Assembly (NCBI RefSeq): GCF_003591175.1
Contig: NZ_QYYG01000008.1
Coordinates: 1 to 64,000, forward strand
Reading direction: 5' to 3'
Length of the DNA stretch: 64,000 bases
Source of the DNA: Serratia inhibens
GTDB lineage: Bacteria > Pseudomonadota > Gammaproteobacteria > Enterobacterales > Enterobacteriaceae
The first letter of the stretch is position 1. The number at the start of each line of letters is the position of its first letter. This document shows positions 1-64,000 of this stretch, in pieces. Made by a program: the position numbers and the translations under genes. The notes under the pieces were generated by a model. That model saw nothing but the letters and a program-made list of their open reading frames with translations, was not told where the DNA came from and searched no databases.

Positions 1-202
<202 letters not shown>

Positions 203-242
203 TCATGGAGAGAGCACTGATCAATGTGTTAAACCCGACAGC

Positions 243-2366
<2,124 letters not shown>

Positions 2367-2399
2367 CTATTGCCTTAGGCGTTCAAGTTCGGTTAACCC

Positions 2400-2429
2400 A
2401 AGCGGGTTGGCTTCTTGAAGCGCCCGCTT
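2400..2429. other. Intercistronic hairpin between rpsG and fusA
   Basis: The arms AAGCGGG (2400-2406) and CCCGCTT (2423-2429) are complementary, and the loop holds a smaller CTTC...GAAG stem. There is no T tract, so a processing or translational element is more likely than a terminator. The structure is seen in sequence; the function is inference. Confidence 0.4.
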
Positions 2430-2454
2430 GGTTAGCATAACTACTGCGTGGCAA

Positions 2455-3462
<1,008 letters not shown>

Positions 3463-3488
3463 CTACTGGCAAAGTACGAGGCCGCAGA

Positions 3489-3517
3489 ATTTTATGGCTG
3501 AGTGGTAGAGGTGTCAA
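3489..3517 (-). promoter_or_regulatory. Sigma70 promoter of the str operon (rpsL)
   Basis: On the minus strand a perfect -35 TTGACA (complement of 3512-3517) is followed by a 17-bp spacer and the -10 hexamer TAAAAT (complement of 3489-3494). It lies directly upstream of rpsL, as expected for the strong str operon promoter. Confidence 0.82.
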
Positions 3518-3539
3518 GAAATATACAACATCACTCTCA

Positions 3540-3827
3540 TCACCAAGCCATTTGGCTGTGGTGTTTTTCGGTTAATTCAACGAAGTGATTATAGCCGACG
3601 ACCGTGATTTTGTGTGAAAAATGACCAATAAGACCTCTGGCTTCCAGGTCGTCCTTCAGCGCATAAAGTGATATGGGGGCATTGAGCAGCAATTCAAGGT
3701 GTGCGCTACCGGCCAACCCGGCCAGTACGCCATCCTGCAGCAGCAGCAGATCGTCGCCTTGTGTGGTCAAGCGCAGCAGCGCAGGCAAATCGCATTGAGT
3801 GGGAGAGTGGCTAAGGGTATACAGCAT
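3540..3827 (-). CDS. tusB: tRNA 2-thiouridine sulfur relay subunit TusB
   Basis: The product has 95 residues and starts [20 protein letters not shown]. TusB is part of the TusBCD hexamer that passes sulfur from TusA via TusE to MnmA for 2-thiolation of the wobble uridine in Lys, Glu and Gln tRNAs. It lies 8 bp downstream of tusC on the same strand and just before rpsL, the conserved enterobacterial order yheO-tusD-tusC-tusB-rpsL. It is the least conserved Tus subunit; the assignment rests on similarity to the family plus context. Confidence 0.93.
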
Positions 3828-3835
3828 CGAATATC

Positions 3836-4195
3836 CTAAAAAGTCATTACCGCGTCATAACCGGCCAGCTGTTGGCGCAACTCATCCGGGGCCAGCACCT
3901 CGGCCTCCAGCACCCAGTCGGTCACCTGGCTCAGACCGCGCTCCTGCAAAGATGCCTGGCACAGATAACACTGCTCGACGTCATACAGCGGCAGTACCCC
4001 AAAGGTGGCGATATAATTGCGCGCCAAAATTTTTTCCGGTTGCTGCCCCGGCAATAGCTGCAATACGCCATCGCCGATAAAAAACACGCCCAGATCTTCG
4101 CTCAGCGCCGAAGTCGCCAACAACGCATCCAACCCTTCCCTGCCGCCGGCGCTACCGTGCGGGCCTTGAGTAAAAACAAAAGCGACTCGTTTCAT
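3836..4195 (-). CDS. tusC: Sulfurtransferase relay subunit TusC
   Basis: The 119-residue product starts [20 protein letters not shown]. The frame stays open 33 bp further upstream, but this start gives the family length and sits 8 bp after the tusD stop. The DsrF/TusC-like domain covers the whole protein. It works in the TusBCD complex for tRNA s2U34 synthesis. Confidence 0.94.
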
Positions 4196-4203
4196 AAATT
4201 CTC

Positions 4204-4593
4204 TCAGAACTGCACCAGACGGTCGCAACTCAGCGCCGCCTCTGCCAACGAACCCAACCCGCTAAGGGTAAAACCAGGGTGCAGATTAGCGGTTCCCAGC
4301 CCCTGCTGCGCAGCTTCCTGTTCATCGGTCACGCCGCGACGCAGCGCAGCGGCCACACAAACATTGAGTGCAATACCGTGCTGCTGCGCCAGTTGTACCC
4401 AGCCGCGCACCAGATCGAACTCATCGCTGGCAGGCGATGTCAGTTGGTTGGCGTTCAGTACCCCTTCACGGTAGAAAAACACGCTGGAGATACGATGCCC
4501 TTTCGCCAGCAGGGCTTGTGCGAATTGATAGGCGCTGCTGGCCTGTTGAGTGCCGTACGCCGGGCCGGTGACCAAAAGGCAGTAATCCAGCAT
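4204..4593 (-). CDS. tusD: Sulfurtransferase TusD
   Basis: The 129-residue product has the DsrE-like fold of TusD. Cys79, in the segment [11 protein letters not shown], corresponds to the sulfur-accepting cysteine (Cys78 in E. coli) that takes persulfide sulfur from TusA. The start codon overlaps the end of yheO by one base, so the two are translationally coupled. It is the catalytic subunit of TusBCD. Confidence 0.95.
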
Positions 4594-5315
4594 CAGCGCT
4601 CGGTTCCCAGCAGGTCACCGCTTTTGAACTGGCGGATATACAGATACACGGTGTGCTTGGAAATATTCAGGCGATCCGCCACCTGATTAATCGCATCTTT
4701 GATATCAAAAATGCCTTTTTCATAGAGATTCAGCACCACCTGACGATTTTTGGCGTTGTTGGCGACATTACGATCGGCATTAACTTCCTCAATGGTGAAC
4801 TCCAGCGTCTGTGCCACCAGATCGTCTACGGAAGAGGCAAAATTGACTGAGGGGGCCACTTCCTGAGTTTCCGGCGGCATGAAAGTTTGCATCACCTGGG
4901 AGAACGGCACGTCGAGGTTCATGTTGATGCACAACAGGCCGATCACCCGCTGCTCGCGATTGCGGATGGCGATAGTGACCGATTTCATCAGCACGCCGCT
5001 TTTGGCGCGAGTGAAGTAGGCCTTCGACACGCTGCTGTCATCCCCTGCCATATCATGCAGCATGCGCAGCGCCAGATCGGTGATCGGCGAACCGATCTGC
5101 CGCCCGGTATGTTCGCCGTTGGCGATACGCACCGCCGAGCATTTCAAATCTTCCAGCGCGTGCAGCACTATCTCGCAGTGACCGCCGATCAACATCGCCA
5201 GGCCATCGACCACGGCTTCATAAGACTTCAGAATTTCATGATCCGTCTGGCTAAACGGACGTTCATTCAGCAAATCAAGTTCGCTGGCTTCGCTGGATAA
5301 AAGCGAATTAGACAT
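4593..5315 (-). CDS. yheO: YheO family PAS/HTH transcriptional regulator
   Basis: The ATG at 5315 gives 240 residues, the length of E. coli YheO, and has GAGGGTGG 8 nt upstream; a TTG 18 bp further upstream would place that Shine-Dalgarno inside the gene. The N-terminal YheO-like PAS domain (about residues 20-135, with [12 protein letters not shown]) is followed by a C-terminal helix-turn-helix ([20 protein letters not shown], about 200-230). It is the first gene of the yheO-tusDCB unit. The ligand and targets are not known to me. Confidence 0.92.
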
Positions 5316-5533
5316 CGAAAATACCACCCTCAAAGATCGCCTGTGCCAGGGGGCGCAGCTAAAACGGCTCGTGCAGGCTCCCTTTTCACAGGCGGCATAC
5401 CCTTGAGGATCTACAGGGCAGGCAGGCTGGTATCAGCATGAAACAGCACGACGGGCGTCCGCAGGCCAAACACGGCCGGGAACAGTTTTAGGTACACGCC
5501 CTAAGGGGCAGACGGATGACTCATAAGTCCGGA

Positions 5534-5563
5534 TTATTAGTCTAGCAAAACTGCCAGAGTAAA
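5534..5563 (-). promoter_or_regulatory. Candidate promoter for yheO-tusDCB
   Basis: On the minus strand TTTACT (complement of 5558-5563) and TAATAA (complement of 5534-5539) are separated by 18 bp. This is a plausible but imperfect sigma70 promoter with a long leader before the yheO start at 5315. Confidence 0.35.
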
Positions 5564-5685
5564 GTCCTTGCGTTTGCGCGTGGTATTGACGTTAAGCCCG
5601 ATGCCCGGCAGGCGTCAAGCAAACAGTGGGAGAGGGAAGTAAAAGTTACGCGTAATGGGGCATTCATCAGAGAGACTGAAATGAA

Positions 5686-5714
5686 CACCGCCGCGAAAAA
5701 AATTCGCGGCGGTG
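5686..5714 (-). terminator. fkpA terminator
   Basis: A 12-bp perfect stem (CACCGCCGCGAA at 5686-5697 with its complement at 5703-5714) with a 5-nt loop lies 17 bp past the fkpA stop. The following minus-strand sequence TTCATTT is only moderately T-rich. Confidence 0.65.
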
Positions 5715-5731
5715 AGGGTAATCAGACAGGC

Positions 5732-6574
5732 TTATTGCGCTTTGGCGTCAGCCGCTGCGTCAGCCGGTTTTTCAGCCTTGGCGTCTGCTTTCGGTGCAGC
5801 TTTCACATCCAGCAGCTCAACGTCGAATACCAGGGTAGAGTTAGCCGGAATACCCGGAACGCCCGTTTTACCGTAGGCCAGCGCCGGTGGGATGACCAGC
5901 TTGATTTTGCCGCCTTTCTTGAGGTGTTTCAGGCCTTCGGTCCAGCCTGGGATCACACCGTCCAGACGGAATGACAGCGGTTCGCCACGGGTGTAGGAGT
6001 TGTCAAACTCGGTGCCGTCGGTCAGGGTACCTTTGTAGTTCACTACCACAGTGTCGCTGTCTTTAGGCGCTTCACCCGCACCCGGTTTTTCTACCTTGTA
6101 CAGCAGGCCGGATTCGGTTTTCTTCACGCCTTTTTCTTTGGCGAAGGTCTCACGGTACTTGGCGCCTTTCGCTTCGTTATCTTTGGCGTCTTGTTCCATC
6201 TTCGCCTGAGCGGAAGCCTTCACGCGCGCTTCGAAGCCCTGCAGCGTTTTTTCGATGTCCGCATCGTTCAGCTTGCTCTTGTTGGCGAAAGCGTCCTGAA
6301 CGCCTGAGATCAACTGGTCTTTATCCAGTTTGATACCCAGTTTTTCTTGTTCTTTTAGAGAGTTGTCCATGTAACGACCCAGGGATGCGCCCAGTGCGTA
6401 GGCCGCTTGCTCGTCATCGTTCTTGAACTTGCCGGTGCTTGGCGCTGCAGCTGCAGCGTCCGCTGGTTTAGCGGCTTCTGCCGGTTTAGCCGCATCGGCA
6501 GCCATAACCTGAGTCGCATTCAGAGCAAAAGCCATGGTGGTTGCCAGAAGCGTGACTTTAAACAAAGATTTCAT
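5732..6574 (-). CDS. fkpA: Periplasmic FKBP-type peptidyl-prolyl isomerase
   Basis: The start at 6574 (MKSLFKVTLLATTMAFALNA, GGAG 6 nt upstream) gives 280 residues with a cleavable signal peptide ending near VMAADA. An alanine/lysine/proline-rich linker follows, then the helical dimerisation domain (about 50-155) and the C-terminal FKBP domain (about 165-258, with VIPGWTEGLKHLKKGGK). The tail is again Ala/Lys/Pro-rich. FkpA is a periplasmic chaperone and prolyl isomerase of the sigma E regulon in E. coli. The gene stands alone with its own terminator. Confidence 0.95.
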   Translation of the reverse strand: MKSLFKVTLLATTMAFALNATQVMAADAAKPAEAAKPADAAAAAPSTGKFKNDDEQAAYALGASLGRYMDNSLKEQEKLGIKLDKDQLISGVQDAFANKSKLNDADIEKTLQGFEARVKASAQAKMEQDAKDNEAKGAKYRETFAKEKGVKKTESGLLYKVEKPGAGEAPKDSDTVVVNYKGTLTDGTEFDNSYTRGEPLSFRLDGVIPGWTEGLKHLKKGGKIKLVIPPALAYGKTGVPGIPANSTLVFDVELLDVKAAPKADAKAEKPADAAADAKAQ

Positions 6575-6690
6575 CCATTTCTCCAGTGTCTGAAGCGGTG
6601 CCCCAAACAATCATTAAGTAAGATAACCGGGCTACTATAGCTGTCTGAAAGAAAACAAAACAGTCACACAGGTAACCAATCGAGTCAAAG

Positions 6691-6719
6691 TGTGACTCCG
6701 GGTTTAAGGAGAAGTTTCC
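6691..6719 (-). promoter_or_regulatory. Candidate sigma E promoter of fkpA
   Basis: On the minus strand GGAAACTT (complement of 6712-6719) lies 16 bp before TCACA (complement of 6691-6695). This resembles the sigma E pattern GGAACTT-N16-TCNNA, and E. coli fkpA is a known sigma E target. The -35 carries an extra A, so this is tentative. The rest of the 370-bp fkpA-slyX gap shows no gene. Confidence 0.35.
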
Positions 6720-6944
6720 TTAAATGTGCTACCCGTATGATAAATCAGATTTTTCTTGCACTCACGCCATCGACGGTAACAAAATCAGCCAAGATAAGCG
6801 CTCTATTTTTCAGCACTTTACACCCTGTTCCGGCGCTTGTGGTTATCCCCCATTTCGGGAGGGGTGAAATAGCGCAGCGCAAAGCCGGCGGCAGCTGTTA
6901 ACATAGCGCCAGATTCAGGATTAACCCGCTTCAGAGGTAGCATC

Positions 6945-7172
6945 ATGCACAACGCCGATACCCAAAGCCTGTTACTGCGGCTGGAAGAACTGGAGAGCCG
7001 CCAGGCTTTCCAGGAAGTCACCATTGAGGAACTCAACCAGACCGTGGTGCAACACCAGCTTGAAATGCTGAAATTGCAGGAACACCTGCGCGTGCTGACC
7101 GATAAACTGCGCTCGACCCAAACATCGATGATCGCCTCGCAGTCGGAAGAGACTCCACCGCCACATTATTGA
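6945..7172 (+). CDS. slyX: SlyX family protein
   Basis: The 75-residue protein is almost entirely heptad-patterned ([20 protein letters not shown] onward), a short coiled coil typical of SlyX, with a proline-rich tail ending PPPHY. The role is unknown; it is conserved next to slyD in enterobacteria. It is convergent with slyD across a shared terminator and divergent from fkpA. AGAGG lies 9 nt before the ATG. Confidence 0.92.
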
Positions 7173-7181
7173 TAAACAATA

Positions 7182-7212
7182 AAAAAGGGCAGCCGATGGC
7201 CGCCCTTTTTTG
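7182..7212. terminator. Bidirectional slyX/slyD terminator
   Basis: AAAAAAGGGC (7182-7191) pairs with GCCCTTTTTT (7203-7212), with an inner GCC/GGC pair, giving U runs on both strands between the convergent genes. Confidence 0.88.
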
Positions 7213-7229
7213 CAATTGCCGCGCCGCGA

Positions 7230-7826
7230 TTAGTGGCAGCCGCAACCACCGTTACCGCAACCGCCTTTCTTAGCCTGATCCTGGTCATGCGCATGGTCAT
7301 GATCGTGATCGTGGCCATGACCGCCGCAGCAACCGTCACCGTGCTCGTGGTGGTGATCGTGCTCGCCGTGTACGTGACCGTGCGCCAGTTCTTCAGCGGT
7401 AGCTTCGCGGATCGCGACAACTTCCACGTTGAAGTTCAGGTTCTGACCCGCCAGCATGTGGTTACCGTCAACCACTACGTGATCGCCGTCCACTTCGGTG
7501 ATTTCGACCGGAACCGGGCCCTGATCGGTGTCAGCCAGGAAACGCATGCCAACTTCCAACTCGTCAACGCCCATAAAGACGTCTTTCGGCACGCGCTGCA
7601 CCAGGTTTTCGTCGTAGTTGCCGTACGCATCGTTAGCGCCAACATTCACGTCAAAACGATCGCCTGCTTCGTGGCCTTCGAGTGCTTTTTCCAGACCTGC
7701 GATCAGAGAACCATGCCCGTGCAGATAGTCCAGCGGCGCACTCACCGGAGACTCATCAACCAAAACACCGTCTTCTGTACGTACTTGGTAAGCCAGGCTG
7801 ACCACCAAGTCTTTTGCTACTTTCAT
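7230..7826 (-). CDS. slyD: FKBP-type prolyl isomerase and metallochaperone SlyD
   Basis: The 198-residue cytoplasmic protein has the SlyD FKBP domain with insert-in-flap (residues 1-150; starts MKVAKDLVVSLAYQVRTEDG). A C-terminal tail is extremely rich in His, Asp, Gly and Cys (GHVHGEHDHHHEHGDG and later HGHDHDHDHAHD, ending GGCGCH). SlyD binds Ni(II) for hydrogenase maturation and acts as a folding helper. The tail is the known family feature. The gene stands in the slyX-slyD-yheV-kefBG neighbourhood. Confidence 0.97.
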   Translation of the reverse strand: MKVAKDLVVSLAYQVRTEDGVLVDESPVSAPLDYLHGHGSLIAGLEKALEGHEAGDRFDVNVGANDAYGNYDENLVQRVPKDVFMGVDELEVGMRFLADTDQGPVPVEITEVDGDHVVVDGNHMLAGQNLNFNVEVVAIREATAEELAHGHVHGEHDHHHEHGDGCCGGHGHDHDHDHAHDQDQAKKGGCGNGGCGCH

Positions 7827-7950
7827 GATATCTCCTACCGTTGGACACTTGGACGCAGCCCATCATCGGGTGCTGCGCCTTTACCGGACAGATTGTATCG
7901 GAAATCTGCCCCGCTGTACCCTTCAGCATAAAAAAACGCACCCGATAACG

Positions 7951-8154
7951 CTATTCCGGATGGAAAATACCTATCACCTGCTCCTGCGGCCGGACGTGCT
8001 TTTCTACCTGTTGTTCGGTCTGTCGCTGATGATGACCGCACTTGACGCACTCCACCACTTCGACCTGGTCTTCGCGCCAAACTGCCAGCGTATCCATAGC
8101 CTTACAGCTCGGGCAGACCGCCCCGGCGATAAATCTTTTACGTGTTGCGGACAT
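7951..8154 (-). CDS. yheV: YheV family putative zinc ribbon protein
   Basis: The 67-residue protein carries two CxxC pairs (CPSCKAMDTL near residue 14 and CVKCGHHQR near 36), a small zinc-ribbon arrangement of the YheV family. It lies 15 bp downstream of kefB on the same strand and is probably the last gene of kefG-kefB-yheV. Its function is unknown. Confidence 0.9.
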   Translation of the reverse strand: MSATRKRFIAGAVCPSCKAMDTLAVWREDQVEVVECVKCGHHQRQTEQQVEKHVRPQEQVIGIFHPE

Positions 8155-8169
8155 CTTCTGTGCTCCAAA

Positions 8170-9978
8170 TTATTCGTATTCATCCCAGCCGTCGAACTGG
8201 CGACTCTCTTTTTGCATTTCGCGATGGAAAAGTTCCTCCAGCTCGCGCCGCGCCTCTTTCACGCGGGAAATCTGCGCCACATCGCCATGATGCGGCGGCA
8301 TCAGCTCACGCAGCATTCGCATGTCCAACCGGCGGAAGTGCTGCTGCGCGCGATAGGCCTGATGAGGATGCATACCCAACTCCATCAGTGCCTTGCGCCC
8401 CAGTTCCAGTGCGCTGGAGAAGGTTTCGCGGCTGAACTGTTTGACCCCGGCCTGCAGCAGTTCGTGCGCCTCCACGCGTCCGCGCGCGCGCGCCAGAATG
8501 CTCAACTCCGGAAAGTGCTGCTGGCACAAGCGCACGATCTCCATGGTGTCTTCCGGCTCATTGCAGGTGATGACAATCGACCTGGCCTTCGCCGCACCGG
8601 CCGCACGCAGCAGCTCGAGTTCGGTGGCGTCGCCGTAATACACCTTGTAGCCGTAGCGACGCAACACGCCGACCGCACTGACATCGCGCTCCAACACGGT
8701 AATGCGCATCTTGTTGGCCATCAACAGGCGGCCGATCACCTGACCAAACCGCCCGAAACCGACAATGATCACCTGCGGATCATCGTCCTCCACATACGGC
8801 GTTTCTTCGTCTTCATCCCTGGCGTTATACCGGCGCGCCAGGATGCGATCGATAATCTGCATCAGCAGAGGTGTAGTCATCATCGACAGGGTCACCACCA
8901 CCAACAGCAAGGCGAGTTGGTCAGACTGCAACACCTTCTGCGCGCCCGCGGCGGAAAACAACACAAAGGCGAACTCCCCGCCCTGGCTGAGCACGCCGGC
9001 GAACTGCAAACGCACCGAACTGCGCAAGCCAAAGATACGCGACAGCGAGTACAGCACCCCCGACTTGATCGCCACCAACAGCACCACGCCGAGCAACACT
9101 TCGGCCAGATGGGTATAGAGCACGCCGATATTCAGCGCCATCCCCACCGAGATAAAAAACAGGCCCAGCAGCAGCCCCTTGAACGGCTCGATGGCGATCT
9201 CCAGCTCATGGCGATATTCGCTCTCCGCCAACAGCACACCGGCGATAAAGGTGCCAAGCGCCATCGACAGGCCGAGCGTATCCATAAACAACGCCGCCCC
9301 CAATACCACCAACAAGGCGGCGGCGGTGAAAATTTCGCGCACCCCGGAAGAGGCGATATAGCGGAACAACGGCCGCAGCAGGAAACGCCCGCCGATCAAC
9401 ATACCGCCGAACGCGGCTACCTTGATCGCAATTTCCGCCCAGTCGTCGCTGGTGCCGCCGGCGCCGGCCAAGATAGGGATCAGCGCCAGCGCCGGGATCA
9501 CCGCCATATCCTGGAACAGCAGCACCGAGAACCCTAACTGGCCGCCTTCATTGCGGTTCATGCCCTTCTCGCGCATCAGCTGCAACGCCATCGCCGTCGA
9601 TGACATCGCCAGCCCGATACCACCGATAACGGCGGCCTGCCAGGCGAAATGGCTCAGATAAAGCAGCGCCCCCAACACCGCGGCGGTGATCAACACCTGC
9701 CCGGCGCCAACGCCGAATATCGAACGCCGCAGTTCCCACAGCTTGGTCGGATTCAGCTCCAACCCGATGATAAACATCAGGAACACCACGCCCAGCTCGG
9801 AAAAGTGCAGGATCTCATCCACGTCGCGGATAAAGCCCAGCCCCCAAGGGCCGATGGCGATACCGGCGATCAAATAGCCCAGTACCGCGCCAATCCCCAG
9901 ACGGCGGGCGATGGGCACCGTGACCACGGCGGCGAACAGGAACAGTAAAATTGCGGTCAGTAACGTCGAGCCTTCCAT
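8170..9978 (-). CDS. kefB: Glutathione-regulated potassium efflux antiporter KefB
   Basis: I prefer the ATG at 9978 ([20 protein letters not shown], 602 residues, matching E. coli KefB and 9 nt from GGAGG) over the ATG at 9984, only 3 nt from that site. A CPA2-type membrane domain of about 12 helices (1-380) is followed by an RCK_N/NAD-binding domain ([13 protein letters not shown]) and a C-terminal regulatory tail. KefB expels K+ and acidifies the cytoplasm during electrophile stress, gated by glutathione adducts. It directly follows its activator gene kefG. Confidence 0.96.
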
Positions 9979-9980
9979 GA

Positions 9981-10535
9981 TCATCGTCCTCCATGCGGCA
10001 GCGGGTTACGCAGCCAGTCGCCATAGGCCGTGGCGTGGCTTTCCAGCACCTCAGGCTTCTGCCGGCGCGCCCAATACACCAGCATCGGCGTCAGCCAGTG
10101 CATATGGCACATGGCGGCGGTCAGTTCGAACGGGCGCAGGATATCTTCCATCGGGTAACGGTTATAACCGCCGGTACGGTAGGCGCCTTCAGGTTCCCCG
10201 GTGGTGATCACCGAACGCCAGTATTTGCCCGCCAGCGCATTGCCGCCCATGCCGCTGGCAAACCCGCGCGACAGCACGCGATCCAGCCATTCTTTCAGCA
10301 ATGCCGGGCAGCTGTAGGTATAGAGGGGATGTTGAAAAACAATGACCTGATGTTCACGCAGCAGTTGTTGTTCGTGGTGAATATCGATAAAAAAGTCAGG
10401 ATAGTGCGCGTATAAATCGTGCACTGTGACATGTTCCAACTGCTGCGCCGGTCGAAGCAAAACCCGATTCGCGACCGAGTCATGGGATTCCGGATGGGCA
10501 TACAGCAGCAAGACCTTGGGCGGCTGCGACATCAT
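9981..10535 (-). CDS. kefG: Glutathione-regulated potassium efflux ancillary protein KefG
   Basis: The 184-residue flavodoxin-like NAD(P)H:quinone oxidoreductase starts [20 protein letters not shown] and has the family segment [20 protein letters not shown]. KefG is the soluble subunit needed for full KefB activity. Its stop is within a few bases of the kefB start, so the pair is translationally coupled. GGAGGGG precedes the first of two consecutive ATG codons. Confidence 0.95.
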
Positions 10536-10556
10536 TCCCCTCCAAAGCGTCGTCAG

Positions 10557-10576
10557 GGTAACGGTTTTCCGTTACC
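10557..10576. promoter_or_regulatory. Inverted repeat in the kefG-yheS divergent region
   Basis: GGTAACGG (10557-10564), a TTTT spacer and CCGTTACC (10569-10576) form an 8-bp perfect inverted repeat 22 bp upstream of kefG. It could be an operator or an mRNA leader hairpin. No regulator is identified. Confidence 0.35.
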
Positions 10577-10598
10577 ATGCTCCGCAAAGACTAATAAT

Positions 10599-10615
10599 AG
10601 GACAGCCTGTGTCCT
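10599..10615. promoter_or_regulatory. Second inverted repeat in the kefG-yheS region
   Basis: AGGACA (10599-10604) and TGTCCT (10610-10615) flank a 5-bp centre. It lies 51 bp upstream of yheS, in the promoter zone. The function is unknown. Confidence 0.3.
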
Positions 10616-10665
10616 GTTAACTTAGAATCCTCTCAATTTAACATACTCTGAACATACGGCGCTTT

Positions 10666-12579
10666 ATGATTGTATTCTCCTCGCTACAAATCCGACGCGG
10701 CACCCGCGTCCTGTTGGACAACGCCACGGCGACGGTTAATCCAGGTCAGAAGGTCGGCCTGGTGGGTAAAAACGGTTGCGGCAAATCCACGCTGCTGGCG
10801 TTGCTGAAAGGCGAAATCGCCGCGGACGGTGGCAGTCACACCTTCCCCACTAACTGGGCGCTGGCCTGGGTCAACCAGGAAACGCCGGCATTGGACGTGC
10901 CGGCCATTGAGTATGTTATCGACGGCGATCGCGAATTCCGCCAGCTTGAAGCCGAATTGGAATTGGCCAACGAGAAAAACGACGGCCACGCCATCGCCAC
11001 GCTGCACGGCAAACTGGACGCCATCGACGCCTGGACCATTCGCTCCCGCGCCGCCAGCCTGCTGCACGGCCTGGGCTTCTCCAACGAACAGCTGCAAAGC
11101 CCGGTGCGCGCTTTCTCGGGCGGCTGGCGCATGCGTTTGAACCTGGCGCAGGCGCTGGTCTGCCGTTCGGACCTGCTGCTGCTCGACGAACCGACCAACC
11201 ACCTGGATCTGGACGCGGTCATTTGGCTGGAACGTTGGCTGAAGGGTTATCCTGGCACGCTGGTGCTGATTTCCCACGATCGCGACTTCCTCGATCCGAT
11301 CGTCGATAAAATTCTGCATATCGAACAAGAAACCATCAACGAATATACCGGCAACTACTCCTCGTTCGAACGCCAGCGCTCGACCAAACTGGCGCAGCAG
11401 CAGTCGCTGTATCAGCATCAGCAGGAAAAAGTGGCGCACCTGCAAAGCTATATCGATCGCTTCCGTGCGCAGGCCACCAAAGCCAAACAGGCGCAGAGCC
11501 GCATTAAAATGCTCGAGCGCATGGAGCTGATCGCGCCGGCTCACGTCGATAACCCGTTCAGTTTCAGCTTCCGCCAGCCGGAAAGCTTGCCGAACCCATT
11601 GCTGCGCATGGAGAAGGTCAGCGCCGGTTACGGCGACAAGGTGATCCTGAAATCGATCAAGCTCAACCTGGTACCCGGCTCGCGCATTGGCCTTCTGGGC
11701 CGTAATGGTGCCGGTAAATCTACCTTGATCAAAATGCTGGCCGGCTCGCTGGAGCCGCTGAGCGGTGAGATTGGCCTGGCGAAGGGCATCAAACTGGGCT
11801 ACTTCGCTCAGCATCAGTTGGAGTTCTTGCGCGCCGACGAATCGCCGTTGCAACACCTGAGCCGCATCGCTCCCCGGGTACTGGAACAGCAACTGCGCGA
11901 CTACCTGGGCGGTTTCGGCTTCCAGGGCGACAAAGTCACCGAGGCCACCGAGCGTTTTTCCGGCGGCGAAAAGGCGCGGCTGGTACTGGCCCTGATCGTC
12001 TGGCAGCGCCCTAACTTGCTGCTGCTCGACGAACCGACCAACCACCTGGATCTGGACATGCGCCAGGCGTTGACCGAAGCGCTGATCGATTTCGAAGGCG
12101 CGCTGGTGGTGGTCTCGCACGACCGTCACCTGCTGCGCTCCACCACCGACGATCTCTATCTGGTGCATGATGGCCAGGTCGAAGTTTTCGAAGGCGATCT
12201 GGACGACTACCAGCAATGGCTTAGCGACCTGCAACGGCAGGAAAACCAGCAGGATGCGCCAGAGAAAGAAAACAACGGCAACAGCGCACAGGCGCGTAAA
12301 GATCAGAAGCGACGCGAAGCCGAATTCCGCACCCAGACTCAACCGCTGCGCAAGCAAATCGCCAAGCTGGAGCAGCAGATGGAAAAATTGGGTGCCGAGC
12401 TGGCGGCGGTAGAAGAGAAGCTGGCGGATTCTGCGCTGTATGACATCAGCCGCAAGGCCGATCTGACGGAGTGTCTGCAAAAACAAAGCCAGGCCAAATC
12501 CGCACTGGAAGAGACGGAAATGACCTGGCTGGATGCGCAAGAGCAGTTGGAACAGCTGACGAACGAGTTTGAATTGTAG
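10666..12579 (+). CDS. yheS: ABC-F family ATPase YheS
   Basis: The 637-residue soluble protein has two ABC domains: Walker A GKNGCGKST (about residue 35) and GRNGAGKST (about 346), signatures FSGGW and FSGGE, and two Walker B segments LLLLDEPTNHLDLD. The ABC-F linker lies between them, with a charged C-terminal coiled coil (about 530-637). ABC-F proteins act on the ribosome; E. coli YheS is reported to help with certain arrested nascent chains. It is divergent from kefG and convergent with tauD. Confidence 0.94.
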   Translation: MIVFSSLQIRRGTRVLLDNATATVNPGQKVGLVGKNGCGKSTLLALLKGEIAADGGSHTFPTNWALAWVNQETPALDVPAIEYVIDGDREFRQLEAELELANEKNDGHAIATLHGKLDAIDAWTIRSRAASLLHGLGFSNEQLQSPVRAFSGGWRMRLNLAQALVCRSDLLLLDEPTNHLDLDAVIWLERWLKGYPGTLVLISHDRDFLDPIVDKILHIEQETINEYTGNYSSFERQRSTKLAQQQSLYQHQQEKVAHLQSYIDRFRAQATKAKQAQSRIKMLERMELIAPAHVDNPFSFSFRQPESLPNPLLRMEKVSAGYGDKVILKSIKLNLVPGSRIGLLGRNGAGKSTLIKMLAGSLEPLSGEIGLAKGIKLGYFAQHQLEFLRADESPLQHLSRIAPRVLEQQLRDYLGGFGFQGDKVTEATERFSGGEKARLVLALIVWQRPNLLLLDEPTNHLDLDMRQALTEALIDFEGALVVVSHDRHLLRSTTDDLYLVHDGQVEVFEGDLDDYQQWLSDLQRQENQQDAPEKENNGNSAQARKDQKRREAEFRTQTQPLRKQIAKLEQQMEKLGAELAAVEEKLADSALYDISRKADLTECLQKQSQAKSALEETEMTWLDAQEQLEQLTNEFEL

Positions 12580-12581
12580 GA

Positions 12582-12597
12582 GCGCAGCACGCTGCGC
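12582..12597. terminator. Hairpin between convergent yheS and tauD
   Basis: GCGCAGC (12582-12588) and GCTGCGC (12591-12597) form a perfect 7-bp stem 2 bp past the yheS stop and 8 bp before the end of tauD. There is no T tract, so it is a weak terminator or a mRNA 3'-end stabiliser. Confidence 0.4.
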
Positions 12598-12605
12598 CCA
12601 CGGCT

Positions 12606-13454
12606 TCACGCCTTGTAAAAAGGCTTATCCCCTAAAATGGTCGCACGGTGCATGATGCGCCGCTGCGGCAGATAATCCGCGTTGGCGTAATGCTGCGTCA
12701 CGCGGTTATCCCAGATCGCGATGTCATTCTCCTGCCAGCGCCAGCGCACCTGGAACTCCGGCTTGGTAATGTGGGCAAACAGGAAGCTCAGCAATGCCTC
12801 GCTCTCCTTCGGCGCCAGATCGGCAATCCGCGTAGTGAATCCTTCATTGACGAACAGCGCCTGCCGCCCGCTTACCGGATGGGTACGCACCACCGGGTGC
12901 AGCAACGGCGGGTTTTTCTGCTTCGCCACCTGCCAGCGCTGATGCTCCTCGTCGCTCGACAAATGCTTATGCTCCGGGAATGACTTGGTGAAGTCATGTT
13001 CCGCCTTCAACCTGGCCAGCAGTTGCCTGAAGGGCTCAGACAGCGCCTCATAGGCCGCGATGCCGCTGGCCCACAGAGTATCGCCGCCGAAAGACGGCAG
13101 CGTCTTCGCCGCCAGTATCGCCCCCAGCGGCGGGTTTTCGATAAAGGTGACGTCGGTATGCCAGTTATCGTTGTCCGGCGGGTTATCGTCATGGGTATCC
13201 AGCACGATGATCTCTTCCACGTCGGTGGCGTGCGGGTAAACGGGATGGATGTGCAGATCGCCGAAGCGGCCGGCTAAATCACGCTGCTGCAACGGTGTGA
13301 TCGGCTGATTGCGGAAGAACAGCACCTGGTGTTTGAGCAACGCATGATAAAGCTGCTCAAACTGGCCGTCGCCCAGCGGCCGTGCCAGCGCAACGTTGTC
13401 CACCAGCGCGCCGATGTAAGGCCCCAGTGGGGTAATCTTCAGACGTTCGTTCAT
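12606..13454 (-). CDS. tauD: Taurine dioxygenase
   Basis: The start at 13454 overlaps the tauC stop (ATGA) and gives 282 residues. TauD is an Fe(II)/2-oxoglutarate dioxygenase that releases sulfite from taurine. The iron triad is intact at His99, Asp101 (NWHTDVTF) and His255 ([10 protein letters not shown]), the same numbering as in E. coli TauD. It is the last gene of tauABCD, normally induced under sulfate limitation by Cbl and CysB. Confidence 0.96.
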
Positions 13455-14287
13455 TGCTGTACTCCATGCCACGGGGTCAATCGGCGCTGCAAGGCACGCA
13501 GCCCCAGCTCCAGCCCAAATGCAATAATCGCAATCACGCCGATCCCGGCCAACACCACGTCGGTGGCCAGAAACTCACCGGCGGATTGCACCATAAATCC
13601 CAGACCGCGCGTAGCGGCGATCAGTTCGGCTGCCACCAGCGTCGACCAACCGACGCCCAGCCCAATGCGAATGCCGGTCAAAATCTCCGGCAGTGCGCTC
13701 GGCAGCACCACAAAACGCAACACCTGCCAGCGGTTGGCGCCTAAAGCGCGGGCGGCTCGCACCCGTACCTGTGCCACGCTGCGCACGCCGGCTACGGCAG
13801 ATAGCGCAACCGGGGCGAAGATCGCCAGGTAAATGAGCAGAATTTTCGAGGTTTCGCCGATGCCGAACCAAATCACCATCAGCGGCAGGTAGGCCAGCGG
13901 CGGCACCGGGCGGTAAATCTCAATCAGCGGGTCGAGAATGCCGCGCACCCTGTCGTTCAGCCCCATGGCGATGCCCACCGGAACGCCGATAATCACCGCC
14001 GCCAGCAGCGCCACCAAAATGCGTCCCAGGCTGGCCGCCAGGTGTTGCCACAGCGTAGCGTCCATAAAGCCCTGCGGGCTGGCGATGACCAACAATTGGT
14101 GCAAGACCTGCTGCGGCGCCGGTAAAAATAACGGGCTGATCAGATTCAGTGCGGTCACGCCCCACCAGGCAGCCAATACCACCAGCAAGGTAGCACCGCT
14201 CAGCAAGAGGTTACGGGGTATGCGAAAACGGCGCGGCGCCGCAACCTGCGGTTGGGCAACCTCTTTGAGGGCGGAATGCAGGCTCAT
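13451..14287 (-). CDS. tauC: Taurine ABC transporter permease
   Basis: The 278-residue integral membrane protein has about six helices and a BPD_transp_1 domain with the EAA-type loop ([20 protein letters not shown]). It overlaps tauB upstream and tauD downstream by 4 bp. It forms the taurine channel with TauB and the periplasmic TauA. Confidence 0.95.
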
Positions 14288-15051
14288 AGCAATGCCTCGC
14301 GCTGTTGGAACACTTTGCCCAGCACATATTCGCGCTGCGCGATAAATTCAGGATCGGATTTGATCGACCGACATGCCTCGCCGTTGGCATAGCGCCGGCC
14401 GAAGTTCAGCGAAAGACGCTCCACCACCTGCCCCGGCCCCGGCGACAGCAGCAACAGTTCGCTGGCGAGGAAAACCGCCTCTTCAATATCGTGGGTGATC
14501 AGCAATACCTGCTTGCCGGTATCACGCCAAATGGTCAGCAACAGTTCCTGCATCTGCTCGCGGGTGAAAGCATCCAGCGCGCCGAACGGCTCGTCCAGCA
14601 GCAGCAAGCGCGGATCGGCGGCCAGCGCGCGGGCAATGCCGACCCGCTGGCGCATACCGCCGGAAAGTTGCCAGATAAAGTGCTGCTCGTAACCCGCCAA
14701 CCCCACGCGTTGCAACATCTGCTGCGCCACCTCGCGGCGCTCCTGCTTGCCGATACCGGCCAACTGCAGGCCAAACTCGACGTTATCCACCACGTTGCGC
14801 CACGGAAGTAAACCCTCATGCTGGAACACCACGCCCCGCTCGGCTCCTGGGCCGTTAACGGACGCTCCATCGAGCGTGATGCTGCCAGCTGAAGGCTCAA
14901 TAAACCCGGCGATCAAATTCAGCAGCGTGGTTTTGCCGCAGCCCGACGGGCCGAGCACCACCACCAGTTGCCCGGCGGCAATCTGGAACGAGACGTCGCG
15001 CAGCGCGGGGCGCCCCTGATAGTCTGCTGAAAGATGGTTAACGTTTAGCAT
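14284..15051 (-). CDS. tauB: Taurine ABC transporter ATP-binding protein
   Basis: This 255-residue ABC ATPase has Walker [10 protein letters not shown] (residues 34-42), signature [15 protein letters not shown] and Walker [13 protein letters not shown]. Its best relatives are the nitrate/sulfonate/taurine class. Its stop overlaps the tauC start, and it lies 9 bp after tauA. Confidence 0.95.
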
Positions 15052-15060
15052 GCGGCTCCC

Positions 15061-16056
15061 CTACGACTGCGGCGCAGCCTGCACCTGTTTCACAAAGCGG
15101 TCGGTCACATAGGCACTGTAATCGCTGTCGACCTGCGGAATTTTGCCCTGCTGTTTGAGGAACTCGGCGGTATCACGAATCGCCTTGTCCACCGGCTGAC
15201 CAAGCTGGGTAATCTGCTCGGCCACCGGCAGATAGGTGTTGCCCTTCACCAGCACCGGCACCTGCTCCTCCGGCACGCCACTCAGGCGGGACAGCGTACC
15301 GAGATTGCTTTTGTCCTTCAGCCATTGCTCCGGTTGTGCCAGATAGGCTTTCTGGGCGTTCAACGCGCTGGCGGCAAAGGCGGTCACCACCTCCGGGTGT
15401 TTTTCGGCAAAGTCCTTGCGTACCACCCAGACGTCGAGCGTCGGCGCCCCCCACTCCCCAACCTGTGCGGAATCGGTCAGTACCTTGCCCTGTTTGGCCA
15501 GCTCGTTGACCACCGGCGCCCAGACGTAGGCGCCGTCGATATCACCGCGCTGCCAGGCGGCGGCGATGGCCGGCGGCTGCAGATTGAGGATCTTGACCTG
15601 TTCAGGCTTGATGCCCCAATGCTTGAGAGAAGCCAGCAGGCTGTAGTGGGTGGTGGAGATAAACGGCACCGCAATGCGTTTACCGATCAGATCCTGCGGG
15701 CCTTTAATGTCCTTCTTCACCACCAGCGCTTCGGAACTGCCGAGCTGCGAGGCGATCAGGAACACTTCGATAGGGAGTTTCTGGCTGGCGGCCACCGCCA
15801 GTGGGCTGGAACCGATATTGCCGATCTGCACATCGCCGGAAGCCAGCGCGCGCAACACGCTGGAACCGCTGTCGAATTTGCGCCAGTCAACGCTGGCACC
15901 GGACTGTTTGGCAAAGCTGTTTTCCGCCTGCGCTACCTTGGCCGGTTCCGCCGAAGTTTGATACGCCACGGTAACGTCGACCGCCTGCGCACTGGCCGCG
16001 CCGAGCGATAACACCAGTAGCGTTACGCCGCGTAATGAAAAGAGTTTGCTCGCCAT
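15061..16056 (-). CDS. tauA: Taurine-binding periplasmic protein
   Basis: The 331-residue product has a Sec signal peptide (MASKLFSLRGVTLLVLSLGA, cleavage near AQA-VDV) and an SsuA/TauA-type binding fold (VTVAYQTSAEPAKVAQAENS). It delivers taurine to TauBC. It is the first gene of the tau operon. Confidence 0.95.
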   Translation of the reverse strand: MASKLFSLRGVTLLVLSLGAASAQAVDVTVAYQTSAEPAKVAQAENSFAKQSGASVDWRKFDSGSSVLRALASGDVQIGNIGSSPLAVAASQKLPIEVFLIASQLGSSEALVVKKDIKGPQDLIGKRIAVPFISTTHYSLLASLKHWGIKPEQVKILNLQPPAIAAAWQRGDIDGAYVWAPVVNELAKQGKVLTDSAQVGEWGAPTLDVWVVRKDFAEKHPEVVTAFAASALNAQKAYLAQPEQWLKDKSNLGTLSRLSGVPEEQVPVLVKGNTYLPVAEQITQLGQPVDKAIRDTAEFLKQQGKIPQVDSDYSAYVTDRFVKQVQAAPQS

Positions 16057-16122
16057 GATCCGCTCCGTTGATAAAAGTCTGTTCAGTTGCTGACAGTTTT
16101 ATCCGAGCGGTGACGAGCGATA

Positions 16123-16144
16123 AAAGAATAAAAAAATATTCTTT
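16123..16144. promoter_or_regulatory. Inverted repeat upstream of tauA
   Basis: AAAGAATA (16123-16130) and TATTCTTT (16137-16144) flank a 6-bp A tract in an AT-rich stretch 67 bp upstream of tauA and just past the preceding oxidoreductase stop. Position and composition suit a LysR-type site (Cbl or CysB control the tau operon in E. coli); this is inference. Confidence 0.4.
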
Positions 16145-16149
16145 ATTAC

Positions 16150-17286
16150 CTATGGAAATATGAATCCCGTCAATTCGACCCACTCTCCCCCGGCTGCACT
16201 GCTGCGCTGGGCGGCATCGATAAACGCCATCCCTTGCACGCCTGTTTCAATCCCAGGCAATAAGGGGGCAGCCTGTGGCCCTTCCCGCAGTCGAAGGGCA
16301 GCTTCGCGGTAAATCTGGCCAAACCCTTCCAGATAGCCTTCAGGGTGGCCCGCCGGCACCCGTGCCAGCAAACGGTTCTCCACATACTGAAATGACGCCG
16401 CGCGGGTGATGCAATACGCCGGGGCATCTCGTGGGCGGATCCATAGCTGATTAGGCTGTTCCTGACAAAACGACAGACTGCCCTCGCTGCCGTATATCCG
16501 CAGCCGCAGGCCATTCTCATGGCCACAAGCGACCTGGCTGGCCCACAGTCGCCCTTTTGCGCCATTGGCGTAGCGCATCTGCACTCGTACGTCGTCGTCC
16601 AGCCTGCGCCCCGGAATAAACGAGCTCAGTTCAGCGCTGATCGCCTGCGGCAGCAACCCGCTGACAAACTGCGCCAATTGCCAGGCGTGAGTGCCCACGT
16701 CACCAATGCAGCCCGCGCCGGCCTTCTCCGGCTGCGCACGCCAACCCGCCTGCTTGTTGTCGGTCAGTTCCAGCGGCTGTGCCAGCCATTCCTGCAGATA
16801 CTCTACCTCGATAAACCGGACTTCTCCCAGTTCACCGGCCAGCACCCGGCTGCGCGCCTCGCGCACCAGCGGATAAGCACTGTAGTTGTGAGTCAAGATC
16901 AACTGCCTGCCGCTGCGCCGTACCGTTTCGGCCAGTTGCAACGCCTCGGCGTAGCTGTTGCACAGCGGTTTGTCGCAAATCACATCAATACCGGCATTGA
17001 GAAAGGCAGTCGCTACCGGCGCATGCAAATAATTAGGGGTAACAATCGCCACCGCGTCGATGCCGTCGGCCCGCGCCGCCTCGGCCAGCGCCATCGCGTT
17101 AAAATCACGATAGCAGCGTGCCTCGTCCAGGTGCAGTGACGCGCCGGTGCGGCGGCAGTTTTCCCAGTCGGATGAAAACGCCCCGGCCACCAGCTCAAAC
17201 TCATCGTCCATCCTCGCCGCCAATCGGTGCACCGCACCGATAAACGCGCCTTCGCCACCACCGACCATGCCCAGCCGTAACCTCAT
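16150..17286 (-). CDS. Gfo/Idh/MocA family oxidoreductase
   Basis: The 378-residue NAD(P)-dependent dehydrogenase has the Rossmann glycine motif GGGEGAFIG (residues 9-17), a DKP variant of the EKP motif at 105-107, and the catalytic D-x-G-x-H at Asp196-His200 (GDVGTHAWQL). Members oxidise or reduce a secondary hydroxyl of sugars, inositols or glycosides. Its start overlaps the stop of the upstream TIM-barrel gene; it is the last gene of a five-gene cluster. The substrate cannot be read from sequence. Confidence 0.85.
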   Translation of the reverse strand: MRLRLGMVGGGEGAFIGAVHRLAARMDDEFELVAGAFSSDWENCRRTGASLHLDEARCYRDFNAMALAEAARADGIDAVAIVTPNYLHAPVATAFLNAGIDVICDKPLCNSYAEALQLAETVRRSGRQLILTHNYSAYPLVREARSRVLAGELGEVRFIEVEYLQEWLAQPLELTDNKQAGWRAQPEKAGAGCIGDVGTHAWQLAQFVSGLLPQAISAELSSFIPGRRLDDDVRVQMRYANGAKGRLWASQVACGHENGLRLRIYGSEGSLSFCQEQPNQLWIRPRDAPAYCITRAASFQYVENRLLARVPAGHPEGYLEGFGQIYREAALRLREGPQAAPLLPGIETGVQGMAFIDAAQRSSAAGGEWVELTGFIFP

Positions 17287-18347
17287 GATTTCTCCCCTAT
17301 ACCCAGCATTTTCCGGACCTGTTGGCGATCGCCGCTGCCGGCGGCAAAATCATCAAACGCCCGATCGGCGATCGGAATGATATGGCGGGCGATAAATGCC
17401 GCCCCCTCACGTGCTCCTGCCTCCGGCGATTTCAGACAGCACTCCCATTCCAGCGTCGCCCAACCGGCGTAACCGTACTGCGTCAGCTTGCTGAATATTG
17501 CCGGGAAATCGATCTGCCCGTCACCGAGCGAGCGAAAACGCCCCGGCCGTTCCAGCCACGGCTGATAACCACCGTATACCCCGCTGCGGGCGCTGGGCCG
17601 GTACTCGGCGTCTTTGACATGAAACGCCCGAATACGCGCGTGATAAACGTCGATAAAACCGAGGTAGTCCATTTGCTGCAAATGCAGATGGCTGGGGTCA
17701 TACAGAATGTGGCAGCGCGGATGATTGCCGACCTGTCGCAGAAAGCGTTCGAAGGTGACGCCGTCGTGCAGATCCTCCCCCGGATGCAGCTCATAGCAAA
17801 GGTCCACACCCGCATCATCGAAAGCATCCAGGATCGGCCGCCAGCGCTGCGCCAACTGGCTGAACGCCTCATCCAGCAGCAAAGCGTTGTGCGGCGGCCA
17901 AGGGTAAAAATAGGGCCAGGCCAGCGCACCGGAGAAGGTTGCATGCGCCGTCAGCCCGAGTCTTTGCGACGCCTGTGCCGCCATCAGCAACTGCTCCGTC
18001 GCCCACGCCTGCCGCGCCTGCGGTTTGCCGCGCACCTGCGGTGGGGCAAAACCGTCGAAGGCCAGATCGTAGGCGGGATGCACCGCCACCAATTGCCCCT
18101 GCAAATGGGTGGACAGTTCGCTAATTGCCAGGCCGTGCCGGGCCAGGCATCCGAGCACCTCGTCGCAATACTCCTGGCTGTGTGCCGCCAGCTCAAGATT
18201 AAAGATCTGCGGCTGGCCGGTGGGGATTTGCAGGCTTTTAAATCCCAGCCCCGCCGCCCAACCGGCCAATCCATCCAGTGAATCAAAAGGTGCCTGCGCG
18301 CCGATAAACTGCGCCAGAAACAGCCCTGGTCCCTGAATCGTCTTCAT
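17283..18347 (-). CDS. Xylose isomerase-like TIM barrel (sugar phosphate isomerase/epimerase family)
   Basis: The 354-residue protein shows AP-endonuclease-2-like TIM-barrel landmarks: CYELHPGEDLHDG, ILYDPSHLHLQ, RAFHVKDAEY and GWATLEWECCLK, which supply the likely metal ligands (Glu, Asp, His, His, Glu). Family members include sugar epimerases, IolE/IolI-type inositol enzymes and 3-keto-glycoside cleaving enzymes. It sits between two Gfo/Idh/MocA genes, overlapping one and 1 bp from the other, so it probably acts on a keto intermediate. The substrate is unknown. Confidence 0.82.
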   Translation of the reverse strand: MKTIQGPGLFLAQFIGAQAPFDSLDGLAGWAAGLGFKSLQIPTGQPQIFNLELAAHSQEYCDEVLGCLARHGLAISELSTHLQGQLVAVHPAYDLAFDGFAPPQVRGKPQARQAWATEQLLMAAQASQRLGLTAHATFSGALAWPYFYPWPPHNALLLDEAFSQLAQRWRPILDAFDDAGVDLCYELHPGEDLHDGVTFERFLRQVGNHPRCHILYDPSHLHLQQMDYLGFIDVYHARIRAFHVKDAEYRPSARSGVYGGYQPWLERPGRFRSLGDGQIDFPAIFSKLTQYGYAGWATLEWECCLKSPEAGAREGAAFIARHIIPIADRAFDDFAAGSGDRQQVRKMLGIGEKS

Positions 18348-18348
18348 A

Positions 18349-19425
18349 TTACCTCCCTAGCATTACCGTTCTTTGGCTGCGTACCGCTTCGTCCGCCGCC
18401 AGCACCACACGCAAGCTGTTTAACGCATCCTGCCAATGTCGGCCGAGATCCAGCCCGCCCCGTATTGCCTGAAGAAAATAGCGCTGCTCGCTCAGGCACA
18501 ATGCCAGATGGTCCGGCTCATCCTGGCAATCAATCCAGCGATCCGGCCGTACAAACTGATTGTTTTCATCCAATGCCGCATGATGAATGCGCAGCGATTC
18601 CGTACGAGTATGGGCGTCGACGTTATCGGACGCCCCCGCCGCCGTGTGGCGTGCAACGATCGAAATCGCGCCTTTCGGCCCAATCACGTCTTTCACGAAG
18701 AAGGCCGTTTCGCTGATCATTGGCCCCCAGCCAGCCTCATACCAGCCCACAGAACCGTCGGCGAAGCGCACCTGCAACTGGCCGTAGTTGTACATACCCG
18801 TTGGCAACTCTTCGCTAAGCCGCGCACCAATGGCACTGACGCTAATCGGTTCCGCCTGCGTCATCTGACACATCACGTCGAGGTAATGCACTCCGCAATC
18901 GACAATCGGTGACAGCGACTGCATCAGGTTGCGATGCACGTCCCACATCCGGCCGTGGCTCTGCTGATTAAGGTTCATGCGCATCACCAGCGGCTTACCC
19001 AGCCCGCGCGCCAGTTCCACGAATTGCTGCCATGACGGGTGATGACGCAGGATATAGCCCACCACCAGCTGCCGTCCGGCCGCACGCGCCGCCGCGATCA
19101 CCCGCTCGGCGCCGGCCACGGTAGTGGCGAGCGGTTTTTCAATGAACAGGTGGCAGCCTGCAGCCAGAGCGGCCAGCGCATAAGCCTCATGGGTATCGGG
19201 CCAGGTGGTCAGACAGACAGCATCCGGCCGCGATGCCGCCAGCGCCTCGCTGAAGTCACCGTACTCCGGGTAACCGCCGCCCAGCAGGGCATTGAGCCGA
19301 CGACGCGAATCACCGCGCGCCACCAATCCGCAAATCTCGACCCCCTCCAGAGAGTGATAGGCTGCGGCGTGTGACGCCCCCATATTGCCGCAGCCCACCA
19401 CCAGCACGCGTAAATCAGCCGTCAC
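18349..19425 (-). CDS. Second Gfo/Idh/MocA family oxidoreductase
   Basis: The 358-residue protein has Rossmann motif GCGNMG (residues 11-16), EKP at 96-98 and the catalytic D-C-G-x-H at Asp176-His180 (IVDCGVHYLD). It is clearly divergent from the other dehydrogenase in this cluster, so the two probably act on different positions or in opposite directions. Its start overlaps the MFS gene by 11 bp. Confidence 0.85.
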   Translation of the reverse strand: MTADLRVLVVGCGNMGASHAAAYHSLEGVEICGLVARGDSRRRLNALLGGGYPEYGDFSEALAASRPDAVCLTTWPDTHEAYALAALAAGCHLFIEKPLATTVAGAERVIAAARAAGRQLVVGYILRHHPSWQQFVELARGLGKPLVMRMNLNQQSHGRMWDVHRNLMQSLSPIVDCGVHYLDVMCQMTQAEPISVSAIGARLSEELPTGMYNYGQLQVRFADGSVGWYEAGWGPMISETAFFVKDVIGPKGAISIVARHTAAGASDNVDAHTRTESLRIHHAALDENNQFVRPDRWIDCQDEPDHLALCLSEQRYFLQAIRGGLDLGRHWQDALNSLRVVLAADEAVRSQRTVMLGR

Positions 19426-20674
19426 GTTTCTCCCCCTCCGGAGTTTCCCGGTAGTTGAAAGTGAAGAAGAACAATGCCGCGATCACCAGAGCGCCGATGG
19501 CCGGATACCACCAGAAGTTTTGCCACTGCGGCAACGCCGCCGCCCCTTCCGCAGTCACCATGCGATTGAACAGCGCACCGCTGATCTGCGAACCGATCAA
19601 CATGCCAAGGCCGTAAGTAAACAGCACCAGCAGGCTCTGAGCCTGACCTTTCACCTTGTCGCCTGCCACCTTGTCGGTGTAGATAAATCCGATCACAAAG
19701 AAGAAGTCGTAACACATGCCATGCAAGATGATGCCGAGGTAGATCATCCAGCGCAGCTCTTCGGTGATACCCAGCGCGAACATCACGTAACGCAGGCACC
19801 ACGACAGCATGCCAACCAGCAACATCACCTTGATGCCCAAACGGACAAACAGGAACGGGATCAACAGCATAAAGAACAGTTCGGACATTTGCCCGAGCGA
19901 CATCACGCCACCGACATTGGTGAATCCGGTTGCCGCCACGAAGGGCGCGGCATAAGCGTAGTAAGCCGCCAGCGGGATCGAAATCAGCGTGGCGCAGATG
20001 ATAAACACCAGGAAATGGCGCTGTTTGAGCATGGCGAAAGCATCGGCGCACAGCAGGTCGCGCATTTTCACCGGTTTACCGCGTTCCGGCGCCGGGGTGT
20101 GCGGCAGGGTAAAGCTGTAAATGCCCAACGCCAGCGAGGCCGCCGCCGCCAACGTGAAGATGCCGGTACTGTCCGACAGGCCGCTGGCGCCGACAATCAA
20201 CCCGGCGACAATCCAGCCCAGGGTGCCGAACGCTCGCACCACCGGGAAAGCTTTATCACTGTTGCTCAGGCTGTAAAACGCGACGTTGTTGCTCAGGGCT
20301 ATGGTCGGCATATAGCAAAGCATATAGCCGAAGATAATCCACAGCAGGCCACTCTGACCGGAGGAAAAGAAGCCGGGCATCAGCCACAGCAACCCCGCGC
20401 CGATCAAATGCAAGATGCCCAGTACCTTCTGCGAAGCGAAGAAGCGATCCACCACCATGCCAAGCACGAAGGGTGACAGGATCGAGGCAATCGGCCCCGT
20501 GGAATAGGCATCACCTATGATGGCCGCCAGCCCGTATTTGCCCATTACCACGCCAAGCGTGACGTACCAGGCGCCCCAGACAAAAAACTGCAGAAACATC
20601 ATCAGCGCCAACCGCGGCACCGCCCATTTGAATGCGACACTTCCGGCCCTCAGGACCACGCTGTCAGTTTGCAT
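19415..20674 (-). CDS. MFS permease of the NupG/XapB nucleoside:H+ symporter type
   Basis: I place the start at 20674 (MQTDSVVLRAGSVAFKWAVP) because GGGGGAG lies just upstream; this gives 419 residues. There are about 12 hydrophobic helices, and the N terminus LALMMFLQFFVWGAWYVTLG followed by IGDAYSTGPIASILSPFVLG is characteristic of the NHS family (NupG, XapB, YegT). It should import a nucleoside or glycoside. It is placed between the GNAT gene and the dehydrogenases, so it likely brings in the substrate of the cluster. Confidence 0.84.
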   Translation of the reverse strand: MQTDSVVLRAGSVAFKWAVPRLALMMFLQFFVWGAWYVTLGVVMGKYGLAAIIGDAYSTGPIASILSPFVLGMVVDRFFASQKVLGILHLIGAGLLWLMPGFFSSGQSGLLWIIFGYMLCYMPTIALSNNVAFYSLSNSDKAFPVVRAFGTLGWIVAGLIVGASGLSDSTGIFTLAAAASLALGIYSFTLPHTPAPERGKPVKMRDLLCADAFAMLKQRHFLVFIICATLISIPLAAYYAYAAPFVAATGFTNVGGVMSLGQMSELFFMLLIPFLFVRLGIKVMLLVGMLSWCLRYVMFALGITEELRWMIYLGIILHGMCYDFFFVIGFIYTDKVAGDKVKGQAQSLLVLFTYGLGMLIGSQISGALFNRMVTAEGAAALPQWQNFWWYPAIGALVIAALFFFTFNYRETPEGEKRDG

Positions 20675-20705
20675 AACTCCCCCATCGGTATTGTTGTGAT
20701 GTTGT

Positions 20706-21623
20706 CTAACCGCTTTCCGGCAGGAAGGACGGCATAACCACACCGCCGGGTTGCTGCGCTCGGCCTTTCACCTGCGCCAAATGTAATTCGCAAATCCGCC
20801 CGCCCCACTGCAACAGCACCTGGCTGAGAGCGGAACGTCGCGCCGGCACCAGCACCACCGGCACGCTGCCGCGATGATGACGATCCAGCATCCAGCCCAG
20901 CAGTTCGAGGGCAATCTCTTCGCTGTGGCAGCAACCCGGCCCGAGCAAACGTGAGGCCGGATGCGCCACCGAAGCCAGATAGCCGCCAATGCCGCCATCA
21001 AGCTCCCACACCGCGACGCGCCATAGCCCGCTCGCGTCATTAAGGAAATAGTCGATATCGTTTCGGCGTTCGATACCCAGCAGTTCACGCTCCAGCAGCA
21101 GGATGCCGGGCAAATCTTCCGGCCGTGCGGCGCGCACCCGACCGCGCGTCAGCCGGGGAAATGAAAAGCCCTGCGCCGGTACCGCTATCGCCATGTCCTG
21201 ATAAACGGCATAGGGTGCAAAACCGGCGCGGTGATACAACGCATAGGAATCCAGATTCAGCGCGCTGGACAGCAGCCGCACCGGCAGATCGCCCGCCAAT
21301 TCGTCGGCCTTGGCCAGCAACTGCGCGGCGATGCCGCAACCAAAGTAATCCGGATGAACATTCATGATGCCCAGCCCGAGATGAGTGTCACGCGGGTGGA
21401 AGAAACAGGAACCGCAAAGCACGCCTCGCTCGTCGCGGGCAATCCAGTGATGCCCGCGGTCCAGTCGATGGTAAATATCAACAAACAATTCGCAGCTGTC
21501 CGGCCCGGCGGGGAAAATAGCCTCCCGGCCATGGCGCTGATACCAGGTATTGGTCGAAAGATGAATCAGCCGAGCAATCTCACTGCGATCGCCACTTTCC
21601 GCCGGCTTCAGTTGCACTCGCAT
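20706..21623 (-). CDS. Tandem GNAT N-acetyltransferase-like protein
   Basis: The 305-residue product starts MRVQLKPAESGDRSEIARLI with GAGGTGG upstream. The N-terminal GNAT domain (1-150) has a GLGIMNVHPDYFGCGIAAQL segment fitting the acetyl-CoA pyrophosphate loop. The C-terminal half (about 160-290) resembles a second, degenerate GNAT domain. It is first in the cluster, 31 bp upstream of the MFS start. It could modify the imported compound or be a sensor; neither can be decided here. Confidence 0.75.
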   Translation of the reverse strand: MRVQLKPAESGDRSEIARLIHLSTNTWYQRHGREAIFPAGPDSCELFVDIYHRLDRGHHWIARDERGVLCGSCFFHPRDTHLGLGIMNVHPDYFGCGIAAQLLAKADELAGDLPVRLLSSALNLDSYALYHRAGFAPYAVYQDMAIAVPAQGFSFPRLTRGRVRAARPEDLPGILLLERELLGIERRNDIDYFLNDASGLWRVAVWELDGGIGGYLASVAHPASRLLGPGCCHSEEIALELLGWMLDRHHRGSVPVVLVPARRSALSQVLLQWGGRICELHLAQVKGRAQQPGGVVMPSFLPESG

Positions 21624-21671
21624 TCGCCACCTCTTTTCGGTTCTGAACTGAGCGAAATGATGCGAAATCGT

Positions 21672-21720
21672 AAAATGTAATCGATTTCATTTTCACCATG
21701 AGCAAAATGTAATCGATTTC
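21672..21720. promoter_or_regulatory. Twin operator-like repeats between GNAT gene and LacI regulator
   Basis: The 17-mer AAAATGTAATCGATTTC occurs identically at 21672-21688 and 21704-21720, 32 bp apart (about three helical turns). Each holds AATCGATT, a palindrome with central CG as favoured by LacI/GalR proteins. They lie in the divergent promoter region, 49-97 bp upstream of the GNAT gene, and are the natural candidates for the operators of the LacI-type gene at 21866. Confidence 0.72.
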
Positions 21721-21865
21721 TTTTTTTCAGCAACCTGATTAATGTAGGGAGAGGCATTCATTATTTGAATTTGTAAGCAACGTCACAAACCTGAGGTCGG
21801 GGTCATACTTTATCCCGAGCTTCGGCATATTGTGCGAGGCAAATGGGCAGAAGGAACAGCAAACC

Positions 21866-22846
21866 ATGTCGATCGAAAAAGTGGCGAAAATGGCCGGAGT
21901 TTCCGCAGCCACGGTATCGCGGGTATTGAACGGCCAGCAGATCGTCAAACCGGTCACCCGGGAAAAGGTGCTGGCGGCAATCCGCGAATGTGATTATCAG
22001 CCCAATCTGCTGGCACGCCAGCTGCGCACCTCCCGCAGCCGTATGCTGCTGGTGCTGGTATCCAGCATCACCAATCCCTTCTGTTCGCTGGTGGTGCGCG
22101 GCATCGAGGAAGAGGCCGAACGTCACGGTTACCACATTCTGTTGTGTAACTCCGAATCCAATCCGACAAGGGAATCCGCTTACCTCAGCCTGCTAAGCGG
22201 CAAGGTGGTCGACGGCGTGATCACCATGGATGCCGTCAGTTGCCTGCCGGGCCTGACCGCCATGATCGGCGACTTTCCCTGGGTGCAATGCGGCGAAGGC
22301 GATCCTGACTTCCGCGCGTCCTCCGTGACCATCGATAACCATCAAGCCGCCGTTGCCGGCGTACGTCATCTGGCAGATCGGGGCCGCCGACGTATCGCAT
22401 TGATCAACAGCGATATGCGCTACCTCTATTCGCAACAGCGGGAACAGGGCTACCGTCAGGCGCTGACCGATTTGGGACTGGAATATTGTCAGGTGGAGTA
22501 CGTAGAGGGGCTGGAGTATGCCGCCGGCGCACAGGCGATGGCGCGCCTGTTGAGCGCCGAACAGCGGCCCGACGCGGTTTTCGCCATCTCGGACGTGATT
22601 GCCGGCGGTGCGATGAGCACCTTGCACCAGCAAGGATTGCGCATTCCCGAAGACGTCGCGGTGATGGGTTTCGACGGCGTGCCGTTCGGCGCTATCACCA
22701 CCCCGCCGTTGACCACCATCGAACAACCTATGCATCAGTTTGGCATTCGCAGCGTGCAGCTATTGCTGGAGAAAATTAAAAACCCGCAGTTACCGCCGAG
22801 CAATGAAGTGCTGACATGGCGCCTGATAGAGCGAGGTTCAGGCTGA
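21866..22846 (+). CDS. LacI/GalR family transcriptional regulator
   Basis: The ATG at 21866 (MSIEKVAKMAGVSAATVSRV) gives 326 residues. The N-terminal LacI helix-turn-helix (2-21) and hinge are followed by a periplasmic-binding-protein-like effector domain (60-326, with MGFDGVPFGAITTPPLTTIE). It is divergent from the sugar cluster (GNAT-MFS-Gfo-TIM-Gfo) and probably represses it and itself. The effector is unknown. Confidence 0.88.
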   Translation: MSIEKVAKMAGVSAATVSRVLNGQQIVKPVTREKVLAAIRECDYQPNLLARQLRTSRSRMLLVLVSSITNPFCSLVVRGIEEEAERHGYHILLCNSESNPTRESAYLSLLSGKVVDGVITMDAVSCLPGLTAMIGDFPWVQCGEGDPDFRASSVTIDNHQAAVAGVRHLADRGRRRIALINSDMRYLYSQQREQGYRQALTDLGLEYCQVEYVEGLEYAAGAQAMARLLSAEQRPDAVFAISDVIAGGAMSTLHQQGLRIPEDVAVMGFDGVPFGAITTPPLTTIEQPMHQFGIRSVQLLLEKIKNPQLPPSNEVLTWRLIERGSG

Positions 22847-22904
22847 ACGCCCGACGTCGGCGGCACGCGTTCCCCGCACCTTGCACCAGCGGTGCCGTGA
22901 ATCC

Positions 22905-23687
22905 TTAAGGCGTGATATCTCCACGTAAAAACGTCCGTGCATAGCCGCCAATCAGCGTGCGATCGCCTTTCCATTCGCAAAACAGCTCACCGCCGCGGGC
23001 GGAAATCTGCCGGGCATGCAGTTTATGGCGCCCCAGGCGTGCAGCCCAATAAGGTGCCAGCGAGCAGTGCGCAGAGCCGGTCACCGGGTCTTCGCCGCCG
23101 TCGAGGGTAAAATAACGCGAGACAAAATCTACCTTTTCACCCGGGGCACTGACGATGACCGCGCGGCCGGCCAGCGCGATTAACGCCGGAATATCCGGCT
23201 GCAACGCCCGCACCTGAGCTTCGCTATCCAGCAACACCAACAACGCGGTGGCCTGCCATACGTCCTGCGGTTTCACGCCGAGCAGCGCCGTCAACCCGGC
23301 CGGCTCTGCTACCTTTTGCGGTAATCGCGAAGGGAAATCCAGGATCAACCGCTCGCCGTCGTCGGCATCACGCTTGACGTACAGCTCACCGCCGACCGAG
23401 CGGAAACGGATATCCTGCAGCGCCGGATTCATCGCGCTGAACATCACATGTGCCGCCGCCAGCGTACCGTGGCCGCAGAGATCCACCTCACGCTGCGGGG
23501 TGAACCAGCGAATCGCCGACATATCGCCATCGTCCCAGACAAAACTGGTTTCCGGCAGGCACAGCTCATTGGCAATGGCCTGCATCTCGGCAGTCGACAA
23601 CGGTTGTTTCAGCAGGCATACACCCGCCGGATTGCCACGCAAGCCTTCACCGGTAAACGCCACTACGTGGAAGTAATTTTCCGCCAT
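22905..23687 (-). CDS. PhzF family isomerase/epimerase-like protein
   Basis: The ATG at 23687 follows TAAGGA by 8 nt and gives 260 residues. The PhzF fold is evident from GEGLRGNPAGVCLL, the catalytic-glutamate segment LCLPETSFVW, and DLCGHGTLAAAHVMF and DPVTGSAHCSLAPYW in the second half. Family members catalyse acid/base isomerisations. Its end is convergent with the LacI gene; its start is 10 bp after the LysE-type gene, which suggests a two-gene unit. Confidence 0.86.
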   Translation of the reverse strand: MAENYFHVVAFTGEGLRGNPAGVCLLKQPLSTAEMQAIANELCLPETSFVWDDGDMSAIRWFTPQREVDLCGHGTLAAAHVMFSAMNPALQDIRFRSVGGELYVKRDADDGERLILDFPSRLPQKVAEPAGLTALLGVKPQDVWQATALLVLLDSEAQVRALQPDIPALIALAGRAVIVSAPGEKVDFVSRYFTLDGGEDPVTGSAHCSLAPYWAARLGRHKLHARQISARGGELFCEWKGDRTLIGGYARTFLRGDITP

Positions 23688-23697
23688 CCGCAATTCC

Positions 23698-24300
23698 TTA
23701 ATGCCAGATAAGTAACACGCAGGCCGCAGTTAACAGCCCCATGGAAAGGTTAAAAATGATCCAGGCCTTTTTGCTGCGCAGCAAACGGCCAATCACCGTG
23801 CCGAACCCCAGCCAAATCACCCCGGCTACGACATTCACCACGAAAATACCCAGCGCAATCGCCAGAATAGAAGCGTTATATTTATCGCCCGCCAGACTGA
23901 AGCTCGCCACCGCGCCCAATGCCATCAGCCAGGCCTTGGGGTTGAGGAACTGCAACAGCCAGCCCTGATACAACCCTATAGGCTGCGGCGGCGCCACGTC
24001 GGTTTCCAGCTTTTCATAGGCGGCGGTAGCGACTTTCCACGCCAGCCATAACAGATACAGGCTGCCGAGGACTTTCAGGAGCAGGTGCAGCGCAGGGTAA
24101 ACCAAAATCAGGCTACCGACGCCGAATGCCACCAGCAGCAAAATGCTTTGCATGCCGAGCATAATGCCCATCATCAACAGCAGTGAGCGCATAAAGCCAA
24201 AGTTGGCGCCGGAGGTGGTCAGTAACATATTGTTGGGGCCAGGCGTGATCGCGGCCACCCACAGGAAGCCTAACATCGAAAGAAATAAACTCGGTTCCAT
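23698..24300 (-). CDS. LysE/RhtB family amino acid exporter
   Basis: The start at 24300 (MEPSLFLSMLGFLWVAAITP) gives 200 residues with about six transmembrane helices and the family signature ITPGPNNMLLTTSGANFG. Members export amino acids such as lysine, threonine or homoserine lactone. The substrate is not predictable. It is divergent from yheT. Confidence 0.87.
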   Translation of the reverse strand: MEPSLFLSMLGFLWVAAITPGPNNMLLTTSGANFGFMRSLLLMMGIMLGMQSILLLVAFGVGSLILVYPALHLLLKVLGSLYLLWLAWKVATAAYEKLETDVAPPQPIGLYQGWLLQFLNPKAWLMALGAVASFSLAGDKYNASILAIALGIFVVNVVAGVIWLGFGTVIGRLLRSKKAWIIFNLSMGLLTAACVLLIWH

Positions 24301-24418
24301 GAAGCGGGTGCTCCTCACCCGGGGTGTTTTTTGCAGTATTATTGTTAACTAATGGTATTGAAGCTAACAGTGCGCTATTGATCAGACAATAGCCGCCAAT
24401 AAGATTTTTACTCAGGTT

Positions 24419-25399
24419 ATGCATGAATCCTTTCGCCCTTTGACCGGGGCCAGTAACCCACATTTGCAAACGCTGCTGCCACGGCTGGTGCGCCGCCGCG
24501 TGCGGTTGAAACCGCACTGGCAGCGGCTGGAATTGCCCGACGGCGATTTTGTCGATCTCGCCTGGAGCGAAGATCCGGCGCAGGCCGCCGGCAAGCCGCG
24601 CGTGGTGCTGTTTCATGGGCTGGAAGGCAACTTCTACAGCCCCTATGCCCATGGTTTGCTCAGCGCCTGGCGTGAAAAAGGCTGGCTCGGGGTCGTTATG
24701 CATTTTCGCGGTTGCAGCGGCGTACCGAACCGCAAACAACGCATCTATCACTCCGGGGAGACGGAGGATGCACGATTTTTTCTGCGGTGGCTGCGTGCCA
24801 CCCACGGCGAAGTGCCGACGGCGGCGGTTGGCGTCTCGCTCGGCGGCAACATGCTGGCCTGCTACCTGGCGCAGCAAGGGGCAGACAGCCTGTTGCAGGC
24901 GGCGGTGATCGTGTCCGCACCGCTGATGCTGGAGCCCTGTTCATTGCGAATGGATCAAGGGTTCTCGCGCGTTTATCAGCACTATCTGCTCGGGCAATTG
25001 AAACAAAACGCCACCCGCAAGCTGCTGCACTATCCCGACACCCTGCCGCTCAAACTGCCGCAACTCCGGGCGCTGCGCCGTATCCGAGATTTTGACGATG
25101 TCATAACCTCACGCGTCCACGGCTTCAGCAACGCCACCGATTACTACCGCCGTTGCAGCGCGCTGCCGCTGTTACCGGCAATTCAGACGCCGCTGCTGAT
25201 CATCCATGCCAAAGACGATCCCTTCATGACCGACGCAGTGATCCCCGACATCGCCAACCTGCCGCGCAACATTGAATACCAACTGACCGAGTTTGGCGGC
25301 CACGTCGGCTTCGTCGGCGGCAGTTTGAACAAACCCCACATGTGGCTGGAATACCGTATTCCATCCTGGCTTTCCCCTTATCTGGAACCCGCAACGTGA
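24419..25399 (+). CDS. yheT: YheT family alpha/beta hydrolase
   Basis: The 326-residue protein starts [20 protein letters not shown], typical of YheT. The nucleophile elbow is GVSLGG with Ser140, the likely acid is in HAKDDPFM and the likely base in [10 protein letters not shown] near the C terminus; HGLEG near residue 67 may form the oxyanion hole. The substrate is unknown. Its stop overlaps the yheU GTG start (GTGA). Confidence 0.93.
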
Positions 25400-25629
25400 T
25401 TATCCCCTGGAAAGAACTGGAAACCGAGACCCTGAACAGCCTGATCGAATCCTTTGTGCTGCGCGAGGGCACCGACTACGGCGAACACGAACGTTCGCTG
25501 GAGCAGAAAGTGGAAGACGTTCGCCGCCAGTTGCAAAACGGCGAGGTACTGCTGGTATGGTCAGAACTGCATGAAACCATCAACATCATGCCGCGCGGAC
25601 AGTTCCGCGCCGGGCAGGAAGAAATTTAG
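25396..25629 (+). CDS. yheU: YheU family protein
   Basis: The GTG at 25396 overlaps the yheT stop and gives 77 residues starting [20 protein letters not shown], the YheU N terminus (E. coli about 72 residues). The rest, [20 protein letters not shown], is highly conserved. The function is unknown; the conserved order is yheT-yheU-prkB. Confidence 0.93.
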
Positions 25630-25779
25630 TGCCTGCCGGTTCTATGACTGACGGAAAAAATCAGGTAACAATGAACCATTGCAAACCCGCGCGCGGAATT
25701 TTGCCCTTGGCGAAAGGGCGTCAAACAGACCAATAACCCTACTCTGACGCCGGCGCATTTAACACGGAGTGACAACCAC

Positions 25780-26649
25780 ATGTCCGCCAAACATCCCGTT
25801 ATCGCAGTGACCGGCTCCAGCGGCGCCGGCACCACCACCACCAGCGTAGCGTTTCGCAAGATATTCCAGCAGTTGAACATCCGCGCGGCGGAGCTGGAAG
25901 GCGACAGCTTCCACCGCTATACCCGGCCGGAAATGGACGCGGCGATCCGCAAAGCGCGCGATCTGGGTCGTCATATCAGCTATTTCGGGCCTGAGGCCAA
26001 CGACTTCGGCCTGCTGCAACAGAGCTTTATCGAGTACGGCAAGAACGGCACCGGACGGTCGCGCAAGTATCTTCATACCTACGACGAAGCGGTACCCTAT
26101 AACCAGGTACCCGGCACCTTTACGCCGTGGGAAGCGCTGCCGGCGCCGACCGACGTGCTGTTCTATGAAGGGTTGCATGGCGGCGTGGTTACCGAACATA
26201 CCGACGTGGCCAAACATGTCGATCTGCTGGTCGGCGTGGTGCCAATCGTTAACCTGGAATGGATCCAAAAGCTGATCCGCGATACCGGCGAGCGTGGCCA
26301 TTCCCGTGAAGCGGTGATGGATTCTGTGGTGCGTTCGATGGAAGACTATATCAACTACATCACGCCGCAGTTCTCGCGCACCCACATCAACTTCCAGCGC
26401 GTGCCGACGGTCGATACCTCCAACCCGTTCGCCGCCAAAGCCATTCCTTCACTGGATGAAAGCTTCGTGGTGATTCATTTCCGTGGGCTGGATCAGATCG
26501 ATTTCCCTTATCTGCTGGCGATGCTGCAAGGCTCTTTTATCTCGCACATCAATACGCTGGTAGTGCCGGGCGGCAAGATGGGGCTGGCGATGGAGCTGAT
26601 CATGGCGCCGCTGGTGCAGCAACTGCTGGAGGGCAAAAAAATCGGGTAA
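25780..26649 (+). CDS. prkB: Phosphoribulokinase-like protein PrkB
   Basis: The 289-residue protein starts MSAKHPVIAVTGSSGAGTTT. The P-loop GSSGAGTTT has Thr in place of the usual Lys, as in all PrkB proteins I know. Family members are annotated as phosphoribulokinase, but these bacteria lack a Calvin cycle and the physiological substrate is unproven. It lies 150 bp after yheU. Confidence 0.93.
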   Translation: MSAKHPVIAVTGSSGAGTTTTSVAFRKIFQQLNIRAAELEGDSFHRYTRPEMDAAIRKARDLGRHISYFGPEANDFGLLQQSFIEYGKNGTGRSRKYLHTYDEAVPYNQVPGTFTPWEALPAPTDVLFYEGLHGGVVTEHTDVAKHVDLLVGVVPIVNLEWIQKLIRDTGERGHSREAVMDSVVRSMEDYINYITPQFSRTHINFQRVPTVDTSNPFAAKAIPSLDESFVVIHFRGLDQIDFPYLLAMLQGSFISHINTLVVPGGKMGLAMELIMAPLVQQLLEGKKIG

Positions 26650-26694
26650 TGGGCCGGAGTGCGGCGGCAGGCCGCGCCCCTTTATTCTTGCGCT

Positions 26695-27102
26695 TTACGC
26701 CACGTCGCGGATTTCAAAGCTGTGGGTCACGCTGGCGGCCTTGTTCAGCATCAGCGATACCGAGCAATATTTCTCGGCGGAGAGGTTCACCGCACGTTCA
26801 ACGATCTTGTCCGTCAGATCCTTACCGGTCACGATAAAATGCAGGTTGATATGGGTAAATACGCGCGGCGCTTCTTCACGCCGTTCGGAGGTCAGTTTCA
26901 CCTCGCAATCACGCACGTCATTCCGCCCTTTTTTCAGGATCGACACCACGTCGATAGCGCTGCATCCGCCCACCGACATCAGCACCATTTCCATTGGGCT
27001 GGGCGCTTTATCACCGGCGTTGCCATCCATCAATACCTGATGGCCGGACGAGGACTCCCCCAGAAACGTCAACCCTTCTACCCACTTAACTCTTGCCCGC
27101 AT
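26695..27102 (-). CDS. yhfA: OsmC family protein YhfA
   Basis: The start at 27102 (MRARVKWVEGLTFLGESSSG, GGAG 8 nt upstream) gives 135 residues. The OsmC/Ohr fold carries the conserved Cys motifs GGCSAIDVVSIL and SAEKYCSVSLML. Ohr relatives reduce organic hydroperoxides; the role of YhfA is not established. It is divergent from crp, as in E. coli. Confidence 0.94.
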   Translation of the reverse strand: MRARVKWVEGLTFLGESSSGHQVLMDGNAGDKAPSPMEMVLMSVGGCSAIDVVSILKKGRNDVRDCEVKLTSERREEAPRVFTHINLHFIVTGKDLTDKIVERAVNLSAEKYCSVSLMLNKAASVTHSFEIRDVA

Positions 27103-27481
27103 GCTGGTCACTCCGGTTAATTTCTTAAAATCAGGGTACGCTTTCGCATAGAAACTGGCAACGGAACCTGATGCTAATCATGTGCGAGCAAGACAACACG
27201 AGACACTCGCCTCACTCTGTGCTACAAACAGAGCCGCAATAAATCTTTCCGGGACACTGATTTCAGGGAAACTCCCAGAGAAAGGCTCCTTTACCGGTAT
27301 GTTAATAGAATGTAGCTTGCAGCTCTCCCGGCAAGTTAATATGCTAGAGCGACAGCGTATATTTATGACACGCCTCAAAACCTGCTGCCAGCCACCCTTA
27401 AAACAACGGCGACAGCACGTTTTACAGGGAACTCTGACCCCTGTGACACAAGGCAGCGATAACAACAGAGGATAACAGCGA
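27103..27481. other. yhfA-crp divergent regulatory region
   Basis: The 379-bp gap has no convincing gene. It contains the presumed crp promoter (27317-27345) and a leader of roughly 130 nt. I looked for a TGTGA-N6-TCACA CRP site and found only weak halves. Confidence 0.5.
27317..27345 (+). promoter_or_regulatory. Candidate crp promoter
   Basis: TTGCAG (27317-27322), a 17-bp spacer and TATGCT (27340-27345) form a good sigma70 promoter reading towards crp. As I recall it, the E. coli crp promoter also uses TATGCT as -10 and gives a long leader. Confidence 0.55.
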
Positions 27482-28114
27482 ATGGTTCTCGGCAAACCGC
27501 AAACAGACCCTACACTCGAATGGTTCCTGTCTCATTGCCATATCCACAAATATCCATCCAAAAGTACGCTGATTCACCAAGGTGAAAAAGCCGAAACGCT
27601 TTACTACATCGTAAAAGGCTCCGTCGCGGTGCTGATTAAAGATGAAGAAGGTAAAGAGATGATCCTGTCCTACCTTAACCAGGGGGATTTCATCGGCGAG
27701 CTTGGATTATTTGAAGAAGGCCAGGAGCGTAGCGCCTGGGTCAGGGCGAAGACCGCCTGTGAAGTGGCTGAGATTTCTTACAAGAAATTCCGCCAGCTGA
27801 TTCAGGTCAACCCGGACATCCTGATGCGCCTGTCAGCGCAGATGGCAAGCCGCCTGCAAGTAACCTCAGAGAAAGTGGGTAACCTCGCCTTCCTGGACGT
27901 TACCGGCCGCATCGCGCAAACGCTGCTGAACCTGGCGAAGCAGCCCGATGCCATGACTCACCCAGACGGCATGCAGATCAAAATCACCCGCCAGGAAATT
28001 GGCCAGATCGTCGGTTGTTCACGTGAAACCGTCGGCCGCATTCTGAAAATGCTGGAAGATCAAAACCTGATCTCCGCCCACGGCAAAACCATTGTCGTTT
28101 ACGGCACGCGTTAA
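27482..28114 (+). CDS. crp: cAMP receptor protein (CRP)
   Basis: The 210-residue protein starts [20 protein letters not shown] and matches E. coli CRP nearly throughout. The cAMP-binding domain contains [20 protein letters not shown], and the C-terminal helix-turn-helix is [20 protein letters not shown] (about 169-188). It is the global catabolite regulator and should control several genes in this window (for example the IIA-GH4 cluster and ppiA), although I found no clear site for those. Confidence 0.99.
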
Positions 28115-28120
28115 TCACTG

Positions 28121-28153
28121 AAAAAACGGCGCGATGATTCGCGCCGTTTTTTT
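28121..28153 (+). terminator. crp terminator abutting yhfK
   Basis: AAAAAACGGCGCG (28121-28133) pairs with CGCGCCGTTTTTT (28140-28152), followed by T. It is a strong intrinsic terminator 6 bp after the crp stop, ending 16 bp before the yhfK start. Confidence 0.9.
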
Positions 28154-28168
28154 ATGCCCCGACCGATC

Positions 28169-30244
28169 ATGTGGCGTCGACTGATTTACCACCCGGAAGT
28201 CAATTACGCACTGCGGCAAACGCTGGTGCTGTGTCTGCCGGTGCTCCTTGGCCTGCTGATCGGCCACCTGCAACTCGGCCTGCTGTTTTCCCTGGTTCCC
28301 GCCTGCTGCAACATCGCCGGGCTGGACACGCCCCACAAACGTTTTTTCAAACGCCTGATCGTCGGCGGCTCACTGTTCGCACTCAGCAGCCTGTTGCTGC
28401 AGCAGGCATTGCTGTGGCAACTGCCGCTGCCGGCGTTGATGCTCGGCCTGGCGCTGCTGCTCGGCGTCAGCGGCGAAATCAGCCCGTTGCATGCCCGCCT
28501 GCTCCCCGCCGCGTTGATCGCCGCCATCTTTTCTCTCAGCATGGCCGGCACGGTGCCGCTGTGGTACGCCCCCTTACTGTATGTGGTGGGTACCGCCTGG
28601 TACGGCCTGTTCACCTGGTTCTGGTTCAAGCTGTGGAAAGAACAGCCGATGCGCGAATCGCTGAGCCAGCTTTATCTGGAACTGGCCGACTACTTTGAAG
28701 CCAAGTATTCCCTGTTAACCCAACATACCGATCCGCAAAACGCGTTACCGCCATTGCTGGTGCGCCAGCAAAAAGTGATGGACCTGATCAGCCTGCTGTA
28801 TCAGCAACTCAACTTTTTGCCGCACGCCAATAATCTCGAGCAAAAGCGCCTGCAACGGACCTTTCAGGTCGCGTTGGATCTGCAGGAACACATTACCGTC
28901 AGCCTGCACCTGCCGGAAGAAGTGCAAAAGCTGGTGGAGCAAAGCCAGGCCGAGGCGATTATCCGCCGCAATGCGCAGGTGATTGCCGGCCGGCTGCGCA
29001 CGGTGGCGCACGATATTCTCTACCATCAATACTCCCAGCGCTTCAGTATGACCCACGAGCTGGCGGCCCTGGAGAAAGTGGCCGCACAACACCCCGACAA
29101 CCCGGTGGGCCAGTTCTGTTACTACCACTTCAGCCGTATCGCGCGCCTGCTGCGCACCCAGCATCCGTTATACCGTCGCGACCTGATGGCCAATCAAAAC
29201 CGCCTGCCGTTCTGGCCGGCACTGTTCAGCTACCTGTCGCTCAAGTCCAATGCCCTGCGCAATGCGGCCCGGTTAGGAGTGATGTTGGCGGCAGGCAGTA
29301 GCCTGGGCATGTTTTTCAATCTGCCAAAACCTTACTGGATCCTGCTGACCATCATGCTGGTGAGCCAGAACGGCTACAACGCCACCCGGGTACGCATCCA
29401 GCACCGTGCGCTCGGCACATTGGCCGGGCTGGTGATCGCCGCCGGGTTGCTGCAGTTGCAAATGCCCGAGGGCGCTACCCTGAGCGTGATGTTGGTCATT
29501 ACGCTGGCGGCCTATCTGGTTGCGCGTAAAAACTACGGGCTGGCGGTGATAGGCTTTACGGTGACGGCGGTCTATACCCTGCAACTGCTGGCGCTGAACG
29601 GCACGCATTTCCTGATACCTCGTCTGATCGACACTCTGATCGGCTGCGTGTTGGTGTTCAGCGGCACCATCTGGCTGTGGCCACAGTGGCAAAGCGGCCT
29701 GCTGCGCAAGAACGCCCATCAGGCGCTGGAGAAAGATCAACAGGCGCTTCGCCTGCTGCTGGAAGAGCAGGAACCCGATCCCAGCGCGCTGGCTTACGCG
29801 CGCATGCAGGTGAATCAGGCGCACAACGCGCTGTTCACCTCGCTCAACCAGGCGATGCAGGAGCCGGGGTTTGAATCCAGCTATCTGGCAGATATGCGCC
29901 TGTGGGTGACGCACAGTCAATTCATTGTCGAACACCTGAACGCCATGACCATTCTGGCGCGCGAGCACTATATGCTGACGCCAAAGCTGGCGCAGGAGTA
30001 TCTGCAAACCTGTGAGATCGCGCTGCAAAGCTGCCAGCAGCGGCTGGAATACGACGGGCCGAGCGGCAGCAACAGCATCATGCAGCCACCGGATTTACAC
30101 CCGGAAATGCCGGTCACCGAGATGGAGCGCCACCTGCGCCGCATCCTGTCCCACCTGAGCGTCATGCACACCATTTCGTCGCTGGCCTGGCGTCAGCGCC
30201 CGCATCACGGCATCTGGCTGAAACGCAAACTGCGCGATCAATAA
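28169..30244 (+). CDS. yhfK: YhfK family inner membrane protein (FUSC-like)
   Basis: I choose the ATG at 28169 (MWRRLIYHPEVNYALRQTLV, 691 residues), which matches E. coli YhfK; the ATG at 28154 directly abuts the crp terminator. Two blocks of about five to six hydrophobic helices (10-150 and 370-510) flank soluble regions, the FUSC/AaeB-like arrangement of putative exporters. The end RQRPHHGIWLKRKLRDQ is family-typical. The substrate is unknown. Confidence 0.92.
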   Translation: MWRRLIYHPEVNYALRQTLVLCLPVLLGLLIGHLQLGLLFSLVPACCNIAGLDTPHKRFFKRLIVGGSLFALSSLLLQQALLWQLPLPALMLGLALLLGVSGEISPLHARLLPAALIAAIFSLSMAGTVPLWYAPLLYVVGTAWYGLFTWFWFKLWKEQPMRESLSQLYLELADYFEAKYSLLTQHTDPQNALPPLLVRQQKVMDLISLLYQQLNFLPHANNLEQKRLQRTFQVALDLQEHITVSLHLPEEVQKLVEQSQAEAIIRRNAQVIAGRLRTVAHDILYHQYSQRFSMTHELAALEKVAAQHPDNPVGQFCYYHFSRIARLLRTQHPLYRRDLMANQNRLPFWPALFSYLSLKSNALRNAARLGVMLAAGSSLGMFFNLPKPYWILLTIMLVSQNGYNATRVRIQHRALGTLAGLVIAAGLLQLQMPEGATLSVMLVITLAAYLVARKNYGLAVIGFTVTAVYTLQLLALNGTHFLIPRLIDTLIGCVLVFSGTIWLWPQWQSGLLRKNAHQALEKDQQALRLLLEEQEPDPSALAYARMQVNQAHNALFTSLNQAMQEPGFESSYLADMRLWVTHSQFIVEHLNAMTILAREHYMLTPKLAQEYLQTCEIALQSCQQRLEYDGPSGSNSIMQPPDLHPEMPVTEMERHLRRILSHLSVMHTISSLAWRQRPHHGIWLKRKLRDQ

Positions 30245-30265
30245 GGGCGCCCTGCGGCGCCCCTT
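30243..30265. terminator. Hairpin between convergent yhfK and argD
   Basis: AAGGGCGCC (30243-30251) pairs with GGCGCCCCTT (30256-30265) with one bulge. It overlaps the yhfK stop and lies 18 bp before the end of argD, a likely bidirectional terminator with short T runs. Confidence 0.6.
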
Positions 30266-30282
30266 GTCATTCCTGGATGGAA

Positions 30283-31533
<1,251 letters not shown>

Positions 31534-31545
31534 TCACTGCCATTA

Positions 31546-31584
31546 AGTGAAAATATAATCACAAAATATGCATAAAAAACCAAT
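31546..31584 (-). promoter_or_regulatory. Tandem ARG boxes (ArgR operator) of argD
   Basis: Two 18-bp boxes at 31546-31563 and 31567-31584 are separated by 3 bp, the canonical ArgR arrangement. Their 14-bp cores (TGAAAATATAATCA at 31548; TGCATAAAAAACCA at 31569) match the consensus core TGAATWWWWATTCA at 12 and 11 of 14 positions. They lie 46-84 bp upstream of the argD start. Confidence 0.75.
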
Positions 31585-31631
31585 AAAGGGCAAACGCAAA
31601 TCGTCTTCGTCGGCAAAAAAAAACTAACTGA

Positions 31632-32207
31632 TTAACTTTTAAGGAAATTATCCAGCAGTTGGTGACCCTGCTCGCTCAAGATGCTCTCAGGATGGAACTG
31701 CACCCCTTCCAGTGCCAGCTGACGGTGGCGGATGCCCATGATTTCATCGCGAATACCGTCGCGCTCGCTCCAGGCAGTGACTTCGAAGCAGGCAGGCAGC
31801 GTGGCGGCTTCCAGCACCAGCGAGTGGTAGCGGGTAACGGTCAACGGGTTGTTCAGCCCGCGAAATACGCCGCTGTCGAGATGGCGGATCGCTGAGGTTT
31901 TACCGTGCATCACCTCGCGGGCGCGCACCACCTTTGCACCAAACGCCTGGCCCAGCGCCTGATGCCCCAGGCAAACGCCGAGGATCGGCAGCTTACCGGC
32001 AAAATGACGGATCGCGGCCAGCGAGATGCCGGCTTCGTTCGGGGTGCAAGGGCCAGGGGAGATCACCAGACGCTGCGGCGCCAGCCGTTCGATATCGGCC
32101 AGTTGCAGCTCATCGTTACGCTTCACCAGCACCTCGGCGCCTAATTCGCAGAAGTACTGGTAAAGGTTATAGGTAAAAGAGTCGTAGTTATCGATCAACA
32201 GCAGCAT
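31632..32207 (-). CDS. pabA: Aminodeoxychorismate synthase glutamine amidotransferase
   Basis: The start at 32207 ([20 protein letters not shown]) gives 191 residues. It is a class I glutamine amidotransferase with nucleophile Cys79 in [10 protein letters not shown] and the His/Glu pair in VQFHPESIL. It supplies ammonia to PabB for p-aminobenzoate and folate. In E. coli fic-yhfG lies upstream; here a repeat and a yjgR-type gene are found instead. TrpG is an alternative family identity, but the context argues for PabA. Confidence 0.93.
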
Positions 32208-32229
32208 AGTGTTTCCAACGGACATCATC

Positions 32230-32285
32230 GTAGGGGGCAAGTATCTCGCCCCGATTTACACGGGCGCAGTATACAACGCCCCTGC
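32230..32285. repeat. Two-hairpin REP-like repeat upstream of pabA
   Basis: The ends GTAGGGGGC (32230) and CGCCCCTGC (to 32285) are near-complementary, and two internal stems are present (GGGGC at 32234-32238 with GCCCC at 32248-32252; GGGCG at 32262-32266 with CGCCC at 32277-32281). A related sequence lies near 54135-54174, so this is a dispersed intergenic repeat. Confidence 0.65.
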
Positions 32286-32312
32286 AATACTGCCGCTATC
32301 GATAATTTCCGC

Positions 32313-33839
32313 TTACTTTTTACGGCCGCCCATGATCGAACCCAGCACGCCGCGCAGGATCTGGCGGCCGAGATCGCGCGCCATGCTCTTGGCGGCGGTC
32401 TGGACAATACCGTCGCGCTTGCCGCCGCGCGGGCCGGTGGAGCCGAACAGAATTTCGTTCAGGCCGCCCATCAGGCCACCGCCCGCCTGCTGCTGCGCCT
32501 GCGGTTGTTGCGCCGATTGGCCCGGCTGCGGGCTGCCGACGGTGGCGAACCCTTCCGACGACAGCTTCTCATAAGCCGATTCGCGATCGACCATATCCTC
32601 GTAGCGGCCATACAGCGGTGACTTGTTAATTGCGCTGTTTAGCCCTTCAGCCCCCAGCATGCCCATTTTGGACTCCGGCGCGATCACCATCGCACGCTCC
32701 ACCACGTTAGGCCGCCCTTTCTCGTCGAGGAATGACACCAGCGCCTCGCCCACGCCCAGTTCGGTGATCGCCGTTTCCGCGTCGAAAGCCGGGTTGGCGC
32801 GCAGGGTTTGCGCTGCGGCTTTCACCGCTTTCTGATCGCGAGGGGTAAAGGCGCGCAGGGCATGCTGCACGCGGTTGCCCAACTGACCAAGCACGCTGTC
32901 CGGGATATCCAACGGGTTTTGGGTGACAAAATAGATGCCGACGCCTTTGGAGCGGATCAGGCGCACCACCTGCTCGATTTTGGTCAGCAGCGCTGCCGGC
33001 GCATCGTTGAACAGCAGGTGCGCTTCGTCGAAGAAGAACACCAGTTTCGGCTGTTCCGGGTCGCCCACTTCCGGCAGGTGTTCGAACAATTCGGCCAGCA
33101 GCCACAGCAGGAACACCGAATACAGCTTCGGTTGATTGATCAGCTTGTCCGCCGCCAGCAGGTTAATGATGCCATGGCCGTTGGCGTCGGTTTTCATCAG
33201 GTCGTTGATGTCCAGCATCGGCTCGCCGAAGAACTGATTGGCGCCCTGCTCCTCCAGCGTGAGCAGGCCGCGCTGAATAGCGCCGACCGAGGCGGAAGAG
33301 ATATTGCCGTACTGGGTCTGGAACTGTTTGGCGTTGTCGCCCACGTATTGCACCATGGCACGCAGGTCTTTCATGTCCAGCAACAACAGCCCATTGTCGT
33401 CGGCGATTTTGAATACCAGTTGCAGCACGCCGCTTTGCACATCGTTCAGATCCAGCAAGCGCCCTAACAGCAGCGGCCCCAGATCGGAAACGGTCGCACG
33501 GATCGGGTGGCCCTTCTCGCCATAGATATCCCAGGGAATGATGGTGCAGGCCTGTGGCTGCCAGTCGCTAACCCCAATCGCCGACAGACGCGCTTGCAGC
33601 TTTTCGGAGGGCACGCCTTCGGTGCCGATCCCCGACAGATCGCCCTTCACGTCCGACAAGAACACCGGTACGCCGATACGCGAAAACTGCTCGGCCATTC
33701 TTTGCAGCGTCACGGTTTTACCGGTCCCGGTCGCGCCGGTAATCAGGCCATGGCGATTCGCCAAAGCGGGCAGGATCGCCAGATCCTGTACCGGTTTCCC
33801 GTCCTTCATCGCTTTGGCGATAATCCGTGCTTCACTCAT
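32313..33839 (-). CDS. yjgR: YjgR family HerA-like P-loop ATPase (DUF853)
   Basis: The start at 33839 ([20 protein letters not shown]) gives 508 residues. It is a P-loop NTPase with Walker A GATGTGKT (residues 35-42) and Walker [11 protein letters not shown]; low-complexity Q/P/G stretches precede the end [18 protein letters not shown]. coli YjgR is the nearest named relative; function is unproven. Its position between pabA and ppiA differs from E. coli. An orphan terminator lies upstream. Confidence 0.88.
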
Positions 33840-33929
33840 TTTCTTTTCCTTTGACGCTGACCCGGCGCGAAAAGCGCCTGTTGATGTCAATAAAGCTATA
33901 AGCGCGGCGTAACCCCGTCAAGGACAAAC

Positions 33930-33953
33930 AAAAAGGGCGTCATCAAGACGCCC
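33930..33953 (-). terminator. Minus-strand terminator between yjgR and the toxin-antitoxin pair
   Basis: GGGCGTC (33935-33941) and GACGCCC (33947-33953) form a 7-bp stem; on the minus strand it is followed by TTTTTG. It would stop transcripts coming leftward from btsSR through the antitoxin region before they enter yjgR. Confidence 0.75.
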
Positions 33954-34068
33954 ATAAAGCCAATAATTTCAGAATCTGCTGATCCTCGTACTGGCAGTTT
34001 CTACCTGCTTGAACAATAAGCCACCGGTGATATAGTAAGATTTACGTTGTATATACGAGGTCATTATC

Positions 34069-34338
34069 ATGTCTGAATCTACCGTGGTTATCCGAGTGGA
34101 TGAGGAATTAAAAATCGCCTTTGCCAGCGCTGCCAAAGCAGCTGATCGCACCGCATCTCAGTTGCTGCGTGATTTCATGCGTGATTTTGTCAGTCGGCAA
34201 ACTCATCAGAAAGAGTATGAGCAGTGGCTACAGGAAAAAGTGGATTTGAGCCGTAAAGCGCTTAATGAAGGAAAAATCACTGATAATGAAGCAGTTGAGG
34301 CCTACTTCGCTGAACGCAGGTCAAAACTGATAAGGTAA
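34069..34338 (+). CDS. Ribbon-helix-helix antitoxin
   Basis: The 89-residue acidic protein has an N-terminal RHH pattern (STVVIRVDEELKIAFASAAK, then DRTASQLLRDFMRDFV) resembling RelB/DinJ/ParD-type antitoxins, and a C-terminal charged tail that would wrap the toxin. GAGG precedes the ATG, and GTATATAC (34042-34049), a small palindrome just upstream, could be its operator. The toxin gene begins 17 bp downstream. Base composition is AT-richer than the neighbours, suggesting acquisition. Confidence 0.82.
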   Translation: MSESTVVIRVDEELKIAFASAAKAADRTASQLLRDFMRDFVSRQTHQKEYEQWLQEKVDLSRKALNEGKITDNEAVEAYFAERRSKLIR

Positions 34339-34355
34339 TGCGATAAGGAAATATC

Positions 34356-34634
34356 GTGACACTCAAGTGGACGGAACCCGCGATTGCCGATCGTATGGCA
34401 ATTTATGATTACCTGGAAACAAAGAATCCGGCCACAGCTATAGAAATTGATAGCTTGATTTCGGCAGATGCGACACGACTCTCACAAAACCCATCCAGTG
34501 GAAAACCAGGCCGAGTGCCCGGTACGCGTGAAATGGTTATTCATCATTCCTATTTTCTGGTTTATGAATTAATCAACGGATTAATCATTATGCTGGCCGT
34601 AGTTCATGCCCGCCGTCAGTGGCCCGCCAATTAA
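34356..34634 (+). CDS. RelE/ParE family toxin
   Basis: The GTG start at 34356 gives 92 residues (TLKWTEPAIADRMAIYDYLE), with the RelE/ParE fold and conserved GKPGRVPGTREMVIHHSYFL and end HARRQWP. Whether it cuts mRNA or poisons gyrase cannot be decided. It forms a type II pair with the preceding antitoxin. Its stop directly abuts the stop of btsR on the other strand (34635). Confidence 0.84.
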   Translation: MTLKWTEPAIADRMAIYDYLETKNPATAIEIDSLISADATRLSQNPSSGKPGRVPGTREMVIHHSYFLVYELINGLIIMLAVVHARRQWPAN

Positions 34635-35360
34635 TCATCCCCGCAGCCCCAGCTCTTCCTTCAGGGCTTTCAGGTAGCGACGGCTGACCGGCACCGGTTC
34701 ACCGGCCGGCATGATCATCTCCGCCGCACCGCTGTCCTCGAAGCGAATTTCGCGCACCTGCTCCAGATTGACCAGATACTGGCGGTGGCAGCGCACCAGC
34801 GGCGTACGGAGCTCCAGCGTCCGCAGCGTCAGCTCGGTGAAACACTCCATGCCGTCATTGCGCACCACAAATACCCCGCTCAACCGCGAACGGACAGCCA
34901 CCACCTCGTCAAAACGCAGCAGGTAGATGCGGCTGTGGCCGGTGCAGGGAATGTATTTCAGATAGCCGGCACTCTCATCCAGTGCGGCGACATTCTGCTG
35001 CCCACGGTGCTGCTGCAGGCGCTGCAGCGTTTTGCTCAACCGCTTCGGCTCCGCCGGTTTCAGCAGATAATCAAACGCATGTTCTTCAAAAGCCTGCACC
35101 GCGTACTCGTCGTAGGCGGTCAGGAATACGATATGCGGCATGCGGTTGGGATCGAGCATCCCCACCATCTCCAGCCCGGTGATGCGCGGCATCTGAATAT
35201 CCAGGAACACCACGTCCGGCTGCAGACGGTGGATCCCACTGATGGCTTCTATCGCGTTGGCGCATTCGCCGACGATGCAGATGCCGTCTTCCGCCTCCAG
35301 TAAATGCCGCAGGTTATCGCGTGCGGAAGGTTCGTCATCGACAATCAGTACGTTTAACAT
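34635..35360 (-). CDS. btsR: LytTR response regulator BtsR (YehT)
   Basis: The 241-residue protein has a receiver domain ([20 protein letters not shown]; phosphoacceptor Asp54 in [11 protein letters not shown]) and a C-terminal LytTR DNA-binding domain (about 137-239). E. coli BtsR activates the pyruvate transporter btsT. Its ATG overlaps the btsS stop. The convergent toxin gene touches its 3' end. Confidence 0.94.
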
Positions 35361-37045
35361 CAGGCAACCCTCGCCAGCGGTACGTTGAGCGTAATGCGGG
35401 TGAATGTTTGCGGCTCGCAGGCTACCTGAACGCCATAACCGTCGCCGTAGCGTACGCGTATACGCTTATCCACCAGGTTCATCCCCAGCCCGCTGTTGTT
35501 CGGCTGCGGCTGGAACAAGCCAGCGTTATCAGTCACTTGCAGCAGCAGGCACGCCCCCTCGCGCCGCGCACCGATATCAATCCGTCCCACGCCCAACAGT
35601 TGCGACGTGCCGTGCTTGATGGCGTTCTCGACGATCGGTTGCAGCGAAAAGGCCGGCAACCGCACCGCCAACAGTTCTGCCGGCAGCGAAACCGCGATCT
35701 CCAGCCGATCGGCAAAACGCGCCTGCTCAATTTGCAGGTAGGCGTTCACGTGTTCAAGCTCGTCCGCCAGGCTGACCTCGTCATCCGAACGTTTCAGGTT
35801 TTTGCGGAAAAAGGTGGAAAGATACTGCACCAGCTCACAGGCCCGTTCGCCATCACGCCGGATCACCGCCACCAGCGTATTCAGGGCGTTAAACAGGAAG
35901 TGCGGGTTAACCTGTGCATGCAGCAGCTTGATTTCGGACTGCGCCAGCAGCTGTTTATGGCGCTCATACTGCCCGGCCATAATCTGCGCGGACAACAGGC
36001 TGGCGATACCCTCGCCCAGCGTACGATTGATGGTGCTGAACAACCGACTTTTGGGCTCGTACAGCTTGATGGTGCCGATCACCCGCTGATTCTCGCCGCG
36101 CAGCGGGATCACCAGGGTCGAACCCAGCTTGCAGTTGGGGTTGATCGAGCAGCAGTAGGAAAGCTCGTTACCGTCGGCGTACACCACTTCGTTGTTATCG
36201 ATAGCGCGGTGCGAATGCCCCGATGAGATCGGCGTGCCCGGCAAATGGTGGTCATCGCCAATGCCGATAAACGCCAGCAGCTTCTCGCGATCGGTTATCG
36301 CCACCGCGCCAATGCCCAGTTCCTGATAGATCACCCGCGCCACCTTCATGCTGTTTTCCTGATCGAACCCCTGCCGCAGAATACCTTCGGTGCGTTCGGC
36401 AATCTTCAGCGCCTTGGCGGAAAACGCGCTGGTGTATTTCTCGAACATCGCCCGCCGGTCCAGCAGGATTTGCATGAACATCGCCGCCCCCAGGGTATTG
36501 GCGATCAACATCGGCAAGGCAATGTGCTCCACCAGCCGCAGCGCCTCGTCGAAAGGCCGCGCAATCGCCAGAATAATCGCCATCTGCAACACTTCGGTGA
36601 CCAACGCCACGCCGGCGACAAACAACGGATTAAACAGCAGGTCGATACGTCTGTGACGCATGGCGATGCTGTGTACCAGCCCGCCGACCAACCCTTCCGC
36701 TACCGTGGATACCGCGCAGGCAATGTCGGTCATGCCGCCCAGCGTATAACGGTGCAGACCTCCGGTCAGCCCCACCAGAAAACCGACCGAAGGCCCGCCC
36801 AGCAGGCCCCCCAGCACGGCGCCGATGGCGCGGGTATTGGCTATCGAGCCTTCGACGTGCAGGCCGAAATAGGTGCCCATGATGCAGAACACCGAGAAGA
36901 TGAGGTAGCACAACAATTTATGCGGCAGCCGGATGGTCACCTGCGTCAGAGGAATAAATAGCGGGGTTTTGCTCAGCAAATAAGCAATGACAAGATAAAC
37001 GCACATCTGCTGCAACAACAGCAGAACCTGGGTAAATTCAAACAT
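35360..37045 (-). CDS. btsS: LytS-type sensor histidine kinase BtsS (YehU)
   Basis: The 561-residue protein equals E. coli BtsS in length. Six or seven N-terminal helices form a 5TMR-LYT module ([20 protein letters not shown]), then a GAF-like region (about 225-355), and a HisKA_7TM/LytS kinase with the phospho-histidine in [15 protein letters not shown] and a C-terminal HATPase. BtsS senses extracellular pyruvate in E. coli. It is co-transcribed with btsR. Confidence 0.95.
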
Positions 37046-37204
37046 GGCAGCCGCTCATTCCGAGAGAAAACAAAGGCAAAACGCCGGGTTTCCGGTCTGA
37101 TTATAAGCGGGCTATTAAAACATGCGGCGGGGAAGAAAACAGTGATGCAGGCAAAGCTTCGGAAGGAAGGAATGGCCGACCCCGGCGGGATCGGCGCAAA
37201 AAAT

Positions 37205-37774
37205 TTATGGCAGCACTTTGGCTGACAAGATGACGATAGGCTTGCTCGGCACATTCTGGTACGGGCCCACATTGCCGGTCGGCGCCTGGGAAATTTTGTC
37301 CACCACGTCCATACCCTTAACCACTTTACCGAATACCGCATAACCGAAGTCGCGCTGGCCGTGATCCAGGAAGGCGTTATCCGCCACGTTCAGGAAGAAC
37401 TGGCTGGTGGCGCTGTCTTTATCGGCAGTACGCGCCATCGAGATGGTGCCGCGCAGATTGCGCAGGCCGTTATCGGCTTCGTTCTTGATTGGCGCGTTAG
37501 TGGTTTTTTGCTGCATATCCGCAGTAAAACCGCCGCCCTGAACCATAAAGCCCGGGATCACGCGGTGGAAAACGGTGTTGTTGTAATAGCCGCTGTTCAC
37601 GTAGTCGACGAAGTTCTTGGTGGAAACCGGAGCCTTCTGACTGTCGAGCGCCAATTCGATATTCCCTGCCGAGGTGGTCAGCATGACATGAGTTTCACCG
37701 GCGGCGAGCGCAGCGGGTGTCATTGCTGTCAGGGAACACAGCGCAACGAAGGTCACTAAAGTACGTTTGAACAT
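37205..37774 (-). CDS. ppiA: Periplasmic cyclophilin-type prolyl isomerase A
   Basis: The start at 37774 ([20 protein letters not shown]) gives 189 residues with a signal peptide cleaved near ALAAG. The cyclophilin domain has [12 protein letters not shown] and [16 protein letters not shown]. It catalyses prolyl isomerisation in the periplasm. It lies between btsS and the divergent IIA-GH4 cluster; in E. coli it is next to yhfG-fic and tsgA. Confidence 0.95.
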
Positions 37775-38116
37775 TAACGGGTCCTTTCTCTGAGAGACAA
37801 ACAACGGAAAAGCGCTTTGATTCTAAAGAGCTGTACCTGCGAGTGCCAGCCATTTACCTATATTTACGCAATTGAGGGGGCATATCTTGGCCAGCCGCAG
37901 TTTTTACTGCCAAAAGTATGATCGCCGATACCCTTTTTGCCAACTGCATCACGCCTTTTTTGCCCTTTTCACACCTTCGTCGTTTTTTGCGACACAACTC
38001 CCGGTTTAGTTCTCGATTCCCGTTACTCTAGACAAATGAGAGCGCTCTCATTTTAGAGAGACCGAGTTAACGCAGGTCCGCCGGCACCGCTGTCGCGCGA
38101 TAACAGGAGAAATAAC
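37775..38116. other. ppiA to IIA-gene divergent region
   Basis: This 342-bp stretch holds the 20-bp palindromic operator at 38034-38053. I see no gene or repeat in the rest; the ppiA promoter must lie here but I could not fix it. Confidence 0.5.
38034..38053. promoter_or_regulatory. Perfect 20-bp palindromic operator of the IIA-GH4 cluster
   Basis: AAATGAGAGCGCTCTCATTT is perfectly self-complementary with a central GC pair, the form of LacI/GalR operators. It lies 64-83 bp upstream of the IIA gene, and a LacI-type regulator is the third gene of the cluster. Confidence 0.8.
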
Positions 38117-38467
38117 GTGAGTGAATTGATGACTGAAATCAGCCCCGATTTTGAAAGCACCATCATGGAACTGTTGGTGTTCTCCGGTGGTGCCCGCAGC
38201 AGTGCCCTGATGGCGTTGCAACAAGCGCGTGCCGGGGACTTTACCGCTTCAGCCAAACACATGGCCGAATCGAAACAGTCGGTGAAAAAGGCGCATCTTA
38301 TCCAGACCCAGTTGATCGGCCTGGATGAAGGCTGCGGCAAACTGGCCATCAACCTGATTACCGTACATGCTCAAGACCACCTGATGAACGCCATGGTGAT
38401 CCAGGATCTGGCGGACGACATGATTGAACTTTACCGCCGTCAGGCACTGTTGGAGACTCGCGCATGA
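38117..38467 (+). CDS. PTS lactose/cellobiose-type IIA component
   Basis: The GTG start at 38117 has AGGAGA 6 nt upstream and gives 116 residues, the length of ChbA. The IIA-lac/cel fold is shown by SGGARSSALMALQQARAGDF and VHAQDHLMNAMV, whose first histidine is the probable phosphorylation site. It overlaps the GH4 gene by 4 bp. No IIB or IIC gene accompanies it, so it must work with components encoded elsewhere. Confidence 0.9.
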   Translation: MSELMTEISPDFESTIMELLVFSGGARSSALMALQQARAGDFTASAKHMAESKQSVKKAHLIQTQLIGLDEGCGKLAINLITVHAQDHLMNAMVIQDLADDMIELYRRQALLETRA

Positions 38468-39771
38468 ATTCGTTGAAAATCGCCGTTATCGGCGGCGGCA
38501 GCAGCTATACGCCAGAGTTGGTCGATGGGTTGATCCAACGCATCGAAGAACTGCCGGTGACCGAATTGGCGCTGGTAGACGTTGAACCGGGCCGCGAGAA
38601 GGTAGAGATCATCGCCGCGCTGACCCGCCGCATGCTGGCGCGCAATGGGCTGGAACAGGTGAAGGTCAGCGTGCATTTTGAGCTGGATGACGCCATTCGC
38701 AACGCCCATTTCGTCCTGACCCAGTTTCGCATCGGCCAGTTGCCGGCGCGCGCCGCCGACGAACGTCTCGGCCTGAAATACGATTTGATCGGCCAGGAAA
38801 CTACCGGCGTGGGCGGCTTCGCCAAAGCGCTGCGCACCATCCCGGTCATGCTGGATATTGCGCGCAGAGTGGAAAAACTGGCGCCGGACGCCTGGATCAT
38901 TAACTTCACCAACCCGGCAGGCATCGTCACCGAAGCGGTCTCCCGCTACACCAAAGCGAAAATTATCGGCCTGTGCAACGTGCCAATCAGCATGCACCAC
39001 ATGATCGCCACTATGCTAAAAAGCCCCTATGAAGACGTGCAGCTGCAGTTCGCCGGGCTGAACCACATGGTGTGGGTACATCAGGTGCTGCAAAACGGCC
39101 ATGACGTGACCGCCAGGGTGATCGACATGCTGTGCGACGGTGCAGCGCTGACCATGAACAACATCAAGGAAGAGCCTTGGCAACCGGACTTCCTGCGCGC
39201 CGTAGGTGCTATCCCCTGCCCGTATCATCGTTATTTCTACCAGACCAAAGAGATGCTGGCCGAAGAAGTGACCGCGGCGGCCGAGCGCGGCACCCGTGCC
39301 GAACAGGTGATGAAGGTAGAGAAAGAGCTGTTTGAGCTGTATGCCGATCCTCAGCTCGACAGCAAGCCTGAACAGCTGAGTTTTCGCGGTGGATCATACT
39401 ATTCGGAAGTGGCGCTGGAGCTGATTCGTGCGATCCATAATAATCTCGGTACGCAATTAGTCGTCAATACCGCAAACCGGGGCGCCATTCGCGGCTTACC
39501 GGACGATGCCGTGATAGAAATCAACTGTATCGTCGATGCGCAAGGTGCGCACCCGCTGACCTTCGGCACGCTGCCGGACGCCATGCACGCACTGACCCAG
39601 CAGGTGAAGGCCTATGAGCGCCTGACCATCGAAGCCGCAGTGCATGGCGATCGCCGCAGCGGGCTGCTGGCGCTGGTCACCAACCCGCTGGTGGCCAATG
39701 CCAACGTAGCGCAACCGCTGCTGGAAGACGTGCTGGCGGTGAATGCGCCTTATCTGCCGCAGTTTAAATAA
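38464..39771 (+). CDS. Glycoside hydrolase family 4 6-phospho-beta-glucosidase
   Basis: The 435-residue protein starts MNSLKIAVIGGGSSYTPELV, with an NAD-binding glycine-rich motif at the N terminus, NFTNPAGIVTEAV, and the metal-binding Cys-His segment GLCNVPISMHHM. GH4 enzymes need NAD+ and Mn2+ and cleave phosphorylated disaccharides by an oxidation-elimination route; CelF/ChbF and LicH are close relatives. It follows the IIA gene (ATGA overlap) and precedes a LacI regulator. Confidence 0.92.
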   Translation: MNSLKIAVIGGGSSYTPELVDGLIQRIEELPVTELALVDVEPGREKVEIIAALTRRMLARNGLEQVKVSVHFELDDAIRNAHFVLTQFRIGQLPARAADERLGLKYDLIGQETTGVGGFAKALRTIPVMLDIARRVEKLAPDAWIINFTNPAGIVTEAVSRYTKAKIIGLCNVPISMHHMIATMLKSPYEDVQLQFAGLNHMVWVHQVLQNGHDVTARVIDMLCDGAALTMNNIKEEPWQPDFLRAVGAIPCPYHRYFYQTKEMLAEEVTAAAERGTRAEQVMKVEKELFELYADPQLDSKPEQLSFRGGSYYSEVALELIRAIHNNLGTQLVVNTANRGAIRGLPDDAVIEINCIVDAQGAHPLTFGTLPDAMHALTQQVKAYERLTIEAAVHGDRRSGLLALVTNPLVANANVAQPLLEDVLAVNAPYLPQFK

Positions 39772-39867
39772 CCGTCTGACGGGACGCGGTTGCTGATACA
39801 TTGCTATACCTATATGCAGGGGTTCGGTACGCCGAACCCGGTTCAAGCCGTAATCAGGAGTCGGATG

Positions 39868-40848
39868 ATGGTGACACTGGAAGATGTCGCAGCTTTGGCG
39901 GGCGTGTCCCGCGCCACCGTGTCACGCGTAGTGAATGGCGATACCAACGTTAAAGCGCCGACCCGCGAGAAGGTTGAACGGGCGGTAGCTCAACTCGGCT
40001 ATACCCCCAATCCCGCCGCCCGCGCGCTGGCTTCCAGCCACAGCAATACGCTGGGCCTGGTCACCACCTCGTATCGCGGCGGTTTCTTCGGCGCGCTGAT
40101 GGACTTTGTGCAAACCGAGGCGGAATCCCAGGGTAAACAACTGCTGGTGACCCAGGGCCGCAACAGTGCGGAAAACGAATGGCGGGCGATCCAGCGGCTG
40201 TTCAGCCTGCGCTGTGACGGAGTGATCCTGCATGTGCGTTTCCTCAGCGACGATCAACTGCGCCAATTGGCGGCGGAGCAACGCTGCTTTGTGCTGCTCG
40301 ATCGCCTGGTGCCCGGTCTGGAAGACCGCTGTGTCACCTTTGATCACCCGCTCGCCAGCCGCATGGCGACGCAGCAGTTGATCGATGCCGGCCACCGGCG
40401 CATTGCCTGCATCAGCGGCCCAAGCGAACGGGCTTCCAGCCGGCTGCGGCTGCAGGGTTTCGAACAGGCGATGCAGGCCGCGCATATCAAGCCGCTGGCC
40501 TGCGTGGAAGGCGTTTACGACCTGGAGAGCGGCTACCGCTGCACCGACCGGCTGCTGCAACTGCAAACCTTGCCTACCGCCATTTACTGCTGTAACGAAG
40601 AGATGGCCATCGGCGCATTGTTGGCGCTCAACGAGCACCGCCTGCGAGTGCCGCAAGATATCTCGCTGATCTGTTACGACAGCGGCGAACGCGCCCCCTT
40701 CGTTCGGCCGGCGCTGAGCAGCGTACATTTTCCGATTACCGAAATGGCGCAATACGCCACGCGGCTGCTGATTGATCCCGCCACGCCGCACATCAGCTTC
40801 GCGCCGACGATCGTCAGCCGCGACTCGATTGTGACGATAAGCAAATAG
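39868..40848 (+). CDS. LacI/GalR family regulator of the GH4 cluster
   Basis: Of two consecutive ATG codons, 39868 sits 7 nt from AGGAG and gives 326 residues (MVTLEDVAALAGVSRATVSR). A LacI helix-turn-helix is followed by a PBP-like sensor domain ending FAPTIVSRDSIVTISK. It is the third gene of the IIA-GH4 unit, 96 bp downstream, and is the obvious candidate to bind the palindrome at 38034. The effector is probably a phospho-disaccharide or its aglycone; this is inference. Confidence 0.88.
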   Translation: MVTLEDVAALAGVSRATVSRVVNGDTNVKAPTREKVERAVAQLGYTPNPAARALASSHSNTLGLVTTSYRGGFFGALMDFVQTEAESQGKQLLVTQGRNSAENEWRAIQRLFSLRCDGVILHVRFLSDDQLRQLAAEQRCFVLLDRLVPGLEDRCVTFDHPLASRMATQQLIDAGHRRIACISGPSERASSRLRLQGFEQAMQAAHIKPLACVEGVYDLESGYRCTDRLLQLQTLPTAIYCCNEEMAIGALLALNEHRLRVPQDISLICYDSGERAPFVRPALSSVHFPITEMAQYATRLLIDPATPHISFAPTIVSRDSIVTISK

Positions 40849-41002
40849 ATCACAAAAAAATTTCACGACCTTTCATTGATTGCATCAAAAAGTCGACAAC
40901 CATCACAAAAACTCCCGTTGTCTGTGCTAGGATCCGCTCCCTGGTGGCCTGATCGGGACTTTTCCGCTTTTACCAGGAAAAGCCAGCGGCCTTAACCCAG
41001 CG

Positions 41003-41068
41003 TTATACCCTATGAATTTCAAATTGCAGCTGGGCGCCCAACTGCGGTCTGAAAGGCGACGGGAATAA
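41003..41068. repeat. 66-bp centred palindromic unit in the tsgA leader
   Basis: The sequence is an imperfect inverted repeat centred on GGGCGCCC (41032-41039): TTAT at 41003 pairs with ATAA at 41065, CCC (41008) with GGG (41061), TTTC (41017) with GAAA (41051), and GCAG (41026) with CTGC (41042). It resembles short palindromic MITE units of enterobacteria. It ends 28 bp before the tsgA start. Confidence 0.68.
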
Positions 41069-41096
41069 TCCTAACAGACATAATCAGGCCCATATA

Positions 41097-42281
41097 ATGA
41101 ATGACAGCAACCGTCTACGGCTTACCTGGATCAGCTATTTTTCTTACGCGCTGACCGGCGCTTTAGTTATCGTCACAGGGATGGTGATGGGGAACATTGC
41201 GGAGTACTTTAATCTGCCGGTTTCCAGCATGAGCAACACCTTTACTTTCCTTAACGCCGGCATCTTGATTTCGATCTTCCTCAACGCCTGGTTGATGGAA
41301 ATCATTCCGCTGAAGCGTCAACTGATGTTTGGCTTTATCCTGATGGTGCTGGCTGTCGCCGGGCTGATGGTGACCAAGAGCCTGACGATGTTCTCCCTGT
41401 GCATGTTTATCCTTGGCGTGGTCAGCGGTATCACCATGTCGATAGGCACCTTCCTGATCACCCATATGTACGCCGGCCGCCAGCGCGGTTCCCGCCTGCT
41501 GTTCACTGACTCCTTCTTCAGCATGGCCGGGATGATCTTCCCGATTGTCGCCGCGATGCTGCTGGCGCGTCAGATCGGCTGGTACTGGGTGTATGCCTGC
41601 ATCGGCCTGCTGTACGTAGGTATCTTTGTGCTGACCCTGTTCTCCGAGTTCCCGGTGCTGGGCAACAAAGGCGCCAATGCCGGCCAGCCGGTAGCAAAAG
41701 AGAAATGGGGCATCGGCGTGCTGTTCCTGTCGATCGCCGCGCTGTGCTATATCCTCGGCCAGTTGGGCTTTATCCAATGGGTGCCGGAATACGCCACCAA
41801 ATCCTTCGGTATGGACCTTGGCCAGGCCGGTAAGCTGGTGAGCGATTTCTGGACTTCGTACATGGTTGGCATGTGGGTGTTCAGCTTTATTCTGCGCTTC
41901 TTTGACTTGCAGCGCATCGTCACTGTTCTGGCCGCTCTGGCGACCGGCGCGATGTACCTGTTCGTCAGCACCGACAATCCGCAACACCTGGGTTACTACA
42001 TTATGGCTCTGGGCTTCGTTTCCAGCGCGATCTACACCACGCTGATCACCCTCGGCTCGCTGCAAACCAAGGTGTCTTCACCGAAGCTGGTTAACTTCAT
42101 CCTGACCTGCGGCACCATCGGCACCATGCTGACCTTCGTGGTCACCGGCCCGATCGTGGCCAAAGGCGGTGCACACGCTGCGCTGACCACCGCCAATGGC
42201 CTGTACCTGGCGGTGTTCGTCATGTGTCTGCTGCTCGGTTTCGTGACCAAGCACCGCAGCCACGGTCACGTGACGCACTAA
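41097..42281 (+). CDS. tsgA: MFS transporter TsgA
   Basis: The 394-residue protein has 12 predicted helices and starts [20 protein letters not shown], matching TsgA. Salmonella tsgA was described as tellurite-, selenite- and nitrite-responsive; the substrate is not established. Its position before the nir operon is conserved. A 66-bp palindrome occupies its leader and a strong terminator follows. Confidence 0.94.
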
Positions 42282-42364
42282 TCTGCCGTCAGTGATGTGA
42301 AAAAGCATTTCGGCGTGATGGCGTTCAGTTAAGCAAAAATGCTTGACCATCATTGCAAAAAATC

Positions 42365-42397
42365 AAAGTCCGGTGAGCCTCCCTCACCGGACTTTTT
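42365..42397 (+). terminator. tsgA terminator
   Basis: AAAGTCCGGTGAG (42365-42377) pairs perfectly with CTCACCGGACTTT (42383-42395), followed by TT. A 13-bp stem lies 83 bp past the tsgA stop. Confidence 0.9.
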
Positions 42398-42548
42398 ACA
42401 TATGCCGGCGGGCACAATGAGGTTATGCCACCGACAGTTGCCAATTCAGCACCTCCGATCACCGCCTCCGCTTGCTGTTCCGCAAAACTCTGGGCTCGTA
42501 AACATGGAGCAATAAGCGTTTTGCCACTCGCTATCAAGACCTCAACTA

Positions 42549-42628
42549 ATTAAAGCGACTTTTAATGAGCATCCATGTTATTAAAGAGTTGTTTAATAAT
42601 ATTCATTCTTATTAAAGGAGAGTTTAAT
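42549..42628 (+). promoter_or_regulatory. Three phased palindromes upstream of the Fic gene
   Basis: Three 18-bp units of form ATTAAA-N6-TTTAAT lie at 42549-42566, 42580-42597 and 42611-42628, each exactly 31 bp from the next. The first is ATTAAAGCGACTTTTAAT. The third contains the Shine-Dalgarno AAGGAG and the first bases of the ATG at 42627, so a bound repressor or an mRNA hairpin there could block translation start. Confidence 0.78.
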
Positions 42629-43778
42629 GAAGCGCATATCTGGCCGATTTGTGACAACCCAAAGTCATCAGGAAACCGTTAGTGCCTTTGTGCCCGCACC
42701 TTTACCACCATCTGCCCCTGACCTTAATTCCAAATCCTATCAAGAACTCAATCAGCGAGCTGAGCTTGCTCTGGCCAAACTATCGGGTATGACTGGCCTG
42801 GTGACATCCGGAGAGTGGCTCATCTACAGTGCAATACGGCGAGAAGCTTTACTCACTTCTCAGATTGAAGGGACTCAGGCGACGCTGACAGATGTTTTTG
42901 ATGAAGAAGCCGGATTGTCTGTAACAAATGCGAATGATGTAGAGGAAGTCACCCGGTATCTACAGGCGTTCAGGTTTGTCCGTGAGCAGATACTCTCCCC
43001 GTCTGGATTACCTGTCTCGGTCCGCTTGCTCACTGAAGCCCACAAAGTGCTTCTGGATGGCGTTCGTGGTGCAAATAAGCAGCCGGGTAGTATACGAACC
43101 AGTCAAAACTGGATTGGCGGCACACGCCCAGGCAATGCAGCCTATGTTCCTCCGCCGCCAGAGCATGTCTCCGATTTACTGGCAGATCTGGAGATTTTTA
43201 TACACGATGAAAACCCAACCTTACCACCACTGGTGAGGATAGCTTTGGCGCATGCCCAGTTTGAAACTATTCACCCTTTTCTTGATGGTAATGGTCGTAT
43301 AGGTCGTCTGCTAATCGCCATGTTACTTGAAACATGGAAGCTTTTGCCCGAGCCATTATTGTATGTGTCGGGTTATCTGAAGGCGCATCAGGCGGAGTAC
43401 TATCGTTGTTTATCTGAAATCAGGAACAATGGAGACTGGGAATCGTGGGTGATTTTCTTTCTTGAAGGCGTTGAAATAGCTGCGGAGGAAGCACAACGAA
43501 GCATCATTCAGATAGCTTCGCTGATCGCAACCGACAGGAAAAAAGTTCTCGGAACCGCATCAAGTACATTACAAACATTGCGCCTTTTTGAGTTATTACC
43601 AACAATGCCAAAATTGACCGTGGAACGCGCTCAGGCGGAGTTAGCCGTTTCCTTCCCTACAGCCAACGCCGCCATCAAAGCGCTGGAAAATGCAGGGGTA
43701 CTGATGGAGACGACAGGCCGCCTGAGAGGCAAAAGCTACGTCTACCAGACCTACGTAGATATATTGCGCAATGATTAA
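42627..43778 (+). CDS. Fic family protein with N-terminal inhibitory motif and C-terminal winged helix
   Basis: The 383-residue protein has a Fic_N-type region, a canonical FIC motif HPFLDGNGRIGR (residues 216-227) with catalytic His216, and the self-inhibition motif TSQIEG (77-82), fitting [ST]xxxE[GN] of class II Fic enzymes. Residues about 310-380 look like a winged helix-turn-helix. FIC domains mostly transfer AMP to target proteins. The gene is AT-richer than its neighbours and carries three phased palindromes at its start; it is unrelated in place and length to the enterobacterial fic near pabA. The target is unknown. Confidence 0.9.
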   Translation: MKRISGRFVTTQSHQETVSAFVPAPLPPSAPDLNSKSYQELNQRAELALAKLSGMTGLVTSGEWLIYSAIRREALLTSQIEGTQATLTDVFDEEAGLSVTNANDVEEVTRYLQAFRFVREQILSPSGLPVSVRLLTEAHKVLLDGVRGANKQPGSIRTSQNWIGGTRPGNAAYVPPPPEHVSDLLADLEIFIHDENPTLPPLVRIALAHAQFETIHPFLDGNGRIGRLLIAMLLETWKLLPEPLLYVSGYLKAHQAEYYRCLSEIRNNGDWESWVIFFLEGVEIAAEEAQRSIIQIASLIATDRKKVLGTASSTLQTLRLFELLPTMPKLTVERAQAELAVSFPTANAAIKALENAGVLMETTGRLRGKSYVYQTYVDILRND

Positions 43779-43832
43779 AAACAAAGTGTGATATGGCTTT
43801 TGTAGCAAAAGATAAAGAGTAATGCCCAAGCT

Positions 43833-45116
43833 TTAGCGCCGGAAATCTACCTTCTCATCCTGTGCCAGATACAGCGTGGTTTCCGCCGGCCGGGTCTCGG
43901 CAATCACCGCCCCCTGACGAATCGAATAGCGTACAGGGGTCTGGCGGCGTACCGCATCGAAACCGCTTTCCGCCGGCAGGATCACCAGGTTGGCGCTGTT
44001 GCCCGCCGCCAGGCCGTAATCGGTCAGGTGCAGGGTGCGCGCGCTGTGGCTGGTGATCAGTTTCAGCCCGTCGTCAATTTGGCCATATCCCATCAGTTGG
44101 CAGACGTGCAGCCCCATGTGCAGGACTTGCAGCATATTGGCGGTTCCCAGCGGATACCAGGGATCGAAGACGTCGTCGTGGCCAAAGCAGACGTTAATCT
44201 CCGCCTCCAGCATTTCTTTCACCCGCGTGATGCCGCGCCGTTTCGGGTAACTGTCGAAACGCCCCTGCAGGTGAATATTGACCAGCGGATTAGCGACAAA
44301 GTTAATGCCGGACATTTTCAACAAACGGAACAGCCGCGAGGTGTAAGCGCCGTTGTAAGAGTGCATCGCCGTGGTATGGCTGGCGGTGACCTTGTCGCCC
44401 ATATCCAGCTTCAGCGCCAGCGCCGCCACGGTTTCGACAAAACGCGACTGCTCATCGTCAATCTCATCGCAGTGCACGTCCACCAGCCGATCGTACTTTT
44501 GCGCCAGCGCAAAGGCCTTGTGCAGCGATTCTACGCCGTATTCGCGCGTAAACTCGAAGTGCGGAATGGCCCCCACCACGTCAGCCCCCAACCGCAGCGC
44601 CTCTTCCAGCAATGCCTCGCCGTTGGGATAGGACATAATGCCCTCCTGCGGGAAAGCGACGATTTGCAGCGTTACCCAGGGCGCGACCTCCTGCTTCACC
44701 TCCAGCATGGCGCGCAACGCGGTCAGGGTCGGATCGGAGACGTCAACATGGGTACGCACGTACTGCACGCCGTTGGCGATCTGCCATTTCAGCGTCTGCC
44801 AGGCGCGTTGTTTGACGTCCTCATGGGTCAACATTGCCTTGCGCTCGGCCCAGCGTTCTATGCCTTCAAATAGAGTACCGGACTGGTTCCAGGCCGGCTG
44901 CCCGGCGGTCTGGGTGGTGTCCAAATGGATATGCGGCTCGACAAACGCCGGCAACGCCAGCCCACCCTGCGCATCAAGCACGTCGCTGCGCCACTCCTGC
45001 CCCTCAGGTTGCGGCACCAGATGGGCAATGCGCCCCTGCTCAATGGCCAGTTGCCACAGCCCTTCATGCCCGCTCAAACGCAGGTTGTCGATAAACTTCA
45101 ATGGACTCTTGGCCAC
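43833..45116 (-). CDS. codA: Cytosine deaminase
   Basis: The 427-residue amidohydrolase has the metal-binding HIHLDTT near the N terminus, [10 protein letters not shown] and [10 protein letters not shown] in the barrel, and [12 protein letters not shown] with the catalytic Asp. It deaminates cytosine to uracil and ammonia. No codB permease gene is adjacent. It is divergent from nirB and convergent with the Fic gene. Isoguanine or creatinine deaminase activity is a known side option in the family. Confidence 0.93.
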
Positions 45117-45303
45117 CCTTCACCTCTGCTGTTGCGGCTCGTTTTACTCATCATACTGGCAGCGGATCCGGCTGACAAAGCCGCAGAAGGTTTATTACTC
45201 CCTCAGCTACTCCTGCAGGGGTAAGGTTCGCGTCAACTGGCTCGTTTCAGCTAAAGGTGAATAAAAACCGCAACTTATCAAATATCGAGAAAAATCACCC
45301 ATA

Positions 45304-45319
45304 TACCACATTAGAGGTA
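45304..45319 (+). promoter_or_regulatory. NarL/NarP 7-2-7 site of nirB
   Basis: TACCACA-TT-AGAGGTA forms an inverted heptamer pair; the right half fits TACYYMT on the other strand and the left half partly. Its centre lies 28 bp upstream of the FNR box centre, the same spacing as in the E. coli nirB promoter (-69.5 and -41.5). Confidence 0.68.
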
Positions 45320-45332
45320 TATGAAGGTGTAA

Positions 45333-45346
45333 TTGATTTGCATCAA
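45333..45346 (+). promoter_or_regulatory. FNR box of nirB
   Basis: TTGATTTGCATCAA is a perfect TTGAT-N4-ATCAA FNR site. Placed at -41.5 it predicts a transcription start near 45381, 24 bp before the nirB ATG. Confidence 0.88.
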
Positions 45347-45404
45347 TAAATTGCCCGTGGGGAGGCATAAGGTAAGCTCAGGAAATCAGAATTTTGAGGC
45401 AATA

Positions 45405-47954
45405 ATGAGCAGAGTCAAACTTGCTGTCATCGGGAACGGCATGGTCGGCCACCGGTTTATCGAAGATCTGCTGGAAAAAGCAGACAAGGACCAGTTTGAG
45501 ATCACCGTATTTTGTGAAGAACCGCGCATCGCCTATGACCGCGTGCACCTGTCTTCTTATTTTGCCCACCATACCGCCGAAGAACTTTCGCTGGTGCGCG
45601 AAGGCTTTTACGAAAAACAGGGCGTAAAAGTGTTGGTCGGCGAACGCGCCATTACCATCAACCGCAGTGAGAAGGTCATTCACTCCAATACCGGCCGCTC
45701 CCTTTACTACGACAAGCTGATCATGGCCACCGGTTCTTACCCGTGGATCCCGCCGATTAAAGGCTCGGAAAGCCAGGATTGCTTCGTCTACCGCACCATT
45801 GAAGATCTGAACGCCATCGAAGCCTGCGCACGCCGCAGCAAACGCGGCGCCGTAGTTGGCGGCGGCCTGCTGGGGCTGGAAGCCGCCGGTGCGCTGAAAA
45901 GCCTGGGTGTCGAAACCCACGTCATTGAATTCGCGCCAATGCTGATGGCCGAACAGCTCGATCCTATGGGCGGCGATCAGTTGCGCCGCAAGATCGAACG
46001 CATGGGCGTCAAAGTGCACACCGGTAAAAACACGAAAGAGATCGTCAACGGCGGGGAACAGGCGCGCAAAACCATGCAGTTCGCCGACGGCACCGAGCTG
46101 GAAGTGGACTTTATCGTGTTTTCCACCGGCATCCGCGCTCAGGACAAGCTGGCTCACCAGTGTGGCCTGGCTACCGCCCGCCGTGGCGGCATCGTGATTA
46201 ACGACAGTTGCCAAACCTCCGATCCGGACGTTTACGCCATCGGTGAGTGCGCCTCCTGGCATGAGCGCACCTTCGGCCTGGTGGCGCCGGGCTATAAAAT
46301 GGCGCAGGTCACGGCCGATCATCTGCTGGGCCGTGAAAATGCCTTCCAGGGTGCCGACATGAGCGCCAAGCTGAAGCTGCTGGGCGTAGACGTTGGCGGC
46401 ATTGGCGATGCCCACGGCCGCACTGAAGGCGCACGCAGCTACGTTTATCTGGATGAAAGCAAAGAAGTCTATAAGCGCATCATCGTCAGCGCCGACAACA
46501 AAACCCTGCTCGGCGCGGTGCTGGTCGGCGACACCAGCGACTACGGCAACCTGTTGCAACTGACGCTGAACGCCATTGAACTGCCGGAAAATCCGGACGG
46601 CTTGATCCTGCCGGCGCACGCGGGCAGCAAACCGGCCATCGGCGTAGATTCATTGCCGGAAACCGCGCAAATCTGTTCCTGCTTCGACGTCACCAAAGGC
46701 GACATCATCAAGGCGGTCGGCATGGGTTGCCACACCGTCGCGGCGATAAAATCAGAAACCAAAGCCGGTACCGGCTGCGGCGGCTGTATTCCGCTGATCA
46801 CCCAGGTGCTGAACGCCGAGCTGAGCAAACAGGGCATCGAAGTTAACCATCACCTGTGCGAACACTTCGCCTATTCACGCCAGGAGTTGTACCACCTGAT
46901 CCGCGTTGAAAGTATCAAGTCCTTCGACGAACTGCTGGCCAAATACGGCAAAGGTTACGGCTGCGAAGTCTGTAAACCGACCGTCGGCTCGCTGCTGGCC
47001 TCCTGCTGGAATGAGTTCGTGCTCAAACCGCAGCACACGCCGCTGCAGGACACCAACGACAACTTCCTCGGCAATATCCAGAAAGACGGTACCTACTCGG
47101 TGATCCCGCGTTCCGCCGGCGGTGAAATTACGCCGGATGGGCTGATGGCGGTCGGCCAGATTGCCAAGGAATACAACCTGTATACCAAGATGACCGGTTC
47201 TCAGCGCATCGGCATGTTCGGCGCGCAGAAAGACGACCTGCCGGCCATCTGGAGCAAGTTGATTGCCGCCGGTTTTGAAACCGGGCACGCCTACGCCAAG
47301 GCGTTGCGCATGTCGAAAACCTGCGTCGGCAGCACCTGGTGCCGCTTTGGCGTGGGTGACAGCGTCGGGTTTGGCGTCAAACTGGAACACCGCTACAAAG
47401 GCATCCGCACACCACACAAAATGAAGTTCGGCGTTTCCGGCTGTACCCGCGAATGCGCTGAAGCGCAGGGCAAGGACGTCGGCATCATCGCCACCGAGAA
47501 CGGCTGGAACCTGTACGTGTGCGGTAACGGCGGCATGAAACCCCGCCACGCAGACCTGCTGGCGGCGGATCTCGACAGCGCTACGCTGGAGCGTTATCTC
47601 GACCGTTTCATGATGTTCTATATTCGCACCGCCGATAAGCTGCAACGCACCTCGGTGTGGCTGGAAAGCCTGGAAGGCGGCATCGATTATCTGCGCAAGG
47701 TGATCATTGACGACAAACTGGGCATCAACGATCAGTTGGAAGCCGAAATCGCCCGCCTGCGTGAGGCGGTGATCTGCGAGTGGAAAGAAGCCGTCGAAGA
47801 TCCGCAGGCCCAGGTGCGTTTCGCCCACTTTATCAACAGCAGCCTGCGCGATCCGAACGTACAGGTCGTGGCCGAGCGCGAACAGCATCGGCCGGCACGT
47901 CCGGATGAACGCATTCCCGTCACCCTGCTGGAAGCTGAGGAGAACAACCTATGA
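45405..47954 (+). CDS. nirB: NADH-dependent nitrite reductase large subunit
   Basis: The start at 45405 (MSRVKLAVIGNGMVGHRFIE) gives 849 residues, close to E. coli NirB (847). The order is FAD/NAD domain (1-400), BFD-like [2Fe-2S] domain with ICSCF and GTGCGGC (about 417-470), and the siroheme/[4Fe-4S] sulfite-reductase-like domain, with cysteines in STWCRFG, GCTREC and VCGNGG. It reduces nitrite to ammonium in the cytoplasm. It is the first gene of nirBDC-cysG, under an FNR and Nar site. Confidence 0.97.
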   Translation: MSRVKLAVIGNGMVGHRFIEDLLEKADKDQFEITVFCEEPRIAYDRVHLSSYFAHHTAEELSLVREGFYEKQGVKVLVGERAITINRSEKVIHSNTGRSLYYDKLIMATGSYPWIPPIKGSESQDCFVYRTIEDLNAIEACARRSKRGAVVGGGLLGLEAAGALKSLGVETHVIEFAPMLMAEQLDPMGGDQLRRKIERMGVKVHTGKNTKEIVNGGEQARKTMQFADGTELEVDFIVFSTGIRAQDKLAHQCGLATARRGGIVINDSCQTSDPDVYAIGECASWHERTFGLVAPGYKMAQVTADHLLGRENAFQGADMSAKLKLLGVDVGGIGDAHGRTEGARSYVYLDESKEVYKRIIVSADNKTLLGAVLVGDTSDYGNLLQLTLNAIELPENPDGLILPAHAGSKPAIGVDSLPETAQICSCFDVTKGDIIKAVGMGCHTVAAIKSETKAGTGCGGCIPLITQVLNAELSKQGIEVNHHLCEHFAYSRQELYHLIRVESIKSFDELLAKYGKGYGCEVCKPTVGSLLASCWNEFVLKPQHTPLQDTNDNFLGNIQKDGTYSVIPRSAGGEITPDGLMAVGQIAKEYNLYTKMTGSQRIGMFGAQKDDLPAIWSKLIAAGFETGHAYAKALRMSKTCVGSTWCRFGVGDSVGFGVKLEHRYKGIRTPHKMKFGVSGCTRECAEAQGKDVGIIATENGWNLYVCGNGGMKPRHADLLAADLDSATLERYLDRFMMFYIRTADKLQRTSVWLESLEGGIDYLRKVIIDDKLGINDQLEAEIARLREAVICEWKEAVEDPQAQVRFAHFINSSLRDPNVQVVAEREQHRPARPDERIPVTLLEAEENNL

Positions 47955-48277
47955 GCCAGTGGATCACCCTTTGCCCCGTCACTGATATCTTGCCAGGCAC
48001 CGGCGTGTGCGCCCTGATCGGCGAACAGCAGGTGGCGATATTCCGCCCCCATGCCGATGAGCAGGTGTTTGCTATCAGCAATATCGACCCTTTCGCCCAG
48101 GCCAGCGTGCTGTCACGTGGCCTGATCGCCGAACATCAGGGGGAACTGTGGGTCGCCAGCCCGCTGAAAAAACAGCATTTCCGCCTGCACGACGGCTACT
48201 GCCTGGAAGATGACAGCCGCTCCGTCGCGTATTTCACCAGCCGGGTAGTCGACGGCATGGTGCAGGTCGCGGCCTGA
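47951..48277 (+). CDS. nirD: Nitrite reductase small subunit
   Basis: The 108-residue Rieske-like protein starts MSQWITLCPVTDILPGTGVC. As in other NirD proteins, the [2Fe-2S] cysteine and histidine ligands of true Rieske proteins are absent. It overlaps nirB by 4 bp and is needed for NADH-dependent nitrite reduction. Confidence 0.95.
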   Translation: MSQWITLCPVTDILPGTGVCALIGEQQVAIFRPHADEQVFAISNIDPFAQASVLSRGLIAEHQGELWVASPLKKQHFRLHDGYCLEDDSRSVAYFTSRVVDGMVQVAA

Positions 48278-48307
48278 CATTTTCACTTTAACCTCAGGGG
48301 AAGCAGC

Positions 48308-49108
48308 ATGTTCACCGATACCATCAACAAATGCGCCGCTAACGCGGCACGCATCGTCAGGCTGTCGAAAGACAGCCCACTGGGCTTCTGGATCAGCTCG
48401 GCGATGGCCGGGGCTTACGTCGGCCTCGGCATCATTTTGATCTTCACCCTTGGCAATCTGGTCGATCCGTCCCTTCGGCCATTAGTGATGGGCGCCACCT
48501 TCGGCATCGCGCTGACGCTGGTGATCATCGCCGGTTCCGAGCTGTTTACCGGCCACACCATGTTCCTGACGCTGGGCGTCAAAGCCGGTACCATTCGCCA
48601 CAGCCAGATGTGGGCGGTACTGCCGCAAACCTGGTTGGGTAACCTGCTGGGATCGGTGCTGGTGGCGCTGATGTATTACTACGGCGGCGGTAGTCTGCTG
48701 CCGGTGGACACCAGTCTGATACATACTGCGGCACTGGCGAAAACCACCGCCCCGGCCGAAGTGCTGTTCTTCAAGGGCGTGCTGTGCAACTGGCTGGTTT
48801 GCCTGGCAATTTGGATGGCCATTCGCGTCGAGGGCGCCGCCAAATTCATCGCCATCTGGTGGTGCCTGCTGGCCTTTATCGCTTCCGGCTATGAACACTC
48901 CGTCGCCAACATGACGCTGTTCGCCCTGTCCTGGTTCGGCCATCACAGCGAAGCCTACACGCTGAGCGGGATCGGCCATAATCTGCTGTGGGTGACGCTG
49001 GGCAATATCCTGTCCGGTTCGGTCCTGATGGGCCTGGGTTATTGGTACGCCACCCCGCGCGCCGAACGTCCGCAGGCCGAGAAAACCGCAGCGCGCCAGG
49101 CTGCATAA
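48308..49108 (+). CDS. nirC: Nitrite transporter NirC
   Basis: The 266-residue formate/nitrite channel (FNT family) has six helices and starts MFTDTINKCAANAARIVRLS. The family motif region GSELFTGHTMFLTLGVKAGT is clear. It moves nitrite across the inner membrane. It follows nirD by 30 bp. Confidence 0.95.
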   Translation: MFTDTINKCAANAARIVRLSKDSPLGFWISSAMAGAYVGLGIILIFTLGNLVDPSLRPLVMGATFGIALTLVIIAGSELFTGHTMFLTLGVKAGTIRHSQMWAVLPQTWLGNLLGSVLVALMYYYGGGSLLPVDTSLIHTAALAKTTAPAEVLFFKGVLCNWLVCLAIWMAIRVEGAAKFIAIWWCLLAFIASGYEHSVANMTLFALSWFGHHSEAYTLSGIGHNLLWVTLGNILSGSVLMGLGYWYATPRAERPQAEKTAARQAA

Positions 49109-49113
49109 TATTC

Positions 49114-49134
49114 CGGGGGCGCACTGCGCCCCCG
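49114..49134. other. Hairpin between nirC and cysG
   Basis: CGGGGGCGC (49114-49122), a 3-nt loop ACT and GCGCCCCCG (49126-49134) form a 9-bp perfect stem. There is no T tract, so it is probably an mRNA processing or stability element that uncouples cysG from nirBDC rather than a full terminator. Confidence 0.55.
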
Positions 49135-49159
49135 CTGCCGATTGCTCCGAGGATTGCCA

Positions 49160-50563
49160 ATGGATTACCTGCCGATTTTCTGCCAACTGCAACACAAAGC
49201 CTGCCTGCTGGTCGGCGGCGGTGAGGTCGCCGAACGCAAGGCGCGTCTGCTGCTGGATGCCGGCGCGTTGCTGACCGTCAACGCCTGCGCATTCAGCCCG
49301 CAGTTCCACGAGTGGGCAGCCCTTGGCCGGGTTACGCTGGTGGAAGGGGAATTCAGTGCGGCATTGCTGGCGGAGAAATGGCTGGTCATCGCCGCAACCG
49401 ATAGGGTCGAGGTCAACGCGCTGGTCTATCAGTGTGCCAACCAGCAACGGGTCTTCTGCAACGTTGTCGATGACCCCAAACGCGCCAGTTTTATCATGCC
49501 GTCGATTATCGATCGCTCGCCGATCATGGTCGCGGTGTCCTCCGGCGGCAAAGCGCCGGTGCTGGCGCGGCTGCTGCGTGAAAAGCTGGAAGCCGTGTTG
49601 CCGCAGCATCTTGGCAAGCTGGCCCAACTGGGCGGTTCATTGCGCCAACGGGTGAAACGGCACTTTACCGGCGCGGGCGCCCGCCGTCGTTTTTGGGAAA
49701 AGCTGTTTGCCCATGACCGACTGGCGCAATCGCTGGCCAATGATGACCCGATATTGGCGGAACGACAGATAGAACAGCTGTTCAACTGCCCTGCGGAGGA
49801 GTCCGGCGAAGTGGTGCTGGTGGGTGCCGGGCCGGGGGACGCCGGTTTGCTGACTCTCAAGGGTTTGCAACAGATCCAGCAGGCCGACGTAGTGGTTTAC
49901 GATCGGCTGGTGTCCGATGAAGTCATGACGCTGGTACGCCGTGATGCCGAACGTATCTTCGTCGGCAAGCGCGCCGGCCATCATTGCGTACCGCAGGAGC
50001 AGATCAACCGCATCCTGCTGGAGCAAGCGCAACAGGGCAAACGCGTAGTCCGGCTGAAAGGCGGTGACCCGTTTATTTTCGGTCGTGGCGGCGAAGAGCT
50101 GGAAACCCTGGCCGATGCCAACATCCCGTTCTCGGTGGTACCGGGTATTACCGCCGCCTCCGGCTGTTCGGCCTACAGCGGCATTCCCCTCACCCATCGC
50201 GACCATGCGCAGAGCGTGCGACTGGTGACCGGCCACGCCAAGAGCGACGGCGGGTTGGACTGGGCGACGCTGGCCGCCGGGCAACAAACGCTGGTGTTTT
50301 ACATGGGCCTGACGCAGGCGGCGGACATCCAGCGCCAGCTGATTGCTCATGGCCTGCCCGCTACCACGCCGGTGGCGCTGGTGGAAAACGGCACTTCATG
50401 CCGTCAGCGGGTGATCGAAGGCGAGCTGAACCAACTGGGGATACTGGCCCAACAGGCCGCCAGCCCGAGCCTGATTATCGTCGGCAGCGTGGTGGGCCTG
50501 CGCAGCAAGCTGAACTGGTTCTCCAGCCGGGAAACGCCGCAAAAGCTGGCTCAAATGGCCTGA
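49160..50563 (+). CDS. cysG: Siroheme synthase CysG
   Basis: The start at 49160 ([20 protein letters not shown]) gives 467 residues. The N-terminal half is the precorrin-2 dehydrogenase/sirohydrochlorin ferrochelatase ([14 protein letters not shown]), and the C-terminal half the uroporphyrinogen III methyltransferase ([31 protein letters not shown]). It makes the siroheme cofactor of NirB and of sulfite reductase, so its place in this operon is functional. Confidence 0.96.
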
Positions 50564-50572
50564 TACCGACGT

Positions 50573-50599
50573 AAAAAAAGCGGCTCATGGCCGCTTTTC
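50573..50599. terminator. Bidirectional cysG/trpS terminator
   Basis: AAAAGCGGC (50576-50584) and GCCGCTTTT (50590-50598) pair around a 5-nt loop with flanking A and T runs, between convergent cysG and trpS. Confidence 0.85.
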
Positions 50600-50614
50600 T
50601 ATCTGCGTAAAGCA

Positions 50615-51619
50615 TTACGGCTGTGATACGAAGCCTACCGCCTGGTAAACCTTCGCCAGCGTTTCCTGAGCGCGCGCACGCGCCTTGGCCGCACCGTCAC
50701 GCATAACCTGCTGCAACAAGGCCTCGTCATTGCGGAAGTTGTGATAACGCTCCTGCAACTCGCCCAGCATACCGGATACCGCGTCGGCAACCGCGCCTTT
50801 CAGGTGGCCGTACATCTGGCCTTCAAATTCGGCTTCCAACTGAGCGATGTTCTTGCCGGTCACACCCGAGAGAATATCCAGCAGATTGGATACGCCCGGC
50901 TTGTTCGCCACATCGTAACGAATCACCGGCGGCTCTTCGGAGTCGGTCATCGCACGCTTGATTTTCTTGGCCACCGCTTTCGGATCTTCCAGCAGGCCGA
51001 TCACGTTATTGCGGTTATCGTCCGACTTGGACATCTTCTTGGTCGGATCCTGCAACGACATCACGCGCGCGCCGGACTTGGGAATGAACGGCTCAGGCAC
51101 CTTGAACACATCGCCGTACAGCGCGTTGAAACGCTGGCCGATGTCACGGCTCAATTCCAGATGCTGTTTCTGGTCTTCGCCGACCGGCACCTGGTTGGTC
51201 TGATACAGCAGAATGTCCGCCGCCATCAGCACCGGGTAACTGAACAGGCCGGCATTGATGTTTTCCGCATAGCGCGCGGATTTGTCTTTGAACTGGGTCA
51301 TGCGGCTCAGCTCGCCGAAATAGGTGTAGCAGTTCAGCACCCAGCTCAGTTGAGTGTGTTCCGGCACGTGCGACTGCACAAAGATGGTGCTCTTTTGCGG
51401 ATCGATGCCGCAGGCCAGATACAGCGCCAGCGTATCCAGCGTAGCCTTGCGCAGTTTTTCCGCGTCCTGGCGTACGGTGATGGCGTGCAAATCGACGATG
51501 CAGTAAATGCAGTCGTAATCGTCCTGCAGCTTAACCCACTGACGCAGCGCACCCATGTAGTTGCCAATGCTCAGTTCACCGGACGGCTGCGCGCCGCTAA
51601 ATACGATGGGCTTACTCAT
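50615..51619 (-). CDS. trpS: Tryptophanyl-tRNA synthetase
   Basis: The 334-residue class Ic synthetase has the HIGH-like segment [14 protein letters not shown] and [14 protein letters not shown] (KMSKS loop). It charges tRNA-Trp. It is the last gene of the aroKB-damX-dam-rpe-gph-trpS block, 2 bp after gph. Confidence 0.97.
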
Positions 51620-51621
51620 GT

Positions 51622-52320
51622 TTAAATTTCCTGATTCTCTAAAGATGACAGCCCAAGAGAGGGCAACAAATCGGCAAAGCGCTCCAACACGCGGTCGGGA
51701 TGGCTCAGGGCTATCGCCTCGCCGTAGTTATAACCGTAGGTCAGCGCAGCGCTTGGGCAACCCGCCCCCTGTGCCGCCTGAATATCGTTGCGCGAATCGC
51801 CCACGAACAGCAGCTCATTGGCGCGCAGGCCAAGCTTGCCGAGCACCAGATACAGCGGCGCCGGGTGCGGTTTTTTTTCCACCACGTCGTCACCGCCGAT
51901 GATCAGCGAGAAATAATCGATAATGCCCAACGCAGTCAGTAACGGCGCGACGAACGGCGTCGGTTTGTTGGTCACCAGCGCCATCGGATAACCCTGTGCA
52001 GCCAGGCGGGCCAGCGTTTCTTTCACCTGTGGGAACAGGCGGCTGCCGCTGTCGACGGTTTGCGCGTAGAAGTGATCGAAGCGTTCACGCAACTGGCGAC
52101 TGTGTTCCGGCGTGGCTTCCACTTCGGCCCAACGCAGCGCACGCTGCACCAGCACGTCGGCGCCATTGCCAATCCAGGTACCGACTCGCGCTTCGCCGGC
52201 CTGCGGCAGGCCCATTTCGGCCAGCGCCAGATCGATGGCTGCCGCCAGCCCCGGCGCGCTGTCTACCAGCGTGCCGTCGAGATCGAAGGCCAGAGCGCGA
52301 ACCGCGCTGAAATCAGCCAT
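51622..52320 (-). CDS. gph: Phosphoglycolate phosphatase
   Basis: The 232-residue HAD phosphatase has motif [15 protein letters not shown] near residue 11, a threonine-containing motif II ([10 protein letters not shown]), and motif [17 protein letters not shown]. It removes 2-phosphoglycolate formed in DNA repair. It overlaps rpe by 8 bp. Confidence 0.95.
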
Positions 52321-52990
52321 GGGTCACTTTCGCCAGTTCGCTGCGCATTTCGTCGATCACTTTGCGGTAATCCGGCTTGCCGAAGATCGCTGAACCGGCG
52401 ACAAACATGTCCGCGCCCGCTGCGGCAATCTCGGCGATATTGTCTACCTTCACGCCACCATCGACTTCCAGACGGATATCGCGACCGCTTTCGTCAATCA
52501 GCTTGCGCACCTGACGCAGCTTATCCAGGGTGCCGTGAATAAACGACTGGCCGCCAAAGCCGGGGTTGACCGACATCAGCAGGATCACGTCGACTTTGTC
52601 CATGACGTAATCCAGGTAGCTCAACGGCGTCGCCGGGTTGAATACCAGACCGGCCTTGCAACCGTGCTCTTTAATCAGCTGAATGGTGCGATCGACGTGT
52701 TCAGAGGCTTCCGGATGGAAAGAGATGTAGTTGGCGCCCGCGGCGGCGAAATCCGGGACAATGCGATCAACCGGTTTCACCATCAGGTGCACGTCAATCG
52801 GCGCGGTGATGCCATAATCGCGCAGCGCCTGGCAAACCATCGGCCCGATGGTCAGATTGGGTACGTAGTGGTTATCCATTACGTCGAAGTGCACCACGTC
52901 GCCGCCAGCGGCCAGCACGTTAGCGGTATCTTCACCTAACCGGGCAAAATCTGCCGACAGAATGGACGGGGCAATCAAAAACTTTTTCAT
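52313..52990 (-). CDS. rpe: Ribulose-phosphate 3-epimerase
   Basis: The start at 52990 ([20 protein letters not shown]) gives 225 residues. It is a TIM barrel with [29 protein letters not shown] and [12 protein letters not shown], the standard metal and catalytic segments. It acts in the pentose phosphate pathway. It lies between dam and gph. Confidence 0.96.
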
Positions 52991-53102
52991 CCGCAATCTC
53001 CAAACGTAGGGTTCGAATTGTTATCCCCTTCGCGTTTCAAGCCGCAGCGTTGCCGGCTGAGCTCGAAATGCACCGGGTATATACGCCGGGGCGTACCCCG
53101 GT

Positions 53103-53915
53103 TTAACGATACAGCGCCAAAAGCTCGTTCACTTTACTGCGACCAAGAATATTGCGGCTGATCGTGCGACGCGCTTTCACCACATACAGCGCAGCATGCT
53201 GGTACCAATCACGCGTCAGCTCGGTGTCATGGTTGGAAATCAATACCGGCACCTGGCTTTCCACAGAAAGCTGACGCGCCATTAACGCCAGGCTCTGTTG
53301 ATCGGCAATGCTGAAGCTGTTGGTGTGGTAAGCGGTAAAATTAGCCGTCGCCGATAATGGCGCATACGGCGGATCGCAATATATCACCGTCCCGCGCTCG
53401 GCTTTTGCCATGGTATCGCGGTAATGCTCACAGACAAACGTGGCGTTGCGGGATTTTTCAGCGAACCAGTACAGCTCTTCTTCCGGGAAGTACGGTTTCT
53501 TGTAACGCCCAAACGGGACGTTGAACTCACCACGCAGATTATACCGGCACAGGCCGTTATAACAGTGGCGGTTCAGATAGAGAAACAGCAGCGCGCGGCG
53601 ATAGGCATCGGCGCTCGTATTAAACTCTTCGCGCAGCAGGTAAAACTGATCCGAATTATTGAATTCATCGGTGAAAAGAAGGCGGGCATCACGCACGAAA
53701 TCATCCGTACGCAGCTTAACGATGTTATACAGGTTGATAAGATCGCTGTTGATGTCGGCGAGAATATAGGCGTCGTACTCCGTGTTCAGGAAGACTGAAC
53801 CCGCACCCACGAAGGGCTCGATTAAGCAGTCGCCCGCCGGCAGATGACGACGGATCTCGTCAACCAGCGGGTATTTTCCACCAGCCCATTTTAAAAAAGC
53901 GCGGTTTTTCTTCAT
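53103..53915 (-). CDS. dam: DNA adenine methylase Dam
   Basis: The 270-residue GATC N6-adenine methyltransferase has the AdoMet motif FVGAGSVFLN and catalytic DPPY at residues 181-184, numbered as in E. coli. It methylates GATC sites for mismatch repair and replication timing. It is separated from damX by 319 bp occupied by a repeat element, which may alter its co-transcription. Confidence 0.97.
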   Translation of the reverse strand: MKKNRAFLKWAGGKYPLVDEIRRHLPAGDCLIEPFVGAGSVFLNTEYDAYILADINSDLINLYNIVKLRTDDFVRDARLLFTDEFNNSDQFYLLREEFNTSADAYRRALLFLYLNRHCYNGLCRYNLRGEFNVPFGRYKKPYFPEEELYWFAEKSRNATFVCEHYRDTMAKAERGTVIYCDPPYAPLSATANFTAYHTNSFSIADQQSLALMARQLSVESQVPVLISNHDTELTRDWYQHAALYVVKARRTISRNILGRSKVNELLALYR

Positions 53916-54234
53916 GCCGTCAGTTAGCTACTTATACAATTCAGAGCGGCGGATTGTACTCTGTTTCAGACAGCACATCAGCGCACAAATTTAAATGATT
54001 AATACCCTTCATCTTTCAAGCTGGAGCCATGTTGGCTGCGTGCAGTTGTTCGACCTGTCCGTGGGCCTCACCCCTCTCGGGACCAGCGCAGGGGGTGTGC
54101 AAATCTGCTCACGGCAAACTTGCCCCCCAACATGGTAGGGGGCAAAAAACTTCACCCCGCTTACACGGCCGCAGCATGTCCATCTCTACCATGCATGCAA
54201 TTCATGCCCTGGCTGCAGCTTGAAATCTATTGGG
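53916..54234. other. damX-dam intergenic region
   Basis: The 319 bp are almost filled by the repeat element at 54000-54237. The remaining 84 bp next to dam hold the start signals of dam. An open frame of 64 codons at 54029-54223 looks like chance. Confidence 0.5.
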
Positions 54235-54237
54235 TTA
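54000..54237. repeat. MITE-like intergenic element between damX and dam
   Basis: The left end (TAATACCC...TTTCAAGCTG, 54000-54023) and right end (CAGCTTGAAA...GGGTTA, 54216-54237) are an imperfect terminal inverted repeat. The right end provides the damX stop codon (TAA, complement of 54235-54237). Inside lies a copy of the repeat family seen at 32230 (GTAGGGGGC from 54135 and ACACGGCCGCAG near 54163-54174). Such elements are common in Serratia and relatives; I infer a non-autonomous element of about 238 bp. Confidence 0.65.
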
Positions 54238-55281
54238 CTTTTTCAGGTCCTGCTGCACCTGACGTACCGGCTTGGCCCACGGCTTTTTCGCCTGAACATC
54301 CGCCGGCAGCGACGCGATTGCACGCTTGGCTTCAGCCGCAGAGGCGTAGTTACCGCTCACCAGCACATACCATGCCTTGCCGTCACGCTGGGTGGCGTAT
54401 ACCTGATAATTCTGCAGTTTCTGCTGCTTGGCGTAGGCGTTCAGCGTATCGGAACGCGAAGCGCTGCTCAGTTGCAGGGTGTAATGGCTGGCCGGAGCAG
54501 ACTGCAGCGAATTGCCGCTGCCGCTGACAACGCCCGTCTTGGCACTCGTCGTTCCCGTTTTACTGCTTGTCGCTCCCGGTTTGGCGGAAGGGGCCGGCGC
54601 ATACACCGTGGTTGGCGCTTTATGCTGCGTAGCCGCAGGTTTGCCGGCGGTTTTTGCCGGTGTCTTATGTTGCTGTGGCGCAGTGCCCTGAACCGGGCGC
54701 GTTGTTTCTTTCGCTGCGGTCGCAGCGGCGCCGTTCATCAGGGTGGCCGGAGCCGTAGGCAGCGTTGAAGCCGGGCCACTCATGCCCTGCGTCGCCGCAT
54801 CAACCTGGCCCTGCTGGGCAGATAACGCATCCGACATATTGCCCGGCAGATCGACACGCTGCTGCGCGCCATCTTGCACCGGCTGCGGTTGCGCTTCCGT
54901 CGGAGTACTGGAGATTGGCGGAACGCTGACGTTTTGCGGCTGTTGCGCAGAAGTGCTGCTCACGCCGTTGTTGTCATTGGTATCGGTCGTGCCGCCCGGA
55001 ACACCGGTGTTACCGGCGGTCAGCGACGAAGAACCGGACAGGTTGATGTCTTTGGCCGCGCCGTTTTGCGCGCCTTCCTGTGCCGCTTCGTGCTTGGTTG
55101 GCGCCTTCAGTGCCGAGCCGATGCCGATAATCAGCAGCAGTAGCACCAGAATACCGATACCAATCATTAAGTGCTGACGTGAAACGGCAAAGCGTGGTCC
55201 CGGAGCCGGTTTACGCGAACGTGCAGGACGACGATCGCTGCTATCAGGTCTGAGATCGTCTTCCGGTTTAAACTCATCCAT
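54235..55281 (-). CDS. damX: Cell division protein DamX with SPOR domain
   Basis: The start at 55281 (MDEFKPEDDLRPDSSDRRPA) gives 348 residues, shorter than the 428 of E. coli. A cytoplasmic tail, one transmembrane helix (about 38-58), a long low-complexity Ala/Pro/Thr/Lys periplasmic linker, and a C-terminal SPOR domain (about 268-345, HYTLQLSSASRSDTLNAYAK) bind denuded septal peptidoglycan. The length difference lies in the linker. The stop codon is part of the adjoining repeat element. Confidence 0.93.
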   Translation of the reverse strand: MDEFKPEDDLRPDSSDRRPARSRKPAPGPRFAVSRQHLMIGIGILVLLLLIIGIGSALKAPTKHEAAQEGAQNGAAKDINLSGSSSLTAGNTGVPGGTTDTNDNNGVSSTSAQQPQNVSVPPISSTPTEAQPQPVQDGAQQRVDLPGNMSDALSAQQGQVDAATQGMSGPASTLPTAPATLMNGAAATAAKETTRPVQGTAPQQHKTPAKTAGKPAATQHKAPTTVYAPAPSAKPGATSSKTGTTSAKTGVVSGSGNSLQSAPASHYTLQLSSASRSDTLNAYAKQQKLQNYQVYATQRDGKAWYVLVSGNYASAAEAKRAIASLPADVQAKKPWAKPVRQVQQDLKK

Positions 55282-55439
55282 CTGAAACCCTCCAACTAGA
55301 GGCAAAAGCCCACCACCGTAGACCTACCGTGGTACGAGCAGATTAACCCGATGATGGCAAAGCGACATCAGTCATGCTTTGCACACTATTAATATAGATG
55401 TAAACGGCGGCTAAGCCACTGTTACTTCGTCCGATTTAC

Positions 55440-56537
55440 TCAGGCATGCCCTTCAGGAAGGCAAGCTGCGATAGAAGCGAGCACCAAATCATGCCCGACT
55501 CCGCTACGAACTTCCGCCTGACCGATAGCCGTCGGCAGTACCAGACGCAGTTCGCCGGCCAACACTTTCTTGTCGCGCATCATGTGCGGCAAATAAGATT
55601 CCGGCGTCATTTCCTGCGGCCCGCACACCGGTAAACCAGCGCGTAACAACAGTGTTTTAATGCGTTCAATATCGTCGGTGGAGAACTGACCGAGACGATG
55701 CGCGGTTTCCGCAGCCATCATCATGCCGGCTGCCACCGCTTCGCCGTGCAACCATACACCATAGCCCATTTCCGCTTCGATCGCATGGCCGTAAGTATGG
55801 CCCAGATTCAGCAGCGCGCGCAGACCGCTTTCGCGTTCATCAGCGGCAACCACCTCGGCCTTCAGCTCGCAGCAACGGCGGATACAATAGCCCAGGGCAT
55901 TCATATCCAGCGCAACCAATGCATCGATATTGTTTTCCAGCCAGACGAAGAAATCACGATCGAGAATAATCCCGTACTTGATCACTTCAGCCAGACCAGA
56001 GGAGAGCTCACGCGCCGGTAAGGTTTTCAGGCAATCCAGATCAACCACCACTGAAGCAGGCTGATAGAATGCGCCGATCATGTTTTTACCGAGCGGATGA
56101 TTGACGGCGGTTTTACCGCCAACGGAAGAGTCCACCTGCGAAAGCAATGTGGTAGGAACCTGAATAAAGCGGACACCGCGCTGATAGCAAGCCGCGGCAA
56201 AACCGGTAAGATCGCCCACCACGCCGCCGCCGAGCGCGATCAATGTGGTATCGCGACCGTGGGGCTTTTGCAGCAGCGCCGAGAACACCAGCTCAAGCAC
56301 GGCAAGGGATTTATACTGTTCGCCATCAGGCAGAATCACCTGATCCACCATTATGCCAGCCTGCTCAAGCACCTTCCGGACCCGGTCCAAATAGAGCGGC
56401 GCCAGGGTTTGGTTGGTGACCAGCATGACCTGTTCACCCGCCTTTAGCGGCATAAAAGAAGCCGGATCGTTAAACAATCCGGCGGCTATGGTAATCGGGT
56501 AGCTGCGCTCCCCAAGCGTTACGGTAATTCTCTCCAT
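55440..56537 (-). CDS. aroB: 3-dehydroquinate synthase
   Basis: The 365-residue NAD- and metal-dependent enzyme starts [20 protein letters not shown]. Landmarks are [42 protein letters not shown] and metal ligands in [13 protein letters not shown]. It catalyses the second step of the shikimate pathway. It lies 96 bp downstream of aroK; a CRISPR-repeat-like hairpin sits in that gap. Confidence 0.97.
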
Positions 56538-56560
56538 TGTCGCGCTCAGTTCTCAATGTG

Positions 56561-56589
56561 TGGTTTATCCCCGCTGCTGCGGGGAACAC
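56561..56589 (-). CRISPR. Solitary type I-E CRISPR-repeat-like sequence in the aroK-aroB gap
   Basis: Read on the minus strand the 29 nt begin GTGTTCCCCGC, have a tetraloop AGCA, and end GCGGGGATAAACCA. Compared with the E. coli type I-E repeat they keep the whole Cas6e stem (TCCCCGC with GCGGGGA) and the ATAAACC handle; I count 25 of 29 identical positions, the differences being at position 2, the loop and the last base. It is a single unit with no second repeat at the usual 61-bp spacing and no cas genes here. It lies 24 bp upstream of aroB in the mRNA sense. Confidence 0.75.
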
Positions 56590-56633
56590 AATCAGTCTTT
56601 CCGCATTTGCCGTGGCGAACACGGAAACCGCAA

Positions 56634-57155
56634 TCAGTTGCTTTCCAGCATATTGATAATCTGGTTGGCAACCACTTTAGCGCTTTGATCGTCGGTGCGG
56701 ATGGTGACATCTGCAATTTCTTCGTATAACGGATTGCGCTCTTTCGCCAGCGCTTCCAGCACTTCACGCGGAGGAGAATCAACCTGCAGCAACGGACGCT
56801 TTTTGTCACGTTGGGTACGGGCCAACTGCTTCTCGATAGTGGTTTCCAAATAAACCACGACACCACGCGCCGACAGACGGTTACGCGTTTCACGCGATTT
56901 AACCGAACCACCGCCGGTAGCCAGCACAATCCCTTGCTTTTCCGTCAGTTCATTAATGACTTTTTCTTCACGATCGCGGAAACCTTCTTCACCTTCCACG
57001 TCGAATACCCAGCCCACGTCAGCTCCGGTACGTCGCTCAATTTCTTGATCGGAGTCGAAGAACTCCATATTGAGTTGCTGAGCTAACTGACGGCCAATAG
57101 TGCTTTTGCCGGCACCCATAGGCCCAACCAGAAAGATATTGCGTTTCTCTGCCAT
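56634..57155 (-). CDS. aroK: Shikimate kinase I
   Basis: The 173-residue kinase starts [20 protein letters not shown] with P-loop GPMGAGKST (11-19), the shikimate-binding segment [20 protein letters not shown], and ATGGGSV. It is the first gene of the aroKB-damX-dam-rpe-gph-trpS block, with its promoter in the 348-bp gap before hofQ. Confidence 0.97.
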
Positions 57156-57503
57156 GTTTTTGGTATTACTAAGACTATTCGTTAATGTTAACCCGCCCCG
57201 CCAATCAAATCAGCGGCGGGACCTAAACTGAAACCTCATGAGCGATAGTGCGAGATCAGACGGAAAATTATCTCAACACTCTTGGTAGTTTGGCAACCGA
57301 ATAAATCGCAATCCACGCCGCAGGAGGGAAACCATACGTTTTTAACGGCGTCTTGGCGTTAACAAAAAACCTCGGTGCTCAATTCGGTAACCCTTGTAAG
57401 CTAAATCGGCCGCAGCGTCAAACGCAGATGCCCCCAAGGCGAGAAAAAAGTGCATCTGCTCATCAACTTTAGGCGATTTCCACCGAACCTGACAGCCTGC
57501 TGC
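57156..57503. other. hofQ-aroK intergenic region
   Basis: The 348-bp gap contains the candidate aroK promoter (57267-57296) and a leader of about 100 nt. No gene or clear repeat seen in the remainder. Confidence 0.5.
57267..57296 (-). promoter_or_regulatory. Candidate aroK promoter
   Basis: On the minus strand TTGCCA (complement of 57291-57296), an 18-bp spacer and GATAAT (complement of 57267-57272) make a plausible sigma70 promoter 112 bp before the aroK start. Confidence 0.45.
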
Positions 57504-58748
57504 TCATGCCTTAATCAATGTTGGAGTAATGAATATCACCAGCTCGCGTCGTTTATGCTGTTTGGTGCTCTGTTTGAACAAGGAACCCAGCAGTGGAACA
57601 TCACCGAGGCCCGGTACCTTGTCCGCTCCCTGGGCGCTCTGACGCTGAAATACGCCGCCCAATACAATGGTTTCACCGTCTTTCACCGTCACCTGGGTTT
57701 TGATCTCCTGCTTATCGATAGCCAGTGCCTCGCCGGCCGACCTGGTGATGGAACGCCCGGGCATGTTCTGGCTGATTTGCAGCGTCAGAGTAATGCGGCC
57801 GTTCGGCAAAATTTTCGGCGTCACCTCCATGCCCAGCACCGCCTCCTTAAACTCCATCGATGTCGCCCCGCTATTGCCGCTACTCACCTCATAGGGAATT
57901 TCCGTGCCCTGTTTAATGCTGGCGGTTTGCTGATGCGCGGTCAGCAAGCGCGGGCTGGCGATGATTTCTACCCGGTTCTCCTGCTCCAACGCCATTAATT
58001 CCAGATCCAGCAGCCGTCCGCCGATGCGCGCCAGATGGAAACCGGCACTGATCGCACTGCGCTCCAGCGGCAACCCGACGTTAAAGCCGCCCATCCGCCA
58101 TGACTTTGCTGCGCCTTCATCCGGGGCCAAACCCCAGCGCACGCCGAGTTCGCGCAAGCTTTCACTGTTAATGGTGACAATATGCGCCGCCAGTTGAACC
58201 TGCGCCAACGGCGCATCCATTTCCGCGATGCGCTTGGTCAATAACGCCACTATTGGGGCGGTATCGCGGATCAGCAGCGCGTTGGTGCGTTTATCCGCCA
58301 CCACGCTGCCGCGTTCGCTCAGCAAAATACTGCCCTGGGCATTCAAATTTTCGGCAATCTCAACCGCATCGGCATGGTTTAACGTCAGAGTTACGCTTTT
58401 CAGAGGTTGCTTTTGCGCCAAAGCCAACTGTTGCCGTTGTTTCTCCTGTTCATCCGGCTCGGGGAACACCATCATGACGTTGCCTTCCAGCGTCATCGAC
58501 AGTTTCCCCATACGCAAGATCACCGCCAGCGCTTGCTGCCAGGGCACGTTATCCAACCGCAATGTCAGATTGCCGCCCACACCTGCAGCGGTAACCACAT
58601 TAAGCTGTTGATAATCCGCCAGCGCCTGTAATACCAGGGTTACCGGGGCGTCCTGAAACGCCAGCGATATCGGTTCCTTGTCCGGCGCTGCAATACCGGT
58701 GGCGGCAATACCCCATAACACCGCACCCAGCCAAGTGCATCCTTTCAT
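57504..58748 (-). CDS. hofQ: HofQ/PilQ family outer membrane secretin
   Basis: The 414-residue protein has a signal peptide (MKGCTWLGAVLWGIAATGIA), an N-terminal secretin/TonB short domain (AFQDAPVTLVLQALADYQQL), an N-type domain, and the C-terminal secretin barrel (TVKDGETIVLGGVFQRQSAQ near the end). It is needed for use of DNA as nutrient in E. coli and homologous to PilQ/ComE of DNA uptake. It is the last gene of hofMNOPQ and overlaps hofP by 4 bp. Confidence 0.94.
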   Translation of the reverse strand: MKGCTWLGAVLWGIAATGIAAPDKEPISLAFQDAPVTLVLQALADYQQLNVVTAAGVGGNLTLRLDNVPWQQALAVILRMGKLSMTLEGNVMMVFPEPDEQEKQRQQLALAQKQPLKSVTLTLNHADAVEIAENLNAQGSILLSERGSVVADKRTNALLIRDTAPIVALLTKRIAEMDAPLAQVQLAAHIVTINSESLRELGVRWGLAPDEGAAKSWRMGGFNVGLPLERSAISAGFHLARIGGRLLDLELMALEQENRVEIIASPRLLTAHQQTASIKQGTEIPYEVSSGNSGATSMEFKEAVLGMEVTPKILPNGRITLTLQISQNMPGRSITRSAGEALAIDKQEIKTQVTVKDGETIVLGGVFQRQSAQGADKVPGLGDVPLLGSLFKQSTKQHKRRELVIFITPTLIKA

Positions 58749-59104
58749 GTTTTTTCTTCCTTATGGTTTCCCAATGTCAGCACCACCGCATTGTCAGCCT
58801 CCGGGCAAGCCGGATCTTCCGGGCCCGCTTTCAATACCAACCGCCCCCCAAGCACCTGTTCCACCTGCCAGCGCCCCCCCAGCAGGCTTTGCCCAGACTC
58901 TAAACGCAACCACTGCCCTGCGGGCGTGACCACCCAGGCATGGCGCGACGTCGCCTGCCCGACGGTACCCTTCAAAAGCCAGTTTGCCGGCGATTCCCTC
59001 TGCGGTGGGCAATCAGTCACGGTTGGCGGCATAAAGGGATTGCGCGGTTGCGCCATCAATGCGCACGGCAGCAACAGCCACCAAACCCCGTAACCTTTAT
59101 TCAT
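58745..59104 (-). CDS. hofP: HofP (PilP-like) DNA utilisation protein
   Basis: The ATG at 59104 gives 119 residues with a signal peptide (MNKGYGVWWLLLPCALMAQP). The remainder, with WLLKGTVGQATSRHAWVVTP, is PilP-like. It overlaps hofO by 8 bp and hofQ by 4 bp. The family is weakly conserved; the identity rests on position in the five-gene unit. Confidence 0.85.
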   Translation of the reverse strand: MNKGYGVWWLLLPCALMAQPRNPFMPPTVTDCPPQRESPANWLLKGTVGQATSRHAWVVTPAGQWLRLESGQSLLGGRWQVEQVLGGRLVLKAGPEDPACPEADNAVVLTLGNHKEEKT

Positions 59105-59618
59105 CCGCATTTACCAGCGCGGCGTCTGCCGGCGTGTCGTGTAAAACGAAGTGCGCCATCAGATCTTCAGCCTGTGCTTCAAGGGTTATTTGATCGATGC
59201 GCGATGAGGAGGGCAACGCCTCCAGCAGCCGCAATAAACCGTCGTAATGGATATTCAGGTTCAGGGTTTGACGCTGCGGTTTCTCCTGCTGCTGCCAGCG
59301 TTGCAATGCGGCGCCCGCCCGTTGCAGTACTTGCGTCAAATCATCATGAACGGCGGGCCTGGACGCGTTCTGCCGCAGACGAAGATTAATCTCGTCCAAC
59401 GTCGGCATCTGGGCCAGCTGCTGTTTTAACGGCTCAATCTGCTGAATCAGACGCTGTTGCTCCGCCAGCGTCTGCTCCCGCTGCTGCCATTTACCGTGCA
59501 ACAGCGGCATGCCGAACAGCAAAGCCAGGCAGCCCAACACCAACCACTGCGCGGCCAGCGCCTTCCAACCCGGCAAATCCAGCCAGCGCCTTGTCCAGAG
59601 TGGCAACGGCTTATCCAT
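59097..59618 (-). CDS. hofO: HofO (PilO-like) protein
   Basis: The 173-residue protein has a single N-terminal membrane helix (about 22-40, QWLVLGCLALLFGMPLL), a coiled coil (about 45-75) and a periplasmic PilO-like domain. It overlaps hofN and hofP by 8 bp each. PilO homologues build the inner-membrane alignment complex of type IV pilus systems. Confidence 0.85.
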   Translation of the reverse strand: MDKPLPLWTRRWLDLPGWKALAAQWLVLGCLALLFGMPLLHGKWQQREQTLAEQQRLIQQIEPLKQQLAQMPTLDEINLRLRQNASRPAVHDDLTQVLQRAGAALQRWQQQEKPQRQTLNLNIHYDGLLRLLEALPSSSRIDQITLEAQAEDLMAHFVLHDTPADAALVNADE

Positions 59619-60147
59619 TCAGCCCCCATTGCGCCATCAGCGTGAATGAAAACAGACCATCCTTGCGCTGTACCACCTCAGCCAGCCGACAGTACTGCAA
59701 TAGCGGCAGGGCCGCCAACTGCTGCTCAAACCGGATGATCGCCCCATAACGGCGGCTGAGGCCCCGCAGCGTAATTTTTTGTGCGTCGCTTTCCAGCACG
59801 GTAAGCCACAGCGGCGCGGGAAGAACGGCTGAGAGCTGTTGTAACAGCTGCAGGTAACGCCGGTTATGCGCCTGGTTCTTCTCCTGCCTGTCCGCCAGTT
59901 CGGTCAAGCGCGCCACACGCGCCATCATCTGCCGGGTTTGCTGGTAGCGCTCTGCCAACCCCACCTGCTGACGGGACAGCGTCAACAGAGCCTCATGCCG
60001 TTGCGTCTGTTGGTGACTCATCAGGCCAAAAACAGCCGCCATCGCTGCCAACATCAACGTCAGTTGCAACACGAAAAGGCGTAACCAGAAAGCACAGCGG
60101 CGGCGCTGGGCCAGCCTACGCCAGGGCAGAAGGTTAACCTGAAACAT
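59611..60147 (-). CDS. hofN: HofN (PilN-like) protein
   Basis: The start at 60147 shares one base with the hofM stop (TGATG) and gives 178 residues. It starts MFQVNLLPWRRLAQRRRCAF, the PilN signature (xNLLPWR), followed by a transmembrane helix and coiled coil. PilN binds PilM on the cytoplasmic side. It is third from the end of the hof unit. Confidence 0.89.
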   Translation of the reverse strand: MFQVNLLPWRRLAQRRRCAFWLRLFVLQLTLMLAAMAAVFGLMSHQQTQRHEALLTLSRQQVGLAERYQQTRQMMARVARLTELADRQEKNQAHNRRYLQLLQQLSAVLPAPLWLTVLESDAQKITLRGLSRRYGAIIRFEQQLAALPLLQYCRLAEVVQRKDGLFSFTLMAQWGLNG

Positions 60148-60989
60148 CAGTTGTCCCCGCTGCGCAGCGCCAGCCCACCGGCCAGCACAAATGCCCCCGG
60201 CAACCGGGGTAACGGGGGTCGCAGTTGGTTGAATGCGCTGAACGGCGACCATGGCAAACACCCCGGCGGAGGCAGCTCATCCGCCACACTGCTGTAATAA
60301 ACCTGATGTTCACCGATTGAGGGGCAGGCTGCATGCATCGCCGCCAACGCCTGGCTTGCCCCGCCCACCTCGCCCTCCGGTAAAATGCCATAGGCAAAGG
60401 CCGCGCGACGTGGGGCTGCCCACAGCCACTCCCGTTCGAGACGGTGCAACAACCCTGCTTCGGCCGGTACGCCTGCGGCAAACGCCATCATGTGCAGGGC
60501 ACAGGGAGTGATATCGACCACCTGCGGCCGCAAATCGGCCTGGCGTAAACAATGCAGCCACTGCTGCAACTCTTGCTGGCGCGCGGCGGTGAGCAACAGA
60601 GCGGCGGAGTCAGGTGGCGATGGTCGGTAGTCCAGCGCCAGTGTCTGGCTGTCCAGCGGGAACTGCTTCAGTCCCTGGCTGGTGATATAATCGCCGCGCG
60701 CCGGCTCTTTCAGCCGGGCATCCGGCATCGGCATCTGATGCTGCAAAACCCGCTGGGCGGGCAAAGCAATGCGTAAGCAAATATGTCTTGGCAACAGGAC
60801 CCGCCATTGTCGCAGTGCGCGAACCAGTACCTCGGGCTGCTCGATACACCCTTCGCGCAACACCGCTTGCGGCAGCCTTTGTTGCCACCAATGACGCAGT
60901 TGCCAACCGTTGCGCCGGCGCTGTGCCGCCAGGGCGCAGATGCGGTTACTTTGTATATCCAGCCCCACCTGCCATGCTTGAGAGAACAT
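60147..60989 (-). CDS. hofM: HofM (PilM-like) protein
   Basis: I place the start at 60989 (MFSQAWQVGLDIQSNRICAL, 280 residues); GGAGGT lies 10 nt upstream, and the ATG at 61007 overlaps that site. It is a PilM-like actin-fold protein, first gene of hofMNOPQ. It is divergent from mrcA with 122 bp between starts, the conserved arrangement in enterobacteria. Confidence 0.86.
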   Translation of the reverse strand: MFSQAWQVGLDIQSNRICALAAQRRRNGWQLRHWWQQRLPQAVLREGCIEQPEVLVRALRQWRVLLPRHICLRIALPAQRVLQHQMPMPDARLKEPARGDYITSQGLKQFPLDSQTLALDYRPSPPDSAALLLTAARQQELQQWLHCLRQADLRPQVVDITPCALHMMAFAAGVPAEAGLLHRLEREWLWAAPRRAAFAYGILPEGEVGGASQALAAMHAACPSIGEHQVYYSSVADELPPPGCLPWSPFSAFNQLRPPLPRLPGAFVLAGGLALRSGDN

Positions 60990-61111
60990 ATTTCGCCCGA
61001 CCTCCATATCGTCAGATGATAAAAGAACATATCCATGTTGCAGGCTTGCCTTTATACTACCGCGCGGTTGTTTATAAACTGCCCAAATGACATGAAAATG
61101 GGAAATCTCAG

Positions 61112-63670
61112 GTGAAGTTCGTAAAGTATTTACTAATCCTTGCAGTGTGTTGCATCGTGTTGGGGGCAGCCTCGATTTTTGGCTTGTACAAATATGTCGA
61201 GCCACAGCTGCCTGACGTTGCAACGCTGAAAGACGTACGGCTGCAGATACCGATGCAGGTTTACAGCGCCGATGGCGAACTGATCGCCCAATACGGTGAA
61301 AAACGTCGTATTCCGCTGAAGCTGAACCAAATTCCGCCGGTGATGGTGCATGCGTTTATCGCCACCGAAGACAGCCGTTTCTATGAACATCACGGCGTCG
61401 ACCCGGTCGGCATCTTCCGTGCCGCCTCTATCGCACTGGTCTCCGGCCATGCGTCACAGGGGGCGAGTACCATTACCCAACAGCTGGCGAGAAACTTCTT
61501 TTTAAGCCCGGAACGCACCCTGATGCGCAAGATCAAGGAAGCCTTCCTGGCGGTACGCATCGAACAGATGCTGACCAAAGATGAAATCCTCGAACTGTAC
61601 CTGAACAAAATCTACCTGGGTTACCGCGCCTACGGCGTGGGTGCTGCAGCGCAGGTGTATTTCGGCAAAGACGTCAGCCAGCTGACCTTGAGCGAAATGG
61701 CGACCATCGCCGGCTTGCCTAAAGCGCCGTCAACCTTCAACCCGCTTTACTCGCACGATCGCGCCGTGGCTCGCCGTAATGTGGTGCTGTCGCGCATGCT
61801 GGACGAGCATTACATCACTCAGGATCAGTACGATCAGGCCCGTGGCGAAGATCTGGTGGCTAACTACCATGCGCCGGAGATTAACTTCTCTGCACCTTAT
61901 CTCTCCGAGATGGTGCGTCAGGAGATGATCAAGCGTTACGGTGAAAATGCCTATACCGACGGTTACAAGGTCTATACCACCGTCACCAAAAAGTTGCAGT
62001 TGGCGGCTCAGGAGTCGGTGCGCAACAACGTGCTGGCGTATGACATGCGTCACGGCTACCGCGGCCCGTCCAACGTGCTGTGGAAAGTGGGTGAGGCGGC
62101 CTGGGATCAAAAACAGATCGTCGACTCACTGAAAAACTTGCCGAATTATGGCCCGCTGGCGCCTGCGGTGATCACCCGGGCGAGTGCCGAGGAAGCAACG
62201 GCCATGCTGTCCGATGGCAGCAATGTCGCCCTGCCAATGGCCAGCATGCGCTGGGCGCGGCCGTATAAATCCGACACGCAACAGGGCTCAACGCCAAAAC
62301 GCGTGACCGACGTGGTGCAGGCCGGCCAGCAGGTGTGGGTACGCAAGGTGAATGAAAGCTGGTGGCTGTCGCAGGTGCCGGACGTCAACTCGGCCCTGGT
62401 GTCGATCAACCCGAACGATGGCGCCGTTAAAGCGCTGGTCGGCGGGTTCGACTTCAACCAGAGCAAGTTCAACCGCGTTACCCAGGCGCTGCGCCAGGTC
62501 GGTTCCAACATCAAACCGTTCCTGTACACCGCAGCGATGGATAAAGGCCTGACTCTGGCCACTATCCTGAACGATCTGCCGGTCACACGCTGGGATGCCG
62601 GTGCCGGTACTGACTGGCGGCCGAAGAACTCGCCGCCAACCTACGACGGCCCTATTCGCCTGCGTCAGGGGCTGGGACAATCGAAGAACGTCGTGATGGT
62701 GCGCGCCATGCGTGCAATGGGCGTCGACTACGCGGCGGAATATCTGCAGCGTTTCGGCTTCCCGGCGCAAAACATCGTACACACCGAATCTCTGGCGCTG
62801 GGTTCGGCTTCGTTCACCCCGATGCAACTGGTGCGCGGCTATGCGGTACTGGCAAACGGCGGTTATCTGGTCGACCCGTATTTCATCACCAAAATCGAAG
62901 ATGAAACCGGCAATACCGTGTTTGAAACCAAACCCAAAGTCGTCTGCGACAGCTGCAATTTGCCGGTTATTTATGGCGATACCCACCGTGCTGCCGTGCT
63001 TTCCGACGACAACGTCGAAAACGTCGCGACGTCGCAGGAAGGCGGTAACGGTAACGTGCCGATGCCGCAACTGGAACAGGTTACGCCGGCTCAGGTACTG
63101 CAGGATGGCGATCTGCAATATGCGCCGCATGTGATCAGTACCCAGTTGGCGTTCCTGATGCACGATGCGTTGAACAGCAACATCTTTGGCGAACCGGGTT
63201 GGATGGGTACCGCATGGCGCGCCGGGCGCGATTTGAAGCGGCATGATATCGGCGGCAAAACCGGTACCACCAACAGTTCAAAAGACGCCTGGTTCTCCGG
63301 CTATGGCCCGGATACCGTCACTTCGGTATGGATTGGCTTCGACGATCATCGCCGCGACCTCGGCCGCGCAACGGCTTCCGGCGCCATTGAAGATCAGATC
63401 TCCGGCGGCGAAGGCGGTGCGAAGAGCGCGCAACCGGCATGGGATGATTTTATGAAGGTCGCACTGGAAGGTATTCCTGAGCAGAAAGTCACCCCACCGC
63501 CGGGCATTATCAGCGTCACCATCGACAAAAGCAGCGGCAAGCTTTCCGGCGGCGGCGGCGGTAGCCGTTCCGAATACTTTATCGAAGGTACTCAGCCGAC
63601 AAGCTACCCGACACGGGATACCGGCACGACATTGACGGACCCCGGCGGCGAAAGTCACGAGCTGTTCTGA
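61112..63670 (+). CDS. mrcA: Penicillin-binding protein 1A
   Basis: The GTG start at 61112 gives 852 residues. One N-terminal helix (MKFVKYLLILAVCCIVLGAA) anchors it. The glycosyltransferase domain has EDSRFYEHHGVDPVG and GASTITQQLARNFF, then an ODD/OB insertion, and the transpeptidase domain with Ser465 in SNIK and GKTGTTNSSKDAWF. It polymerises and cross-links peptidoglycan. It is divergent from hofM and convergent with nudE. Confidence 0.96.
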   Translation: MKFVKYLLILAVCCIVLGAASIFGLYKYVEPQLPDVATLKDVRLQIPMQVYSADGELIAQYGEKRRIPLKLNQIPPVMVHAFIATEDSRFYEHHGVDPVGIFRAASIALVSGHASQGASTITQQLARNFFLSPERTLMRKIKEAFLAVRIEQMLTKDEILELYLNKIYLGYRAYGVGAAAQVYFGKDVSQLTLSEMATIAGLPKAPSTFNPLYSHDRAVARRNVVLSRMLDEHYITQDQYDQARGEDLVANYHAPEINFSAPYLSEMVRQEMIKRYGENAYTDGYKVYTTVTKKLQLAAQESVRNNVLAYDMRHGYRGPSNVLWKVGEAAWDQKQIVDSLKNLPNYGPLAPAVITRASAEEATAMLSDGSNVALPMASMRWARPYKSDTQQGSTPKRVTDVVQAGQQVWVRKVNESWWLSQVPDVNSALVSINPNDGAVKALVGGFDFNQSKFNRVTQALRQVGSNIKPFLYTAAMDKGLTLATILNDLPVTRWDAGAGTDWRPKNSPPTYDGPIRLRQGLGQSKNVVMVRAMRAMGVDYAAEYLQRFGFPAQNIVHTESLALGSASFTPMQLVRGYAVLANGGYLVDPYFITKIEDETGNTVFETKPKVVCDSCNLPVIYGDTHRAAVLSDDNVENVATSQEGGNGNVPMPQLEQVTPAQVLQDGDLQYAPHVISTQLAFLMHDALNSNIFGEPGWMGTAWRAGRDLKRHDIGGKTGTTNSSKDAWFSGYGPDTVTSVWIGFDDHRRDLGRATASGAIEDQISGGEGGAKSAQPAWDDFMKVALEGIPEQKVTPPPGIISVTIDKSSGKLSGGGGGSRSEYFIEGTQPTSYPTRDTGTTLTDPGGESHELF

Positions 63671-63673
63671 TAG

Positions 63674-63704
63674 AAAAGGGCCAGAGAAATCTGGCCCTTT
63701 TTTT
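63674..63704. terminator. Bidirectional mrcA/nudE terminator
   Basis: AAAAGGGCCAGA (63674-63685), loop GAAA and TCTGGCCCTTTT (63690-63701), followed by TTT on the plus strand. Confidence 0.9.
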
Positions 63705-63729
63705 ATCTACGGAAATAGGAGGTCGATGT

Positions 63730-64000
63730 CTAACGCGAGCCGCGCAGAAATGCCTCGGTAAGAAACAGTGCGCTGACATTGCGCGCCTCGCGGAAATCCG
63801 GCTCCGCCAGCAATGCCATCATGTCGGCTATCGGCCAACGCACCTGCGGCAAGGGTTCAGGCTCGTCGCCTTCCAGGCTCTGCGGATAAAGATCGTGCGC
63901 CAGCACAATATTCATTTTGCTGGAAAAATAGGACGGTGCCATGGTCAGTTTGCTGAGAAAATCGAAACGTTTGGCGCCAAAACCCACCTCTTCCATCAGT
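63730..64000 (-). CDS. nudE: ADP compounds hydrolase NudE, C-terminal part (runs off window)
   Basis: The last 89 codons are present and the frame is open to position 64000. MEEVGFGAKRFDFLSKLTMA, SYFSSKMNIVLAHDLYPQSL and LEGDEPEPLPQVRW are the conserved end of NudE, a Nudix hydrolase of ADP-ribose, NADH and Ap3A. The Nudix box itself lies outside the window. Position next to mrcA is conserved. Confidence 0.94.
   Translation of the reverse strand, partial: LMEEVGFGAKRFDFLSKLTMAPSYFSSKMNIVLAHDLYPQSLEGDEPEPLPQVRWPIADMMALLAEPDFREARNVSALFLTEAFLRGSR

Follow-up and report, generated by a model that had tools for sequence, protein, structure and literature searches.

A lone type I-E CRISPR repeat in the aroK-aroB gap, probably kept in the Serratia group as an intercistronic mRNA hairpin

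Why does a single type I-E CRISPR repeat stand between two genes of a core metabolic operon, and what keeps it there? The window, by which we mean the whole analysed stretch of 64,000 nucleotides, carries on its minus strand aroK (shikimate kinase I, 173 aa) at 56634..57155, followed at 55440..56537 by a gene of 365 aa, which, from what is established on the aroK-aroB operon, we take to be aroB (3-dehydroquinate synthase). The aroK stop codon (56636-56634) and the aroB ATG at 56537 are separated by a gap of 96 nt (56538..56633, minus strand). In this gap the minus strand reads GTGTTCCCCGC-AGCA-GCGGGGATAAACC-A. The lone repeat is the 28-mer GTGTTCCCCGCAGCAGCGGGGATAAACC (56562..56589, minus strand, hence read from 56589 to 56562), followed by 24 nt (56561-56538) and then by the aroB start.

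The earlier note, made from the window alone, had read this unit as a lone type I-E repeat that lies in crRNA sense 24 nt ahead of aroB, and had proposed searching the genome for cas genes and comparing the array repeats. The search found cas6e together with the other I-E cas genes and two arrays whose repeats match. The genome (G000) comprises 5.38 Mb in 29 contigs; the lone repeat lies on contig C28, while the cas6e match, the other cas genes and both arrays lie on C23. Cas2e, Cas1e, Cas6e, Cas5e, Cas7e, Cse2 and Cse1, all encoded beside the arrays, exceed the NCBIfam cut-offs. For Cas3 the core and HD domain models are above cut-off, and the full-length I-E-type model is below it (480.8 versus 569). 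The Cas6e protein is similar to E. coli CasE, whose structure is solved (E 3.3e-15).

The C23 array repeats read GTGTTCCCCGC-GCCA-GCGGGGATAAACC, with GTCA or GCTA as other loops. The lone repeat is identical to the commonest of them at 26 of 28 positions; both mismatches fall in the loop, and all 24 non-loop positions agree. It also shares with the arrays the crRNA-sense transcription, the stem and the handle core ATAAACC. Unlike them, it is single, has neither leader nor spacer, lies inside a metabolic operon, carries the loop AGCA and shows A rather than G behind AAACC (at position 29 the lone repeat has A, 56561, and four array starts of this genome have G). The reading as a lone type I-E repeat is thus borne out: the unit has the sequence of an I-E array repeat, and its 7-bp stem with a short loop is that of a Cas6e-substrate hairpin.

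The earlier note had also held that a hairpin of this exact sequence is unlikely to arise by chance, and the background agrees. A scan of the genome for TTCCCCGCNNNNGCGGGGATAAACC with up to three mismatches gives 59 matches, that is, 58 in the two C23 array regions and the lone repeat, and the reversed-pattern control gives none. The 1037 hairpins of the window (seven paired positions, both strands, G-T allowed) are identical to the repeat at 6.4 non-loop positions of 24 on average (sd 2.6). The lone repeat scores 24; the runners-up are the same place on the other strand (16) and the next independent hairpin (15). The 12-mer core GCGGGGATAAAC alone is not rare, since with one mismatch 0.3 occurrences are expected per window and 25 of 100 shuffles contain it at least once; it is the whole repeat unit that is rare. 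Identity and position of the repeat are directly supported by these comparisons.

A CRISPR array, with at least two repeats about 32-33 nt apart and a leader, is rejected for this site: the repeat is a single copy, and within three mismatches the genome has no other outside the C23 arrays. Leaders are found solely at real arrays and relics, and inspection beside the lone repeat revealed no leader-like sequence.

The element is not peculiar to this strain. Our comparison covers 41 Serratia-group genomes, of which 30 form the genus sample and the others belong to the genera g87 (one), g17 (two), g78 (seven) and g32 (one). Forty of them carry a recognisable copy in the aroK-aroB gap, namely 30/30 of the genus sample and 10/11 of the further near relatives; the 41st genome, G115, has a strongly diverged sequence at the site, which is still able to form seven pairs. 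All 24 non-loop positions equal the repeat in 17/41 genomes. With G-U counted, 37/41 have 7/7 stem pairs, and no row lacks any of the five lowermost pairs. In four small-genome relatives the stem persists despite the loss of one base and with G-U pairs. Loops are highly variable (AGCA, AGTA, GTT, GTTG, CGCT, TGTT, GCCGCGAT and others). Among 80 named loci, the hairpin motif occurs at most 420 nt after aroK in all seven of Serratia and in none of the other 73. A family search gave matches in 217 of 295 genomes; 30 loci were taken from these and L065-L092 were read, and the element is absent on reading from the 20 loci of other genera (L073-L092). Absence outside Serratia refers to these 73 named and 20 further loci.

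This spread, which is observed directly, rules out a recent strain-specific insertion. The earlier note had listed an array remnant and off-target integration by Cas1-Cas2 among its alternatives, and this genome does hold matching arrays together with Cas1-Cas2. However, the same site is occupied in 40 of 41 genomes, there is no second repeat nearby within three mismatches and no leader-like sequence adjoins. The genus-wide position, together with the lack of a neighbouring repeat, makes a recent remnant unlikely, and we regard a recent event of either kind in this strain as hardly credible; either may apply as an ancient route.

How old is the element, then? In a tree of aroK and aroB with 59 rows, the 47 Serratia-group rows (41 genomes and six named duplicates) cluster with support 100/99. 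At the deepest split among them, G060 with the rubidaea group (99/93) stands apart from the remaining 44 rows (100/97), inside which G115 is placed with weak support (83/54). The Fitch root state on this tree is GTGTTCCCCGC...GCGGGGATAAACCAC, which agrees with the array repeat at every one of the 24 non-loop positions; the less repeat-like forms within the clade are derived states.

The element also changes slowly. Over its 26 sites it averages 1.15 steps per site and the 134 four-fold sites of aroK and aroB average 3.94, so that it is about 3.4 times slower; 0 of 100000 draws are as low. With the four cas6e-positive genomes removed, the values are 1.08 and 3.54. The ratio of element to four-fold rate is 0.16 in g78, 0.25 in the rubidaea group, 0.26 in the marcescens-type clade, 0.37 in the small genomes and 0.62 in G060; in the G115 lineage (1.61) the element drifts faster than four-fold sites. 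The loop positions are fast (8, 3, 7 and 3 steps), and the AACC of the handle region is nearly unchanging across relatives. Hairpin 1, a larger hairpin predicted immediately upstream within the gap (56598..56627, minus strand), and the tail before aroB are likewise slow (1.59 and 0.93 steps per site); the constraint is therefore not special to the element.

Since the reconstructed ancestor equals the repeat at 24/24 non-loop positions, we infer descent from CRISPR as the best reading of this match, and a I-E repeat was probably captured in the ancestor that the Serratia group shares. Serratia has CTGA, the element, CTGA and GCGCGAC, where sister genera have CTGA or CTGG directly followed by GCGCGAC. 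The sister genera themselves have a short hairpin in the aroK-aroB gap, and when the Serratia gap minus the element or minus hairpin 1 is aligned to five sister-genus gaps, z ranges from -1.0 to 3.0 both ways. Insertion and change in situ thus align alike, which leaves room for a coincidence: an ordinary GC-rich intercistronic hairpin, evolved in place from the smaller one of the sister genera and merely resembling an I-E repeat. The less repeat-like sequences of G060 and G115 would fit it too. We nevertheless think such a coincidence quite unlikely, as the agreement covers 24/24 non-loop positions, 11 of them outside the stem, in both the window genome and the inferred ancestor, and the less similar forms are nested in the clade as derived states.

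Mobile DNA as the origin of the gap sequence is rejected. A query of 111 nt from the gap has partial matches in four phage and four plasmid records (29-45% covered), and no phage or plasmid record covers 80% of it. A pattern scan of viral sequences found two solitary I-E repeats, with flanks other than aroK-aroB.

Single I-E repeats can stand alone, as solitary copies elsewhere show. One of them (L193) adjoins a transposase and another (L220) a PAPS reductase gene. L201 (G245:C3:1548-1575, minus strand) lies directly after the lpxK stop codon and upstream of a CTP_transf_3 (KdsB-like) gene, and so gives another example of an ectopic repeat within a core operon. L200 (G316:C8:25238-25265) and L191 (an IMG/VR contig) have an identical single repeat (loop ACTC) within shared flanks, between a KilA-N gene and a BRO/anti-repressor gene; this placement is as would be expected for a prophage-borne type I-E Racr. 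A further copy is found beside a HicB-like/HTH gene on another IMG/VR contig (L190, 1374-1401).

What does the element look like as RNA? Its core is a 7-bp stem, UCCCCGC/GCGGGGA, closed by the 4-nt loop AGCA at 56575-56578 (56568..56585, minus strand), which emerges both from folding and from the pairs in relatives. The minimum-free-energy fold predicts an extended hairpin (56557..56590, minus strand), with an outer helix UGUGU (56590-56586)/ACACA (56561-56557) and six unpaired nucleotides, UAAACC. The 50-nt element RNA folds at -19.9 kcal/mol (z -4.5; 1/200 shuffles as good), and the whole gap folds as two neighbouring hairpins (z -2.5; 4/200 shuffles as good).

Stem pairing is intact in 97.8% of the alignment cells. 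Covariation, which the earlier note had proposed looking for in aroK-aroB gaps, is weak: there is a double change in one pair only, 91 of 500 shuffles reach the observed counts, which is not significant, and RNAalifold on the alignment predicts just five pairs with a covariation term of -0.15. Intercistronic mRNA hairpins, that is, stem-loops between stop and start codon that are conserved within a genus, occur in bacterial operons. The element shares their position and genus-level conservation, and differs from them in its CRISPR-repeat sequence and its near-frozen, non-covarying stem. The stem is conserved in sequence beyond the need of a purely structural hairpin. Its near-frozen state is the clearest hint that the base sequence may be read as well as the shape, with recurrent Cas6e as one candidate reader.

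Other signals in the region were considered. A Rho-independent terminator (GC-rich hairpin and T run) is rejected, with no terminator-like match at 56562-56589; elsewhere in 56300-57300 there are three such matches versus 1.2 expected. No Rfam family reaches its gathering score in 50000-64000. Promoter-like sites number two in the scanned kilobase versus 0.7 expected, and a weak promoter-like match (9/12) overlaps the aroB start (56556-56527).

The gap varies among relatives also outside the element. Hairpin 1 is absent in the two rubidaea-group genomes and G323, as though deleted between direct repeats of CTGATTG. In G299 and G322 (L184, L185) an extra piece immediately behind the aroK stop, upstream of both hairpins, lengthens the gap by about 120 nt to 217-221 nt, and the element is kept. 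Before aroB (window 56555-56545, minus strand) sister genera have AAGAAGGT, and most Serratia-group genomes have GAGAAC, a weaker-looking ribosome site. The rubidaea group has GGGGAAC there, which by eye could pair with GTTCCCC of the element.

Does the element need Cas6e? The cas6e profile TIGR01907 finds a match in 2/30 genomes of the genus sample and 2/11 other relatives, 4/41 in total, absence here meaning absence by this one profile in partly draft assemblies. The stem of the aroK-aroB element is intact in all four cas6e-positive genomes. In G324 a divergent I-E cas6e (L189, G324:C33, 89.7 bits) has nearby repeats that read CTATTCCCCGCGCCAGCGGGGATGAACCG, and the lone aroK-aroB element begins with an unusual GTATT, perhaps by chance. 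Three genomes that have no cas6e match carry relics, a leader plus repeat in G002 and in G115 and a repeat pair in G011; therefore, I-E systems were once present and then lost, while the aroK-aroB copy stayed. The earlier note had named as counter-evidence relatives without a I-E system that have merely an unrelated generic hairpin at this place. Such relatives in fact keep the same sequence, and the CRISPR identity stands.

Hence, we consider it likely that an ancestral I-E repeat is kept in the Serratia group as an intercistronic mRNA hairpin that does not need Cas6e, the independence following from the fact that most carriers have no detectable cas6e. We suggest that the repeat already stood in the aroK-aroB gap of the Serratia-group common ancestor and has been retained as a fixed hairpin in the mRNA, where it comes second in a tandem of two between the cistrons. 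Placed between the stop codon of aroK and the start of aroB, this rigid stem-loop would act through the RNA, most likely by tuning how stable each half of the message is or how aroB is translated.

In the I-E-positive minority the hairpin should in addition be a ready-made substrate of Cas6e. The enzyme of I-E systems leaves an 8-nt 5' handle and remains on the hairpin, as described in the part of PMC5965380 available to us. By this 8-nt rule the predicted cut falls between G56569 and A56568, and therefore 31 nt before aroB. Cas6e would cut after the stem, stay on the 3' end of aroK and free an aroB message with a 31-nt leader. The predicted accessibility of the aroB start changes upon cutting from 0.54 to 0.57 in this strain, from 0.41 to 0.57 in G002 and from 0.44 to 0.41 in the rubidaea group.

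The earlier note had proposed that Cas6e could cut exactly between the two genes. This is plausible in the present strain, since it carries cas6e, the other I-E cas genes and matching arrays; as the reason why the element exists it is not supported, given that most carriers have no cas6e match. The broader form of this idea is a Cas6e-dependent switch, maintained as I-E systems come and go, in which Cas6e separates aroK from aroB and so alters aroB output. The cas genes of this strain, the stem with its near-frozen sequence and not just its pairing, the hardly changing AACC of the handle, the intact stems of the cas6e-positive genomes and the relics of past arrays are all in keeping with such a switch. 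Yet 37/41 genomes have no cas6e match, the low rate persists when the cas6e-positive genomes are left out and extends to the small-genome relatives, and the predicted start accessibility is little changed by cutting. We thus regard the switch as unlikely to be what maintains the element.

A repeat outside arrays may also act on the Cas proteins themselves. Solitary repeats of viruses act as RNA anti-CRISPRs (Racr), and they inhibit by what lies upstream of the Cas6 cut, according to the portion of PMC10651486 that we could consult; viral solitary repeat units (SRUs) are likewise described in the accessible part of a review (PMC8616872). With the units of PMC10651486, so far as its available text describes them, the element shares that one repeat is transcribed, has no neighbours and is expected to bind the matching Cas6. 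It could accordingly be imagined as a resident RNA anti-CRISPR, which would capture Cas6e and Cas7 on the tail of the aroK mRNA and blunt incoming I-E systems. The tail is indeed the part that lies upstream of the predicted cut, and two viral contigs carry solitary I-E repeats. But cas6e and the element coexist in four genomes, of which G000 has long arrays, and the Racrs treated in that text sit on mobile elements, viruses or plasmids, whereas the Serratia element is chromosomal, genus-wide and found mostly in genomes with no cas6e match. A resident anti-CRISPR appears very improbable to us. A Racr on a mobile element is rejected: the repeat is solitary, but it lies in the aroK-aroB gap of 40/41 relatives, and the 80% coverage is not reached by any phage or plasmid record.

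CreTA offers another comparison. The available part of PMC9458426 describes CreTA repeats as degenerated and tied to their own Cas system. Like CreTA/CreA and scaRNA, the element is a repeat outside an array that is kept on the chromosome. These known RNAs are degenerated, tied to the resident Cas and act as guides, as far as that part goes, whereas the Serratia element is almost undegenerated. Assignment to CreTA, in which a degenerated repeat pair encloses a guide that represses a toxin beside cas, is rejected, as one undegenerated repeat lies on C28 and cas lies on C23, with no second repeat within three mismatches.

Orphan arrays of Serratia are CRISPR sequences without cas genes, in which they are like the element; a survey of Serratia CRISPR loci (PMC9981886, accessible part) counts them as called by CRISPR finders, and the accessible part makes no mention of a single aroK-aroB repeat. 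Full-text searches, with papers judged from their titles and opening lines of abstract and with most subscription journals outside their range, found none that describes this element and none on a CRISPR repeat with aroK and aroB.

Last, there is a bolder proposal, to which we give little credence. The domesticated repeat would be a permanent processing and decoy site in this core operon throughout the genus: incoming Cas6e would split aroK from aroB, the capped aroK tail would soak up Cas6e and Cas7, immunity would thereby be coupled to aromatic amino-acid synthesis, and repeated gain of I-E systems would maintain the stem sequence.

Ectopic CRISPR repeats are known as a kind; what is new here is genus-wide retention without Cas6e. 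The known cases, as the consulted parts of PMC9458426 and PMC10651486 present them, either reside on viral or plasmid DNA or are degenerate and linked to the Cas system of their host. The Serratia repeat is almost unchanged, is fixed within a core operon of metabolism and is constrained in genomes that mostly have no cas6e match. If it is retained as we suggest, the aroK-aroB gap of Serratia would be a natural case for the reuse of CRISPR parts as plain RNA structure, and for the fate of a host mRNA once a matching Cas6e arrives.
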